This document shows positions 1 through 54,374 of a stretch of 54,374 nt of DNA, piece by piece; the stretch's first letter is position 1, and every line of letters starts with the position of its first letter. Position numbers and translations under genes: made by a program. The stretch lies in NCBI GenBank assembly GCA_002354655.1, contig DELY01000054.1, positions 1 to 54,374 on the forward strand, read 5' to 3'. Source of the DNA: Pseudomonas sp. UBA2684 (lineage in GTDB: Bacteria > Pseudomonadota > Gammaproteobacteria > Pseudomonadales > Pseudomonadaceae). The notes under the pieces are model-generated. The model was not told the origin of the DNA. It saw only the letters and a list, made by a program, of their open reading frames with translations, and searched no databases.

Positions 1-99
1 AGCGGAATAAGGCCGATAACAATGCTGATCCACGTGATCGATTGAACGCTTGGCCCCGCTGCGCGAACTACAGCGTGGCCAGGGTTTGAGTCCCCACTA

Positions 100-648
100 T
101 TATCGATCGAGCAGAACCTCAGCACCCTCAAGGTTGATGCCTAAGCCTTCAATTTTGACTTTCATGGTTTCGATCGCGCTGGACACGATGTGGATCGAGT
201 TTTCGACGGACGCCAGTTTGTTTTTCAGCGCGATGAAGTCGCTCTCGCTGACGGTGTTCTTGCCATGCAGCAGTCTGCCAATAGTCAGCAATGCTTCTTC
301 TGCTTTGGCGGTAGTGGTGGAGTAGTTGTTCAGGGTGTTGATCAGCTTTTTCTGTTTGACGCCATGGCTGAGCAAGACTGCTTTTATGCGTTTTATCGTC
401 GCGACGAGTGTGCGTCGCTCGGCTTCGGTGGATTGCAGTTTTTCAAGCATGTCTTGGCGGTGAGCCTCAAGGTCTGTGACCCTGCGGGACAGTGCTGCGA
501 TTGTTTGCTCGCGTTCGCGCTCGCGGAGCTCCAATAATTCGATCTTTCCCAGTCTGCCTTTATCCATTTGCGCGGCTATGAACGTGGCGGCCGCTAGGGT
601 AAGGGCATTGCTGCCAATTATTAAGGTGATCCACTCTGCATTGGTCAT
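100..648 (-). CDS. Membrane-anchored coiled-coil protein, unknown function
   Basis: Predicted 182-residue protein that I do not recognise. The start is placed at the ATG of MTNAEW because a GGGAGG ribosome-binding site lies 5 bases upstream; a longer reading begins six codons earlier without such a site. Residues about 7-27 form one hydrophobic segment (ITLIIGSNALTLAAATFIAA). The remainder is rich in Glu, Lys, Arg, Leu and Ala with heptad-like spacing and should be a long alpha-helical coiled coil, so the likely topology is an N-terminal anchor with a cytoplasmic or periplasmic rod. Codon use and GC are somewhat lower than in the catabolic genes to the right. The gene is isolated from the next one by about 360 bases. 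No enzymatic motif is visible. A prophage or stress-related accessory role is possible but unsupported. Confidence 0.6.
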   Translation of the reverse strand: MTNAEWITLIIGSNALTLAAATFIAAQMDKGRLGKIELLELREREREQTIAALSRRVTDLEAHRQDMLEKLQSTEAERRTLVATIKRIKAVLLSHGVKQKKLINTLNNYSTTTAKAEEALLTIGRLLHGKNTVSESDFIALKNKLASVENSIHIVSSAIETMKVKIEGLGINLEGAEVLLDR

Positions 649-1011
649 ATAAACCTCCCAGCACACTGGTGTTTAGATGATTGCTCGTTACCAGCACACG
701 CCCAAATTCCGGGTAATGCAGCCTACTGTCAGATGGTCGCTGGCGAGGGCGTGGCGATGGTAAGAGTGCTATACCCGGTCAATGAAAAATTGCAATTAGC
801 TGTTTTAGCGACGCTAGTCAGTCGCTGACGCTTTGTCCAATGCTTGCCGTTGTCTGTTTGGGCTGTAAAGCTGTGGGCGATGGCGTATACGCCTGCTCGG
901 GGTTAGTGATGTAGCTGTTTCAGATTTGAAGCAGTTATGGCCCCGACTAAATCGCCCCGGTTCACCAGTCGCGGCTAGGCTTAACTCTTCGACCTTTACG
1001 GACAGCCCTCG
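649..1011. other. Intergenic gap without recognisable genes
   Basis: This stretch lies between the start of the divergent coiled-coil gene and the periplasmic binding protein gene. I see no convincing reading frame, tRNA, terminator or member of the repeat families found elsewhere. It presumably contains both promoters. Confidence 0.5.
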
Positions 1012-1752
1012 ATGAATGGACTGCGTACCTGCTGCTTGGCGCTGGTTTTGCTGTCGTTACTGCCGTTGGGCGTGGCGGCGCAGACTTTGCGTCTGGTGGC
1101 CGATCCTTGGCCGCCGTTCAATGATCAGACCTTGCTGAACAACGGTGTGGCCTCGGATCTGGTCAGCACGGCATTGACCCGTGCCGGCTATGTCACGAGC
1201 TATGTCGAGGTGCCGTGGGAACGGGCGGTGCGTGGTTTGCAGCGGGCCGATTACGATGTGCTGATCAATGCCTGGTACAGCGATGAGCGCGCGACCTTTG
1301 GCTACTATTCCCAGCCGTATCTGATCAACCGTATTCGGTTTTTGCAGCGCAAGGGCGCCAATATCAAATTCGAGCAGTTACCCGATCTGTATCCGTACAG
1401 CATCGCGGTGGTGCGCGGCTATGCCTATTCCAGCGAGTTCGATCAGGATACTCGGCTCAGCAAGGTCGGTGTGCTCAGCTTCGAAACCGGCGCGCGGATG
1501 CTGCACGCCAAGCGCGTTGGGTTGACCCTGGAAGACGAGTTTGTCGCGCGTTATCACTTGGGCCGCGAGTTGAGCGGCATCCGCGATGAGTTGGAGTTTT
1601 TGCCGCAGCCCTTGAGCGAGAACGGCTTGCATATTCTGGTGAGCCGCTTGCACCCCGAGTATCGGCAAATCGCCGAGGCCTTTAATCGGGCCATCGAGGC
1701 GATGCGCGCCGATGGCAGCTATGCCGAGATATTGCAGCGCCACGGGTTGTAG
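1012..1752 (+). CDS. Periplasmic substrate-binding protein, family 3 (amino-acid type)
   Basis: A 246-residue exported protein. Residues 1-23 are a signal peptide (hydrophobic core ending GVAA, cleavage before QTLRL). The mature part opens with LRLVADPWPPFN, the typical first strand of family-3 solute-binding proteins, followed by the LVSTALTRAGY helix and PWERAVRGLQRADYDVLINAW, matching the fold of polar amino-acid ABC receptors. Length is normal for the family. No permease or ATPase gene is adjacent, so it is an orphan receptor; in Pseudomonas many such orphans have unknown ligands. It converges on the diguanylate cyclase gene with only 13 bases between stops and no hairpin in between. Family assignment is firm, substrate unknown. 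Confidence 0.8.
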   Translation: MNGLRTCCLALVLLSLLPLGVAAQTLRLVADPWPPFNDQTLLNNGVASDLVSTALTRAGYVTSYVEVPWERAVRGLQRADYDVLINAWYSDERATFGYYSQPYLINRIRFLQRKGANIKFEQLPDLYPYSIAVVRGYAYSSEFDQDTRLSKVGVLSFETGARMLHAKRVGLTLEDEFVARYHLGRELSGIRDELEFLPQPLSENGLHILVSRLHPEYRQIAEAFNRAIEAMRADGSYAEILQRHGL

Positions 1753-1765
1753 CGGCGCGGCGAGT

Positions 1766-3001
1766 TTACTGCCAGTGGCTGCGCCCGCGGCCTTGGCGTT
1801 TGGCCTGATAGAGACGCTGGTCGGCTTCGTGCAGCAGGCTTTCGAGGTCGTCCGGGGGGCCGTGGTAGATGCCGGCGCTAAACGATAGGGGCGGTGCGCC
1901 GATGGCGTATTTCAGGCTGGCGCACTGCTCGCGCAGGCGGTCGAGGGCCTGGCTCAGGCTGGCGCCGTTCTGTTGGCTGATCATGGCGAACTCTTCGCCG
2001 CCGAGGCGGCCGATCAGTGCATCGGGAAAGGCGTGGGTGAAGGCGCGGGCGAAGGCGATCAGCGCCGCATCGCCGCTGGCATGGCCGTGTTCGTCGTTGA
2101 TGCGTTTGAAGAAATCCAGGTCGAGCATGGCCACGCTGAGCGTATGACCGCCACGTTGCGCCTGCTGGAACTGTTTCAGGCCCTGTTCGTAAAAGGCCCG
2201 GCGGTTGTTCAGGCCGGTCAGCGCATCGAATTGCGCGGCTTGTTTCAGGGCGCGTAGCAGGTCGCGGCGTTCCAGCGTGGACATGACCCGGCAATTCAGT
2301 TCTTCCGGGCAGAATGGCTTGCGCAGGAAATCGTCGGCGCCGTGCTTGATGAACTTGGCGCTGAGCGAGCCTTTGGCATCGGCGGACAGGCCGAGGATGA
2401 TCAGTTCGCTGCGCTTCATCTGCTGGCGCAGCACTTTGACCAGTTCGAAGCCACTGAGCCCGGGCATGCTGTGGTCAACCACCAGCAGGTCGATGTCTGG
2501 CTGCGCCTGGAGAATCTGCAGGGCTTCGTCGCCGTCGCGGGCGTCGATGATCTGGAAGCGGTGCGGGGTCAGCACGTGGCGGATGTAGTGGCGCGTGGCT
2601 TCGGAGTCCTCGGCGATGAGGATCTTTACCTGGCTGTTGCTTTCCAGGCGGTGCAGCAGGCGGAAGGCGTACTCGTAGGAGTGCTGGCTTTCCTTGAGCA
2701 CGTAATCGACCACGCCCTTGAGCAACAGCTCGTCGCGCCGCTGCTCGTTGTAGGAGCCGCTGAGCACGATGCACGGCAGGTTGTACTGCATCACCAGGTC
2801 GACGCTCTCGCCGTTCGGCGCATCCGGCAGGTGCAGGTCGACGATGGCGGCGAAGAACAGGCTGGCGGAGGTTTCCAGCATCACTTCGGCCTCGGCCAGC
2901 GAGGCGCAGAAGATCGGTTGCAGGTCGTGTTCCTGACGGAACAGGTGGTCGAGAATTTTCAGCACCAAGGGGCTGTCTTCGATGACCAGAATAGTGCGCA
3001 C
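1766..3001 (-). CDS. Response regulator with two REC domains and a GGDEF domain (diguanylate cyclase)
   Basis: A 411-residue protein that probably makes cyclic di-GMP. The start is the GTG of VRTILVIEDS, 5 bases after an AGGAGG; an upstream ATG 32 codons earlier would add a non-conserved basic tail. Domain order: REC1 about 1-120 with acidic pair E8/D9 and phospho-acceptor D55 (AAIVDLHLPD); REC2 about 125-245 with E131/D132, D176 (LLVVDHSMPG) and K228 (RKPF); GGDEF about 255-411 with the active-site motif GGEEF at 334-338 and LTGLNNRRAF before it. The inhibitory RxxD site expected just upstream of GGEEF is not present (FPDALIGRL), so product inhibition through the I-site is probably lost. It lies 52 bases downstream of dbpA on the same strand. 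No histidine kinase gene is in the window. Confidence 0.88.
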   Translation of the reverse strand: MRTILVIEDSPLVLKILDHLFRQEHDLQPIFCASLAEAEVMLETSASLFFAAIVDLHLPDAPNGESVDLVMQYNLPCIVLSGSYNEQRRDELLLKGVVDYVLKESQHSYEYAFRLLHRLESNSQVKILIAEDSEATRHYIRHVLTPHRFQIIDARDGDEALQILQAQPDIDLLVVDHSMPGLSGFELVKVLRQQMKRSELIILGLSADAKGSLSAKFIKHGADDFLRKPFCPEELNCRVMSTLERRDLLRALKQAAQFDALTGLNNRRAFYEQGLKQFQQAQRGGHTLSVAMLDLDFFKRINDEHGHASGDAALIAFARAFTHAFPDALIGRLGGEEFAMISQQNGASLSQALDRLREQCASLKYAIGAPPLSFSAGIYHGPPDDLESLLHEADQRLYQAKRQGRGRSHWQ

Positions 3002-3053
3002 TGGAACCTCCTGTACCTGTGGCCGCCTCCGTGCGGCGTGCCTGTCCGTTAAC

Positions 3054-4433
3054 TTATAGCGTGCGTACGCGTAGCGAGCGGCCTTTGATCTTGCCATCGC
3101 TCAGGCGCTTGAGCGCTTGCGTGGCCATGCTGCGCTCGACGGCGACAAACGCCTGGAAGTCGAAGATCGCGATTTTGCCGACGTGGGCGCCAGGAATGCC
3201 AGCATCGCCGGTGAGCGCGCCGAGGATGTCGCCGGGGCGCAGTTTGTCTTTGCGTCCGGCGCCGATGCACAGGGTGATCATCGGCGGTTGCAGCGGCTCG
3301 CCGGCTTTGGCTTTGAGGCTGTTCAGCGGGTGCCAGTTGAGCGGGCTTTGCTGCAAGGTCTCGATGGCTTGGGCGCGATGGCCTTCGGCGGGTGCGACCA
3401 GGCTCATGGCCATGCCTTTTTCGCCGGCGCGCCCGGTGCGGCCGACGCGGTGGATGTGGATTTCCGAATCGCGCGCCAGTTCGACGTTGATCACCATGTC
3501 CAGGGCGTCGATGTCCAGGCCGCGCGCGGCGACATCGGTGGCTACCAGCACCGACAGGCTGCGGTTGGCGAACATCGCCAGCACCTGATCGCGGTCGCGT
3601 TGCTCCAGGTCGCCATTCAGCGCTGCGGCGGAAATGCCGTTGGCGGCGAGGTGGTCGACCACTTCCTGGCACTGCTGCTTGGTGAAGCAGAAGGCCACGC
3701 AGGATTGCGGGCGGAAGCTGGCGAGCAGCTTGACCACCGCGTCGAGGCGTTCTTCGGGGGCGATTTCGTAGAAGCGCTGCTCGATCTGCGTGTCGTCGTG
3801 CATGGCCTCGGCTTTGACCTGCTGCGGGTTGCGCATGAAGGTGGCGCTGAGCTGCTTGATGCCGGCCGGGTAGGTGGCGGAAAACAGCAGGGTTTGGCGC
3901 TTGCTCGGGGTCTGCCCGATGATCTCGGCGATGCTGTCGTAGAAGCCCATGTCGAGCATGCGGTCGGCTTCGTCGAGCACCAGGGTGTTGAGGCCGTCGA
4001 GCTTCAGCGTGCCTTTGCTGAGGTGCTGCTGAATCCGCCCCGGAGTGCCGACGATGATCTGCGCGCCGTGTTCCAGCGAGCCGATTTGCGGGCCGAAGGA
4101 TACGCCGCCGCACAGGGTCAGCACTTTGATGTTGTCGGCACCGCGCGCCAGGCGGCGGATTTCCTTGGCTACCTGGTCGGCCAGCTCACGGGTTGGGCAC
4201 AGCACCAGAGCCTGGCAGCCGAAGTAGCGCGGGTTCAAGGGGTTGAGCAGGCCGATGCCGAAGGCCGCGGTCTTGCCGCTGCCGGTCTTGGCCTGGGCGA
4301 TCAGGTCCATGCCCTTGAGCATCACCGGCAGGCTCTGCGCTTGGATCGGGGTCATCGCGGTATAACCGAGGGACTCGAGGTTCGCCAGCATGGCGGCGGA
4401 CAGCGGCAGTGAGGAGAACGCGGTGTTGGTCAC
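3054..4433 (-). CDS. dbpA: ATP-dependent RNA helicase DbpA
   Basis: A 459-residue DEAD-box helicase that in characterised bacteria acts on 23S rRNA during large-subunit assembly. Visible motifs: Q motif near GYTAMTPIQ (24-31), Walker A AKTGSGKT (48-55), PTREL (80-84), DEAD (154-157), SAT (LFSATYP, about 185), RGLD and HRVGRTGRAG in the second RecA-like lobe. The last roughly 75 residues form the DbpA-type RNA-binding domain, with MITLCIGAGRKDKLRPGDI at its start, which separates DbpA from RhlB, RhlE and SrmB. Length fits the family. A REC-GGDEF gene follows 52 bases downstream on the same strand and may be cotranscribed. Confidence 0.93.
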   Translation of the reverse strand: MTNTAFSSLPLSAAMLANLESLGYTAMTPIQAQSLPVMLKGMDLIAQAKTGSGKTAAFGIGLLNPLNPRYFGCQALVLCPTRELADQVAKEIRRLARGADNIKVLTLCGGVSFGPQIGSLEHGAQIIVGTPGRIQQHLSKGTLKLDGLNTLVLDEADRMLDMGFYDSIAEIIGQTPSKRQTLLFSATYPAGIKQLSATFMRNPQQVKAEAMHDDTQIEQRFYEIAPEERLDAVVKLLASFRPQSCVAFCFTKQQCQEVVDHLAANGISAAALNGDLEQRDRDQVLAMFANRSLSVLVATDVAARGLDIDALDMVINVELARDSEIHIHRVGRTGRAGEKGMAMSLVAPAEGHRAQAIETLQQSPLNWHPLNSLKAKAGEPLQPPMITLCIGAGRKDKLRPGDILGALTGDAGIPGAHVGKIAIFDFQAFVAVERSMATQALKRLSDGKIKGRSLRVRTL

Positions 4434-4564
4434 GGGACAGGCCTGCTAAACGGAATGGCGCGCAGTGTAACAGGCGCGTGGCGCCGACATGAGGTGGCGC
4501 GACCGGGAGCGTGGCTTGTCTTGCGGCGATGGCGTTAAACGCAGCGATACCCACCCTGGCGTGC

Positions 4565-5329
4565 GCAGCGTTCCCGAGCGCTATCGGTTGGTAGGGCGGA
4601 CATGCCGAAGGCTTGTCCGCCGTTTGCGTGTAGGCGGTGGACAAGGCTGCGCCATGTCCCCCCTACGGCGATGATCTGGCAACGCTTCAGCGTTGTGGGG
4701 TGCCGTGCGGCGGTGGGGCGTAGCGGTTCCGAGTGCTATCGGTTGGTAGGGCGGACATGCCGAAGGCTTGTCCGCCGTTTGCGTGCTGGTGGTGGACAAG
4801 GCATGCACCATGTCCACCCTACGGCGACGCTCTGGCAAAGTTTCAGCGTTGTGGGGTGCCGTGCGGCGGCGGGGCTTAGCGGTTCCGAGTGCTATCGGGT
4901 TGTAGGGCGGACATGCCGAAGGTTTGTCCGCCGTTCGCGTGTAGGCGGTGGACAAGGCTGCGCCATGTCCACCCTACGGCGATGATCTGGTAAAGCTTCA
5001 GCGTTGCGCGGTGCCGTGCGTTGGTGGGGCGCAGCGTTCCCGAACGCTATCGGTTGGTAGGGCGGACATGCCGAAGGCTTGTCCGCCGTTTGCGTGTAGG
5101 CGGTGGACAAGGCTGCGCCATGTCCACCCTACGGCGACGATCTGGCAAAGTTTCAGCATTGCGCGGTGGTGGGGCGCAGCGGTTCCGAGAGCCATCGGTT
5201 GGTAGGGCGGACATGCCGAAGGCTTGTCCGCCGTTTGCGTGCTGGTGGTGGACAAGGCTGCGCCATGTCCACCCTACGGCGGCGCTCTGGTAAAGCTTCA
5301 GCGTTGCGCGGTGCCGCGCGTTGGTGCGC
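4565..5329. repeat. Five-copy tandem array of about 155-bp units, each carrying one REPIN and a copy of the betA 3' tail
   Basis: Units begin at about 4565, 4720, 4876, 5031 and 5176 (periods 155, 156, 155, 145). Each unit contains one REPIN: 4591-4666, 4746-4822, 4902-4977, 5057-5132 and 5202-5277. Each REPIN runs from GTAGGGCGGACATG to ATGTCCACCCTAC and holds two short palindromes, a C-type arm (GGCGGACA...TGTCCGCC) and a T-type arm (GGTGGACA...TGTCCACC). Between REPINs the unit carries CTGGYAAAGYTTCAGC followed by GTTGYGSGGTGCCG, which matches the last codons and stop of betA (5298-5329) closely. The fifth unit is the real betA end. This is not a CRISPR array: the whole unit is repeated and there are no unique spacers. 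Confidence 0.9.
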
Positions 5330-6980
5330 CGCCTGCCACGTAGTACGGCGCGGTGCTGCGCGGCAGTGGGGCGCGGCCGCGGATTTTGTCGGCGATTTTC
5401 TCGGCCATCATGATGGTCGGCGCGTTGAGGTTGCCGGTGGTGATCAGCGGCATGATCGACGCATCGACCACCCGCAGCCCTTGCAGGCCGTGTACGCGGC
5501 CTTGGCCATCGACCACCGCCATGTCGTCCGTGCCCATCTTGCAGGAGCAGGACGGGTGGAAGGCGGTTTCCGCGTGTTCGCGGACGAAGGCGTCCAGTTC
5601 GGCGTCGCTTTGCACTTCGGCGCCGGGGCTGAGTTCGCGACCACGGAACGGGTCGAGCGCCGATTGCGCCATGATCTCGCGGGTGATGCGGATGCCGTCG
5701 CGGAACTCCTGCCAGTCCTGCGCATGGCTCATGTAATTGAACAGGATGCTCGGGTGCTGGCGCGGGTCTTTCGATTTCAGCTGGATACGCCCGCGGCTGG
5801 GCGAGCGCATGGAGCCGACGTGGGCCTGGAAACCGTGCTCCTTGACCGCGTTGCTGCCGTTGTAATTGATCGCCACCGGGAGGAAGTGGTACTGGATGTT
5901 CGGCCACTCGAACTCGGCGCTCGAGCGGATAAACCCGCCGGCCTCGAACTGGTTGCTGGCGCCGATGCCTTGGCCGAGGAACATCCACTTGGCGCCGATC
6001 AGTGGCTGGTTCCACCATTTCAGCGCCGGGTACAGCGAGACGGGTTCCTTGCAGGCGTATTGCAGGTACATCTCCAGGTGATCCTGAAGGTTCTCGCCGA
6101 CGCCCGGCAGGTCGTGCACCACCGGAATGTCCAGGTCGCGCAGCAAGGATGCCGGGCCCACGCCGGAGCGCTGGAGGATTTGCGGCGAAGCGATGGCGCC
6201 GCTGCACAGCAGCACTTCGCGCCGTGCGTGCACGCTGGTCGGGCTGTCGCTGTCGCCGTGCAGGTAGTCGACGCCGACGGCGCGTGTGCCGTTGAACAGA
6301 ATGCGGTCGGTGAGCGCGTGGGTGACGATGGTCAGGTTCGAGCGGCCGCGCGCCTGGTCGAGGTAGCCGCGCGCGGTGCTGGCGCGGCGGCCCTGCGGGG
6401 TGACGGTGCGGTCCATCGGGCCGAAGCCTTCCTGCTGGTAGCCGTTGAGGTCGTCGGTGCGTGGGTAGCCGGCTTGCACGCCGGCTTCGATCATCGCCTG
6501 GAACAGCGGGCTGTTACCGCTTTTCGGCGTGGTCACGCTGACCGGGCCGTCGCCGCCGTGGTAGGCATTGGCGCCGCTGTCGCGGCGTTCCGCCTTGCGG
6601 AAATAGGGCAGGCAATCCAGGTAGCTCCAGTCTTCCAGGCCCTTTTCCTTGGCCCAGCCGTCGTAGTCCATGGCGTTGCCGCGGATGTAGCACATGCCGT
6701 TGATCAGGGATGAGCCGCCCAGGCCTTTGCCGCGCCCGCACTCCATGCGGCGGTTGTTCATGTGCGGTTCCGGCTCGGTTTCGTAGGCCCAGTTGTAGCG
6801 CCGGCCTTGCAGCGGGAAGGCCAGAGCGGCGGGCATCTGGGTGCGGAAGTCGAGGCGGTAATCCGGGCCGCCGGCTTCCAGCAGCAGCACGCTGACCTCG
6901 GCGTCCTCGGTCAGGCGGGCGGCCAATACGTTACCGGCCGAACCGGCACCGATGATGATGTAGTCGAACTCTTGGGACAT
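5298..6980 (-). CDS. betA: Choline dehydrogenase BetA
   Basis: A 560-residue FAD-dependent GMC oxidoreductase that oxidises choline to betaine aldehyde (and the aldehyde further) at the inner membrane. The start [17 protein letters not shown] gives the FAD dinucleotide motif GAGSAG at 11-16. The GMC signature [13 protein letters not shown] lies near residue 90, and the C-terminal catalytic His region [10 protein letters not shown] near 470 is intact. The C-terminus [20 protein letters not shown] is normal for BetA; the final residues and TGA lie inside the DNA segment that is repeated in the tandem array downstream. It follows betB with a 143-base gap filled by a REPIN, so betB-betA are probably cotranscribed under BetI. 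Confidence 0.95.
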
Positions 6981-7030
6981 GGGGCTTACCTCTGTAGCCC
7001 GGAGCAAGGCGGGCGACGAGTTGTGCGTGG

Positions 7031-7107
7031 GTAGGGTGGACATGGCGAAGCCTTGTCCACCACGGCGGCCTGGATGGCGGACAAGCCTCGCGGCAGGTCC
7101 GCCCTAC
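7031..7107. repeat. REPIN in the betB-betA gap (T-type arm, then C-type arm)
   Basis: Runs from GTAGGGTGGACATGG to GTCCGCCCTAC. The left arm folds as GGTGGACA/TGTCCACC, the right as GGCGGACA (partly decayed partner). Same family as the array at 4565-5329 but in the opposite arm order. Located between two cotranscribed genes, so it will be in the mRNA. Confidence 0.88.
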
Positions 7108-7123
7108 GACGGCGCGAACAGGC

Positions 7124-8596
7124 TCAGAACACCGAGGTGTAGCCGCCCAGTTCGACCTGTACCGACTTGATTCGGGTGTAATGCTCCAGGGTGCTCAGGC
7201 CGTTTTCACGGCCGACGCCGGATTGTTTGTAACCGCCGACCGGCATCTCGGCCGGCGATTCGCCCCAGGTGTTGATCCAGCAGATGCCGGCTTCCAGCTG
7301 GTGGATCATGCGGTGCGCGCGCGCCAGGTCGCGGGTCACCACGCCGGCCGCGAGGCCGTAGTCGCTGGCGTTGGCGCGGCGGATCACTTCCTCTTCGCTG
7401 TCGTAGACCAGGATGCTCATCACCGGGCCGAAGATTTCCTCACGCACGATGGTCATCTCGTCCGTGCAGTCGGTGAACACGGTCGGCGCGACGTAGGCGC
7501 CCTTGGCGTAGTCGCCAGTGCTGACGCGTTCGCCGCCGATCAGCAGGCGTGCGCCTTCCTGGCGGCCGGTTGCGATGTAGCCGAGCACGCTGTCCATGTG
7601 GGCGAAACTGGTCAGCGGGCCGAAATTGGTGGTTTCGTCTTGCGGGTTGCCCAGGCGGATGCGCTTGACCCGCTCGGCCACCTTGCTCTCGAAGCGCGCT
7701 TGCAGCATGCGTGGGATAAACACGCGGGTGCCGTTGGTGCAGACCTGGCCGGAGCTGTAGAAGTTGGCCATCACCGCGATGTCGGCGGCGCGGTCGAGGT
7801 CGGCGTCTTCGCAGATGATCAGCGGCGACTTGCCGCCCAGCTCCATGGTGACTTCCTTGAGCGACGAGCTGGAGGCGCTGGCCATGACTTTCTTGCCGGT
7901 GCTGGTGCCGCCCGTGAAGGAAATCTTCTCGATGCCTGGGTGTTCGGTCAGCCACTGGCCGACTTCGCGGCCGCTGCCGGTGAGCACGTTGAACACGCCG
8001 TCCGGCAGGCCGGCTTCGGTATAGATTTCCGCCAGTTTGAGCACCGACAGCGGGGTGACCTCGCTGGGTTTGAAAATCATCGCGTTGCCGGCGGCCAGGG
8101 CCGGCGCGGACTTCCACAGGGCGATCTGGATCGGGTAGTTCCACGCGCCGATGCCGGCGACCACGCCCAGCGGCTCGCGGCGGGTGTAGACGAAGCTGCT
8201 TTCGCGCAGCGGAATCTGCTGGCCTTCGATGGCGGGCACCAGGCCGGCGTAGTACTCCAGCACGTCGGTGCCGGTGACGATGTCGACGAAGCGGGTTTCC
8301 GACAGCGGCTTGCCGGTATCGAGGGTTTCCAGCTCGGCCAGCTCATCGTTGCGCGCGCGGAGGATGTCCACGGCTTTACGCAGGATGCGCGAGCGCTGCA
8401 TGGCGGTCATCGCTGCCCAGACTTTCTGCCCGGCGGTGGCGCTGGCCACGGCCCGCTCGACGTCGTCCTTGCTGGCGCGCTGTACCTGGGCGAGCACTTC
8501 GCCGTTGGCCGGATTGATGCTCTCGAAGGTGCTGCCACTGCTGGCTTCCACGTAGCGGCCGCCAATGTAGAGCTTCTGTTCGTCGAATCGGGCCAT
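7124..8596 (-). CDS. betB: Betaine aldehyde dehydrogenase BetB
   Basis: A 490-residue NAD(P)-dependent aldehyde dehydrogenase, the exact length of the characterised Pseudomonas enzyme, converting betaine aldehyde to glycine betaine. The start [13 protein letters not shown] was preferred to an upstream ATG 11 codons earlier on family length. Visible: [21 protein letters not shown] in the coenzyme fold, [10 protein letters not shown], catalytic Glu in [10 protein letters not shown] (about 252) and catalytic Cys in [12 protein letters not shown] (about 286). The upstream region carries a 26-bp palindrome overlapping a sigma70-like -35, so betB-betA appear to have their own BetI-controlled promoter in addition to any read-through from betI. 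Confidence 0.96.
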
Positions 8597-8722
8597 GGAG
8601 TGAGTGTCCTCTTGAAGGTGATTGCGCAAGGCGGAGCAGCCGTGTCGTGGCGCCTGGGTCGGTGAATCGGCGTGGCAATGGGGTGTAGAAAAGCGCGGGG
8701 TGCAGCCGATTTGATCGAAAAA

Positions 8723-8760
8723 AGCCTACTTTATCTTTATTGATTGTTCAATCAATAAAG
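8723..8760 (-). promoter_or_regulatory. betBA promoter with BetI-type operator
   Basis: 8735-8760 is a perfect inverted repeat with 12-base arms CTTTATTGATTG and CAATCAATAAAG around a TT/AA centre. On the minus strand a -35-like TTGAAC (8746-8751), 17 bases and a -10-like TAGGCT (8723-8728) follow, so a bound repressor would cover the -35. The TTGATTG core matches the operator type expected of the TetR protein BetI, whose gene is next door. The rest of the 8597-8925 gap shows nothing else I can name. Confidence 0.75.
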
Positions 8761-8925
8761 ATTTCTGAGAGCGACGAGGGCCGATCCGAATACGACGCGC
8801 ATCAGTCGTTCGTCCCAGAAGGCGAGGGGCTGGCTTGAGGTGAGGCGGGAAGTTAGGGGATTGGATTGAGCGCGAGGTCGTTGGGGCCCGTGCGGCCCGA
8901 CCCAACCTATGGCTTGTCGGCTACC

Positions 8926-9516
8926 TTAGGCGGCCTTGCCCAATTGCACGTCGAGGTAGTCGTAGGCTATCTGCAGCGCTTGCTGGGTGTCGAAGGCCTC
9001 GCCGGACAGCGCGCCGCGCAGCCACAGGCCATCGATCAGCGCGGCCAGGCCACGGGCCGCGGCGCGTGCCTGGGGTTGCGGCAATACCCGGTGGAACTGC
9101 CCGCACAGGTTGGAATACAGGCGATGGTCGTTGATCCGTTGCAGGCGGCGCAGCGAGGGCTGGTGCATGCTGGTGGCCCAAAACGCCAGCCAGGTCTTCA
9201 TCGCCGGGCCGCTGACCTGGGTGTGGTCGAAGTTGCCAGCGATGATCGCGCGCAAATGCGCGCGCGGGCTGTCGTCCTTGAGCACCTTGCGCCGTGCGCG
9301 CACGGCATCGCTCAAGGCCAGCATCAAGTGGCGCATGGTGGCGTCGAGCAGGCCGTTCTTGTCCTGGAAATAGTGGCTGATGATGCCATTGGACACCCCC
9401 GCGAGGCGGGCGATATAGGCGATGCTGGCATCGCTCATGCCGACCTGATCGACCGCTTCGAGCGTGGCCGCGATCAGTTGCGAGCGGCGGATCGGTTGCA
9501 TTCCGACCTTGGGCAT
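8926..9516 (-). CDS. betI: TetR-family transcriptional repressor BetI
   Basis: A 196-residue repressor of choline oxidation genes; choline relieves repression in characterised systems. The N-terminal helix-turn-helix is clear ([17 protein letters not shown], then [19 protein letters not shown] at about 31-50), followed by the ligand-binding TetR core. Length and the [12 protein letters not shown]-terminus match BetI. Instead of being tightly joined to betB it is separated by 329 bases containing a second operator. Its own promoter region holds another palindrome at 9573-9586. Confidence 0.95.
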
Positions 9517-9555
9517 CGGTATCTCCGTCGATAAAAGGCGTTCCCTGGGTGGCGC

Positions 9556-9590
9556 AGTCTAGGACGGTTTTTATTGATCGATCAATCAAA
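9556..9590 (-). promoter_or_regulatory. betI promoter with second BetI-type palindrome
   Basis: ATTGATCGATCAAT (9573-9586) is a perfect palindrome whose flanks extend the similarity to the betB operator (TTATTGAT...ATCAATCAA). On the minus strand a -35-like TTGATC (9580-9585), 18 bases and TAGACT (9556-9561) could form a sigma70 promoter covered by the operator, consistent with autoregulation. Confidence 0.65.
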
Positions 9591-9687
9591 CATGACGCTT
9601 TAGCGGACGACCCGTCGGTCTAAATTGTGGATTCACTGGCCGTACGGCGCTTCAGCCCAGTGCTACAGCGGGCATGCAGCGCTGTCG

Positions 9688-10485
9688 TCACAGTGCATCG
9701 AGGAAGTGCGCAATGGCGGCGTTGACCGTGTTCGCGTGGGTAACCGGGCCCATGTGGCCCAGGCCCTCGAATTCGACCACCCGCACCTGCGGCAGCACCT
9801 GGGTCAACAGGCGGGCCACACCGCGCGACGAGGCGGGTGAGTGTTGGCCGACCAGGTAGAGCACGGGCATCGGCAGCGCGGCAAACGCGGCGAGCGGCGT
9901 CGGTTCGTTGAGCAATGCCCCGGCCCAGCCGCGCACATTGGCCACCGAGGCGGCAATGGCGGTTTTACGTGACGCCGGCATCTGCGCCCAGGCACCCGTG
10001 CCCATCCAGTAGTCGATAAAACACTCGGCGGCGCGCTCAGGGTTGCCCGCCTCAAGCGCCGCCGCCGAGGCCACCACGGTCGCGCGAATGCCGTCGGCGG
10101 CATTCGGCGGTGGCGCTTCGGCATCCAGCAGCGCAAACAGCGTCGGTTCATACAAGGCCAAGGCGCGCACCCGTTGGGGCTGCGCCAGCGCCGCGAGCAA
10201 TGCCACTGCGGCGCCGTAGGAGTGGCCGACCAGCACAAAGGGGGCGCCGGCGCGGGCGAATACCGGCTCAAGCAGTGCCACCTCATCGTGCAGCGAAACC
10301 CGCCGCTCGGCAGGCCAGGCCGGGCTCTGGCCCGCACCCAGCGAGTCGGCGGCCAGCACATGGAACCTGTCGGCCAAGGCCGCCATCAACGGCCGCCACT
10401 GGCTGGAGGTACTGGCATTCGCGTGCAGGCACACGACCCCAGGGCCAGTGCCGGCTTCGCGAAAGAAGGGCAGTAGAGGCTGCAT
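9688..10485 (-). CDS. Alpha/beta-hydrolase fold protein
   Basis: A 265-residue putative esterase/hydrolase. The start MQPLLPFFREAGTGPGVV is chosen because the family opens with this strand; a longer frame adds 46 unlikely residues. Motifs: CLHANASTSSQW (19-30) forms the oxyanion region, nucleophile elbow GHSYG at 87-91 (Ser89), and the C-terminal His in GLGHMGP (His244). No signal peptide is seen, so it should be cytoplasmic. Substrate is unknown. The carnitine operon of P. aeruginosa includes an acylcarnitine hydrolase (HocS), which is missing from the cdh operon here, but HocS belongs to a different serine-hydrolase group (GDSAG-type), so I do not equate them. The gene points toward betI. 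Confidence 0.75.
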   Translation of the reverse strand: MQPLLPFFREAGTGPGVVCLHANASTSSQWRPLMAALADRFHVLAADSLGAGQSPAWPAERRVSLHDEVALLEPVFARAGAPFVLVGHSYGAAVALLAALAQPQRVRALALYEPTLFALLDAEAPPPNAADGIRATVVASAAALEAGNPERAAECFIDYWMGTGAWAQMPASRKTAIAASVANVRGWAGALLNEPTPLAAFAALPMPVLYLVGQHSPASSRGVARLLTQVLPQVRVVEFEGLGHMGPVTHANTVNAAIAHFLDAL

Positions 10486-10664
10486 GGTCAGCCCTCGGCG
10501 CGAGGCAGGTAGTGGGATAACTTTAGTGCAGGCGCAGAGGGATAAATCAATCCGTCTGCTTTTCTGCGTCCCCTGTTTCTGAGATGAAGCACTTGCTACG
10601 CCATCAATCCAGCATGGAGCCATGTTCTATGCTCCCTCCAGCAACTCAAAAAGGGAGAGGGATT

Positions 10665-11666
10665 GTGTCCAAGCTCAGGGATTTTTTTAAAGGACTCTTC
10701 GAAGAAGGAAAGCTATTAGCGATCACTCAGGGAAACCTCGTGCTGGATGTCCAGCAGGGCACAAGGCGATTTACCGAAGAAGAGTTGAGGCGCTATGAGT
10801 ACCGTATTGCGGGTGGCTATTTGCTGAATGTGGAGGGGGTCAGGCTAAGTTCGACAATTCTCGCGCAATCGCATGACAAGAGTGGCATGGCGGCCTTTGT
10901 GATCGCGGCTGACGACAGAGTCTATATTTTCAATCACTTCAATAAAGCGGACCGGGTGGCCCACTCTTCATTTGTGGGGAAGTTTGCCAAGGGTGCCGGC
11001 GAGATCATGGTGTCGAAAGGCAAGATCAAGCTGGTGCATGCGCACAGCGGCCATTTCCGGCCCAACGCCCTGAATATCTACCGTGTTGTTGAGTACTTCA
11101 ATGGGCTGGGCGCTCTGGCCGTGGATGCCAAGGTGGGTTTCGTGACCAATCCATTTCCCGATATCGGCAAGACGCCGCCGACCTATGCCGCCAGTGTCCT
11201 GCTTACCTGTGTTCTGGATAGGCAAGAGAGAGAAACCCTTGCAGCCTGCAAGGCAAGTGTTGAGCAAGCAAAGTCGCAACTGGCTGTATTGGGGGTAGGG
11301 ATCAACCAAGAGTCGCTTGAACTATATCGGCTCGATCAACTTCGTGAGCTCGAAGAAAGTGTGAACCAGATAAAGGCAGTGGCGACAGAGGAATTACTAC
11401 CTCTATTCGCAGGGCAATTGAAACGGTTGGATGAAGAAGCTAGCGGGGTGCGGGGGATGACGCTCGAGGATTACCGAAAGGTCATCCTCAGGAAAATTAA
11501 TAAGTTGGAGGGGGAGATTGAAGACAACCAGTCTCTGATCGATGCGCTGAATAATAAGCGCGAAACCATATCGGTGGTGTATGGCGTTGCGGTGTTTTTG
11601 CAGTTCGTCGAGGAAAATTGGGATGCCCTGCGAGGGCAGTTGAAACCCGCGTTCTACACGATGTAA
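10665..11666 (+). CDS. Protein of unknown function with HSSF...AGEI...SGHFRP motif and C-terminal coiled coil
   Basis: A 333-residue protein. The start is the GTG of VSKLRDFFKG, preceded by GGGAGAGG; a frame-open ATG 27 codons earlier looks non-coding. Residues about 85-150 contain YIFNHFNKADRVAHSSF (HSSF at 100-103), AGEI (111-114) and SGHFRP (128-133). The same HSSF / AAGE / SGHYRP pattern occurs in domains of some bacterial effector-like proteins and plant IQ-domain proteins; its function is not known to me. Residues about 195-310 are strongly helical and charged, likely coiled coil. No signal peptide or membrane segment. Base composition is more A+T-rich than its neighbours, suggesting later acquisition. 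It sits alone between the bet and cbc blocks and ends at a bidirectional terminator. Confidence 0.65.
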   Translation: MSKLRDFFKGLFEEGKLLAITQGNLVLDVQQGTRRFTEEELRRYEYRIAGGYLLNVEGVRLSSTILAQSHDKSGMAAFVIAADDRVYIFNHFNKADRVAHSSFVGKFAKGAGEIMVSKGKIKLVHAHSGHFRPNALNIYRVVEYFNGLGALAVDAKVGFVTNPFPDIGKTPPTYAASVLLTCVLDRQERETLAACKASVEQAKSQLAVLGVGINQESLELYRLDQLRELEESVNQIKAVATEELLPLFAGQLKRLDEEASGVRGMTLEDYRKVILRKINKLEGEIEDNQSLIDALNNKRETISVVYGVAVFLQFVEENWDALRGQLKPAFYTM

Positions 11667-11753
11667 ACGTGTCGGCATGGAGAGTGTGCCGGTTCCGCTT
11701 GGTCTCCTCAGGCGCGTGGTTCAATGGCGCCGGATCATCTTCCCGGCGCCATG

Positions 11754-11779
11754 AAAAAGCGGGCCGAAGCCCGCTTTTT
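11754..11779. terminator. Bidirectional intrinsic terminator
   Basis: AAAAAGCGGGC-CGAA-GCCCGCTTTTT has a T-run on both strands and lies between two convergent genes, so it can serve both. A second GC hairpin, GGCGCCGG...CCGGCGCC, lies just left of it at 11727-11750. Confidence 0.92.
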
Positions 11780-11799
11780 ATCGTCTTGCTGAGAACCGC

Positions 11800-12660
11800 T
11801 TATTGCAGCCAGCTGGCGACGCGCTCGGGGTTTTTGGCGACCCAGTCCTTGGCGGCATCTTCCGGCTTGGCGCCTTCGCGGATGGCCAGCATGACGGAGC
11901 CGACTTCTTCACCGCTCCAGGAGATTTTCTTCAGGAAGGCGGCGGCGTCCGGGGCTTTGGTTGCCAGGCCTGGGTTGGCGACGGTGTCGACGCGCTCGTC
12001 ATCGCCGAAGACTTTCTTCGGGTCTTCGAGGAAGCGCAGTTTCCACTTGGCGAACATCCAGTGTGGAATCCAGCCGGTGACGACGATGGCTTTCTGGTCT
12101 TTTTCGGCACGGGTCAGGGCGGTGGCCATGGCCGGACCGGAGCTTGGCATCAGCTTGATCTCGCTCAGGTTGTATTCCTTGATCGCTTCTTCGGCGCGGC
12201 GCATCACGCCGGCACCGGCGTCGATGCCGGTGATCTTGCCGTCGAATTCCTTGCTGTAGGTGTTGAGGTCTTCGATGGTCTTGGCTGCGACGTAGTCCGG
12301 CACGATCAGGCCGATTTTCGCGCCCTGGTAGTTGGTGCCGAGTACCACGACTTTGTCTTTGAGCTTCTCGAAGTATTCGCCATGGGTAGCGGGCAGCCAG
12401 GCGGAGAGGGTGGCATCGAGGTCGCCACGGGCCACGCCTTGCCACATGATGGCCGGCTCGACCGGTTGCAGGGTGACGCTGTAACCGAGGTTGCTTTTGA
12501 GGATTTCACCGGCGACGTGGGTTACCGCGACGCTGTCGTCCCAGCCGTTGACGTAGCCGATTTTCAGCGAGGGTTTGTCCGCCGCCATCGCGGTGGACAT
12601 GCCCAGCGCCAGGGCGGCGACGCCGAGGCCTTGCAGGCAGAGGGTTTTCAAGTTGCGCAT
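11800..12660 (-). CDS. betX: Glycine betaine ABC transporter substrate-binding protein (OpuAC family)
   Basis: A 286-residue periplasmic receptor. Signal peptide 1-26 ends AMA. The mature protein has IGYVNGWDDSVAVTH, AIMWQGVARGDLD, SAWLPATHGEY and GWIPHWMFAKW, the Trp-rich signature positions used by OpuAC/ProX proteins to cage quaternary ammonium groups. It is clearly distinct from the CbcX/CaiX type proteins in this window and is most like BetX, the betaine receptor that feeds the shared Cbc core in Pseudomonas; the BetX label is inferred. It lies 230 bases downstream of cbcX on the same strand behind a strong hairpin, and is followed by the bidirectional terminator. Confidence 0.8.
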   Translation of the reverse strand: MRNLKTLCLQGLGVAALALGMSTAMAADKPSLKIGYVNGWDDSVAVTHVAGEILKSNLGYSVTLQPVEPAIMWQGVARGDLDATLSAWLPATHGEYFEKLKDKVVVLGTNYQGAKIGLIVPDYVAAKTIEDLNTYSKEFDGKITGIDAGAGVMRRAEEAIKEYNLSEIKLMPSSGPAMATALTRAEKDQKAIVVTGWIPHWMFAKWKLRFLEDPKKVFGDDERVDTVANPGLATKAPDAAAFLKKISWSGEEVGSVMLAIREGAKPEDAAKDWVAKNPERVASWLQ

Positions 12661-12844
12661 AGGTCAATTGCTCCATCAGTGAGAGTGGCAGTTTGGCTGT
12701 GTTACTGGCTCGTTCTGATTGCGGGCCTTGCGTTAACCGGCGTGCGCGGGGCATGGCATGTGCCGATGCCGGTTCGCGAGGAAAGCCGTGCCTGTGCAGG
12801 GTGCTCGCAGAGCGCCCAGCAGCGGCTATACAGCGGCTTTTCTC

Positions 12845-12873
12845 AAGCCCGCTCCGGGTTCCGGGGCGGGCTT
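12845..12873. terminator. GC-rich hairpin between cbcX and betX
   Basis: AAGCCCGC...GCGGGCTT with an inner CCGG/CCGG stem. There is no T-run on either strand, so it may be a partial terminator or a 3'-end stabiliser of the cbcVWX mRNA. GGGCT/AGCCC around the cbcX stop (about 12884-12898) could form a second small stem. Confidence 0.55.
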
Positions 12874-12890
12874 GATTGGTGCCGGGCTTA

Positions 12891-13835
12891 TTAGAGCCCG
12901 ACGTGTTTCTTCACTGCGGCGACGCCGTCCTGGCCGTCGTAGGTGGTGACGCCGGCCAGCCACTTGTCGAGGGCGCCCGGGTTGGCCTTGATCCAGTTTT
13001 TCGCCACGTCGGTCGGGTTCTGTTTCTCCAGCACTTTCTCCATCAGCTGGCTTTCGATCTCGACGCTGAATTGCAGGTTGTTCAGCAGCTTGCCGACGTT
13101 GGCGCAGCGCGCTTCGTAGTCCGGCGGCACCACGGTGTAGACCTTGGCGGCGCCGTAGTCCGGGCCGAACACCTCATCGCCACCAGACAGGTAGGTGATG
13201 TCGAACTGGGTGTTCATCGGGTGCGGTGCCCAACCGAGGAAGACCACCGGTTCTTTCTTCTTCACCGCGCGCTGCACCTGCACCAGCATGCCGGCTTCGC
13301 TGGACTCGACCATGCGGAAGCTGCCGAGGTCGAACTGGTCGCCCTTGATCATCTTGTCGATCAGCAAGTTGCCGTCGTTGCCCGGCTCGATGCCGTAGAT
13401 CTTGCCGTCCAGCTGATCCTTGAACTTGGCGATGTCCTGAAAGCTTTTCAGCCCAGCCTCGGCAGCGTAGGTCGGCACGGCGAGGGTGTACTTGGCGCCT
13501 TCGAGGTTGGCGGTCGGCAGCACCTTGACCCCGCCGTCCTTGGTGAACGGTTCGATCACTGCGTCCATCGACGGCGCCCAGTAGCCGAGGAAGACGTCGA
13601 CCTGACCGGTTTTCACCCCGGTGAAGGCGATCGGCACCGAGGCCATGATCTTGCGCGGCTGGTAGCCCAGGCCTTCGACCAGGGTCATCGCTACGCCGGT
13701 GGTGGCGGCGATGTCGGCCCAGCCGATTTCCGCGAAACGCACCTGTTTGCAGCTTTCCGGCTCCTGCGCCCAGGCGCTCTGCATCAGCGCGCAGGACAAC
13801 AGAGCAACACCCGCGATTGTCTTCATCTGGTTCAT
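12891..13835 (-). CDS. cbcX: Choline ABC transporter substrate-binding protein CbcX
   Basis: A 314-residue periplasmic choline receptor. Signal peptide about 1-23 (SAWA/Q). By position the aromatic ligand box of the ChoX/CbcX type is complete: W39 (EIGWADIAATTG), W86 (FLGYWAPSMD), Y123 (AVPTYAAEAG) and W202 (FLGWAPHPMN). Start ATG follows GGGAG at a good distance. It is the third gene of cbcV-cbcW-cbcX on the minus strand, 37 bases after cbcW. Confidence 0.92.
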   Translation of the reverse strand: MNQMKTIAGVALLSCALMQSAWAQEPESCKQVRFAEIGWADIAATTGVAMTLVEGLGYQPRKIMASVPIAFTGVKTGQVDVFLGYWAPSMDAVIEPFTKDGGVKVLPTANLEGAKYTLAVPTYAAEAGLKSFQDIAKFKDQLDGKIYGIEPGNDGNLLIDKMIKGDQFDLGSFRMVESSEAGMLVQVQRAVKKKEPVVFLGWAPHPMNTQFDITYLSGGDEVFGPDYGAAKVYTVVPPDYEARCANVGKLLNNLQFSVEIESQLMEKVLEKQNPTDVAKNWIKANPGALDKWLAGVTTYDGQDGVAAVKKHVGL

Positions 13836-13872
13836 CTGCGACTCCCTGTGTCTTTGGATAAGTGAGTTCTGC

Positions 13873-14757
13873 CTACGGCTGACGTTGCAGCTTCGCGCTC
13901 AGCCAGCCGAACAGGCTGCTGCGGTTGGCGGTTTGCGGGGTGCCGAAACTTTCGGTGATGCGGTCGAGGATGATCGCCAGCAGTACCACGGCCATGCCGC
14001 TCTCGAAGCCTAGCCCGATATCCAGGCGCTGGATGCTGGCGAGTACGTCGTTACCCAAACCGCCGGCGCCGACCATCGAGGCAATGATCACCATCGACAA
14101 GGCCATCATGATGGTCTGGTTGACCCCGGCCATGATCGACGGCATGGCGTTGGGCAGTTGCACCTTGAACAGCAGCTGGCGGCTGGTGCAGCCGAACGAC
14201 TGGCCGGCCTCGACGATTTCCTTGTTCACCTGGCGGATGCCCAGGCTGGTCAGGCGTACCGCCGGTGGCATGGCGAAGATCACCGTGGCGATGATCCCCG
14301 GCACTCGGCCGAGGCCGAACAGCATGGCCGCCGGAATCAGGTAGACGAACGCCGGCATGGTCTGCATGAAGTCGAGGATCGGCCGGATGATGGTCGCCAC
14401 CCGCTCGCTCTTGGCTGCCCAGATGCCCAGCGGGATGCCGAGCAGCAGGCTGATCAAGGTGGCGGAGAAGGTCAGGCCGAGGGTCACCACGGTCTGTTCC
14501 CAGAAACCGGTCAAGACGATGAGGATGAAGGAGACGGCGGTGAAGGCGGCGAAGCGCGCGCCGATCCGCCACAGGCCGAGGCCGACGAAGATAGTGATCA
14601 GCAACCAGGCCGGCGGCAGCATGAGAATCGCTTCGACCGCCTCGGAAAACCCACTGACCACACTGCCGACGCTGTCGAAGCCGCCGCTGTAGTTATCCAG
14701 CAGGTGTTGCACCACATCGTTGACCCAGCTGCCCAGGTCGAGTTTTTTCTCACTCAT
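13873..14757 (-). CDS. cbcW: Choline/betaine/carnitine ABC transporter permease CbcW
   Basis: A 294-residue inner-membrane permease of the binding-protein-dependent type. A soluble N-terminal stretch (1-40) precedes about six to seven hydrophobic helices. The coupling loop for the ATPase is visible as EAGQSFGCTSRQLLFKVQLP. It overlaps cbcV by 8 bases (ATGAGTGA), indicating translational coupling. It is the only permease of this system in the window and, by family knowledge, serves several binding proteins. Confidence 0.93.
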   Translation of the reverse strand: MSEKKLDLGSWVNDVVQHLLDNYSGGFDSVGSVVSGFSEAVEAILMLPPAWLLITIFVGLGLWRIGARFAAFTAVSFILIVLTGFWEQTVVTLGLTFSATLISLLLGIPLGIWAAKSERVATIIRPILDFMQTMPAFVYLIPAAMLFGLGRVPGIIATVIFAMPPAVRLTSLGIRQVNKEIVEAGQSFGCTSRQLLFKVQLPNAMPSIMAGVNQTIMMALSMVIIASMVGAGGLGNDVLASIQRLDIGLGFESGMAVVLLAIILDRITESFGTPQTANRSSLFGWLSAKLQRQP

Positions 14758-15955
14758 GGGATTCTCCCTGCAGGCGAGTCAGCAGACGCCCTTTGCTGAT
14801 CGCGCCGCAGTAGTGGCCGTGCTGGTCGATCACCGGGATCGGCCCCTCGTTGTCGACCAGACGGCCGATCACCTGCTCCAGTGGCAAGTCTTTCTGCACC
14901 GGGTCGATGTGCTTCAGCACGCTTTGCTCCAGCCCACAGGATTCGCCGCCTTCGACCAGCAAGGCGATCTTCTCCAGGCTGATGGAGCCTTGGAAGTTGT
15001 GGTGTTCGTCGACGATGAAGGCGTAGTGCTTGTCCAGCGCTTGCAGCTCCTGGCAAACCTGCTGCGCATCGGGGGCGCGGCCGTTGTGCACGTAGAGCGG
15101 CACGCTGTCGGCCATCAGTTGGCCGGCGGTGAGGTAGCGACTGGTGTCGACGGTGTCGAAGAAGTTGCGCACGTAGTCGTTGGCCGGGTTGTCGATCAAC
15201 TCCTGCGGGGTGCCGACCTGGATCAGCTTGCCGCCTTCCATGATGCCGATGCGCGAACCGATGCGCATGGCTTCCTCGATGTCGTGGGAAACGAAGATGA
15301 TGGTGCGCCGGTGGGTCTTCTGCAGCTCCAGCAGCACGTCCTGCATCTCGCGGCGCTTGAGCGGATCGAGGGCGGAGAAGGCCTCGTCCATGATGATCAT
15401 CGACGGGTCCACGGCCAGGGCGCGGGCCAGGCCGACGCGCTGCTGCATACCGCCGGACAGCTCATGCGGGTATTTGTGCGCGAAGGTGTCTAGGCCGACC
15501 TGCTTGAGCACCTCCATGGCGCGCTGCTCGCGCTCCTTGCGGCCCTTGCCGGCGACCTCCAGGCCAAACGCGGCGTTGTCCAGCACGCTGCGCGAGGGCA
15601 TCAGGGCGAAGGACTGGAACACCATGCTCATGTCGCGGCGGCGCAAGTCGATGAGTTCCGCCTTGGGCATCTTGGCGACGTTCTGCCCGTCGATGTAGAC
15701 GTTACCGGCGCTGGGTTCGACCAATCGGTTGATCAGACGAATCAGCGTGGATTTACCGGAGCCGGAGAGGCCCATAAGAACGAAAATCTCGCCTTCTTCG
15801 ACACTGAACGACACGTCGCTCACGCCGATGACCGCGCCCTTTTCGGCGAGAATTTTATCTTTGCTCCAGCCTTGCTTGAGCAAATCGATGGCTTCTTGTG
15901 GCTGTGGGCCGAAAACCTTGTAGAGGTTCTCGACCACGATTTTTCCAGACTGCAT
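14750..15955 (-). CDS. cbcV: Choline/betaine/carnitine ABC transporter ATPase CbcV
   Basis: A 401-residue ATPase of the OpuAA/ProV class. Walker A GLSGSGKST at 62-70, Q-loop VFQSFALMPS, signature LSGGMQQRVGLARALA near 167, Walker B MIIMDEAFSALD and switch His in FVSHDIEEA. The C-terminal 110 residues form a tandem CBS module (KHYAFIVDEHHNFQGSIS..., GPIPVIDQHGHYCGAISKG), which in OpuA senses ionic strength. First gene of the cbcVWX unit; about 670 bases of non-coding DNA precede it. Confidence 0.94.
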   Translation of the reverse strand: MQSGKIVVENLYKVFGPQPQEAIDLLKQGWSKDKILAEKGAVIGVSDVSFSVEEGEIFVLMGLSGSGKSTLIRLINRLVEPSAGNVYIDGQNVAKMPKAELIDLRRRDMSMVFQSFALMPSRSVLDNAAFGLEVAGKGRKEREQRAMEVLKQVGLDTFAHKYPHELSGGMQQRVGLARALAVDPSMIIMDEAFSALDPLKRREMQDVLLELQKTHRRTIIFVSHDIEEAMRIGSRIGIMEGGKLIQVGTPQELIDNPANDYVRNFFDTVDTSRYLTAGQLMADSVPLYVHNGRAPDAQQVCQELQALDKHYAFIVDEHHNFQGSISLEKIALLVEGGESCGLEQSVLKHIDPVQKDLPLEQVIGRLVDNEGPIPVIDQHGHYCGAISKGRLLTRLQGESHE

Positions 15956-16627
15956 GGGATAGTTCCCCTTCAGTAGACATCCAGATCAGCTACATGGAAC
16001 CTGCCGTTCGCCCTCGGGGCGTTCGTCAGGTGATGCCGACTGTTCTTGCCTGTGTGGGTGTTTACGACGTGGTTCCGAGGTTTGCACAACAGTCTGCGCG
16101 GCGACGTTGCGCGGGCACCCAGGCACAGTTCGGACGCCACGTCAGCGGCCGTGATGGCGATTGACGTTGCCTGAAGCTGTTGTCGGGTGAACCTTGCATT
16201 GCCGTGTTGCAAACTGCTTTCCAAACCCTCTGGCAGTGTTACGAAACCCAATCCTTTGGGGGTTTCACATCTCGATCCGAGATGTGCGTACATCCGAAAT
16301 TTCTTGTTGGGATGGCGCCCAAAGTGTGCTGCCAGCGCTTATCTGTTCTTCGGTCCGGAGCGGTGGGGCTCCAGTCTGTCAGCCCGCACTCGGGGTGACA
16401 GCGACGAAATCGGCTGACTCAACGATATAGTCTTCGAATCGCAGCAATTGTCGGTTTGCGACTCTGACGTGTTGGGCGACGACATAGCCGCAGCCTAAAA
16501 AAACCATAACAGATTTTTTCCACCGCTGGCCAAGGCTGCAAGCCACGTGTGGCGTGGTTTGCAGCGCTTCAGGCCAGCTTAGGCGGCGGATGCCGGGGGC
16601 TGTGGGGAAATCGAAAAAATATCAAAT
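15956..16627. other. Non-coding region upstream of cbcV with a perfect inverted repeat
   Basis: No credible gene is present; short frames here lack homology and ribosome-binding sites. At 16266-16286 CACATCTCG-ATC-CGAGATGTG is a perfect 9-base inverted repeat, a candidate operator or mRNA hairpin upstream of cbcV. In P. aeruginosa a BetT-type transporter gene lies in this neighbourhood; no remnant of one can be seen here. Confidence 0.5.
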
Positions 16628-17566
16628 TTATGGCGTTTGGCCGCCACTGGCCGGCACCAGTGCGGTGCTGCCGTCGCGTTGCGTGACGCCCTGCAACCAT
16701 TCGCTGAGCGCCTGCGGGTTGGCCTTTAACCAGGCTTTGGCCTCGCGCCGACGATTGCTGCTCTGGTTGAGGAGCGCGCCCATCAGGTGGTTTTCCATGG
16801 CCAGGCTGAAGCGCAGGTTTTTCAGCAACTGGCCAACGTTCGGGCACTGCTCGGCATAGCCGGCGCGCACATTGGTGTAGACCGTGGCGCCGCCGAAATT
16901 GGCGCCGAAGAAGTCGTCGCCACCGCTGAGGTAGTGCATCTGTAGTTGGTTGTTCATCGGGTGCGGTTCCCAGCCGAGAAACACCACCCATTGCTTGAGG
17001 TGATCGGCGCGTTTGACCTGGGCGAGCATCCCGCTTTCGCTGGACTCGATCAGCTTGAATGTGCCGAGGCCGAAGGCATTCTTGTCGATCATCTGCTGGA
17101 TCAGTTGGTTGCCGTCGTTGCCCGGCTCGATGCCGTAGAGCTTGCCGGCCAACTGTTGTTGGTAGGTGGCGAGGTCGGCGAAGCTTTTCACGCCGCCGTC
17201 ATACGCCGCCTGGTTCACCGCCAGGGTGTATTTGGCGCCCTCCAGGTTGGCGCTGAGGGTCTGCACCGAACCATTGGCGAGATAGGGCTTGATGTCGTTT
17301 TCCATGCTCGGCATCCAGTTGCCGAGGAACACGTCGATCTGCTTGTCCTGCAAGGCCTTGTAAGTGTCCGGCACCGACAGCCGCTTGACTTGGGTGCGGT
17401 AGCCGAGGTCATTGAGCACCACGCGGGTGACCGCGGTGGTGACGGTGATGTCGGTCCAGCCGACATCGGCGAAACGCACCACATCGCAGGCGGCCGGATC
17501 GGCGGCGTGGGCCAGCAACGGGGTACTCAGGGCTGCTGCCAGCAGCCAATGGGTGTGCACAGTCAT
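16628..17566 (-). CDS. Second CbcX-like quaternary amine substrate-binding protein
   Basis: A 312-residue periplasmic receptor paralogous to CbcX. The start MTVHTHWLLAAALST follows GGAGG; a 164-codon upstream extension is an artefact of the open frame. Signal peptide 1-21 (LLAHA). Box Trp residues W37 (DVGWTDITVTTA) and W84 (FLGNWMPSM) and the FLGWEPHPMN Trp are kept, but the Tyr of AVPTY in CbcX/CaiX is replaced: the segment reads AVNQAAY, placing Ala120 at the Tyr position and a Tyr two residues later. Ligand choice may therefore differ. No permease or ATPase accompanies it, so it probably docks to CbcWV. It is divergent from sdaB and 670 bases upstream of cbcV. Confidence 0.85.
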   Translation of the reverse strand: MTVHTHWLLAAALSTPLLAHAADPAACDVVRFADVGWTDITVTTAVTRVVLNDLGYRTQVKRLSVPDTYKALQDKQIDVFLGNWMPSMENDIKPYLANGSVQTLSANLEGAKYTLAVNQAAYDGGVKSFADLATYQQQLAGKLYGIEPGNDGNQLIQQMIDKNAFGLGTFKLIESSESGMLAQVKRADHLKQWVVFLGWEPHPMNNQLQMHYLSGGDDFFGANFGGATVYTNVRAGYAEQCPNVGQLLKNLRFSLAMENHLMGALLNQSSNRRREAKAWLKANPQALSEWLQGVTQRDGSTALVPASGGQTP

Positions 17567-17926
17567 GGAGGCGCCTCCAGCAGCCTTTATGGTTCCCGAC
17601 CGCTCAGCGGTGGGGCTATGGCCATGTGCTGGCGAGGCGGTGCCGGCCTGCGCATGGGCGCCTGGATCATGGCGCCGGAGTTTGCTCGCTGCCATCTGGC
17701 GGGTCGCAGATGGGACGCTGCTGTCGTAATTCGTCGCGCTGGGGCAGCGCCGTGCGTGTCGGGTCACGCAGCGCCAAGCTACCTGGGCCCCGCCGTTCTT
17801 GTCGCCATCCGCCACCTGGCAGCCGCCCTGACGGATTTGGATATGAGCGGGTCGGTGTGGGGCGTCAGCGCGTCGGCGAAATCCCGATGATGGGCGCGTA
17901 GAAGCAACCCCGCTCAGGAGACCGTC
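17567..17926. promoter_or_regulatory. Divergent promoter region between the second CbcX-like gene and the serine dehydratase gene
   Basis: The 360-base gap must hold both promoters. A GGAGG ribosome-binding site for the left gene and CAGGAG for the right gene are clear. I could not identify convincing operator repeats. Confidence 0.4.
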
Positions 17927-19306
17927 GTGGCGATTAGTGTGTTCGACCTGTTCAAGATCGGTATCGGCCCGTCCAGTTCGCATACCGTCGGGCCCATGCG
18001 CGCCGCCGCGCTGTTTGTCGGCGCGCTGCGTGAACGGCGTTTGCTCGAACGCGTGCAACGTCTGGAAGTGCGCCTGTACGGCTCGCTATCGGCCACCGGT
18101 GTGGGGCACGGCAGTGACCGCGCGGTGATCATGGGCCTGATGGGCGAGTGGCCGGACCAGATCGACCCCGCCGAGATCGAACCACGGATCGAGCGTGTGC
18201 AGCGTCATGCCGAGCTGTTGCTCGACGGGCGCCTGCCGATTGCCTTCGACTGGCAGCGCGACATGCTGTTGCTCGACGAGAACCTGCCGTACCACCCGAA
18301 TGCCATGACCCTCACGGCGTTCGCCGGCGATGGCAGCCGGCTGCATGACAACACCTATTATTCGGTCGGTGGCGGCTTCGTGATCGATGCGGAGCAGGCC
18401 GCCAGCGGCCAGCTGGACAGTGATCTGACGCCATTGCCGTACGACTTCAACAGCGCCGAGGAGCTGCTGCACCTGTGCCGCGAGCATGGCCTGCGCGTGT
18501 CGGAACTGATGATGGCCAACGAGAAGGCCTGGCGCAGCGAAACCGAAATCCGCAGCGGCCTGATGCGCTTGTGGCAAGCCATGCGCGATTGCGTCGAGCA
18601 GGGCCTCAAGCACGAAGGCATCCTGCCCGGCGGGCTCAATGTCAAACGCCGCGCTGCCAAGTTGCACCGCAGCTTGCAGGAAATGAGCAAGCCCAACGTG
18701 ATCGGCTCGACCCTCAGCGGCATGGAGTGGGTCAACCTGTTCGCCCTGGCGGTCAACGAAGAAAACGCCGCCGGTGGACGCATGGTCACCGCGCCGACCA
18801 ACGGCGCGGCGGGGATCATCCCGGCGGTGCTGCATTACTACGTGCGCTTCAGCCCGGCGGTGAGCGAGGCCAATGTGGTCGACTACCTGCTGGCGGCGGC
18901 GGCCATCGGCATTCTGTGCAAGAAGAACGCCTCGATCTCCGGCGCCGAAGTCGGCTGCCAGGGCGAGGTCGGTTCGGCCTGTGCGATGGCCGCGGCCGGG
19001 CTGGCGGAAATCCTCGGCGCCACCCCCGAACAACTGGAGAACGCCGCCGAGATCGGTTTGGAACACAACCTCGGGCTGACCTGCGACCCGGTTGGCGGGC
19101 TGGTGCAGGTGCCGTGCATCGAGCGCAACGCGATTGCCGCGGTGAAGGCGATCAACGCCGCGCAGATGGCCTTGCGCGGCGACGGCCAGCACTTCATCTC
19201 GCTGGATCGGGTGATCCGCACCATGCGCGATACCGGCGCCGACATGCACTACAAATACAAGGAAACCTCGCGTGGCGGCCTGGCGGTCAGTGCCATCGAG
19301 TGTTGA
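17927..19306 (+). CDS. sdaB: L-serine dehydratase (iron-sulfur type)
   Basis: A 459-residue enzyme converting L-serine to pyruvate and ammonia. The GTG start follows CAGGAG. The N-terminal half has the SSSHTVGPM motif (16-24) of the SDH_beta domain; the C-terminal half has the alpha domain with cysteines expected to hold the [4Fe-4S] cluster ([19 protein letters not shown] and [15 protein letters not shown]). It is a single-chain SdaA/SdaB type of normal length. In the pathway it drains serine made from glycine by the GlyA encoded at 41927. It lies immediately upstream of gbdR but is separated by about 600 bases. Confidence 0.94.
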
Positions 19307-19909
19307 TCGGGTTGTTGCGCGGTTTTCGCGCACCTCGCGGCTGCTGTGTCGCCTATTGGGGCGGGTACGGATGGTCTTGCGCCACGCTGCTACGCGGCTA
19401 ACCTGCGCGGCCCGCGGCGGACTGCCGGCTGAACGTGCAAACTTCAAAAGGCTGGGTCAAGAGGCCTGGTCGGTGTAGCGGAATTTGGCTTCGGGAGCCG
19501 AACCCAGCGCACGCGCTGCCAGCTTTTGGTGCGCATGGTTTAGCCGGCGTGTTTCGATAGAAGTGACCACCCGGTCAGTGTCGTTACCGCTCGTCCGTTA
19601 CCGTCGCTATTCCCAGTCGTAGCGCGGTGACAATTGCCCTCTCGGGCAGTGCTACCGAAATGCTCAAGAGCCCCACCCTGCGGGCGCTTGCGGTCGCAAA
19701 CAGAATGCTTCTGTCGCTCCTGCCAAAGCCTTGTGGCACGTGCCTTGGATGGCTCGGTATATTTTTAATTGAACGGCCAATTAATCTAGGCATGACCTTT
19801 GCGTTGTTATTCATGCCTGTCTGGGGCTGTCGTGTGCCAGAACCACAAAAAAAGGGCCTCTCCATAAAGGGCCCAATACCGTGCTTTGCTTCGCGTGAGG
19901 GTTTCATCG
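19307..19909. other. Long intergenic region upstream of gbdR
   Basis: No convincing gene. Contains a sigma54-like sequence at 19734-19748 (TGGCAC-GTGCC-TTGG), which has a perfect -24 half but TTGG instead of TTGC at -12, and an inverted repeat TTAATTG-AACGGC-CAATTAA at 19765-19784. The local A+T richness around 19755-19790 supports a promoter lying here, 120-180 bases before the gbdR start. Confidence 0.45.
19734..19784 (+). promoter_or_regulatory. Candidate gbdR promoter: sigma54-like element and adjacent inverted repeat
   Basis: TGGCACG (19734-19740) matches the -24 consensus; four bases later TTGG occupies the -12 position, one mismatch in a normally invariant base. The TTAATTG/CAATTAA inverted repeat directly follows. 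Published work links betaine catabolism in Pseudomonas to RpoN/NtrC/CbrB control, which makes the position plausible, but the imperfect -12 keeps confidence low. Confidence 0.3.
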
Positions 19910-21013
19910 ATGTCGCAGTTCAATCAAGGGTCACAACCCCAGAGCCGTGTTCCTCAGTCCATCGGTTTTCTGCTGCTGGACAACTTCACCCTGATTTCCC
20001 TCGCTTCGGCGGTCGAACCGCTGCGCATGGCCAATCAGCTCTCCGGCAAGGAGCTGTATCGCTGGCACACCCTGACCCAGAGCGGTCGCCCGGTATGCGC
20101 CAGCGACGGCCTGCAGATCACCCCGGACGCCGGCCTGGACAACGCCCCGACGCTGGACGCGGTGATCGTCTGCGGCGGCGTGGACATCCAGCACAGCGTC
20201 ACCCGTGAGCACCTGCATTGGCTGCAAAGCCTGGCGCGCCAGGGCCGCCAGCTGGGCGCCGTGTGCACCGGCAGTTGGGCGCTGGCCAAGGCCGGTCTGC
20301 TCGACGGCTACGATTGCAGCGTGCACTGGGAGTGTTTGGCGTCGATGCAGGAAGCCTTCCCGCGCGCGGCCATCACCACGCGCCTGTTCTCCATCGACCG
20401 CAACCGCAATACCTCGTCCGGCGGCACCGCGCCGATGGACATGATGCTGCACCTGATTGCCCGCGAGCATGGCCGCGAACTGGCGGCGGCGATCTCCGAG
20501 ATGTTCATCTACGAGCGCATCCGCAACGAGCAGGATCACCAGCGCGTGCCGCTCAAGCATATGCTCGGTACCAACCAGCCGAAGTTGCAGGAAATCGTCG
20601 CGCTGATGGAAGCCAACCTGGAGGAGCCGATCGACCTCGACGAGCTGGCTTGCTATGTCGACGTGTCGCGGCGCCAGCTGGAGCGGTTGTTCCAGAAATA
20701 CCTGCATTGCTCGCCGTCGCGCTACTACCTGAAGCTGCGCCTGATTCGTGCGCGCCAGTTGCTCAAGCAGACCTCGATGTCGATCATCGAAGTGGCGTCG
20801 GTGTGCGGTTTCGTCTCCACCCCGCACTTCTCCAAGTGCTACCGCGAATACTTCGGCATCCCGCCGCGCGACGAACGTGCCGGCCAGACCTCGGCCAACG
20901 TGGTGGCGCTGGTGCCGCTGCCGGAAGACCTGATGCGTCCGTCCTCGTCGTCGGCCATGGCGGCGTTGACCCGTGCCCAGGGCGAATCGACCTTCGCCAG
21001 CGTGCGCCTCTAA
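19910..21013 (+). CDS. gbdR: GbdR, AraC-family activator of betaine and dimethylglycine catabolism
   Basis: A 367-residue regulator, the length of P. aeruginosa GbdR. N-terminal DJ-1/PfpI-like amidotransferase fold (about 15-190) with IGFLLLDNFTLISLASAVEPLRMAN and VCTGSWALAKAGLLDG; C-terminal AraC/XylS helix-turn-helix pair (about 225-325) with LDELACYVDVSRRQLERLFQ and MSIIEVASVCGFVSTPHFSK. The start MSQFNQ is chosen over an ATG 8 codons upstream on family length. In P. aeruginosa it senses betaine/dimethylglycine and activates gbcA, gbcB, dgcAB, sox, cbc and sdaB. It ends at a strong terminator. Confidence 0.94.
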   Translation: MSQFNQGSQPQSRVPQSIGFLLLDNFTLISLASAVEPLRMANQLSGKELYRWHTLTQSGRPVCASDGLQITPDAGLDNAPTLDAVIVCGGVDIQHSVTREHLHWLQSLARQGRQLGAVCTGSWALAKAGLLDGYDCSVHWECLASMQEAFPRAAITTRLFSIDRNRNTSSGGTAPMDMMLHLIAREHGRELAAAISEMFIYERIRNEQDHQRVPLKHMLGTNQPKLQEIVALMEANLEEPIDLDELACYVDVSRRQLERLFQKYLHCSPSRYYLKLRLIRARQLLKQTSMSIIEVASVCGFVSTPHFSKCYREYFGIPPRDERAGQTSANVVALVPLPEDLMRPSSSSAMAALTRAQGESTFASVRL

Positions 21014-21031
21014 GAGCGCGGCAGCGGTTCG

Positions 21032-21063
21032 CAACAGGGGCGCCGTGGGCGCCCCTGTTGTTT
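21032..21063 (+). terminator. Intrinsic terminator after gbdR
   Basis: CAACAGGGGCGCC-GTG-GGCGCCCCTGTTG followed by TTTGT. Perfect 13-base stem with a 3-base loop, 18 bases after the gbdR stop. Confidence 0.92.
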
Positions 21064-21082
21064 GTGGGGCACACACAATGAC

Positions 21083-21113
21083 GGCGGACAAGCCTGCGGC
21101 ATGTCCGCCCTAC
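21083..21113. repeat. Single C-type REP palindrome and a decayed T-type partner
   Basis: GGCGGACAAGCC...ATGTCCGCCCTAC at 21083-21113 is one arm of the REPIN family. A decayed T-type arm, GGTGGCGATGGCGAAGCC...TCCACC, lies at 21141-21167, next to the stop of the 81-residue gene. Confidence 0.7.
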
Positions 21114-21172
21114 GGATGGGAAGGTATTGCGTTTGTGTCGGGTGGCGATGGCGAAGCCTTGTCCACCATGGC

Positions 21173-21418
21173 TCAGCGCGGTACCAGCGCCGGCAGCAGG
21201 GTGCGTGAGATGGCTTCGCGCACGTTCGGCAGCAGGGTGGCGCTGCCGCCCAGCAGTTCTTCCACCAGCCGGCGCAAGGCCAGCGCCCGCTCCGGGCTGA
21301 GGCCGGTTACCGCGTGGGCGCAGGCTTGCTCGGCGGTGGCCCCCGGCGGAATCGACAGGCCCAGCGCCACCAGGCGTTCGCGGAAGTCTTCCTGGTCGAT
21401 CAGGTCGGCATGCATCAT
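21173..21418 (-). CDS. Small conserved-looking protein at the end of the dgc operon, unknown function
   Basis: An 81-residue, largely helical, soluble protein beginning MMHADLIDQEDFRERLVALG after a clear GGAGG. The long upstream extension in frame runs through a repeat and is not real. No cofactor or catalytic motif is visible. It is the last gene of the minus-strand operon dipeptidase-like / DUF5943 / dgcA / dgcB / etfA / etfB, 127 bases after etfB with a repeat in the gap. Its place suggests a role with the electron-transfer or demethylase proteins, but this is inference only. Confidence 0.65.
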   Translation of the reverse strand: MMHADLIDQEDFRERLVALGLSIPPGATAEQACAHAVTGLSPERALALRRLVEELLGGSATLLPNVREAISRTLLPALVPR

Positions 21419-21452
21419 GTTCTTATCCTCCGTTCGCGGCGCTCTGGCAGCG

Positions 21453-21529
21453 TAGGCTGGGTTGAGCGCAGCGATACCCATGTGGTATCGACGCATTCTG
21501 ATGGGTATCGCCCGCTCAACCCATCCTAC
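21453..21529. repeat. Inverted-repeat element of a different sequence class in the etfB downstream gap
   Basis: GTAGGCTGGGTTGAGCG...GATACCCAT and ATGGGTATCG...CGCTCAACCCATCCTAC form an inverted pair of about 77 bp. It keeps GTAGG/CCTAC ends like the REPINs but has a GGTTGAG core. A half copy (AACGCAGCGATACCCACCC) lies at about 4537-4557. Confidence 0.75.
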
Positions 21530-21545
21530 GTATTGGCGGCTGCGG

Positions 21546-22319
21546 TTAGCGCAGCACGCCTTCTTCGAGCAATAAGGTGAAGATAGCCTCGGCACCGGCT
21601 TGCGGCGAGACATCCTTGAGCACCTGACCGCCGCCGCCGGTGGCTTTTGCCGTGGCGGCCTTCATGCGTTCGGCGCCGGTCTTGGCCTTGATCACCTTGA
21701 GGCGCTTGGGCCGTGGGCGCGCCGGTTGCAACTGCGCGACAGCGAGCAAGGCGTCGTCGACGCTGCTTACCGCCTGGGCCCGCAGTTGGCCACGGCGGGC
21801 CGGGCCGAAGGCGCTTTGCCGCGCCACGGGGGCGGCGTTGTCGACGCTGGCGAGAAACGGCAAGCGCACCTTCAAGCGCCGCCGCTGGCCACGCGGCAAG
21901 GCTTGCAGCACCTGCGCCACGCCGTGTTCGACCTTCTCCACCTCGGCCAGGCCGACCACCAACGGCCAGCCCAGGCGCTCGGCCAGCAGGAAGGGCAACA
22001 TGCCCGAGCCTTCGCCGGTTTCCGCCTGGCTGCCGGTCAGCACCATCTGCGCGCCGGCCTCGCTCAGGTACTCGGCCAACGCTGGCAACGCATCGGCCTG
22101 TGCGGCTTGTTCAAGCACGGTGATTTCCGCCAGACCCATGCCCAGGTAGGCGCGCAGGGCTTCTGCGTGTGGGTCGCCGGCATGCAGCACCTGCAGCGTA
22201 TCGCCGGCCAGGCGCAGGCCCAGCTCGACCGCGCGGGCATCCTGCTCGGCGCGGCGCGCGCGACCGGAGGTCGGGTGCGCGCCGACGGAGACCAGGGTGA
22301 TGATATTCAAGTCAGCCAT
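21546..22319 (-). CDS. etfB: Electron transfer flavoprotein beta subunit of the dimethylglycine system
   Basis: A 257-residue ETF beta-family protein (MADLNIITLVSVGAHP start, AVELGLRLAGD, TGSQAETGEGSGMLPFLLAERLGWPLV, the last corresponding to the conserved nucleotide-binding loop of ETF beta). With EtfA it accepts electrons from dimethylglycine demethylase and passes them to the quinone pool. It is divergent from the housekeeping EtfB and matches the gene found with dgcAB in Pseudomonas. It follows etfA with a 97-base gap occupied by a REPIN. Confidence 0.85.
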   Translation of the reverse strand: MADLNIITLVSVGAHPTSGRARRAEQDARAVELGLRLAGDTLQVLHAGDPHAEALRAYLGMGLAEITVLEQAAQADALPALAEYLSEAGAQMVLTGSQAETGEGSGMLPFLLAERLGWPLVVGLAEVEKVEHGVAQVLQALPRGQRRRLKVRLPFLASVDNAAPVARQSAFGPARRGQLRAQAVSSVDDALLAVAQLQPARPRPKRLKVIKAKTGAERMKAATAKATGGGGQVLKDVSPQAGAEAIFTLLLEEGVLR

Positions 22320-22330
22320 GGCTCAGCTCC

Positions 22331-22412
22331 GTAGGGTGGACATGGCGCAGCCTTGTCCACCAGGGGTATGCGTGGTTATCGGGTGGACAAGCCGTCGGCC
22401 TGTCCGTCCTAC
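22331..22412. repeat. REPIN in the etfA-etfB gap
   Basis: GTAGGGTGGACATGGCG...TGTCCACC (T-type arm), then GGTGGACAAGCCGTCGGCCTG-TCCGTCCTAC, a right arm whose 5' half is T-like and 3' half C-like. It is the one member of the family whose pairing type is ambiguous. Confidence 0.8.
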
Positions 22413-22416
22413 GCGT

Positions 22417-23640
22417 CTATGCGGCATCGCGCGCGCCTCCCTGGCGGTAGGCGGTAACCCGCTCGATCAGCGCCTGGAGAATGGCCGCCGAGTCGCCGAT
22501 CACCGACAGGTCGGCGCGTTTGATCATGTCGCAGGTTGGATCGAGGTTGATGGCGATCACCTTGTCGCAGGCGCCGATGCCTTGCAGGTGCTGGATCGCC
22601 CCGGAGATGCCCACCGCCAGGTAGACCCGCGCGGTGACCCAGATGCCGGACGCGCCGACCTGGCGCTCGCGGCCCATAAAGCCATCGTCCACCGCTACCC
22701 GCGAGGCGCCTTCGGTGGCGCCGAGGGCGGCGGCGGCCTGGTGGAAGTGCGCCCAGTCCTTCACGCCGTTGCCGCCGGAAAGGATGAATTCGGCCTCGGC
22801 CATGGGAATCAGCGCCGGGTCGACCGCCACCGCGCCGAGATCCTCGATGCGGGGCAGGCTGTGGGCGACTTTTTCGTGCAATGCCAGTGGCCGCACTTCA
22901 TGACGGCTGTCGCTGACCGGCTCGGCGCACTCGACGGCGGCGAGGATCAGCCGCGGTGCCTGGCGTATCAGATCTTCGCGCCCGGCGCCGGCGCGGCCGC
23001 TGGCAATCCCGTTGGCCACCTGCCAGACGCGCGTGGCCGGCCGTTCGCCGAGCTTGGCGGCCAGGCGCCGGCCAAGCTCGCCGCCGCCCGTGCGGCTATC
23101 GGGCAGCAGCCAGTGGCGCGGCGCCAGCTGGCTTTCCACGGCGCTCAGGGCGAGTACCCGTTGTTCCGGGGCATAGCCATCGAAGGCCGGGCCCTCGACG
23201 TGCAGCAGGCGGTCGACGCCGGCCGTGTCGAAGGCGCTTTCCTTGTGTTCGCCGAACGCCACGGCCAGCACCGCGCCGTCACTGCCGGCGAGGGTGTGGG
23301 CCAGGCCGAACAGGTCTTTGTCGTGGCTGCTCAGGCGGCCGCCGACCAAGTCCGGCACCACGGCGATATAAAACGCCGGTTGTTCGAGCACATGCAGCGG
23401 CAGTTGCACGGTTTGCGTGGTGGTCTGGCGCTTGCCGGTAACCCCCTGCTGGGTGCCGGAGCGGTCGATGCGCTTGAGCCCGTTGGGGCCGATAAAACCC
23501 ACGGCATGCGGGTTCTTGCGGATAACGCCGTTGGCGCCGATCCAGCTGCTCTGCGCTGTTTGCATCGCCGCGTGCAGCGGATGCAGGCGGTTGCGCGCAA
23601 TCCACTCGGCGCGCGGGTCGCGGCGGATAAGGTCGCTCAT
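22417..23640 (-). CDS. etfA: Electron transfer flavoprotein alpha subunit of the dimethylglycine system
   Basis: A 407-residue ETF alpha-family protein, longer than housekeeping EtfA (about 310) because of an N-terminal extension of about 90 residues (MSDLIRRDPRAEW...), as known for the dgc-linked form. The C-terminal FAD domain is unmistakable: VGASGIWVTARVYLAVGISG and AIQHLQGIGACDKVIAINLD. It pairs with EtfB encoded next and receives electrons from DgcA/DgcB. Confidence 0.87.
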   Translation of the reverse strand: MSDLIRRDPRAEWIARNRLHPLHAAMQTAQSSWIGANGVIRKNPHAVGFIGPNGLKRIDRSGTQQGVTGKRQTTTQTVQLPLHVLEQPAFYIAVVPDLVGGRLSSHDKDLFGLAHTLAGSDGAVLAVAFGEHKESAFDTAGVDRLLHVEGPAFDGYAPEQRVLALSAVESQLAPRHWLLPDSRTGGGELGRRLAAKLGERPATRVWQVANGIASGRAGAGREDLIRQAPRLILAAVECAEPVSDSRHEVRPLALHEKVAHSLPRIEDLGAVAVDPALIPMAEAEFILSGGNGVKDWAHFHQAAAALGATEGASRVAVDDGFMGRERQVGASGIWVTARVYLAVGISGAIQHLQGIGACDKVIAINLDPTCDMIKRADLSVIGDSAAILQALIERVTAYRQGGARDAA

Positions 23641-23670
23641 ACACAGGACTCCGTAGCGTTTGCGTTCTCT

Positions 23671-23738
23671 GTGGTAGGGGCCGGGCGGTGATCCGCTTTA
23701 GCCGCGATATGGCCTGTCGCGGCTAAAGCCCCTCCCAC
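23671..23738. repeat. REP pair of the GTGGGAGGGGCTTTAGCCGCG class, dgcB-etfA gap
   Basis: Left arm GTGGTAGGGG...GCTTTAGCCGCGA is partly decayed; right arm TCGCGGCTAAAGCCCCTCCCAC is intact. Same class as those at 25801, 27965 and 33508. Confidence 0.8.
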
Positions 23739-23773
23739 GATGAGCTGCGGCTTGTTCATAACGTGCGTCGACA

Positions 23774-25735
23774 TCACAGCAGCTCCGCCAGCTCGGACTT
23801 TGCCGGCACAGGCTGCTTTGCCTCGACCACGCCCTCGATCAATACGTCGGCCACCAGCTCGGCAATATCCTTGACCTCCGGGCGCGGGCCGACCACGCCT
23901 TCGAGCATGGCGGTGCACTGCGGGCAACCGACGGCCACCAGCTCAGCGCCGGTTTCCTTGATATCGAGCATGCGCATATCGGGGATGCGCTGCTTGCCGG
24001 GGATATCGGTGATCGGCGCGCCGCCGCCACCGCCGCAGCAACGTGAGCGGAAACCCGAGCGCTGCATCTCTTTCACCTCGATACCGATGGCATTCAGCAC
24101 CGCACGCGGCGCTTCGTACTCGCCGTTGTAGCGGCCCAGGTAGCAGGGGTCGTGATAGGTCACGCTGCCGCCCTTGTGTTGACCAAGATTGAGCTTTTGA
24201 GCACTGATCAGCCGCTCCATATAGGTGCTGTGGTGCAGCACCTGGTAGCGACCGCCCAACTCGCCGTATTCGTTTTTCAGCACGTGGAAGCTGTGTGGGT
24301 CGCAGGTGACGATAGTGCGGAACTGGTACTTGGCCAGGGTGGCGATATTGCGTTTGGCCAGCAGCTGGAAGGTCGCTTCATCGCCCAGGCGCCGGGCCAC
24401 GTCGCCGCTGTCACGTTCTTCCAGGCCGAGCACGGCGAAGTCGACGTTGGCGGCTTTCAGCACTTTGACGAAGGCGCGCAGGGTGCGCTGGTTGCGCATG
24501 TCGAAGGCGCCGTCGCCGACCCAGAACAACACCTCGACCTGCTGTTTATCGCTGAGCAGCGGCAGGTTGAGGTCCGCCGCCCAGTTCAGTCGACCACCGG
24601 GGTTGAAACCGCCGGGGTTGTCGGTGGCGATCAGGTTGTCGAGCACCTCGGCGCCCTTGTTCGGCGTGGCGCCTTTTTCCAGGGTCAGGTGGCGGCGCAT
24701 GTCGACGATGGCGTCGACGTGCTCGATCATCATCGGGCATTCCTCGACGCAAGCGCGGCAGGTGGTGCACGACCACAGCGTCTCGGCATCCACCAGGGCC
24801 TTGCCGTTCAGGTTGACGATCGGTAGATGGGGGCCGCCGCTGTGTTCACCCACCGGCTTACCCGGATAGGGCGAACCAGCAAACTTGGCATCCGTGCCGC
24901 CGGCCAGGCCGACCACCATGTCCTGGATCAGCTTTTTCGGATTCAGCGGCTGGCCGGCGGCGAAGGCCGGGCAGGCCGCCTCGCACTTGCCGCACTGCAC
25001 GCAGGCATCGAAGCCCAGCAGCTGGTTCCAGGTGAAGTCGGTGGGTTTTTCCACGCCCAGCGGGGCGTTGCAGTCATTCAGGTCCAGGGCCTTGAGGCCG
25101 GTGGAGCGGCCGCCGCCGAAGCGCTCGCTGCGGCGGTGCCAGGCCAGGTGCAGGGCGCCGGCGAAGGCATGCTTCATCGGCCCGCCCCAGGTCATGCCGA
25201 AGAACAGCTCGGACACGCCCCAGGCCACGCCGATACTCAGCACGATGGCCAGCACCCAGCCACCGAAGTCAGCGGGCAGAATCCCGGCCACCGGCAGGGT
25301 GGCGATAAAGAAGCTGGCGGCGAACATCAGCAGGCTTTTCGGCAGGCGCATCCACGGGCCTTTCGACAGCCGCGACGGCGGATCGAGACGGCGCTTGGCG
25401 ACAAACAACGCACCGCCAAACATCAGCGCGCAGGCTGCCAGCAGGGCGAAGCCGAGAATGCGGCTGTGCAGGCCGAAACCGTGCACGACGATGGCCAGCA
25501 CAGCCGCCAGGACAAAGCCGCCAGCCGTGGCCACGTGGGTGTTGGCGATGTATTTGTCGCGCGCCACCACATGGTGCAGGTCGACCATATAACGCCGCGG
25601 CATGGCCAGCAGGCCGCCGAGCCAGTCGACCTGCGCCGGCCGGCCGCGACGCCACATCAGAAAGCGTTTGCCCGCGCCAATAACCGCAAGGGCCAGGGCG
25701 GCGAACAATAGAATGGGGAGCAGGGTGTGCAACAT
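23774..25735 (-). CDS. dgcB: Dimethylglycine demethylase subunit DgcB (membrane iron-sulfur protein)
   Basis: A 653-residue protein. N-terminal 180 residues hold about five membrane helices (MLHTLLPILLFAALALAVIG, FVLAAVLAIVVHGFGL, ILGFALLAACALMFGG and others). Two ferredoxin-type [4Fe-4S] motifs follow: C245, C248, C251, C255 (CVQCGKCEAACP) and C323, C326, C329, C333 (CTTCRACVEECP). The C-terminal part has cysteine-rich CCG-type motifs (YHDPCYLGRYNGEY, RSRCCGGGGG, GCPQC) as in heterodisulfide reductase-like subunits. It probably relays electrons from DgcA to ETF or the membrane. Third to fourth gene of the operon, between dgcA and etfA. Confidence 0.93.
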   Translation of the reverse strand: MLHTLLPILLFAALALAVIGAGKRFLMWRRGRPAQVDWLGGLLAMPRRYMVDLHHVVARDKYIANTHVATAGGFVLAAVLAIVVHGFGLHSRILGFALLAACALMFGGALFVAKRRLDPPSRLSKGPWMRLPKSLLMFAASFFIATLPVAGILPADFGGWVLAIVLSIGVAWGVSELFFGMTWGGPMKHAFAGALHLAWHRRSERFGGGRSTGLKALDLNDCNAPLGVEKPTDFTWNQLLGFDACVQCGKCEAACPAFAAGQPLNPKKLIQDMVVGLAGGTDAKFAGSPYPGKPVGEHSGGPHLPIVNLNGKALVDAETLWSCTTCRACVEECPMMIEHVDAIVDMRRHLTLEKGATPNKGAEVLDNLIATDNPGGFNPGGRLNWAADLNLPLLSDKQQVEVLFWVGDGAFDMRNQRTLRAFVKVLKAANVDFAVLGLEERDSGDVARRLGDEATFQLLAKRNIATLAKYQFRTIVTCDPHSFHVLKNEYGELGGRYQVLHHSTYMERLISAQKLNLGQHKGGSVTYHDPCYLGRYNGEYEAPRAVLNAIGIEVKEMQRSGFRSRCCGGGGGAPITDIPGKQRIPDMRMLDIKETGAELVAVGCPQCTAMLEGVVGPRPEVKDIAELVADVLIEGVVEAKQPVPAKSELAELL

Positions 25736-25800
25736 CAGTTGGTCTCCTCAGAGGGACCACATAGGGTGATCAATACGATCGTGACCTTGGGCATGGTTCC

Positions 25801-25860
25801 TGTGGGAGGGGCTTTAGCCGCGACGCTGTTGACCTTGTCGCGGCTAAAGCCCCTCCCACA
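25801..25860. repeat. REP pair, dgcA-dgcB gap
   Basis: TGTGGGAGGGGCTTTAGCCGCGAC and GTCGCGGCTAAAGCCCCTCCCACA form a perfect inverted pair of 60 bp total, about 17 bases from the dgcA stop. Confidence 0.9.
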
Positions 25861-25877
25861 ATGGTTCAGCAGCTGCC

Positions 25878-27938
25878 TTAGAAGTCCTTGCACAACCGCA
25901 ATGCGTCATAGATCGCCGCGTGAGTGTTGCGCTGGGCCACGCAGTCGCCGATGCGGAACAGCAAGTAACCGTCGCCGGCCTGCGACAGGCACGGCTGCGG
26001 CTTGATCGCGAACAGCGCTTCGACGTCGATCTGACCTTTGTTGCGCGAGCCTTCCTTGAGCGCGTAGTAGAGGCTTTCGTCCGGGCGTACGCCGTTCTCC
26101 ACCACCACCTGGTCGACCACCCGCTCCTCCTTGGCGCCGGTGTATTCGTTCTCCAGCACCGCCACCAGCTTGTCGCCCTCGCGGTAGACCTTTTCCAGCA
26201 TCAGGTCGCCGGTCATGATCACTTCCTTGGGGTACAGGCTGCGGTAATAGGTGGGGAAGCTGGTGCCGCCGATGGCCACGCCCGGCTTGATATCGTCGGT
26301 AACGATCTCCACCTTGGCGCCTTTTTCGGCGATAAAGTCGGCTACCGACATGCCGGTGAATTCGCAGATGGTGTCGTACACCAGCACGTTGTTGCCTGGC
26401 GCGACCGTGCCGTCGAGGATGTCCCAGCTGCTCACCACCAACCCTTCGGCGGCGCCCCAGTGTTCGTTCTGTTCGATGAACGGATGGCCGCCGTTGGCCA
26501 GCACCACGATATCCGGGCGCAGGTCCATGATGCTCGCGACGTCCGCGCCGGTGCCCAGGCGCAAATCGACGCCGAGGCGGGCGATCTCCAGTTGGAACCA
26601 ACGGGTGATGCCGGCCATCTGGTCGCGCTGCGGCGCCTTGGCCGCCAGACTGATCTGCCCGCCGAGGCTGTCTTTCTTTTCAAACAGGGTCACGTCATGG
26701 CCACGCTCGGCCGCCACGCGCGCCGCTTCCATGCCGGCTGGGCCACCGCCAACGATCACCACCTTGCGCTTCGGCCCATTGGTTTTTTCGATGATGTGCG
26801 GCAGGCCCATGTACTCGCGGGAAGTCGCGGCGTTCTGGATGCACAGCACGTCGAGGCCCTGGTACTGGCGGTCGATGCAGTAGTTTGCGCCGACGCACTG
26901 CTTGATCTGGTCGACTTGGCCCATCTTGATCTTGGCGATCAGGTGCGGGTCGGCGATGTGCGCGCGGGTCATGCCGACCATGTCGACATAGCCGCCTTCC
27001 AAAATCCGCGTGGCCTGGTTCGGGTCCTTGATGTTCTGCGCGTGCAGCACCGGTACCTTGACCACTTCCTTGATCCCGGCGGCCAGATGCAGAAACGGCT
27101 CCGGCGGATAGCTCATGTTCGGGATGACGTTGGCCAGGGTGTTGTGGGTGTCGCAGCCCGAGCCGACCACGCCGAGAAAGTCGAGCATGCCGGTGTCGTC
27201 GTAGTACTTGGCGATCTGCTTCATGTCCTCGTGGGACAAACCGTCCGGATGGAACTCGTCGCCGCAGATGCGCATGCCCACGCAGAAGTCGTCACCGACC
27301 TCGGCGCGCACGGCTTTGAGCACTTCCAGGCCGAACTTCATGCGGCCTTCGAAACTGCCGCCCCATTCGTCGGTGCGCTTGTTCACCCGTGGCGACCAGA
27401 ACTGGTCGATCATGTGCTGGTGCACGGCGGACAGTTCGACGCCGTCCAGGCCGCCTTCTTTCGCGCGGCGCGCGGCCTGGGCGTAGTTGCCAATCACCCG
27501 CCAGATTTCCTCGACCTCGATGGTCTTGCAGGTGGCGCGGTGCACCGGCTCGCGGATGCCGGACGGCGACATCAGGGTCGGCCAGTTGAAGCCGTCCCAG
27601 CGCGAGCGACGGCCCATATGGGTAATCTGGATCATGATCTTGGCGCCGTGCTTGTGCATGGCGTCGGCGAGGTTCTGGAAGTGCGGGATGATCCGGTCGG
27701 TGGACAGGTTGACCGAACTCCACCACTCCTGCGGGCTGTCGATGGCCACCACCGAGGAGCCGCCGCAGATCGCCAGGCCGATGCCGCCCTTGGCCTTCTC
27801 TTCGTAATACTGCACGTAACGCTCGGTGGTCATGCCGCCGTCGGTGGCATACACCTCGGCGTGCGCGGTGCTGAGCACACGGTTGCGGATGGTCAGCTTG
27901 CCGATCTGGATCGGCTGGAACATTGCTTCGAAAGCCAT
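25878..27938 (-). CDS. dgcA: Dimethylglycine demethylase subunit DgcA (Old Yellow Enzyme type flavoprotein)
   Basis: A 686-residue enzyme that removes a methyl group from dimethylglycine to give sarcosine. N-terminal OYE/TMADH-like FMN barrel (1-about 340, FQPIQIGKLTIRNRVLSTAHAE, THMGRRSRWDG, GGLDGVELSAVHQHMIDQF). A cluster-binding segment follows with C348, C354 and C366, but the position of the second cysteine of trimethylamine dehydrogenase is Ala351 (QCVGANYC). The C-terminal half has a pyridine-nucleotide/FAD type fold, VVIVGGGPAGMEAARVAAERG near 395. Follows the DUF5943 gene with a 97-base REP-filled gap. Confidence 0.94.
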   Translation of the reverse strand: MAFEAMFQPIQIGKLTIRNRVLSTAHAEVYATDGGMTTERYVQYYEEKAKGGIGLAICGGSSVVAIDSPQEWWSSVNLSTDRIIPHFQNLADAMHKHGAKIMIQITHMGRRSRWDGFNWPTLMSPSGIREPVHRATCKTIEVEEIWRVIGNYAQAARRAKEGGLDGVELSAVHQHMIDQFWSPRVNKRTDEWGGSFEGRMKFGLEVLKAVRAEVGDDFCVGMRICGDEFHPDGLSHEDMKQIAKYYDDTGMLDFLGVVGSGCDTHNTLANVIPNMSYPPEPFLHLAAGIKEVVKVPVLHAQNIKDPNQATRILEGGYVDMVGMTRAHIADPHLIAKIKMGQVDQIKQCVGANYCIDRQYQGLDVLCIQNAATSREYMGLPHIIEKTNGPKRKVVIVGGGPAGMEAARVAAERGHDVTLFEKKDSLGGQISLAAKAPQRDQMAGITRWFQLEIARLGVDLRLGTGADVASIMDLRPDIVVLANGGHPFIEQNEHWGAAEGLVVSSWDILDGTVAPGNNVLVYDTICEFTGMSVADFIAEKGAKVEIVTDDIKPGVAIGGTSFPTYYRSLYPKEVIMTGDLMLEKVYREGDKLVAVLENEYTGAKEERVVDQVVVENGVRPDESLYYALKEGSRNKGQIDVEALFAIKPQPCLSQAGDGYLLFRIGDCVAQRNTHAAIYDALRLCKDF

Positions 27939-27964
27939 TACGGCATCCTCACGGAACTAAGGAT

Positions 27965-28024
27965 TGTGGGAGGCGCTTTAGCGGCGATAGCGGTAGGCCA
28001 GTCGCGGCTAAAGCCCCTCCCACA
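27965..28024. repeat. REP pair, DUF5943-dgcA gap
   Basis: TGTGGGAGGCGCTTTAGCGGCGA and GTCGCGGCTAAAGCCCCTCCCACA; one arm has two compensating-type changes. Same class as 25801. Confidence 0.85.
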
Positions 28025-28035
28025 CAGGATTGTCT

Positions 28036-28566
28036 TTAGCGTGGCTTAACCACAAACAGGCCATCGTCGTGGCCTGCTTCGGAGCCGCCATAGACCTGCT
28101 CGGCCACGGTGCGCAATTGGCTGCCCTGGGCCTGGAGAATCTGGTCCATGGCGCCGGCGAACCAGCCGGTGAACATGTAGTCGACCTTGCGCCCGCACTT
28201 GCCGTAGACGTAGACAAAGGCCGAGTGCTTGAGCTTCACCGACGCAGTGCCGGCGGCCAGATCGATGGCTTCGATTTCGAACAGCCCCCAACCGCGTTGC
28301 GACAGGCGCTTCATATAGTGTTCGAACACCGCCACGCCTTGCAGACCGTGGCACTCGGCCTCTTTCTCGCACCAGTGCCAGGCGGATTTGTAGCCGGCCT
28401 TGTAGAGAATTTCGGCGTAGGCGTCGGCGCCCAGGACTTCCTCGATGCCGATGTGGTTGTTGACGAAAAAGTGCCGTGGCACGTAGAGCATCGGCAGGGC
28501 GTCGGTGGTCCAGACGCCAGTTTCGTCGTCGACCTGGATAGGCATTTCGGGTGCGTGGGTGGCCAT
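28036..28566 (-). CDS. DUF5943-type protein of the dgc operon
   Basis: A 176-residue soluble protein starting MATHAPEMPIQVDD. The middle has FVNNHIGIEEVLGADAYAEILYKAGYKSAWHWCEKEAECHG and a C-terminal GKCGRKVDYMFTGWFAGAMDQIL, resembling V4R/4-vinyl-reductase-like small-molecule or tetrapyrrole-binding folds; this resemblance is from memory and weak. It always accompanies dgcA in pseudomonads as far as I know (PA5397 position). Cysteines C in WHWCEKEAECHG and GKCG could bind a metal. Function not established; a partner or folate/formaldehyde-handling accessory of DgcA is one inference. Confidence 0.8.
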   Translation of the reverse strand: MATHAPEMPIQVDDETGVWTTDALPMLYVPRHFFVNNHIGIEEVLGADAYAEILYKAGYKSAWHWCEKEAECHGLQGVAVFEHYMKRLSQRGWGLFEIEAIDLAAGTASVKLKHSAFVYVYGKCGRKVDYMFTGWFAGAMDQILQAQGSQLRTVAEQVYGGSEAGHDDGLFVVKPR

Positions 28567-28757
28567 GTGTTCAGTGCTCCAGAATTCGTTGTCTTACGTA
28601 TTTGAAAGATGCCGATGAATGCCTGTGGAGCCGTAGCGAGCACGCCGAGAGCAAGGAGACCCGCAGCGACAAGCGAGAGCAGTACGCATGTACGGCGAGC
28701 TTGTCGCGAGGACGCGACGCAGTTATCGGTGGGCGCAGTAGGCTCCGGAGGTATTCA

Positions 28758-29735
<978 letters not shown>

Positions 29736-29783
29736 CAGGCTGTCCCCTTTTAGGTGAAAGTCGCGCAGCGACGCCTTCCTGTT

Positions 29784-29828
29784 GCCCTTCCCCCGGCGGG
29801 AGAAGGTGGCGCGGAGCGCCGGATAAGG
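29784..29828. repeat. CCCTTCCCCCGGCGGGAGAAGG-type repeat
   Basis: CCTTCCCCCGGCGGGAGAAGG forms a short hairpin followed by TGGCGCGGAGCGCCGGATAAGGGA. Related in style to the CCCCTCTCCC repeats at 44669-44739; a common Pseudomonas intergenic motif. Confidence 0.6.
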
Positions 29829-29960
29829 GAGGCGGGCATGCCGCGTAGGTGTCTATAAGCTGGGGTGCCTCTTACGGCATGCCCGTTAGCTGGTATCGCC
29901 AAACCCGGTGTTGGCGCTTTGGAGTGAGCATATCCCTGGGGGGCAGGGCGACCCGGTGCA

Positions 29961-29989
29961 AAAGCGACCGGGGTATTGCCGAAAGCGTC
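29961..29989 (-). promoter_or_regulatory. Candidate AraC-family (GbdR) tandem site upstream of the dgc operon
   Basis: On the minus strand GACGCTTT and GTCGCTTT occur exactly 21 bases apart (plus-strand AAAGCGAC at 29961-29968 and AAAGCGTC at 29982-29989). Two direct half-sites at two helical turns are characteristic of AraC-family activators. The core matches the repeat upstream of caiX. It lies about 225 bases before the first gene of the operon, rather far, so a long leader is implied. Confidence 0.45.
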
Positions 29990-30032
29990 AAGCCTTGGTC
30001 GCGAACGGATAAGCCGTCGGCAGCGCCGGCCG

Positions 30033-30114
30033 CTGTAGCAGCCAGCTTGCTGGCGATGCGCTTGCAGGATGGCTGATCGCCAGCAAGCACTGGGCGTCCC
30101 CCTGGCTTCTACAG
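30033..30114. repeat. CTGTAG...CTACAG REP pair between cdhR and the dgc operon
   Basis: CTGTAGCAGCCAGCTTGCTGG at the left and CCTGGCTTCTACAG at the right, with GATCGCCAGCAAGC in between. Same class as the simple hairpin at 48157-48186. Confidence 0.65.
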
Positions 30115-30126
30115 GTCAGTGCGCGC

Positions 30127-31080
30127 TCAGGCGCTGGCCGTCGAGTGCTCGTGGCGGTCCTGGCTGGGACAGGTGGCGAAGCGCGCGCGGTAGCAGCGGG
30201 AGAAATACGACGAGGACTCGAAACCACAGGCCACGCCGACCTCCAGCACGCTCATATCGGTCTGGCGCAGCAGCTGGCGGGCCTTGTCCAGGCGCAGTGC
30301 CAGGTAGAAGTTCGATGGCGTTTCGTTCAGGTGCTGGCGGAACAGGCGCTCCAGCTGGCGCGGTGTGACGCGGATCAGTTCGGCCAACTGCTGGGAGCTG
30401 AGCGGCTGTTCACTCTGGCGTTCCATCTCGCCGATCACCTGCACCAGTTTCTTGTTGTGCACCGCGTAGCGGCTGGCGATCTGCATGCGCTGGTGGTCCT
30501 GGCGCGAGCGGATGCGGCCGAGCACGAATTGCTCGGACACCGCGACCGCCAGAGCTTCGCCGTGGTCGCGGCCGATCAGCGTGAGCATCAGGTCGAGGCT
30601 GGCGGTGCCACCGGCGCTGGTGATGCGCCGGTCGTCGATCTCGAACAGCTCCTGGGTCGCGCCCAGGCGCGGGTAGCGTTCCTGGAAGGCCTCAATGGCT
30701 TCCCAATGCAGGGTCAGGCGTTGCCCGGCGAACAACCCGGCTTCGGCGAGGACGAAGCTGCCGGTGTCGATGGCGCCGAGCAGCACGCCTTCCCGCTCGA
30801 TCCGGTGCAGCCAGTGCGCCAGGCGCGCGTCGAAACTGGCCAGCGGCTCGAAACCGGCCACCACGAACAGCGTGTCGCCCGCCGCCGGCACATCCAGGGC
30901 GCCGTCGACGTTCAGCGACATGCCGTTGCTGCCCGCCACTGCCGCGCCGTCCAGGCTGAGCAGGCGCCAGCGGTACAGTTCGCCGCGAAAGCGATTGGCC
31001 ACGCGCAGCGGCTCGATGGCCGACATCAGGCCCATCATGGAAAAACCGGGGAGCAGGAGAAACCACAGGGTCTGAGGCAT
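30127..31080 (-). CDS. cdhR: CdhR, AraC-family regulator of carnitine catabolism
   Basis: A 317-residue regulator with a PfpI/DJ-1-like N-terminal domain (LWFLLLPGFSMMGLMSAIEPLRVAN, IDTGSFVLAEAGLFAG) and a C-terminal AraC helix-turn-helix pair (SSQQLAELIRVTPRQLERLFR, MSVLEVGVACGFESSSYFSR). Paralogous to GbdR. The start MPQTLWF is chosen; 16 additional upstream codons are possible but lack support. Divergent from caiX, the operon it activates in P. aeruginosa in response to carnitine. Confidence 0.9.
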   Translation of the reverse strand: MPQTLWFLLLPGFSMMGLMSAIEPLRVANRFRGELYRWRLLSLDGAAVAGSNGMSLNVDGALDVPAAGDTLFVVAGFEPLASFDARLAHWLHRIEREGVLLGAIDTGSFVLAEAGLFAGQRLTLHWEAIEAFQERYPRLGATQELFEIDDRRITSAGGTASLDLMLTLIGRDHGEALAVAVSEQFVLGRIRSRQDHQRMQIASRYAVHNKKLVQVIGEMERQSEQPLSSQQLAELIRVTPRQLERLFRQHLNETPSNFYLALRLDKARQLLRQTDMSVLEVGVACGFESSSYFSRCYRARFATCPSQDRHEHSTASA

Positions 31081-31157
31081 GGTTGCATTCCGCGGGCGCT
31101 GGGAATGGTTAATAAAGGCTATGTCCAAATTAGGTGTTGCAGGAGAAGCCGCGCTTT

Positions 31158-31226
31158 TGTGGGAGCGGATTTATCCGCGAAAAACTTCGGAAGCTGAAGA
31201 TATTTCGTGGCTAAAGCCGCTCCCAC
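31158..31226. repeat. REP pair, GTGGGAGCGG class
   Basis: TGTGGGAGCGGATTTATCCGCGA at the left and TCGTGGCTAAAGCCGCTCCCAC at the right, inverted to each other with changed inner stems. A truncated copy of the same class lies at the right end of the window (54348). Confidence 0.75.
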
Positions 31227-31265
31227 GAGGCGGCGGACCGCATCAACAAAAGTGGTGCCTGCAAT

Positions 31266-31339
31266 CTCGTAGGCGCTGGCCATGCCCGCGACCTAGGGTA
31301 GGCGCCGCCAATTTCGCGGCCATGGGCCGCTCCTACGAG
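31266..31339. repeat. CTCGTAGG...CCTACGAG inverted-repeat element
   Basis: Left CTCGTAGGCGCTGGCCATG, right CATGGGCCGCTCCTACGAG. A further REP-like class immediately after the preceding pair. Confidence 0.65.
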
Positions 31340-31399
31340 GTGGTGCGGCAGCGCGCCACTTACCCTACTACACGGCAGGCGAGGCGCAGGTGCAAGCAA

Positions 31400-31431
31400 G
31401 GTGGTCGCTTCTGTTCAACAGGTAGTCGCTT
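31400..31431 (+). promoter_or_regulatory. Candidate CdhR operator: 21-bp tandem direct repeat upstream of caiX
   Basis: GGTGGTCGCTT (31400-31410) and GGTAGTCGCTT (31421-31431) are direct repeats exactly 21 bases apart; the similarity extends to a GTTC at the end of each half. Such tandem half-sites at two helical turns are typical for AraC-family activators, and the divergent gene encodes one. The site ends 162 bases before the caiX start. Confidence 0.55.
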
Positions 31432-31593
31432 TAGTTCGTTTTTTGCCCAGCTGCGCTACGTACTGTGAGCACATCGGGCGCAGTGAATCCCGAGCACGGA
31501 GGAGTCGAAAGGCTCTTGCACAACAACAGACGGGCCAGCGAAAACCAGATTTTCAAGAGGCCCGATAAACCGTACCGCTGTAGGGGAGCATCA

Positions 31594-32535
31594 ATGAACC
31601 GTCTCAACGCACTTGCCGCTTGCTCTTTACTCACCCTGTTCAGTGCCTCACTGCTGGCCGCCGACGACGCCAGTTGCCAGAAAATCCGCATCGGCGCGGT
31701 CGGCTGGACCGATGTGGTCGCCACCACCGCCGTGGCCAGCGAGCTGCTCGGTGACCTGGGCTACACCACCAGCCAGACCCAGGCCTCGCAGCAAATCATC
31801 TTCGCCGGCATCCAGAAGCAACAGATCGACGTGTTTCTCGGCTACTGGAAGCCGATCATGGACGACAACATCAAACCGTTCCTCGCCAGCGGCGCGGTCA
31901 AGGTCGCCGCCGAGCCGTCGCTGGACGACGCCATCGCGGTGCTCGCGGTGCCGACCTATACCGCCGAGGCGGGATTGAAGACGTTCGCCGATATCGCCGC
32001 GTTCAAGGCGCAGTTGGACGGCAAGATCTACGGCATCGAATCCGGCTCCGGCGCCAATACGGCGATCCAGAAGATGATCGACAGCAACCAGTTCGGTCTC
32101 GGCGAGTTCAAGCTGATCGAGTCCAGCGAGGCGGCCATGCTCACCGCGGTCAACCGCGCGGTGAAGGCCAACAAGCCGGTGCTGTTCTTCGGCTGGAAAC
32201 CGCACCCGATGAATATCCAGATGCCGATCACCTACCTGACCGGCAGCCAGAACGTGTTCGGCCCGAATGACGGCGCCGCCACCGTGTCCACCGTCACCGC
32301 GCCGGACTTCGCCCAGCGCTGCCCGAACGCCGACCGCCTGCTCACCAGCCTGCGCTTCACCAGTGCCCAGGAAGCCGAGCTGATGCAGCCGATCATGCAG
32401 CGCGAGGCGCCGGCCAAGGTCGCCCGCGCCTGGCTCAAGGCCAACCCCGCGGTGGTCAAGACCTGGCTGGCCGGAGTCACCAGCTTCGACGGCAAGCATG
32501 CCGCCGAAGGCGTTATCGCCGGCCTGGGCAACTGA
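31594..32535 (+). CDS. caiX: Carnitine ABC transporter substrate-binding protein CaiX
   Basis: A 313-residue periplasmic receptor homologous to CbcX. The start [13 protein letters not shown] follows GGGGAG; a 43-codon open extension upstream is not coding. Signal peptide about 1-22. Aromatic box positions: W38 ([12 protein letters not shown]), W85 ([10 protein letters not shown]), Y122 ([10 protein letters not shown]), W201 ([10 protein letters not shown]). First gene of caiX-cdhC-cdhA-cdhB, divergent from cdhR. Carnitine specificity is inferred from the operon. A stable hairpin separates it from cdhC. Confidence 0.92.
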
Positions 32536-32575
32536 GCTCCAGCCAGCCTGCGTGGAATAAATTCAATCACCCCTG

Positions 32576-32597
32576 CCTGCGCGGTTCGCCGCGCAGG
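32576..32597 (+). terminator. TTCG-tetraloop hairpin between caiX and cdhC
   Basis: CCTGCGCGG-TTCG-CCGCGCAGG, a perfect 9-bp stem closed by a stable tetraloop. No T-run follows, so it is more likely a partial attenuator or 3'-end stabiliser giving more receptor than enzyme, a common arrangement after binding-protein genes. Confidence 0.6.
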
Positions 32598-32630
32598 GCT
32601 GCAGATCGCCTCGAAGAAGGATGTAAAACC

Positions 32631-33518
32631 GTGAACTACGAAGTCATCGTCACCTGTGCGGTGACCGGTGCCGGCGATACCGTCGGCAAGCACCCGGCCA
32701 TTCCCGTCACCCCGAAACAGATCGCCGCCGCCGCCATCGAAGCGGCCAAGGCCGGCGCCACGGTCGCCCACTGCCATGTGCGCGACCCGCACACCGGCAA
32801 GCCGAGCCGCGACGTGGCGCTGTACCGCGAGCTGGTCGAACGCATCCGCGAAAGCGACACCGACGTGATCATCAACCTCACCGCCGGCATGGGCGGCGAC
32901 CTGGAAATCGGCCGTGGCGAACAACCGCTGGAATTCGGCGCCGGCACCGACCTGGTTGGCCCGCTGGAGCGGCTCAAGCATGTCGAGGAGCTGCTGCCGG
33001 AAATCTGCACCCTGGATTGCGGCACGCTGAATTTCGGCGACGGCGATTTCATCTACGTCTCCACCCCGGCGCAGCTGCGTGCCGGCGCCAAGCGCATCAG
33101 CGAGTTGGGGGTGAAGGCCGAGCTGGAAATCTTCGACACCGGCCATCTGTGGTTCGCCAAGCAGATGCTCAAGGAAGGCCTGCTCGACGACCCGTTGTTC
33201 CAGATCTGCCTGGGCATCCCCTGGGGCGCGCCGGCCGACACCACCACCATGAAGGCCATGGCCGACAACCTGCCGGCCGGCGCCACCTGGGCCGGTTTCG
33301 GCATCGGCCGCGCGCAAATGCCGATGGTCGCCCAGGCCATGCTGCTCGGCGGCAACGTGCGGGTTGGCCTGGAAGACAACATCTGGCTGGACCGCGGCGT
33401 GCACGCCAGCAATGGCCAGTTGGTCGAGCGCGCCGTCGAGATCATCGAGCGCATGGGCGGTCGCGCGCTAAGCCCGGCCGAGGGCCGCGCAAAGATGGGC
33501 CTTAAGCGTCGCGGCTGA
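32631..33518 (+). CDS. cdhC: 3-Dehydrocarnitine cleavage enzyme (BKACE/DUF849 family)
   Basis: A 295-residue beta-keto acid cleavage enzyme. In the carnitine pathway it transfers the quaternary-amine moiety of 3-dehydrocarnitine to acetyl-CoA, giving betainyl-CoA and acetoacetate. GTG start after GAAGGATG. Zinc and substrate motifs: [17 protein letters not shown] (about 45-61), [30 protein letters not shown]. Normal family length. The last three codons and the TGA stop overlap the beginning of a REP palindrome, so the natural C-terminus seems to have been rewritten by the repeat. Confidence 0.93.
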
Positions 33519-33580
33519 AGCCTCTCCCACATGCGTGCGCAGGACTGGATAGCCGGTCCGTGGGAGGGGCTTCAGCCGCG
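33508..33580. repeat. REP pair in the cdhC-cdhA gap, overlapping the cdhC stop
   Basis: GTCGCGGCTGAAGCCTCTCCCAC begins inside the last cdhC codons; its inverted partner CGTGGGAGGGGCTTCAGCCGCG ends about 33580. Arms are in tail-to-tail order compared with 25801. Confidence 0.85.
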
Positions 33581-33665
33581 CCGAACCGCCCCCGGCCCCT
33601 CCCGTAGTCACCCCCCGAATTAGCACCCCCGGATTGCCTCCGGGCTCTCTCATGCAGGAGTCACC

Positions 33666-34631
33666 ATGACCTTTGTCACCGACATCAAAACCTTCGCCGC
33701 CCTCGGCACCGGCGTGATCGGCGCCGGCTGGATCGCCCGCGCCCTGGCCCACGGCCTCGACGTGATCGCCTGGGACCCGGCGCCCGGCGCCGAAGCCGCC
33801 TTGCGTGCGCGCATCGCCAATGCCTGGCCGGCTCTGGAGCAACAAGGTCTGGCGCGCGGCGCGGCGCAGGAGCGCCTGCGCTTCGTCGTAAGCATCGAGG
33901 AATGCGTGGAGCACGCCGACTTTATCCAGGAAAGCGCGCCGGAACGCCTCGACCTGAAACTCGACCTGCACGCCAAGATCAGCGCCGCGGCGCGGCCGAA
34001 TGTGCTGATCGGCTCCAGCACCTCCGGTCTGCTGCCCAGCGAGTTCTACGCCGACGCCGTGCACCCCGAGCGCTGTGTGGTCGGCCATCCGTTCAACCCG
34101 GTGTACCTGCTGCCGCTGGTGGAAGTGGTCGGCGGCGAGAAGACCGCGCCGCAAGCGGTGCAGGCGGCGATTCAGGTGTATGAAGCGCTGGGCATGCGCC
34201 CGTTGCATGTGCGCAAGGAAGTGCCGGGTTTTATCGCCGACCGCCTGCTCGAAGCGCTGTGGCGCGAGGCGCTGCACCTGGTCAACGACGGCGTGGCCAC
34301 TACCGGCGAGATAGACGATGCGATCCGCTTTGGCGCCGGTCTGCGCTGGTCGTTCATGGGCACTTTCCTGACCTATACGCTGGCGGGCGGCGATGCCGGC
34401 ATGCGCCACTTCATGGCGCAGTTCGGCCCGGCCCTGCAACTGCCCTGGACCTACCTGCAAGCGCCGCAACTGACCGACGCGCTGATCGATCAGGTGGTCG
34501 ACGGCACCCGCGCGCAACAGGGCGAGCGCAGCATCGCCGAGCTGGAACGCTACCGCGACGACTGCCTGCTGGCGGTGCTCGGGGCGGTCAAGGCCAGCAA
34601 GGCCAAGCATGGCTTCGCCTTTGCCGAGTAA
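33666..34631 (+). CDS. cdhA: L-carnitine dehydrogenase CdhA
   Basis: A 321-residue NAD-dependent enzyme of the 3-hydroxyacyl-CoA dehydrogenase family oxidising carnitine to 3-dehydrocarnitine. The N-terminal NAD fold shows [16 protein letters not shown] (about 14-29); later [28 protein letters not shown] and [19 protein letters not shown] are characteristic, the His in GHPFNP being catalytic. Length is typical for the bacterial carnitine dehydrogenase. ATG follows AGGAG. The cdhB start is 40 bases downstream. Confidence 0.94.
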
Positions 34632-34671
34632 GCGCCGCGCCATCCGCGTCAAATCAAGGGAAGCCAAAACC

Positions 34672-35139
34672 ATGCCCCTCACCACCTACCGTACCGCCAT
34701 CCAGCCCGAGTGGGTGGACTACAACGGCCACCTGCGCGATGCCTTCTACCTGCTGATTTTCAGCTACGCCACCGACGCGTTGATGGCGCAGATCGGCCTC
34801 GACGAGAGCGGGCGCGCCCGCAGCGGCCACACCCTGTACACCCTGGAATGCCACTTGAACTTCCTCGACGAGGTCAAGCTCGGCAGCGCCGTGGAGGTGC
34901 GCACCCAGGTGCTCGGCCACGACCGCAAGCGCCTGCATATCCACCATGGCCTGTACCGGCCGGGCAGCAGCGCGGCCCTGGCGGAAAGCGAGCAGATGCT
35001 GATGAACATCGACACCCGCACTTCACGCTCGGCGCCATTTGATGAGTCGGTCGCACGCCAGGTGCAGGCCTTGGGCGAGGCGCACCGCGCGCTGCCGGCA
35101 CCAGCCTACGTCGGCCGGGTGATCGGCCTACCGGGGTAA
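34672..35139 (+). CDS. cdhB: Hot-dog thioesterase of carnitine catabolism (betainyl-CoA thioesterase)
   Basis: A 155-residue acyl-CoA thioesterase of the 4HBT/YbgC hot-dog type with the active-site segment EWVDYNGHLRDAFYLLIF (about 12-29). Expected to hydrolyse betainyl-CoA from CdhC to glycine betaine. The start MPLTTYRTAI follows AAGGGAAG; an open extension of 21 codons overlaps cdhA and is rejected. In P. aeruginosa the operon continues with hocS, which is absent here; instead REP-rich DNA follows. Confidence 0.9.
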   Translation: MPLTTYRTAIQPEWVDYNGHLRDAFYLLIFSYATDALMAQIGLDESGRARSGHTLYTLECHLNFLDEVKLGSAVEVRTQVLGHDRKRLHIHHGLYRPGSSAALAESEQMLMNIDTRTSRSAPFDESVARQVQALGEAHRALPAPAYVGRVIGLPG

Positions 35140-35167
35140 CGCGGCACTGGGGATATCTGCCCCTACA

Positions 35168-35426
35168 CGGATCATGCGGCGGACAAGCCTTCGGCCTGTC
35201 CGCCCTACGTTGTGCAAGGCTTGCGTAGCGTGCCCCGCACATAAAAAGCCCTCGAGCCTATCCCTGTCGCAACTTCCGCGACAGCCAGCCTACAGCTGCT
35301 GTGTAGGGTGGACATGGCGCAGCCTTGTCCACCAACGACGGATCATGCGGCGGACAAGCCTTTGGCCTGTCCGCCCTACGCTGTGTATGGCTTGCGCAGC
35401 GTGCCCCGCACATAAAAAAAGCCCCC
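35168..35426. repeat. Direct duplication of about 85 bp containing REP arms, with a REPIN
   Basis: 35168-35252 and 35339-35426 are direct copies: ACGGATCATGCGGCGGACAA...GTCCGCCCTACG...GGCTTGCG[TC]AGCGTGCCCCGCACATAAAAA. The first carries a lone C-type arm (35178-35208). The second supplies the right arm of a complete REPIN at 35303-35379 (GTAGGGTGGACATGG... to GTCCGCCCTAC; T-type then C-type). Confidence 0.85.
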
Positions 35427-35452
35427 GCCAGAGCCGACGTCCTGGCGGGGGC
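35414..35452 (-). terminator. Intrinsic terminator downstream of gbcA
   Basis: On the minus strand GCCCCCGCCAG-GACGTCGGCT-CTGGCGGGGGC is followed by TTTTTTT. A strong stem with a T-run in the direction of gbcA and the 29-codon reading frame below. Confidence 0.93.
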
Positions 35453-35470
35453 AAACAACCCTTGCGGGTC

Positions 35471-35560
35471 TCAGTGTGATCGAGCGGGTTCGCGCGTTAT
35501 CAGGCACGCGGTCAAGCCATAAACCGTTAGCAGGATGACCAGCAACAGGCCAAAAGACAT
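35471..35560 (-). CDS. Possible 29-residue single-pass membrane protein after gbcA
   Basis: ATG begins MSFGLLLVILLTVYGLTACL and ends at TGA after 29 residues. The first 20 residues form a membrane helix; the tail ITREPARSH is basic. It lies 22 bases past the gbcA stop, with GGAAG upstream, and before the operon terminator, so it would be transcribed with gbcA. Its real expression is unproven; it could be a small protein associated with the Rieske oxygenase or merely chance coding in a 3' region. Confidence 0.35.
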   Translation of the reverse strand: MSFGLLLVILLTVYGLTACLITREPARSH

Positions 35561-35582
35561 GGCGTCGTCTTCCGGGGTGGTC

Positions 35583-36875
35583 TTACTCCGCGCCAACCTG
35601 GCGCAGGTAGGGCGCCGGCGCTTCGCCGAGGTTGTTCAGCAGGCGTTCGCTGTACCAGTCGATAAAGTTGACCACGCCGAACTCGTAAGTCTTCGAGTAC
35701 GGGCCTGGCTGGTAGGCGGTGGAGTTGATGCCGCGCTGGTTCTCTTCGGCCAGGCGACGATCCTGGTCGTTGGTCGCGTCCCACACCTCACGCATGCGCG
35801 CGACGTCGTAGTCCACGCCTTCCACGGCATCCTTGTGCACCAGCCATTTGGTGGTGACCATGGTTTCCTGGGCGCTGATCGGCCACACGGTGAACACGAT
35901 GATGTGGTCGCCCATGCAGTGGTTCCATGAGTGCGGCAGGTGCAGGATACGCATCGAGCCGAGGTCGGGGTTCTTGATCCGGCCCATGAGTTTCTTGCAG
36001 CCCTGCTGGCCGTCCAGGGTCATCGATACGGTGCCCTTGAGCAGCGGCATGCGCACGATGCGGTTACGCAGGCCGAAGCTGGCGTGGGCGTAGGGGATCT
36101 TCTCGGCGTCCCAGGCGGCGGCAGAGGCGGCCACGTGGTCCTTGAATTCCTGGCTGGCGCGCGGGTCGGTGACGTCGTCCCATTCCAGCAGGGTCTTCAG
36201 CAATTCCGGGTGCGAGCCGCTGCAGTGGTAGCACTCGCGGTTGTTCTCCAGCACCAGCTTCCAGTTGGCCTTCTCCATCAAGGTGGTTTGCACCGCCACC
36301 TTGGTGTTCTCCATGTCGTAAGGCTCCATGTAATGGGCCAGGGTGGCGAGGAAGTCGTCGATCGCCGGCGGGTTCTGCGCCAGGGAAATGAAGATGTAAC
36401 CGCCAGCGGTCTTGCACTGCACCGGTTTGAGGCCGTACTCCTGCATGTCGAAGTCGGCGCCCATTTCGGTGCCGGCGAACAGCAGGCGGCCGTCCAGCTC
36501 GTAGGTCCACTGGTGGTAGTGGCAGACCAGCTTGGCGACCTTGCCTTTTTCGCTGGTGCACAGGCGCGAACCGCGATGACGGCAGACGTTATGGAAGGCG
36601 TGCACCACGCCTTCGGCACCACGGATGACGATGATCGGGTTGGCGCCGATTTGCAGGGTCAGGTAATTGCCCTTGCTCGGGATCTCGCAGGTCATGCCGG
36701 CGATCAGCCATTCCTTGTGGAAGATCTCCTGCATGTCGATCTGGAACAGCCGCTCGTCGTTGTAGAACGGTTGCGGCAGCGAGAAGGTGCGCTCGCGGGT
36801 CTGCAACATTTCGGCGGTGGCCTTGCGTGCCGGCGCCAGCGGATCGCCCAGACTCAGGGTGGAAGTGACGTCCAT
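35583..36875 (-). CDS. gbcA: Glycine betaine demethylase oxygenase subunit GbcA (Rieske)
   Basis: A 430-residue Rieske non-heme iron oxygenase removing a methyl from glycine betaine as formaldehyde, giving dimethylglycine. The start MDVTSTLSLGDPLAP follows GAGGAG with 6-base spacing; an ATG seven codons upstream is less well placed. Rieske ligands C98, H100, C118, H121 (CRHRG and CHYHQW) are complete. Mononuclear iron ligands are in NNRECYHCSGSHPELL (H217, H222), with a distal Asp. Divergent from gbcB; the pair work together but are transcribed apart. Confidence 0.95.
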   Translation of the reverse strand: MDVTSTLSLGDPLAPARKATAEMLQTRERTFSLPQPFYNDERLFQIDMQEIFHKEWLIAGMTCEIPSKGNYLTLQIGANPIIVIRGAEGVVHAFHNVCRHRGSRLCTSEKGKVAKLVCHYHQWTYELDGRLLFAGTEMGADFDMQEYGLKPVQCKTAGGYIFISLAQNPPAIDDFLATLAHYMEPYDMENTKVAVQTTLMEKANWKLVLENNRECYHCSGSHPELLKTLLEWDDVTDPRASQEFKDHVAASAAAWDAEKIPYAHASFGLRNRIVRMPLLKGTVSMTLDGQQGCKKLMGRIKNPDLGSMRILHLPHSWNHCMGDHIIVFTVWPISAQETMVTTKWLVHKDAVEGVDYDVARMREVWDATNDQDRRLAEENQRGINSTAYQPGPYSKTYEFGVVNFIDWYSERLLNNLGEAPAPYLRQVGAE

Positions 36876-37235
36876 CGGTAACTCCTCAATGGCCAATCGC
36901 CTGGAGCGATTGCCGCAAAAAAGTGGCTGTTTCGGTTCTTACGCAAGGCGGCGTATGTGCCCCATTCCGCGCCTGCCGATGGCGCTTGAGATGATGGGGA
37001 AATTCGCTCATGACCTTTATGGTTCGGCTGGGTCGGAGTGTGGAGTCGGGCGTGGTAATGACCTTATCCATGGGCGACATGGTTGCATCCGTTTCCGACG
37101 CGGCAAGCCACGGGCCCAGCGGCAGGTCGCGATAAGCATGTAAATGTCGCTGGTAGGTAAATGAGCGCCGTGGCCGTTGCGCACAATCCGCTGCAAGAGG
37201 CCGGCAATCTGGCCGCCGTGCGCGAGAGAACGACC
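36876..37235. promoter_or_regulatory. gbcA-gbcB divergent regulatory region
   Basis: About 360 bases. TGGCGCTTGAG (36980-36990) and ATTCGCTCATG (37002-37012) resemble the CGCTT half-sites noted upstream of caiX but are 22 bases apart, so this is only a weak candidate GbdR site. No repeat elements are present here, unlike most gaps in the window. Confidence 0.35.
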
Positions 37236-38336
37236 ATGTCGAATCATTTCCTCAATCCCGTTACCACCCAGACCTGGAGCAACGGCCGTCATCAGGTGCG
37301 TTGCGTCAAGGTGATCCAGGAAACCTGGGACGTGCGCACCTTCTGTTTCATGGCCGATCAGCCCGTGCTGTTCTTCTTCAAGCCGGGGCAGTTCGTCACC
37401 CTGGAGTTGGAGATCGACGGCCTGCCGATCATGCGCTCCTACACCATCTCCAGCTCGCCGGCGGTGCCCTACAGTTTTTCCATCACCATCAAACGCGTGC
37501 CAGGCGGCAAGGTCTCCAACTGGCTGCACGATAATTTGCAGGAAGGTCAGGAGCTGGCCGTGCACGGGCCGGTGGGGCTGTTCAATGCCATCGATTATCC
37601 GGCGGAGAAGGTGCTGTTTCTCTCCGGCGGCGTCGGCATCACCCCGGTGATGTCGATGGCGCGCTGGTTCTACGACACCAACGGCAATGTCGACATGGTC
37701 TTTGTGCACAGTGCGCGCTCGCCGAAAGACATCATCTTCCACCGCGAGCTGGAACACATGGCCGCGCGGATCAACAACTTCAGCCTGCATGTGATCTGCG
37801 AAAAACACGGCTTTGGCGAGGCCTGGGCGGGCTACCGTGGCTTCCTCAACCAGAAGATGCTGGAACTGATCGCCCCGGACTACCTGGAGCGGGAAATCTT
37901 CTGCTGCGGGCCGACGCCCTACATGGGCGCGGTCAAGCGCCTGCTCGAAGCCAACGGCTACGACATGGCGCGCTACCACGAAGAAGCCTTTGGCCCGACG
38001 CCGCCGGCGGTCCGTGCCGAGGTCAAGGAGCTGGCCGCCGAGGCCGCCGAAGCGCCGCCGGTGCCGATCGCCGATCAGCATCAGGTGGCGTTCATCGGCA
38101 CCGGCAAGAGCATTCGCGTCGATCCGGGCGAAACCGTGCACGCCGCCGCCGCCAAGCTTGGCCTGCACATTCCCAAGGCATGCGGCATGGGCATCTGCGG
38201 CACCTGCAAGGTAATGAAAACCGCCGGCGAGGTGGACATGGAACACAACGGCGGGATCACCGACGAAGACGTCGCCGAGGGCTACATCCTGTCCTGCTGC
38301 AGCGTGCCCAAGGGCGACGTGGCCATCGATTATTGA
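37236..38336 (+). CDS. gbcB: Glycine betaine demethylase reductase subunit GbcB
   Basis: A 366-residue electron-transfer reductase for GbcA. Order: ferredoxin-reductase type FAD domain (FFFKPGQFVTLELEI, RSYTISSSP near 65-73), NAD domain (LFLSGGVGITPVMSMA, FCCGPTPYMGAV), and C-terminal plant-type [2Fe-2S] ferredoxin domain with CGMGICGTC (near 317-325) and a later SCC. The start MSNHFLNPVTTQ is preferred from the known length; an in-frame ATG 25 codons upstream (37161) with AGG spacing is possible. A RAYT element lies directly downstream. Confidence 0.93.
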   Translation: MSNHFLNPVTTQTWSNGRHQVRCVKVIQETWDVRTFCFMADQPVLFFFKPGQFVTLELEIDGLPIMRSYTISSSPAVPYSFSITIKRVPGGKVSNWLHDNLQEGQELAVHGPVGLFNAIDYPAEKVLFLSGGVGITPVMSMARWFYDTNGNVDMVFVHSARSPKDIIFHRELEHMAARINNFSLHVICEKHGFGEAWAGYRGFLNQKMLELIAPDYLEREIFCCGPTPYMGAVKRLLEANGYDMARYHEEAFGPTPPAVRAEVKELAAEAAEAPPVPIADQHQVAFIGTGKSIRVDPGETVHAAAAKLGLHIPKACGMGICGTCKVMKTAGEVDMEHNGGITDEDVAEGYILSCCSVPKGDVAIDY

Positions 38337-38353
38337 GCGCAGGTCGGGCCTTT

Positions 38354-39098
38354 GGTGGACAAGGCTACGCCATGTCCACCCTACTAAAAGCCAAGCGCAA
38401 CCGTAGGGCGGACATGGCGCAGCCTTGTCCGCCGTTTAGAGCGTTTACCCGCTAATCGCCACCCGGCACCTCGGCATCCCTATCCCCCGCCCACCCCAAC
38501 GGATAAATACCTTCGCGCACGGCGCGGTGAAAGCTGGAGTAGGGCCAATCCTCTACGCGCTCGACCCAGCCGTGTTTGGCCGGGTTGAAATGCAGGTAAT
38601 CGAAGTGCCGCTGAAAGTCGTCTTCGTCGCGGATCAGGTGCTCCCAGTAACGCCGTTGCCAGATCCCCGCTTCACCTCTTTTGCCGAAGCGCGCGGCTAA
38701 GGGCAGGCCGCGACAGAACAGTTGCTTGAGCACCATCCAGCGTGTGGCGTAGTCGCTGTCGCCAGGTGGTAGCGTCCACAGGCAATGCATATGTTCGGGG
38801 AGCACTACCCAGGCGTCGATCGCGAAAGGATGTCGCTCTTTGGTCAGGGCAACGACGCGGCGCAGCAGCGCAATTTGGCGAACCAGCAGGTCGCTGCGGC
38901 GATCTTGCAGATTGACGGTGAAAAAGTAGGTGCCGCCCGGCACCCAGGCGCGACGGTAGTTCGGCATGGACGCATCCGTGTGTCCGTGGGTTGATTTGGG
39001 AGTGTAGTCAGGATTTTTGGTGGACAAGGCTCTGCCATGTCCACCCTACTAAAAGCCAAGCGTAACCGTAGGGCGGACATGGCGGAGCCTTGTCCGCC
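38354..39098. mobile_element. REP-bounded RAYT element
   Basis: Two near-identical 80-bp blocks flank the transposase gene: 38354-38433 and 39019-39098, differing at about 4 positions. Each block is T-type arm (GGTGGACA...CCACCCTAC), an 18-base spacer (TAAAAGCCAAGCG[CT]AACC) and C-type arm (GTAGGGCGGACAT...CCGCC). Seen from the gene, its inner flanks are GTAGGGCGGACAT... at 38403-38433 and ...TGTCCACCCTAC at 39019-39049, the same outward order as a normal REPIN, with the gene in place of the short spacer. Confidence 0.88.
38452..38967 (-). CDS. REP-associated tyrosine transposase (RAYT, Y1 HUH family)
   Basis: A 171-residue transposase-like protein related to IS200/IS605 TnpA, thought to act on REP palindromes as single-stranded DNA. 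The start MPNYRRAWVPGGTYFFTVNL is typical of RAYTs; a 20-codon upstream extension would begin inside the right REP and is rejected. HUH motif H59-M-H61 (LPEHMHCLW), conserved WQRRYWEH (103-110), and catalytic Tyr124 in FDYLHFNPAKHGWV. All catalytic residues appear intact, so it may be active. It lies between gbcB and the threonine aldolase gene and is unrelated to the metabolic cluster. Confidence 0.92.
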   Translation of the reverse strand: MPNYRRAWVPGGTYFFTVNLQDRRSDLLVRQIALLRRVVALTKERHPFAIDAWVVLPEHMHCLWTLPPGDSDYATRWMVLKQLFCRGLPLAARFGKRGEAGIWQRRYWEHLIRDEDDFQRHFDYLHFNPAKHGWVERVEDWPYSSFHRAVREGIYPLGWAGDRDAEVPGGD

Positions 39099-39122
39099 GT
39101 GGTTTACCGGTGTCGTCCGCGG

Positions 39123-40166
39123 TTACTGCGCGGCCATCGCTGCGCGGATTGCCGCGGCCAGTTCGCGTACGCGGGCTTCTTCGGTGTCCCAGGAGCACAT
39201 GAAGCGTGCGCCGCCGGCGCCGATGAAGGTGTAGAAGCGCCAGCCATTGCCGCGCAGGATCTCCAGTGCCGGCTCGGACATTTGCAGGAACACGCCGTTG
39301 GCTTCCACTGGGAACATCAGGCTGACGCCCGGCACGTCGCTGACCAGTTCGGCGAGCAGGCGCGCGCAGTGGTTGGCGTGGCGCGCGTATTTCAGCCAGG
39401 CGTCGTTTTGTAGCAGGCCGACCCAGGGCGCGGAGAGGTAGCGCATCTTCGAGGCCAGTTGGCCGGCCTGCTTGCAGCGGTAGTCGAAGTCTTCGGCCAG
39501 GTCTTTGTTGAAGAACAGGATCGCTTCACCGACCGCCATGCCGTTCTTGGTGCCGCCGAAGCACAGCACGTCGACGCCGGCTTTCCAGGTCAGCTCGGCC
39601 GGGGTGCAGCCGAGGAAGGCGCAGGCGTTGGAGAAGCGCGCGCCGTCCATGTGCAGGTTGAGGCCCAGTTCGCGGCAGGTGGCGCTGATCGCGCGGACCT
39701 CCTCGGGGCGGTATACGGTGCCCACTTCGCTGGCCTGGGTGAGGGTGACCACGCGCGGTTTGGGGAAGTGGATGTCCTGGCGCTTGAGCGCCAGTTCGCG
39801 GATCGCCTCGGGGGTCAGCTTGCCCTGCTCGGTTTTGGCCAGCAGCAGCTTGGAGCCGTTGGAGAAGAACTCCGGGGCGCCGCATTCGTCGGTCTCGACG
39901 TGCGCGGTCTCCGAGCAGATCACGCTGTGGTAGCTCTGGCACAAGGCGGCCAGGGCCAGCGAGTTGGCTGCGGTGCCGTTGAAGGCGAAGAACACTTCGC
40001 AGTCGGTCTCGAACAGTTGGCGGAAGTGATCGGCGGCGCGCGCCGTCCACTGGTCGTCGCCGTAGGCGCGTTGGTGGCCCTGGTTGGCCTCGGCCATGGC
40101 GGCCCAGGCTTCCGGGCAGATGCCCGAGTAGTTGTCGCTGGCGAACTGTTGGCTCTGCTCGGTCAT
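39123..40166 (-). CDS. ltaE: Low-specificity L-threonine aldolase
   Basis: A 347-residue PLP enzyme of the beta-eliminating lyase family cleaving threonine/allo-threonine to glycine and acetaldehyde (and phenylserine-type substrates). Motifs: FASDNYSGICPEAW start, FNGTAANSLALAAL, MDGARFSNA, and the PLP lysine in CFGGTKNGMAVGEA (about residue 207). Called ltaA in P. aeruginosa, where it is also in the gbc-glyA-sox neighbourhood and GbdR-related. Start follows AAGGAACG. It adds glycine to the pool consumed by GlyA. Confidence 0.93.
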   Translation of the reverse strand: MTEQSQQFASDNYSGICPEAWAAMAEANQGHQRAYGDDQWTARAADHFRQLFETDCEVFFAFNGTAANSLALAALCQSYHSVICSETAHVETDECGAPEFFSNGSKLLLAKTEQGKLTPEAIRELALKRQDIHFPKPRVVTLTQASEVGTVYRPEEVRAISATCRELGLNLHMDGARFSNACAFLGCTPAELTWKAGVDVLCFGGTKNGMAVGEAILFFNKDLAEDFDYRCKQAGQLASKMRYLSAPWVGLLQNDAWLKYARHANHCARLLAELVSDVPGVSLMFPVEANGVFLQMSEPALEILRGNGWRFYTFIGAGGARFMCSWDTEEARVRELAAAIRAAMAAQ

Positions 40167-40507
40167 CGTGCGTTCCTTATCAGTCTGGCGCCGGGATGAG
40201 GGGCCGGCGGATGCCGCTACTTTACCCCTGCGCCGCGCTACGGTGGGGCGTCTGCGGCGACATCTTGTTCATTCCAGGCGCTATTCGGCGCGGCGCCGGG
40301 CATGCCGCCACGGGTGCCCGCCGGCAAAGCAAAAGGCTCTGTCTCAGTGACGTATTGCAGGAAAAGCCGTGCTGTTGTGGGAGCGGCGGTCTGCATCAAC
40401 AGTTAACGGGTGCAGAGCCAATCAAAAGGAACTCATGCGGGGCGTCGGCCTCACAACAAGGGTCCCGGCTGGTTTGCCGCTGTCATCGACCCGAACAGGA
40501 GTTCCCT
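40167..40507. other. Intergenic region between ltaE and the small secreted protein gene
   Basis: Mostly featureless. 40354-40402 (TTGCAGGAAAAGCCGTGCTG then TTGTGGGAGCGG) duplicates sequence also present at 31137-31175 in the cdhR-caiX gap. Confidence 0.5.
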
Positions 40508-40813
40508 ATGCTTTCTCGTCATCTACTGGTCCTTTGTGCGTCCCTGGCATTTGCCCTGCCTGCCGTCGCCGCCGCCGATAAATGGCCGGCCGGCGCCAAG
40601 GCGGCATTCGTCAACGAGTGCGTGGCCGGCGCCCCGCAGGGGCATGCCGCGAGCAACCTGCAAGCCTATTGCGAGTGTGCGGCCGAGCAAGTCAGCAGCG
40701 AGTTCAGTCAGGCGGAGATGCAGGCCATGGGCGGCCAGGCGCCGGCCGATCCAACGTTGCAACAGCGTCTGGCCGCGGCGTCGAGCAGTTGCAGCAGCAC
40801 CTTGCAGCCTTGA
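40508..40813 (+). CDS. Small secreted cysteine-containing protein, unknown function
   Basis: A 101-residue protein. The start MLSRHLLVLCASLAF follows AGGAG; longer open frames upstream have no support. Signal peptide about 1-21 (LPAVA/A). The mature part has four Cys (NECVAG, AYCECAAEQ, SSSCSS), enough for two disulfides in the periplasm, and is helical. No known catalytic motif. It sits alone between ltaE and the TraX-like gene. Confidence 0.75.
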   Translation: MLSRHLLVLCASLAFALPAVAAADKWPAGAKAAFVNECVAGAPQGHAASNLQAYCECAAEQVSSEFSQAEMQAMGGQAPADPTLQQRLAAASSSCSSTLQP

Positions 40814-40910
40814 TCGACACGGCGCTGCGCGCACGGGGTTGATCCCGGGCGCGCATCGGCGGCGCCGTTGGGTTACCGTCGAGCGCACCCGATGACCCAC
40901 GAGCGCCGCC

Positions 40911-41651
40911 ATGCCGATCCCCTTTGCCGCCTCCGCTAGCCGTCCACGCGATGTCGCGCTGGACCTGATCAAGTGGCTGGCGCTGCTGAGCATGTTGATC
41001 GACCACCTGCGGCATGTCTGGCCGCAGTTGTACTTTCTGTATGTTCCGGGGCGCCTGGCGTTTCCGTTGTTCTGCCTGGCGATTGCCGCCAACGTGGTGC
41101 GGCCCGTGGTGGGCGAGCGCAGGCCGCTGCCGCTGCGTTACCTCGGTCTGCTGCTGGTGTTCGCGCTGCTCTCCGAGTGGCCCTATCGGTTGTTGGTGCC
41201 GGCGCCGCAGTCGCTGAATGTGCTGCCGACTCTGTTGTTGGGCCTGTTGCTCGCCAGTGCGCTGCAACAGCCGTATGGGCAGCGCCGTTGGTTGGGCGCG
41301 GCGGCATTGCTGACGGCCGTTGTCGGCCATCCCTGGTTGATGTTCGGCGCCGCCGGCGCTCTGCTACCGGCGGCATTCGTGTATGCGTTGCAGCGCTCTG
41401 GCCCTGCGTGGGTCTGGCCCGTGTTGCTGTGCCTGCTGGCCAACTACTGGCCGCCGTTCTATATCGATGCCGCGCGCGGCGACCCGTTCGCCTGGGCGGT
41501 GATCCTGATCTGCGCCCTGGCGCCGCTGGGCGGGCTGTGGCTGCTGCGCCAGCCGCTGCAGCTGTGGGTGCCGCCAGTGCGGCGCTGGGCCTATCTGTTC
41601 TATCCCGGACACTTCCTGCTGCTGGTCGTCGTGCGCGAGTGGTTCACCTAA
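40911..41651 (+). CDS. TraX-family integral membrane protein
   Basis: A 246-residue protein with seven to eight hydrophobic helices. DLIKWLALLSMLIDHLRHV near the start, GRLAFPLFCLAIAANV, and a C-terminal YLFYPGHFLLLVVVREW match the TraX/acyltransferase-like family (TraX acetylates pilin in F plasmids; chromosomal members are poorly characterised). Ribosome-binding site is weak. No other conjugation gene is nearby, so a plasmid-transfer role is unlikely. Confidence 0.8.
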   Translation: MPIPFAASASRPRDVALDLIKWLALLSMLIDHLRHVWPQLYFLYVPGRLAFPLFCLAIAANVVRPVVGERRPLPLRYLGLLLVFALLSEWPYRLLVPAPQSLNVLPTLLLGLLLASALQQPYGQRRWLGAAALLTAVVGHPWLMFGAAGALLPAAFVYALQRSGPAWVWPVLLCLLANYWPPFYIDAARGDPFAWAVILICALAPLGGLWLLRQPLQLWVPPVRRWAYLFYPGHFLLLVVVREWFT

Positions 41652-41680
41652 GAGGCGCCGCGCCTGCGGCTTGCGCTCTT

Positions 41681-41758
41681 GTAGGGTGGACATAGCAACG
41701 CCTTGTCCACCGCTTGCGGCCTGGGTGGCGGACAAGCCTTGCGGCCTGTCCGCCCTAC
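41681..41758. repeat. REPIN between the traX-like gene and glyA (T-type, then C-type)
   Basis: GTAGGGTGGACATAGC...TGTCCACC and GGCGGACAAGCC...CTGTCCGCCCTAC. The remaining gap to glyA (41759-41926) carries the operon promoter region; no clear operator was found. Confidence 0.87.
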
Positions 41759-41926
41759 GACTGCCCTGGCGGGTTGCACCCGCCCTGCGCGCATGTCGCA
41801 AACGCAACCCCCCGTGGCGTGCATAGGCATCTGACGGTTCAGGGCGAGTCATACCATCGGTTGCAAAGAGGCTAAGGCCTCTCGACCGACAGCTATGCGC
41901 CGCCCCGGTGCCGCAGGAGATCAGCA

Positions 41927-43180
<1,254 letters not shown>

Positions 43181-43194
43181 GTTTTGCCGCATCG

Positions 43195-43295
43195 CTAGGG
43201 TGGGTTAGCCGAAGGCGTAACCCACCCGCGTTTCGCGGCAGGGGGTCATCTGTCGTCACGGCGGGTTAGGCCGCTGCGCGGCTAACCCACCCTAC
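43195..43295. repeat. Inverted-repeat element with a GGTGGGTTA core, glyA-soxB gap
   Basis: TAGGGTGGGTTAGCCGAAGG-CGTAACCCACC at the left and GGCGGGTTAGGCCGC...GCTAACCCACCCTAC at the right. Same overall design and TAGGG/CCCTA ends as the REPINs, but with GGTTA in place of GGACA. Here too the left arm is T-type (GGTGGG) and the inner right arm begins C-type (GGCGGG). Confidence 0.8.
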
Positions 43296-43352
43296 GCACT
43301 ACCTCGTTTCGACCGGTGGGCCAAGCAGTACCCAGATTTCAGGAGCATTGTT

Positions 43353-44603
43353 ATGCAGCGTTATTCCGGCTTCGGCCTCATCAAGCACGCGTTCAGTCAC
43401 CACGAAAACTGGCAGCGCATGTGGCGCAACCCGACGCCCAAGCCGGTCTATGACGTGATCATCGTCGGCGGCGGCGGCCATGGCCTGGCCACCGCCTATT
43501 ACCTGGCGAAAGAGTTCGGCGTGCGCAACGTCGCGGTGGTGGAGAAGGGCTGGCTGGGCGGCGGTAACACCGCGCGCAACACCACCATCGTGCGCTCCAA
43601 CTACCTGTGGGACGAGTCCGCGCACCTTTACGAGCACGCCATGAAGCTCTGGGAAGGCTTGTCCCAGGACCTCAACTACAACGTGATGTTTTCCCAGCGC
43701 GGCGTGTTCAACCTCGGCCATACCCTGCAAGACATGCGCGACATCGAGCGCCGGGTCAGCGCCAACCACCTCAACGGTATCGACGGTGAAGTGCTCAACG
43801 CCAAGCAGGTCGAGGAGCTGATCCCGTATATGGATTGCTCGAAGAACACCCGCTACCCGGTGTTGGGCGCGTCCTTGCAGCGCCGCGGCGGCGTTGCCCG
43901 TCACGATGCCGTGGCCTGGGGCTATGCGCGCGCCGCCGATGCCCTCGGCGTCGACCTGCTGCAACAGACCGAAGTGATCGGCTTTCGTAAGGAAAACGGC
44001 GTGGTCATCGGCGTCGAGACCAACCGCGGTTTTATCGGCGGCAAGCGCGTCGGTGTGGTCACCGCGGGCAACTCCGGGCACATGGCGGGGCTTGCCGGCT
44101 TCCGCCTGCCAATCGAGTCGCACCCGTTGCAGGCGCTGGTCTCCGAGCCGATCAAACCGATCATCGACAGCGTGATCATGTCCAACCAGGTGCACGGCTA
44201 TATCAGCCAGTCGGACAAGGGCGACCTGGTCATCGGTGCCGGTATCGACGGCTACAACGGTTACGGCCAGCGCGGTTCCTACCCGACCATCGAGCACACC
44301 CTGCAGGCCATCGTCGAATTGTTCCCGGTGCTCTCGCGGGTACGCATGAACCGCCAGTGGGGCGGCATCGTCGACACCACGCCGGACGCCTGCCCGATCA
44401 TTTCGCCGACCCCGGTGAAGAACCTGTTCTTCAACTGCGGCTGGGGCACCGGCGGCTTCAAGGCCACCCCCGGTTCCGGTCATGTGTTCGCCGCGAGCCT
44501 GGCCAAGGGCGAGATGCACGCGCTGGCCAAGCCCTTCGCGATGGACCGTTTCTACAACGGCGCGCTGATCGACGAACACGGCGCTGCCGGGGTGGCGCAT
44601 TAA
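43353..44603 (+). CDS. soxB: Sarcosine oxidase beta subunit SoxB
   Basis: A 416-residue flavoprotein subunit of heterotetrameric sarcosine oxidase; it carries the covalent FMN/FAD and the sarcosine site. MQRYSGFGLIKHAFSHHENW is typical of SoxB. The dinucleotide motif VIIVGGGGHGLATAYYLAKEFG (about 31-50) and GGGNTARNTTIVRSNY (about 69-84) are clear. ATG follows CAGGAG. It is separated from soxD by about 200 bases with paired hairpin repeats. Confidence 0.95.
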   Translation: MQRYSGFGLIKHAFSHHENWQRMWRNPTPKPVYDVIIVGGGGHGLATAYYLAKEFGVRNVAVVEKGWLGGGNTARNTTIVRSNYLWDESAHLYEHAMKLWEGLSQDLNYNVMFSQRGVFNLGHTLQDMRDIERRVSANHLNGIDGEVLNAKQVEELIPYMDCSKNTRYPVLGASLQRRGGVARHDAVAWGYARAADALGVDLLQQTEVIGFRKENGVVIGVETNRGFIGGKRVGVVTAGNSGHMAGLAGFRLPIESHPLQALVSEPIKPIIDSVIMSNQVHGYISQSDKGDLVIGAGIDGYNGYGQRGSYPTIEHTLQAIVELFPVLSRVRMNRQWGGIVDTTPDACPIISPTPVKNLFFNCGWGTGGFKATPGSGHVFAASLAKGEMHALAKPFAMDRFYNGALIDEHGAAGVAH

Positions 44604-44668
44604 ACATTCATCCCGCAGGGCGGGTGAGGGTTGTTCAGGTTGCGCGGACCCCTTGCCCTCACCCCCGG

Positions 44669-44739
44669 CCCCTCTCCCGGGGGGAGAGGGGTGAACAGCA
44701 GTTGAGTTTGTTTTGGCCCCTCTCCCGGGGGGAGAGGGG
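44669..44739. repeat. Twin CCCCTCTCCCGGGGGGAGAGGGG hairpins, soxB-soxD gap
   Basis: CCCCTCTCCC-GGGGGGAGAGGGG occurs at 44669-44691 and again at 44717-44739, each a strong self-complementary hairpin. A familiar intergenic repeat of pseudomonads and xanthomonads. No T-run, so probably not a full terminator. Confidence 0.85.
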
Positions 44740-44800
44740 AGAACAGCGGTGACCCTCTCCAGAATGGTGGGGGACGAAAGATTTCCTGGAGGTACCGACC

Positions 44801-45127
44801 ATGCTGCATATTTTCTGCCCTCACTGTGGCGAACTGCGTTCCGAAGAAGAGTTTCATGCCAAGGGCCAGGCGCACATCCCGCGGCCGCTGGAGCCGAACG
44901 CCTGCACCGACGAGGAGTGGGGCGAGTACCTGTTCTTCCGTGACAACCCGCGCGGCATCCACCACGAGCTGTGGATTCACGCCGCCGGTTGCCGCAAGTA
45001 CTTCAACGTCACCCGTCACACGGTGAGCTACGAAATCCTCGAAACCTACAAAATCGGCGAGCGGCCCAGCGTGACGGCGGCCAGCGTTGCCGAGAAGAAG
45101 ACTGCCGGCCAAGGAGTAAGCGCATGA
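44801..45127 (+). CDS. soxD: Sarcosine oxidase delta subunit SoxD
   Basis: A 108-residue zinc-binding subunit. The four zinc ligands known for SoxD are present: C6 and C9 (FCPHC), H60 and C64 (HAAGC). RDNPRGIHHELWIH is characteristic. ATG follows CTGGAGG. It overlaps soxA by four bases (ATGA), implying coupled translation. Confidence 0.95.
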   Translation: MLHIFCPHCGELRSEEEFHAKGQAHIPRPLEPNACTDEEWGEYLFFRDNPRGIHHELWIHAAGCRKYFNVTRHTVSYEILETYKIGERPSVTAASVAEKKTAGQGVSA

Positions 45128-48100
45128 GCCAGGTCAACCGTCTTGCCCAGGGTGGCCGCATCGACCGCAGCCAGCCTTTGAGCTTCAGCTTCAACGGCCA
45201 GACCTACCAGGGTTACGCCGGCGACACCCTGGCCGCTGCGTTGCTGGCCAACGGCGTGGATATCGTCGGGCGCAGCTTCAAGTACTCGCGGCCGCGCGGC
45301 ATCGTCGCCGCCGGTAGCGAAGAGCCCAATGCGGTGTTGCAGATCGGCTCCAACGAGGCTGCGCAGATCCCCAACGTGCGCGCCACTCAGCAGGCGCTGT
45401 ACCAGGGCCTCGCGGCCAGCAGCACTAACGGCTGGCCGAGCGTCAACACCGACCTGATGGGTATCCTCGGCAAGGTCGGCGGGCAGATGATGCCGCCCGG
45501 CTTCTACTACAAAACCTTCATGTACCCGCAGAACCTCTGGCTGACCTACGAGAAGTACATCCGCAAGGCCGCTGGCCTGGGCCGCGCGCCGAAGGAAAAC
45601 GACCCGGACAGCTACGACTACCTGAACCAGCACTGCGACGTACTGGTGGTCGGCGCCGGCCCTGCCGGCCTGGCCGCGGCCCTGGCGGCCGGGCGCAGCG
45701 GCGCGCGGGTGATTCTCGCCGACGAGCAGGAAGAGTTCGGCGGCAGCCTGCTCGACACCCGCGAAACCCTCGACGGCAAACCGGCCAGCGAGTGGGCGGC
45801 CAAGGCCATTGCCGAGTTGCAGGGCATGGCCGACGTCACCTTGCTGGCGCGGGCCACGGTGAACGGCTACCACGACCACAACTTCCTGACCATTCACCAG
45901 CGCCTCACCGATCACCTTGGCGAGATCGCGCCCATGGGCATGGCGCGCCAGCGCATGCACCGCGTGCGCGCCAAGCGTGTGGTGCTGGCCACCGGCGCCC
46001 ACGAGCGGCCGCTGGTGTATGGCAACAACGACGTGCCGGGCAATATGCTCGCCGACGCGGTGTCCACCTACGTGCGCCGTTACGGCGTGGCGCCGGGCCG
46101 CCAGCTGGTGCTGTCGACCAACAACGATTACGCCTACCGCGTGGTGCTCGACTGGCTCGACGCCGGCCAGCAGGTGGTGGCCGTCGCCGATGCGCGTGGC
46201 AATCCGCGCGGCGCCTGGGTCGAGGAAGCGCGCAAGCGTGGCGTGCGCATCCTCACCGGCAGTGCGGTGGTCGAGGCGCGTGGCAGCAAGCGGGTGACCG
46301 GCGCGCGCATCTGCGCCATCGACTTGAGGAGTCATACAGTCACCAGCCCCGGCGAAGTGCTCGACTGCGACCTGATCGTCAGCTCCGGCGGCTACAGCCC
46401 GGTGGTGCACCTGGCCTCGCACCTCGGCGGCAAACCGATCTGGCAGGAAGACATCCTCGCCTTTGTTCCCGGTGAAGGCTTTCAGAAGCGCCTCTGCGCC
46501 GGCGCGATGAATGGCGTGTTCAGCCTGGGCGATGCCTTGGCCGACGGTTTCGAGGCGGGCGCCACGCTGGCCGCCGAAAGCGGTTTCAAGGCGGTCGAAG
46601 GCACGCTGCCGAAGGTCGAGAAGCGCCATGAGGAACCCGCCGTTGCGCTGTTCCAAGTGCCGCACGACAAGCCCACGGCGCGTGCGCCGAAGCAGTTCGT
46701 CGACCTGCAGAACGACGTCACCGCTGCCGGCATCGAACTGGCCACCCGCGAGGGCTTCGAGTCGGTCGAGCACGTCAAACGCTACACCGCGCTGGGCTTC
46801 GGCACCGACCAGGGCAAGCTGGGCAATATCAACGGTCTGGCCATCGCCGCCCGTTCGCTGGGCATCAGCATCCCGCAGATGGGCACCACCATGTTCCGCC
46901 CGAACTACACCCCGGTGACCTTCGGCGCGGTCGCCGGTCGGCACTGCGGCGCGTTGTTCGAGCCCAAGCGCTACACCGCGATGCAGGCCTGGCACCTGAA
47001 GAACGGCGCCGAGTTCGAGGATGTCGGCCAGTGGAAACGCCCCTGGTATTTCCCCAAGGGCGGTGAAGACCTGCATGCCGCCGTGGCCCGCGAATGCCTG
47101 GCAGTGCGCAACGCGGTAGGCATCCTGGATGCCTCGACCCTGGGCAAGATCGACATTCAAGGCCCGGATGCCCGCGAGTTCCTCAACCGCGTGTACACCA
47201 ACGCCTGGACCAAGCTCGATGTGGGCAAGGCGCGCTACGGCCTGATGTGCAAGGAAGACGGCATGGTCTTCGACGACGGCGTCACCGCCTGTCTGGCCGA
47301 CAACCACTTCCTGATGACCACCACCACCGGCGGCGCCGCACGGGTGATGGAATGGCTGGAGATCTACCACCAGACCGAGTGGCCGGAGCTGAAGGTGTAC
47401 TTCACCTCGGTCACCGACCACTGGGCGACCATGACCCTGTCCGGCCCCAACAGCCGCAAGCTGCTGGCCGAAGTGACCGATATCGACCTGGACAAGGACG
47501 CCTTCCCGTTCATGACCTGGCAGGAAGGCCAGGTTGGCGGCGTGCCGGCGCGGGTGTTCCGCATCTCCTTTACCGGCGAGCTGAGCTATGAAGTCAACGT
47601 ACAGGCCGACTACGCCTTGGGCGTATGGGAAAAGATCATCGAGGCCGGCAAGAAGCATGGCCTGACGCCTTACGGCACCGAAACCATGCACGTACTGCGC
47701 GCCGAGAAGGGTTTCATCATCGTCGGCCAGGACACCGACGGCTCGGTGACCCCGGACGACCTCAACATGGGCTGGTGCGTCGGCCGGACCAAGCCGTTCT
47801 CGTGGATCGGCTGGCGCGGGATGAACCGCGAAGACAGCCTGCGCGAAGACCGCAAGCAGCTGGTGGGGCTCAAGCCGGTCGACCCGAACAAGGTATTGCC
47901 GGAAGGCGCGCAACTGGTGTTCGACCCGCAACAGGCCATTCCGATGACCATGGTCGGCCACGTCACCTCCAGTTACATGAGCGCCAGCCTGGGTTGCAGC
48001 ATCGCCATGGCCCTGGTCAAAGGCGGCCTGAAACGCATCGGCGAGAAGGTCTTCGCCCCGTTGATGGATGGCAGCGTGATCGAGGCCGAAATCGTCAGCT

Positions 48101-48141
48101 CCGTGTTCTATGACCCGAAAGGGGATCGCCAGAACATCTGA
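45124..48141 (+). CDS. soxA: Sarcosine oxidase alpha subunit SoxA
   Basis: A 1005-residue subunit that binds NAD and folate. N-terminal [2Fe-2S]-ferredoxin-like/reductase region (FNGQTYQGYAGDTLAAALLAN, GRSFKYSRPRGIVAAG), pyridine nucleotide-disulfide fold (LVVGAGPAGLAAALAAGRSG, about 176-195), and a C-terminal GcvT-like aminomethyltransferase domain (from about 600) that passes the methyl-derived C1 unit to THF. Start ATG is within the soxD stop; a longer frame into soxD is rejected. Full length for the family. Confidence 0.96.
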   Translation: MSQVNRLAQGGRIDRSQPLSFSFNGQTYQGYAGDTLAAALLANGVDIVGRSFKYSRPRGIVAAGSEEPNAVLQIGSNEAAQIPNVRATQQALYQGLAASSTNGWPSVNTDLMGILGKVGGQMMPPGFYYKTFMYPQNLWLTYEKYIRKAAGLGRAPKENDPDSYDYLNQHCDVLVVGAGPAGLAAALAAGRSGARVILADEQEEFGGSLLDTRETLDGKPASEWAAKAIAELQGMADVTLLARATVNGYHDHNFLTIHQRLTDHLGEIAPMGMARQRMHRVRAKRVVLATGAHERPLVYGNNDVPGNMLADAVSTYVRRYGVAPGRQLVLSTNNDYAYRVVLDWLDAGQQVVAVADARGNPRGAWVEEARKRGVRILTGSAVVEARGSKRVTGARICAIDLRSHTVTSPGEVLDCDLIVSSGGYSPVVHLASHLGGKPIWQEDILAFVPGEGFQKRLCAGAMNGVFSLGDALADGFEAGATLAAESGFKAVEGTLPKVEKRHEEPAVALFQVPHDKPTARAPKQFVDLQNDVTAAGIELATREGFESVEHVKRYTALGFGTDQGKLGNINGLAIAARSLGISIPQMGTTMFRPNYTPVTFGAVAGRHCGALFEPKRYTAMQAWHLKNGAEFEDVGQWKRPWYFPKGGEDLHAAVARECLAVRNAVGILDASTLGKIDIQGPDAREFLNRVYTNAWTKLDVGKARYGLMCKEDGMVFDDGVTACLADNHFLMTTTTGGAARVMEWLEIYHQTEWPELKVYFTSVTDHWATMTLSGPNSRKLLAEVTDIDLDKDAFPFMTWQEGQVGGVPARVFRISFTGELSYEVNVQADYALGVWEKIIEAGKKHGLTPYGTETMHVLRAEKGFIIVGQDTDGSVTPDDLNMGWCVGRTKPFSWIGWRGMNREDSLREDRKQLVGLKPVDPNKVLPEGAQLVFDPQQAIPMTMVGHVTSSYMSASLGCSIAMALVKGGLKRIGEKVFAPLMDGSVIEAEIVSSVFYDPKGDRQNI

Positions 48142-48156
48142 AGGCACGGCACGCAA

Positions 48157-48186
48157 CTGTAGGAGCCAGCTTGCTGGCTCCTACAG
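48157..48186. repeat. CTGTAGGAGCCAGC hairpin, soxA-soxG gap
   Basis: CTGTAGGAGCCAGC-TT-GCTGGCTCCTACAG is a perfect 14-bp inverted repeat lying between two cotranscribed genes. Related to 30033-30114. Confidence 0.88.
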
Positions 48187-48217
48187 GTCAATCAGACAAC
48201 ACCGACAGGTTAAGAAC

Positions 48218-48847
48218 ATGACCGCGATCAATGTTTACAAACAACGCCCCGATGCCGGCCGCGCCGAGTCGCCACTGTTCCACGCCGGCCTCGACGAGCT
48301 GGCGCGCAAGGGCAAGAGCCGCGCCGGGGTGACCCTGCGCGAGAAGAAATTGCTCGGCCACCTGACCCTGCGCGGCGACGCCAAAGACCCGGCGTTTGCC
48401 GGCGGCGTGCACCAGGCCCTCGGCCTGGAGCTGCCGGTGGCGCTGACCCTGGTGGCCAACGGCGAAACCTCGCTGCAATGGCTGGCGCCGGACGAGTGGC
48501 TGCTGATCGTGCCCAGCGGCGAGGAATTCGCCACCGAGCAGAAGCTGCGCGCGGCACTGGAGGGGCTGTTCTTCGCGGTGGTCAACGTCAGCGGCGGGCA
48601 AACCGTGCTGGAACTGTCCGGCGCGAAGGCCCGCGAGGTGCTGATGAAATCCAGCAGCTACGACGTGCACCCGAGCAACTTCCCGGTGGGCAAAGCGGTC
48701 GGCACGGTGTTCGCCAAGTCGCAGTTGGTGATCCGCCACACCGCCGAAGACACCTGGGAACTGCTGGTACGCCGCAGCTTCTCCGACTACGTCTGGCTGT
48801 GGCTGCAAGACGCCAGCGCCGAGTATGGCTTGGCGATCAAGGCCTGA
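48218..48847 (+). CDS. soxG: Sarcosine oxidase gamma subunit SoxG
   Basis: A 209-residue subunit with GcvT-like fold. The start MTAINVYKQRPDAG follows AGGTTAAG; an in-frame upstream extension overlaps soxA and the hairpin repeat and is rejected. Typical SoxG features: VTLREKKLLGHLTLRGD, LPVALTLVANGETSLQWLAPDEWLLI, and RRSFSDYVWLWLQDAS. Completes the SoxBDAG set in canonical order. Confidence 0.94.
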   Translation: MTAINVYKQRPDAGRAESPLFHAGLDELARKGKSRAGVTLREKKLLGHLTLRGDAKDPAFAGGVHQALGLELPVALTLVANGETSLQWLAPDEWLLIVPSGEEFATEQKLRAALEGLFFAVVNVSGGQTVLELSGAKAREVLMKSSSYDVHPSNFPVGKAVGTVFAKSQLVIRHTAEDTWELLVRRSFSDYVWLWLQDASAEYGLAIKA

Positions 48848-48850
48848 GCT

Positions 48851-48972
48851 GTAGGGTGGACGACGCTTTTTTCGTCCACCGGAGGACACCTAAGTAGGTA
48901 GGGCGGACATGGCGAAGGCTTGTCCGCCGTTGCGTCAGCCTGGTGGACAAGGCTGCGCCATGTCCACCCTAC
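48851..48972. repeat. Short hairpin and REPIN between soxG and purU
   Basis: 48851-48880 is GTAGGGTGGACGACGC-TTTT-TTCGTCCACC, a decayed T-type arm with a different centre. 48898-48972 is a full REPIN (C-type GGCGGACATGG, then T-type ...ATGTCCACCCTAC). A further degenerate C-type arm, GGCGGACC...TTTGTCCGCC, follows at about 48984-49011. Confidence 0.85.
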
Positions 48973-49043
48973 GTCATGCGCTCGGCGGACCTACCGACGG
49001 TTTGTCCGCCGCATAAACCGCCTGCCATCATCGGAGCCTGACC

Positions 49044-49907
49044 ATGAGCCGCACCCCCGATACCTGGATCTTCACCGCGCATTGCCCGAGCGTGCTTGGC
49101 ACCGTGGATGCGGTGACGCGCTTTCTGTTCGAGCAGCGCTGCTATGTCACCGAGCACCATTCGTTCGATGACCGACTGTCCTCGCGCTTTTTCATCCGCG
49201 TCGAGTTCCGCCAGCCGGACGACTTCGACGAGCAGGCCTTTCGCGCCGGCCTCGACGAGCGCCTGGCGCCCTTCGACATGCACACCGAACTGACCCCGCC
49301 GGGCTACCGGGCCAAGGTGGTGCTGATGGTCAGCAAGGCCGATCACTGCCTCAACGATTTGCTCTATCGCCAGCGCATCGGTCACCTGGCGATGGACGTG
49401 GTGGCGGTGGTCTCCAACCACCCGGACCTGGAGCCGCTGGCGCGCTGGCACGACATTCCCTATTACCACTTCCCGCTCGACCCGCACGACAAACCGGCGC
49501 AGGAGCGCAAGGTGCTGCAGGTGATCGAAGACCGCGGCGCCGAACTGGTGGTGCTCGCCCGCTATATGCAGGTGCTGTCGCCCGAGCTGTGCCGCAAGCT
49601 GGACGGCTGGGCGATCAATATCCACCACTCGCTGCTGCCTGGCTTCAAGGGCGCCAAGCCCTATCACCAGGCGTACCAGAAGGGCGTCAAGCTGGTCGGT
49701 GCCACCGCCCACTACATCAACAACGACCTCGACGAGGGGCCGATCATCGCCCAGGGCGTGGAGTCGGTGGACCACGCCCATTACCCGGAAGACCTGATCG
49801 CCAAGGGCCGCGACATCGAATGCCTGACCCTGGCCAAGGCCATCGCCTACCACATCGAACGCCGCGTGTTCCTCAACGCCAATCGCACCGTGGTGCTGCA
49901 CGCATAA
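49044..49907 (+). CDS. purU: Formyltetrahydrofolate deformylase PurU
   Basis: A 287-residue enzyme hydrolysing 10-formyl-THF to formate and THF, which recycles folate loaded by sarcosine demethylation. N-terminal ACT domain (TWIFTAHCPSVLGTVDAVTRF, 1-about 80) and C-terminal formyltransferase-like domain with the catalytic NIHHSLLPGF (about 192-201) and GATAHYINNDLDEGPII. Corresponds to purU2 of P. aeruginosa in the sox operon. Start follows CGGAGCC. Confidence 0.95.
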   Translation: MSRTPDTWIFTAHCPSVLGTVDAVTRFLFEQRCYVTEHHSFDDRLSSRFFIRVEFRQPDDFDEQAFRAGLDERLAPFDMHTELTPPGYRAKVVLMVSKADHCLNDLLYRQRIGHLAMDVVAVVSNHPDLEPLARWHDIPYYHFPLDPHDKPAQERKVLQVIEDRGAELVVLARYMQVLSPELCRKLDGWAINIHHSLLPGFKGAKPYHQAYQKGVKLVGATAHYINNDLDEGPIIAQGVESVDHAHYPEDLIAKGRDIECLTLAKAIAYHIERRVFLNANRTVVLHA

Positions 49908-49918
49908 ACCGGTAAGCA

Positions 49919-50002
49919 GTAGGGCGGACATGGCGAAGGCCGGTCCGCTGCGTAACCCGCCAATGGCCAATGGTGGACAAGGCTGCGCCATGTCCATCCT
50001 AC
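49919..50002. repeat. REPIN between purU and fdhA (decayed C-type, then T-type)
   Basis: GTAGGGCGGACATGGCGAAGG-CCGGTCCGCTG has substitutions in its second half; GGTGGACAAGGCTGCGCCATG-TCCATCCTAC is nearly intact. Confidence 0.83.
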
Positions 50003-50095
50003 GCAACGGTTGGCAACAGATGCATAACGCTCCCGTGCAAGGCCGCGTGGCCGTTGGCTGCGCCCTTGTATTCACAACAACAAAGGAGAACACGT

Positions 50096-51295
50096 ATGTC
50101 TGGTAATCGTGGTGTGGTGTATCTCGGCGCTGGCAAGGTCGAAGTACAGAAAATCGACTATCCGAAAATGCAGGACCCGCGCGGCAAGAAGATCGAGCAC
50201 GGGGTCATTCTGCGGGTGGTATCCACCAACATCTGCGGCTCCGACCAGCACATGGTGCGCGGTCGGACCACCGCGCAAACCGGCCTGGTGCTCGGCCATG
50301 AAATCACCGGCGAAGTGATCGAGAAAGGTCGCGACGTGGAAAACCTGAAGATCGGCGACCTGGTCTCGGTGCCGTTCAACGTCGCCTGCGGCCGCTGCCG
50401 TAGCTGTAAGGAACAACACACCGGGGTTTGCCTGTCGGTCAACCCGGCGCGTCCCGGCGGTGCCTACGGCTACGTCGACATGGGCGACTGGACCGGCGGC
50501 CAGGCCGAGTACGCCATGGTGCCTTACGCCGACTTCAACCTGTTGAAGTTGCCGGACCGCGACAAGGCGATGGAGAAGATCCGCGACCTGACCTGCCTGT
50601 CCGACATCCTGCCCACCGGCTACCACGGCGCGGTCACTGCCGGAGTTGGCCCGGGCAGTTCGGTGTATATCGCCGGCGCCGGCCCGGTCGGTCTGGCTGC
50701 GGCGGCCTCCGCACGGCTATTGGGCGCGGCGGTGGTGATCGTCGGCGACGTCAATCCGGTGCGGCTGGTGCATGCCAAGGCGCAGGGTTTCGAGGTCGTC
50801 GACCTGTCCCTCGACACCCCGCTGCACGAACAGATCGCCGCGCTATTGGGCGACCCTGAAGTCGATTGCGCCATCGATGCGGTGGGCTTCGAGGCCCGCG
50901 GGCATGGCCACGAAGGCGTGCAACACGAGGCGCCGGCCACCGTGCTCAACTCGCTGATGGGCGTGGTACGCGTCGCTGGCAAGATCGGCATTCCCGGCCT
51001 CTACGTCACCGATGATCCCGGCGCGGTGGATGCCGCGGCGAAGAAGGGCGCCCTGAGCATTCGCTTCGGCCTCGGCTGGGCCAAGTCGCACAGCTTCCAC
51101 ACCGGCCAGACCCCGGTGATGAAGTACAACCGCCAACTGATGCAGGCGATCATGTGGGACCGCATCAACATCGCCGAAGTGGTCGGCGTGCAGGTGATCA
51201 GCCTGGACCAGGCGCCGAATGGCTACCACGAGTTCGATGCCGGCGTGCCGAAGAAATTCGTCATCGACCCGCACAAGCTGTTTAGCGCGGCCTGA
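50096..51295 (+). CDS. fdhA: Glutathione-independent formaldehyde dehydrogenase FdhA
   Basis: A 399-residue zinc medium-chain dehydrogenase, same length as the P. putida enzyme, oxidising formaldehyde released by the demethylases to formate with tightly bound NAD. MSGNRGVVYLGAGKVEVQKI start after AAAGGAG. Catalytic zinc region NICGSDQHMVRGRTT and VLGHEITGEV; structural zinc loop CGRCRSCKEQHTGVC (about 97-111); Rossmann motif YIAGAGPVGLAAAASARLLG. Last gene of the sox operon, followed by a REPIN. Confidence 0.96.
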   Translation: MSGNRGVVYLGAGKVEVQKIDYPKMQDPRGKKIEHGVILRVVSTNICGSDQHMVRGRTTAQTGLVLGHEITGEVIEKGRDVENLKIGDLVSVPFNVACGRCRSCKEQHTGVCLSVNPARPGGAYGYVDMGDWTGGQAEYAMVPYADFNLLKLPDRDKAMEKIRDLTCLSDILPTGYHGAVTAGVGPGSSVYIAGAGPVGLAAAASARLLGAAVVIVGDVNPVRLVHAKAQGFEVVDLSLDTPLHEQIAALLGDPEVDCAIDAVGFEARGHGHEGVQHEAPATVLNSLMGVVRVAGKIGIPGLYVTDDPGAVDAAAKKGALSIRFGLGWAKSHSFHTGQTPVMKYNRQLMQAIMWDRINIAEVVGVQVISLDQAPNGYHEFDAGVPKKFVIDPHKLFSAA

Positions 51296-51308
51296 TCGCC
51301 ATCGTCCC

Positions 51309-51383
51309 GTAGGGCGGACATGCCAACGGCTTGTCCGCCATTACTCACCCCTGGTGGACAAGGCTTCGCCATGTCCACCCTAC
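51309..51383. repeat. REPIN between fdhA and the acyltransferase gene, overlapping the acyltransferase stop
   Basis: C-type arm GTAGGGCGGACATGCC...TGTCCGCC, then T-type GGTGGACAAGGC...ATGTCCACCCTAC. The terminal CCCTAC (read as GTAGGG on the minus strand) supplies the TAG stop codon of the acyltransferase at 51380-51382. Confidence 0.88.
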
Positions 51384-52273
51384 GTTTCAATCTCGGCACG
51401 AATCTGCGCAATCCGCGCATCCTTGTCTTGCCACAATTGGGTGACCCAATTCTGCACAAACTGGCGGAATACCGGGTCGTTCTGGTAATCGCCCTGCCAC
51501 AGTGCCGGGTCGAGTTCGCGGGTTTGAATATCGACGATCACCCTTGGCACCTGGCCGCTGATCAAGTCCCAGAAACCGGGAATCCGCGTGCTCGGGTAGA
51601 CCACGGTGACGTCCAGTACCGCATCCACTTGCTCGCCCAACGCGGCGAGAACGAAGGCCACGCCACCGGCCTTGGGTTTCAGCAGATAGCTATAGGGCGA
51701 ACCTTGCTGGGCGTGCTTGGCCGGGGTGAAGCGGGTGCCTTCGAGGTAATTGACCACGGTCACCGGCAACGCCTTGAACTTCTCGCAGGCGCGCTTGGTG
51801 ATGGCCAGGTCCTGGCCTTTGAGCTGCGGATGCTTGGCCAGAAACGCCTTGGAATAGCGCTTCATAAACGGGTAATCCAGCGCCCAGAACGCCAGGCCGA
51901 GCAACGGCACCCAGATCAGTTGCTGCTTGAGGAAGAACTTGAAGTACGGCGTCTTGCGGTTGAACGCCTGGATCAGCGCCGGGATGTCCACCCAGGACTG
52001 GTGGTTGCTGATCACCAGGTAGGAGGTGGTCTGGCGCAGTTCGGCGCTGCCACGGATGTCCCATTGGGTCGGCAGCAGGCTGGCGAAGATCAGCTTGTTC
52101 AGCTCGGCCCAGGTTTCCGCCAGCCACATCACCCCGCGCGAGCTGGCGGCTTTCAGCGCCTGACCAGGCAGGAGGAACTTGCCCAGGGCGATCAGCAGCA
52201 GCGGACCGATCAGGGTCAGGGTATTGAGCAACAGCAGCAGGGTGACGGTCAGGCCGGTCAGCAGGCGACGCAT
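51380..52273 (-). CDS. Lysophospholipid acyltransferase (PlsC-like, YihG type)
   Basis: A 297-residue membrane-associated acyltransferase. The N-terminal 35 residues are a membrane helix (LLTGLTVTLLLLLNTLTLIG). Motif I is NHQSWVD (about 91-97), motif II FLKQQLIWVPLLGLAFWALD and motif III EGTRFTPAK; these are the NHx4D and EGTR motifs of the PlsC family. Length and the NHQSWVDIPAL pattern fit the YihG/PA-type acyltransferase. Start follows AAGGAG. The last residue and TAG stop coincide with the end of a REPIN, so the ancestral C-terminus may have been longer. Confidence 0.88.
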   Translation of the reverse strand: MRRLLTGLTVTLLLLLNTLTLIGPLLLIALGKFLLPGQALKAASSRGVMWLAETWAELNKLIFASLLPTQWDIRGSAELRQTTSYLVISNHQSWVDIPALIQAFNRKTPYFKFFLKQQLIWVPLLGLAFWALDYPFMKRYSKAFLAKHPQLKGQDLAITKRACEKFKALPVTVVNYLEGTRFTPAKHAQQGSPYSYLLKPKAGGVAFVLAALGEQVDAVLDVTVVYPSTRIPGFWDLISGQVPRVIVDIQTRELDPALWQGDYQNDPVFRQFVQNWVTQLWQDKDARIAQIRAEIET

Positions 52274-52446
52274 GGCAGCTCCTTGGCGTGCGCGGGCGTG
52301 GTCATCATAAGCAGCACCGTGGCGCCCTCCAAGTCATGGCGCGGCGCCGATTCTGTAATAAATGTTTGCGCGATACCAATCGGCCATCAGCGGATATGGC
52401 TTATTCTTGCAGGGTCCGTATCCCTCTCTTTTCTCTGGTCACCGCC

Positions 52447-53667
52447 GTGCTGAGACGCATCGTTGTCGCTGAACTCGTTCGGGGCATGTACATCCATGAG
52501 TTGTGTGGCTCGTGGATGGAGCATCCGTTCTGGAAAACCAAGTTCCTGTTGGACAGTGCCAAGGATTTGCAGCGCATTCGCGACAGCGGCATTCACGAGG
52601 TGTGGATCGACACCAGCAAGGGCCTCGACCTGCCGAGCGGGCAGACGGTCGAGCAGGTGGCGGTCGAGACGGAAGCGGTGCTGCGCGCCGCCGAGCCGCT
52701 GGCGACGGTCAAGCCGACAGGGCTGGAAGAGGAAATCGGCCGCGCGGCCAAGCTGTGCGACAGCTCCAAGGCCGCGGTGATGGCGATGTTCAGCGATGCG
52801 CGCATGGGCCGGGCAATCGACGTGGCGCATGTCGCCGAATTGGTCGAGGGTATTTCCAGCTCGGTGATGCGCAACCCGCATGCGCTGATCAGCCTGGCGC
52901 GGCTCAAGCACGCCGACGAATACACCTACATGCACTCGGTCGCGGTCTGTGCACTGATGATCGCCCTGGCGCGGCAGCTCGATCTGCCCGAGCCCCTGGT
53001 GCGCGAGGCGGGCATGGCCGGGCTGCTGCACGACATCGGCAAGATGAGCATCCCCCTGGCGCTGTTGAACAAGCCGAGCAAGCTCAGCGACAGCGAGTTC
53101 GCCACGGTGCGCGGCCACCCGCAGGCAGGCACGCAGATTCTCCTCGACAGCAAGCAGGTCAGCGCCCTGGTGCTCGACGTCTGCCTGCATCACCACGAAA
53201 AGGTCGACGGCAGTGGCTACCCGCATCGTTTGGCCGGCGAGCAGATCAGCCTGTTCGCGCGCATGGGCGCGGTCTGCGATGTGTATGACGCAATCACCTC
53301 CAATCGCCCCTACAAAGCTGGCTGGTCGCCGGCCGAGTCGATCCGCAAGATGGCCGAGTGGAGCAAGAGCCATTTCGACGAAAAGATCTTCCAGGCGTTC
53401 GTCAAAGCCGTCGGCATCTACCCGACCGGCTCCCTGGTGCGCCTGGAAAGCGGGCGCCTGGGCGTGGTGCTGGAGCAACACGGCCAATCGTTGCTCACGC
53501 CCCGGGTCAAGGTGTTCTTCTCGGCCAAGTCGAAAACCCCGATTGCCCAAGAGGTGGTCGACCTGGCCAAGCTGGTCGGGCGCGACAAGATCGTCGGCCG
53601 CGAATCCCCCGCCGACTGGGGCTTTCGCCACCTGGATGAGCTGTGGACAGGCTTGCCCGCTCGCTAG
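52447..53667 (+). CDS. HD-GYP domain c-di-GMP phosphodiesterase with N-terminal DUF3391
   Basis: A 406-residue protein. I choose GTG at 52447 because DUF3391 proteins begin at this point (LRRIVVAELVRGMYIHELCGSWM); upstream ATGs are open but non-homologous, and no strong ribosome-binding site decides the matter. Domain order: DUF3391 (1-about 130), then HD-GYP (about 160-340) with HSVAVCALMIALA, HDIGK (about 195), HHHEKVDGSGYP (about 238-249). The GYP signature is complete, suggesting hydrolysis of cyclic di-GMP. No REC domain is present. Confidence 0.88.
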   Translation: MLRRIVVAELVRGMYIHELCGSWMEHPFWKTKFLLDSAKDLQRIRDSGIHEVWIDTSKGLDLPSGQTVEQVAVETEAVLRAAEPLATVKPTGLEEEIGRAAKLCDSSKAAVMAMFSDARMGRAIDVAHVAELVEGISSSVMRNPHALISLARLKHADEYTYMHSVAVCALMIALARQLDLPEPLVREAGMAGLLHDIGKMSIPLALLNKPSKLSDSEFATVRGHPQAGTQILLDSKQVSALVLDVCLHHHEKVDGSGYPHRLAGEQISLFARMGAVCDVYDAITSNRPYKAGWSPAESIRKMAEWSKSHFDEKIFQAFVKAVGIYPTGSLVRLESGRLGVVLEQHGQSLLTPRVKVFFSAKSKTPIAQEVVDLAKLVGRDKIVGRESPADWGFRHLDELWTGLPAR

Positions 53668-53756
53668 TTCGCAACATTTTCTTGCAGCCTTCCAGCGAAC
53701 CATCCGCGCCTGAGTCAGTCGGAATCCGTGACGTTTTTTACGGAGGAATACCCAGC

Positions 53757-54260
53757 GTGAAGATTATTGTTCTGGCCTTGCTGAGCCTGATTACCTTTCC
53801 GGCGCTCGCCAATCAACCGACCCTGTACGGGCGTTACGAATACATCAAATTGCCGCAAATCGGCCAAACCCTGAAAGCCAAGATGGACACCGGCGCGATG
53901 ACGGCGTCCTTGTCGGCCAAGGATATTCAGCAGTTCCAGCGCGACGGCGAAGACTGGGTGCGGTTCCGCCTGGCCACCGCGGATGCCAACGACACCCTGT
54001 TCGAGCAGCCGCTGGTGCGCATCAGCGAGATCAAGAGCCGGGCCGAAGAGCAGGGTTCGGCGAGCAGCCCGGCGGTCGCCGAGCGCCCGGTGGTGGACAT
54101 GGAAATCTGCCTGGGTGGCGAGGCGCGTACCGTCGAGGTCAACCTCACCGACCGCAGCCACTTCGACTACCCGCTGCTGATCGGTGCCAGTGCCTTGCGT
54201 GATTTCGACGCGGCGATCAACCCGGCCGAGCGCTACACCGCCGCCCGCCCGCAGTGCTGA
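53757..54260 (+). CDS. Retropepsin-like aspartic protease (PF05618-type, often annotated ATP-dependent zinc protease)
   Basis: A 167-residue protein. The start is the GTG of VKIIVLALLSLITFPALA, after CGGAGGAATACC; a frame-open ATG 38 codons upstream overlaps the HD-GYP stop and lacks support. Residues 1-about 19 form a signal peptide. The core has LPQIGQTLKAKMDTGAMTAS with the DTGA active-site triad (about 42-45) and FDYPLLIGASALRDF, the paired strand of retropepsin-like folds. It belongs to the family linked to RimK in pseudomonads, but no rimK is adjacent in the window. Confidence 0.82.
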   Translation: MKIIVLALLSLITFPALANQPTLYGRYEYIKLPQIGQTLKAKMDTGAMTASLSAKDIQQFQRDGEDWVRFRLATADANDTLFEQPLVRISEIKSRAEEQGSASSPAVAERPVVDMEICLGGEARTVEVNLTDRSHFDYPLLIGASALRDFDAAINPAERYTAARPQC

Positions 54261-54347
54261 GCCCCTGTTCACGATCTGCTGCGCATCGGTGATGCTGCGT
54301 TAAAAATGGCTCTGTATCCGTTAAATGTCGATGCAGACCGCCGTCAC

Positions 54348-54374
54348 GTGGGAGCGGCTTTAGCCGCGAAAGAT
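54348..54374. repeat. REP arm of the GTGGGAGCGGCTTTAGCCGCG class, cut by the window end
   Basis: GTGGGAGCGGCTTTAGCCGCGA begins here, 87 bases after the preceding gene; its inverted partner would lie beyond the window. Confidence 0.75.

What the first reader, a model, noticed from the sequence alone, without database searches (positions are those of the whole stretch)
38354..39098. A RAYT gene occupies the position of a REPIN spacer, and the whole is bracketed by 80-bp direct repeats
Seen: a complete Y1-type transposase (HMH, Tyr124) is flanked at 38403-38433 and 39019-39049 by two REP arms in the same inverted order and C-type/T-type combination as an ordinary REPIN. Outside them the same arms recur so that 38354-38433 and 39019-39098 are 80-bp direct repeats with about 4 differences. 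Known: RAYTs are associated with REP sequences, and REPINs are thought to move non-autonomously using them. Inference: this looks like an 'autonomous REPIN' with the transposase gene between its arms, or the product of recombination between REPINs. The 18-base spacer TAAAAGCCAAGCG[CT]AACC shared by both outer blocks may mark the junction of a circular or tandem intermediate.
Basis: partly seen in the sequence, partly recalled or inferred. Interest (0 to 1): 0.8.

Follow-up and report, generated by a model that had tools for sequence, protein, structure and literature searches.

The report
Ordinary RAYT gene between REP repeats
A bacterial gene for a repeat-handling enzyme (a RAYT) sits between copies of the short hairpin repeats it is thought to spread; the arrangement is real and neat, but it is the standard, published layout of such genes rather than a new kind of element.

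Summary
An intact RAYT (CDS 38452-38967, minus strand) lies between two GTAG-outward REP arms, and outside them the pattern repeats, so 38354-38433 and 39019-39098 are 80-bp direct repeats with exactly 4 differences.

"REP - rayt - inverted REP" is the published layout of rayt genes (Nunvar 2010, PMC2817692), later called a REPtron. That paper reports flanking BIMEs at one third of rayt genes and proposes a circular intermediate. In my RAYT loci (window included), REP upstream and inverted REP downstream occur in 37 of 50 with arms detected on both sides, the reverse in 0; long direct repeats span the gene in 25 of 110.

Specific to this locus: the 18-base spacer occurs exactly only in these two blocks, so they share a local origin. 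The gbcB-ltaE interval lacks a RAYT in 14 of 14 other-species intervals examined whole. REP sites cluster around the gene. This suggests lineage-specific arrival plus local amplification. Self-transposition as an "autonomous REPIN" is not shown.

The parts
38452..38967 (-). RAYT (TnpAREP) coding sequence, 171 aa, ATG at 38967, stop at 38452-38454
   Evidence: NCBIfam NF047646 191.3 bits; PDB 4er8 E=9.8e-58; longer TTG-started ORF to 39027
38354..38384 (-). T-type REP arm, outer left (downstream of the RAYT), GTAG at 38384
   Evidence: hairpin
38385..38402 (.). 18-base inter-arm spacer TAAAAGCCAAGCGCAACC, exact only in the two RAYT blocks
38403..38433 (+). C-type REP arm, inner left, 18 nt after the RAYT stop codon; GTAG faces away from the gene
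   Evidence: hairpin
39019..39049 (-). T-type REP arm, inner right, 51 nt upstream of the RAYT ATG; GTAG faces away from the gene
39050..39067 (.). 18-base inter-arm spacer TAAAAGCCAAGCGTAACC
39068..39098 (+). C-type REP arm, outer right
38354..38433 (.). 80-bp direct repeat, copy 1 (T' - 18 - C, GTAG ends inward)
   Evidence: 76 of 80 identical to copy 2; folds as one long hairpin
39019..39098 (.). 80-bp direct repeat, copy 2; period 665 bp

Best explanation
This is a REPtron: a chromosomal RAYT (HuH Y1 transposase, TnpAREP), single-copy for its REP type, delimited by its own REP sequences. Here it lies inside a BIME-like module whose inter-REP segment is the gene itself. Established for homologues: the protein cuts and joins single-stranded GTAG-hairpin REPs. 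Inferred here: the protein acts on the 126-plus dispersed arms and has driven their spread as REPINs; the paired 80-bp blocks were made by local duplication of one block (RAYT-driven BIME amplification, or recombination or slippage); the gene arrived at the gbcB-ltaE site in this lineage and new REPs were laid down preferentially nearby.
For: RAYT identity. Genome-wide cognate arms, with 23 ordinary REPINs of 63-88 bp among exact arms. Conserved polarity: of 112 distinct RAYT loci (window included) with 200-bp flanks, 50 had arms detected on both sides: 37 REP upstream and inverted REP downstream, 0 the reverse, 13 same-direction; shuffled flanks gave 0.02 arms per flank against 0.88 real (117 loci before deduplication). 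Direct repeats of at least 60 bp and 80% identity across the gene in 25 of 110 loci (window included) against 0 of 220 mismatched-flank pairs; any direct repeat at E<=1e-3 in 68 of 110 against 17 of 220. A sister-clade RAYT (L053, P. delhiensis; clade) has the same iREP-spacer-REP-RAYT-iREP-spacer-REP order (by eye). Spacer unique to the locus. No RAYT in 14 of 14 other-species gbcB-ltaE intervals examined whole. REP sites near the gene: 8 of 79 independent sites in 1.1% of the genome, 0.89 expected, p=3e-6. Published layout and BIME association: PMC2817692; REPtron: PMC8266576, PMC6006769, PMC3733652 passages.
Against: No activity is shown here. My arm detector found no arm on either side at 21 of 112 distinct loci and on one side only at 41; it is strict (it misses visible arms at L045), but some loci may truly lack them. 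The arm pair at the gene (same core on both) differs from 21 of 23 ordinary REPINs. G136 has 25 arms of this type with no cognate RAYT seen. The REP clustering test is post hoc: the window was singled out by a reader partly for its repeats, and the contig ends limit the view.
Confidence: 0.92

Rival explanations
1. Autonomous REPIN: the C arm - RAYT - T arm unit (or the 665-nt block-plus-gene unit) still transposes as a whole, in an IS200/IS605-like way, through a single-stranded circle.
For: Each strand carries two same-direction GTAG hairpins 665 nt apart around the gene, as well as the inverted inner pair. The gbcB-ltaE interval lacks the gene in 14 of 14 other-species intervals examined whole. 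None of 116 other fetched RAYT loci (flanks of up to 6 kb held; a few overlap) contains gbcB or ltaE.
Against: One copy only in this genome, which is a 97% complete draft. The closest RAYTs elsewhere are about 72% identical, so no recent copy is seen, though only one genome per species was searched. Published surveys report no sign of unit mobility (PMC2817692, PMC6006769, PMC8266576 passages). Absence in other species is explained equally well by horizontal acquisition or by loss.
Confidence: 0.1
2. Recombination product: one block pre-existed or came with the gene, and the second arose by homologous recombination or replication slippage (for example integration of a block-plus-gene circle into a resident block), with no RAYT catalysis.
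For: The two blocks share a spacer found exactly nowhere else in the genome. Tandem REPIN arrays with periods of about 103-157 bp exist elsewhere in the genome. An exact 1314-bp tandem duplication of a RAYT region is seen in genome G215.
Against: It does not explain the conserved outward polarity of the inner arms across relatives. It is largely compatible with the best explanation and differs only in how the second block formed.
Confidence: 0.35
3. Coincidence: two independent REPIN insertions happened to land on either side of a RAYT.
For: The genome has many arms, and this 54-kb contig is dense in them. Six other inward pairs with gaps of 15-41 nt exist in the genome.
Against: The blocks are inside-out relative to REPINs and share a locus-unique spacer; comparable arrangements recur in relatives.
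Confidence: 0.02

Closest known systems
[not shown]
   Same: [quoted passage not shown] two REP variants; cognate REPs abundant in the genome; REP pairs on both sides, as reported for E. coli.
   Different: Only details: an 18-base spacer unique to this locus, and a REP sequence nearly confined to this genome among the 398 searched.
BIME basic module
   Same: REPs in alternating orientation with two inter-REP segments; direct repetition of same-strand REPs.
   Different: One inter-REP segment is the whole RAYT gene. Nunvar reports 3' ends of rayt genes captured in BIMEs and a rayt directly associated with a BIME.
REPIN (Bertels and Rainey 2011, PMC3116915)
   Same: Inner arms have GTAG outward, as in a REPIN, one C and one T.
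   Different: 585 nt between the arms instead of a short spacer; arms share the same core; single copy.
IS200/IS605 insertion sequences
   Same: Related catalytic domain and hairpin-bordered gene (PMC8266576 passages).
   Different: Single copy, no evidence of transposition as a unit.

Membership tests
RAYT / TnpAREP | REP-associated Y1 transposase domain above curated cut-off | tested here: met
   NF047646, 191.3 bits, cut-off 80; 4er8 TnpArep E=9.8e-58; no Pfam hit at 0.001
RAYT / TnpAREP | HuH motif and catalytic tyrosine intact | tested here: met
   HMH; Y124 aligns with E. coli Y115 (the role of Y115 is recalled)
REPtron | gene flanked by REPs in inverted orientation | tested here: met
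REPtron | same REPs dispersed in the genome | tested here: met
   126 exact arms, 80 sites at 1-kb merging; 199 with up to 1 mismatch
REPtron | RAYT single copy for its REP type | tested here: met
   next RAYT in genome 66% identical with other REPs; draft genome, 97% complete
REPtron | protein cuts and joins cognate single-stranded REPs | not testable with these tools
   shown for homologues (PMC8266576 passages)
REPIN | inverted REP pair separated by a short spacer, many copies | tested here: not met
   spacing of 585 nt, one copy of the gene-bearing unit
IS200/IS605 insertion sequence | several near-identical copies or moved copies | tested here: not met
   one copy
Autonomous mobile unit | filled and empty sites within one species | not tested
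   only one genome per species is held; between species the interval lacks the gene in 14 of 14 examined whole

The most novel reading that the evidence does not exclude
The 665-bp block-plus-gene unit is a still-mobile or recently mobile REPtron that entered the gbcB-ltaE site in this lineage through a circle whose junction is the unique 18-base spacer, and then seeded the surrounding REPs. It would be a rare case of a RAYT moving together with its REPs.
Probability: 0.1. Interest if true: 0.55.

Novelty: new member of a known kind. Interest (0 to 1): 0.2.

Why it matters
It adds one clean example of a known arrangement with a nearly genome-specific REP type, a locus-specific spacer and REP density highest around the gene. 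That makes it a tractable case for asking how RAYTs reach new sites and how the block repeats form. It does not change the picture of RAYT biology.

Tried and rejected
Ordinary REPINs flanking the gene by chance: rejected, because the blocks are inside-out and share a unique spacer. The spacer as a genome-wide junction mark: rejected, because it has no exact copy elsewhere; of 14 matches with up to 3 mismatches (control 1), the nearest besides the two blocks has 2 mismatches (C43:160058, locus L229) and no arm of this type around it. Empty-site alignment base by base: not attempted; the relatives' intergenic stretches printed looked too different, and the genomes searched are one per species. 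G136's RAYTs as drivers of its 25 window-type REPs: not supported, because they have other REPs. No structure prediction was run; a solved homologue made it unnecessary.

Limits of counts: one search lists 100 of 199 arms, so the full exact list was rebuilt (126, with a slightly narrower pattern, gives 125). The tree used 111 distinct proteins out of 120 hits; one duplicate locus, rows with internal stops, under 140 aa, or identical were dropped. Direct-repeat counts used 110 of 114 distinct loci; 4 had short flanks. The RAYT loci are the best-scoring hits, not a random sample, and are related to each other. Of the 29 other-species gbcB/ltaE loci, 11 held both genes and 3 more intervals were fetched whole; for the remaining ones only the fetched flank (up to 1.5 kb) was searched. 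each name 398 genomes of the genus; I take them as the same draw because the handles coincide where listed.

Full report
OBSERVATION. Reading left to right: T-arm reversed (38354-38384), 18 nt, C-arm (38403-38433), RAYT on the minus strand (38452-38967), T-arm reversed (39019-39049), 18 nt, C-arm (39068-39098). The blocks differ at 4 of 80 positions. The repeat finder stretches them to 108 nt at 86%, but the extra left part matches at only 15 of 26 bases, which 130 of 5000 random pairs of window places equal in extension score, and the right side matches at 6 of 30. The period is 665 bp. The genome's ordinary REPINs have GTAG on the outside (23 pairs of exact arms, 63-88 bp), the two 80-bp blocks have GTAG on the inside, and the gene occupies the position of a REPIN spacer. 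Six other inward pairs with gaps of 15-41 nt exist in the genome, so inward blocks as such are not unique. One detail differs from an ordinary REPIN: both arms next to the gene have the GGC core, while 21 of 23 ordinary pairs have opposite cores.

PROTEIN. The 171-aa product matches the NCBIfam model for REP-associated tyrosine transposases (191.3 bits) and the solved E. coli TnpAREP (4er8; that the chain is from E. coli is recalled), with the HMH motif and the tyrosine conserved. Pfam gave no hit at 0.001. The gene lies between gbcB (glycine betaine monooxygenase reductase, NF058606) and a beta-eliminating-lyase family protein (PF01212; written ltaE here for short).

SPREAD OF THE REPEATS. 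There are 126 exact arms (56 C, 70 T) in the 4.83-Mb draft genome and none for the reversed control. The window, which is one whole contig and 1.1% of the genome, holds 24 of them. After merging within 1 kb and leaving out the gene's own site, 8 of 79 sites lie here against 0.89 expected (p=3e-6); the next densest 54-kb stretch has 5. This test is post hoc. Nunvar et al. describe such crowding near a rayt in some genomes and read it as production of REPs after arrival of the gene (PMC2817692, passages).

COMPARISON. In 398 genomes of the genus (own included), 51 hold a RAYT of this family at E<=1e-40, the closest being about 72% identical. The arm type GTAGGGYGGACAKGSC is found 125 times here, 25 times in G136, and once or twice in 16 others; 380 of 398 have none. 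Of the 50 other RAYT-bearing genomes, 10 have any; of the 347 without, 7 have any. G136's own RAYTs (58% and 54%) are flanked by different REPs, so its copies lack a visible cognate enzyme (weaker relatives and assembly gaps were not excluded).

ARCHITECTURE IN RELATIVES. I took 120 RAYT hits (114 distinct, the window's own included) and looked for GT(A/G)G hairpins in 200-bp flanks. Of 112 usable distinct loci, 37 had REP upstream and inverted REP downstream, 8 and 5 had both arms in the same direction, 0 had the reverse order, 41 had an arm on one side only and 21 had none. The detector is strict (0.02 arms per shuffled flank against 0.88 real) and misses some arms visible by eye, as at L045. 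Direct repeats of at least 60 bp and 80% across the gene occur in 25 of 110 loci and in 0 of 220 mismatched flank pairs; any direct repeat at E<=1e-3 in 68 of 110 and 17 of 220. The window RAYT groups with those of P. jinjuensis, P. delhiensis, P. nicosulfuronedens and P. aeruginosa PA7 (support 99/86). The P. delhiensis locus shows, by eye, the same order of arms around the gene as part of a longer array (L053). The own genome's second RAYT (C16, 66%) has the order iREP-REP-RAYT-iREP with two other REP types.

SITE HISTORY. Among 29 other-species loci fetched for the gbcB/ltaE region, 11 contain both genes (gaps 129-1213 bp), and three further intervals were fetched whole. None of these 14 contains a RAYT, nor do the flanks held at the other loci. 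None of 116 other fetched RAYT loci contains gbcB or ltaE in the flank held. The gene thus looks lineage-specific at this site, by acquisition, by movement, or by loss elsewhere; I cannot tell which, because no second strain of the species is held.

MECHANISM. Shown for homologues: TnpAREP cuts and rejoins single-stranded REPs carrying GTAG, and the complement (iREP) shows no binding or cleavage (PMC8266576, passages). Inferred here: since each strand carries two same-direction REPs 665 nt apart around the gene, the enzyme could in principle act at both ends of either strand. Two directly repeated REPs with an inverted one between them is the starting module of the rolling-circle BIME model in PMC2817692 (Discussion read). 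The locus-unique spacer says the two blocks share a local origin, by that route or by ordinary recombination. Nothing here shows that the gene-bearing unit moves.

NOVELTY. [quoted passage not shown] PMC6006769 and PMC8266576 call this a REPtron and say that it does not appear to transpose as a unit, or that there is no evidence of tnpAREP mobility (passages). [quoted passage not shown] PMC3116915 suggests REPINs derive from REPs that flanked an ancestral element (passages). The finding is a new member of this kind. The paper searches were made; Ton-Hoang 2012, cited there for the word REPtron, was not read.

Noticed in passing
window 4591-5277: Tandem array of REPINs with a period of about 145-156 bp (five C arms with T partners); similar arrays at G000 C1:8841-9326 (about 157 bp), C4:81000-81610 (about 145 bp) and C37:38080-38317 (about 103 bp).
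   Followed up: partly
G000:C16:64194-64694 (L035, L220): Second RAYT of the same genome, 66% identical, with two different REP types (GTAGGGTGGACAACGC and GTAGGGTGGATGACGC); a pattern covering both has 19 exact copies genome-wide.
   Followed up: partly
L247 (G215:C1:5006500-5011500), 1180-3806: Two identical RAYTs in an exact 1314-bp tandem duplication.
   Followed up: no
G136 (L234-L243): 25 copies of the window-type REP in a genome whose two RAYTs are flanked by other REPs; possibly leftovers of a lost RAYT.
   Followed up: partly
L062: A RAYT in a MAG labelled Planctomycetaceae falls among Stutzerimonas RAYTs, probably a mis-binned contig.
   Followed up: no
L245 (G301:C38:3400-7300): Two different RAYTs (66% and 68% to the window's) lie next to each other with shared REP types.
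   Followed up: no
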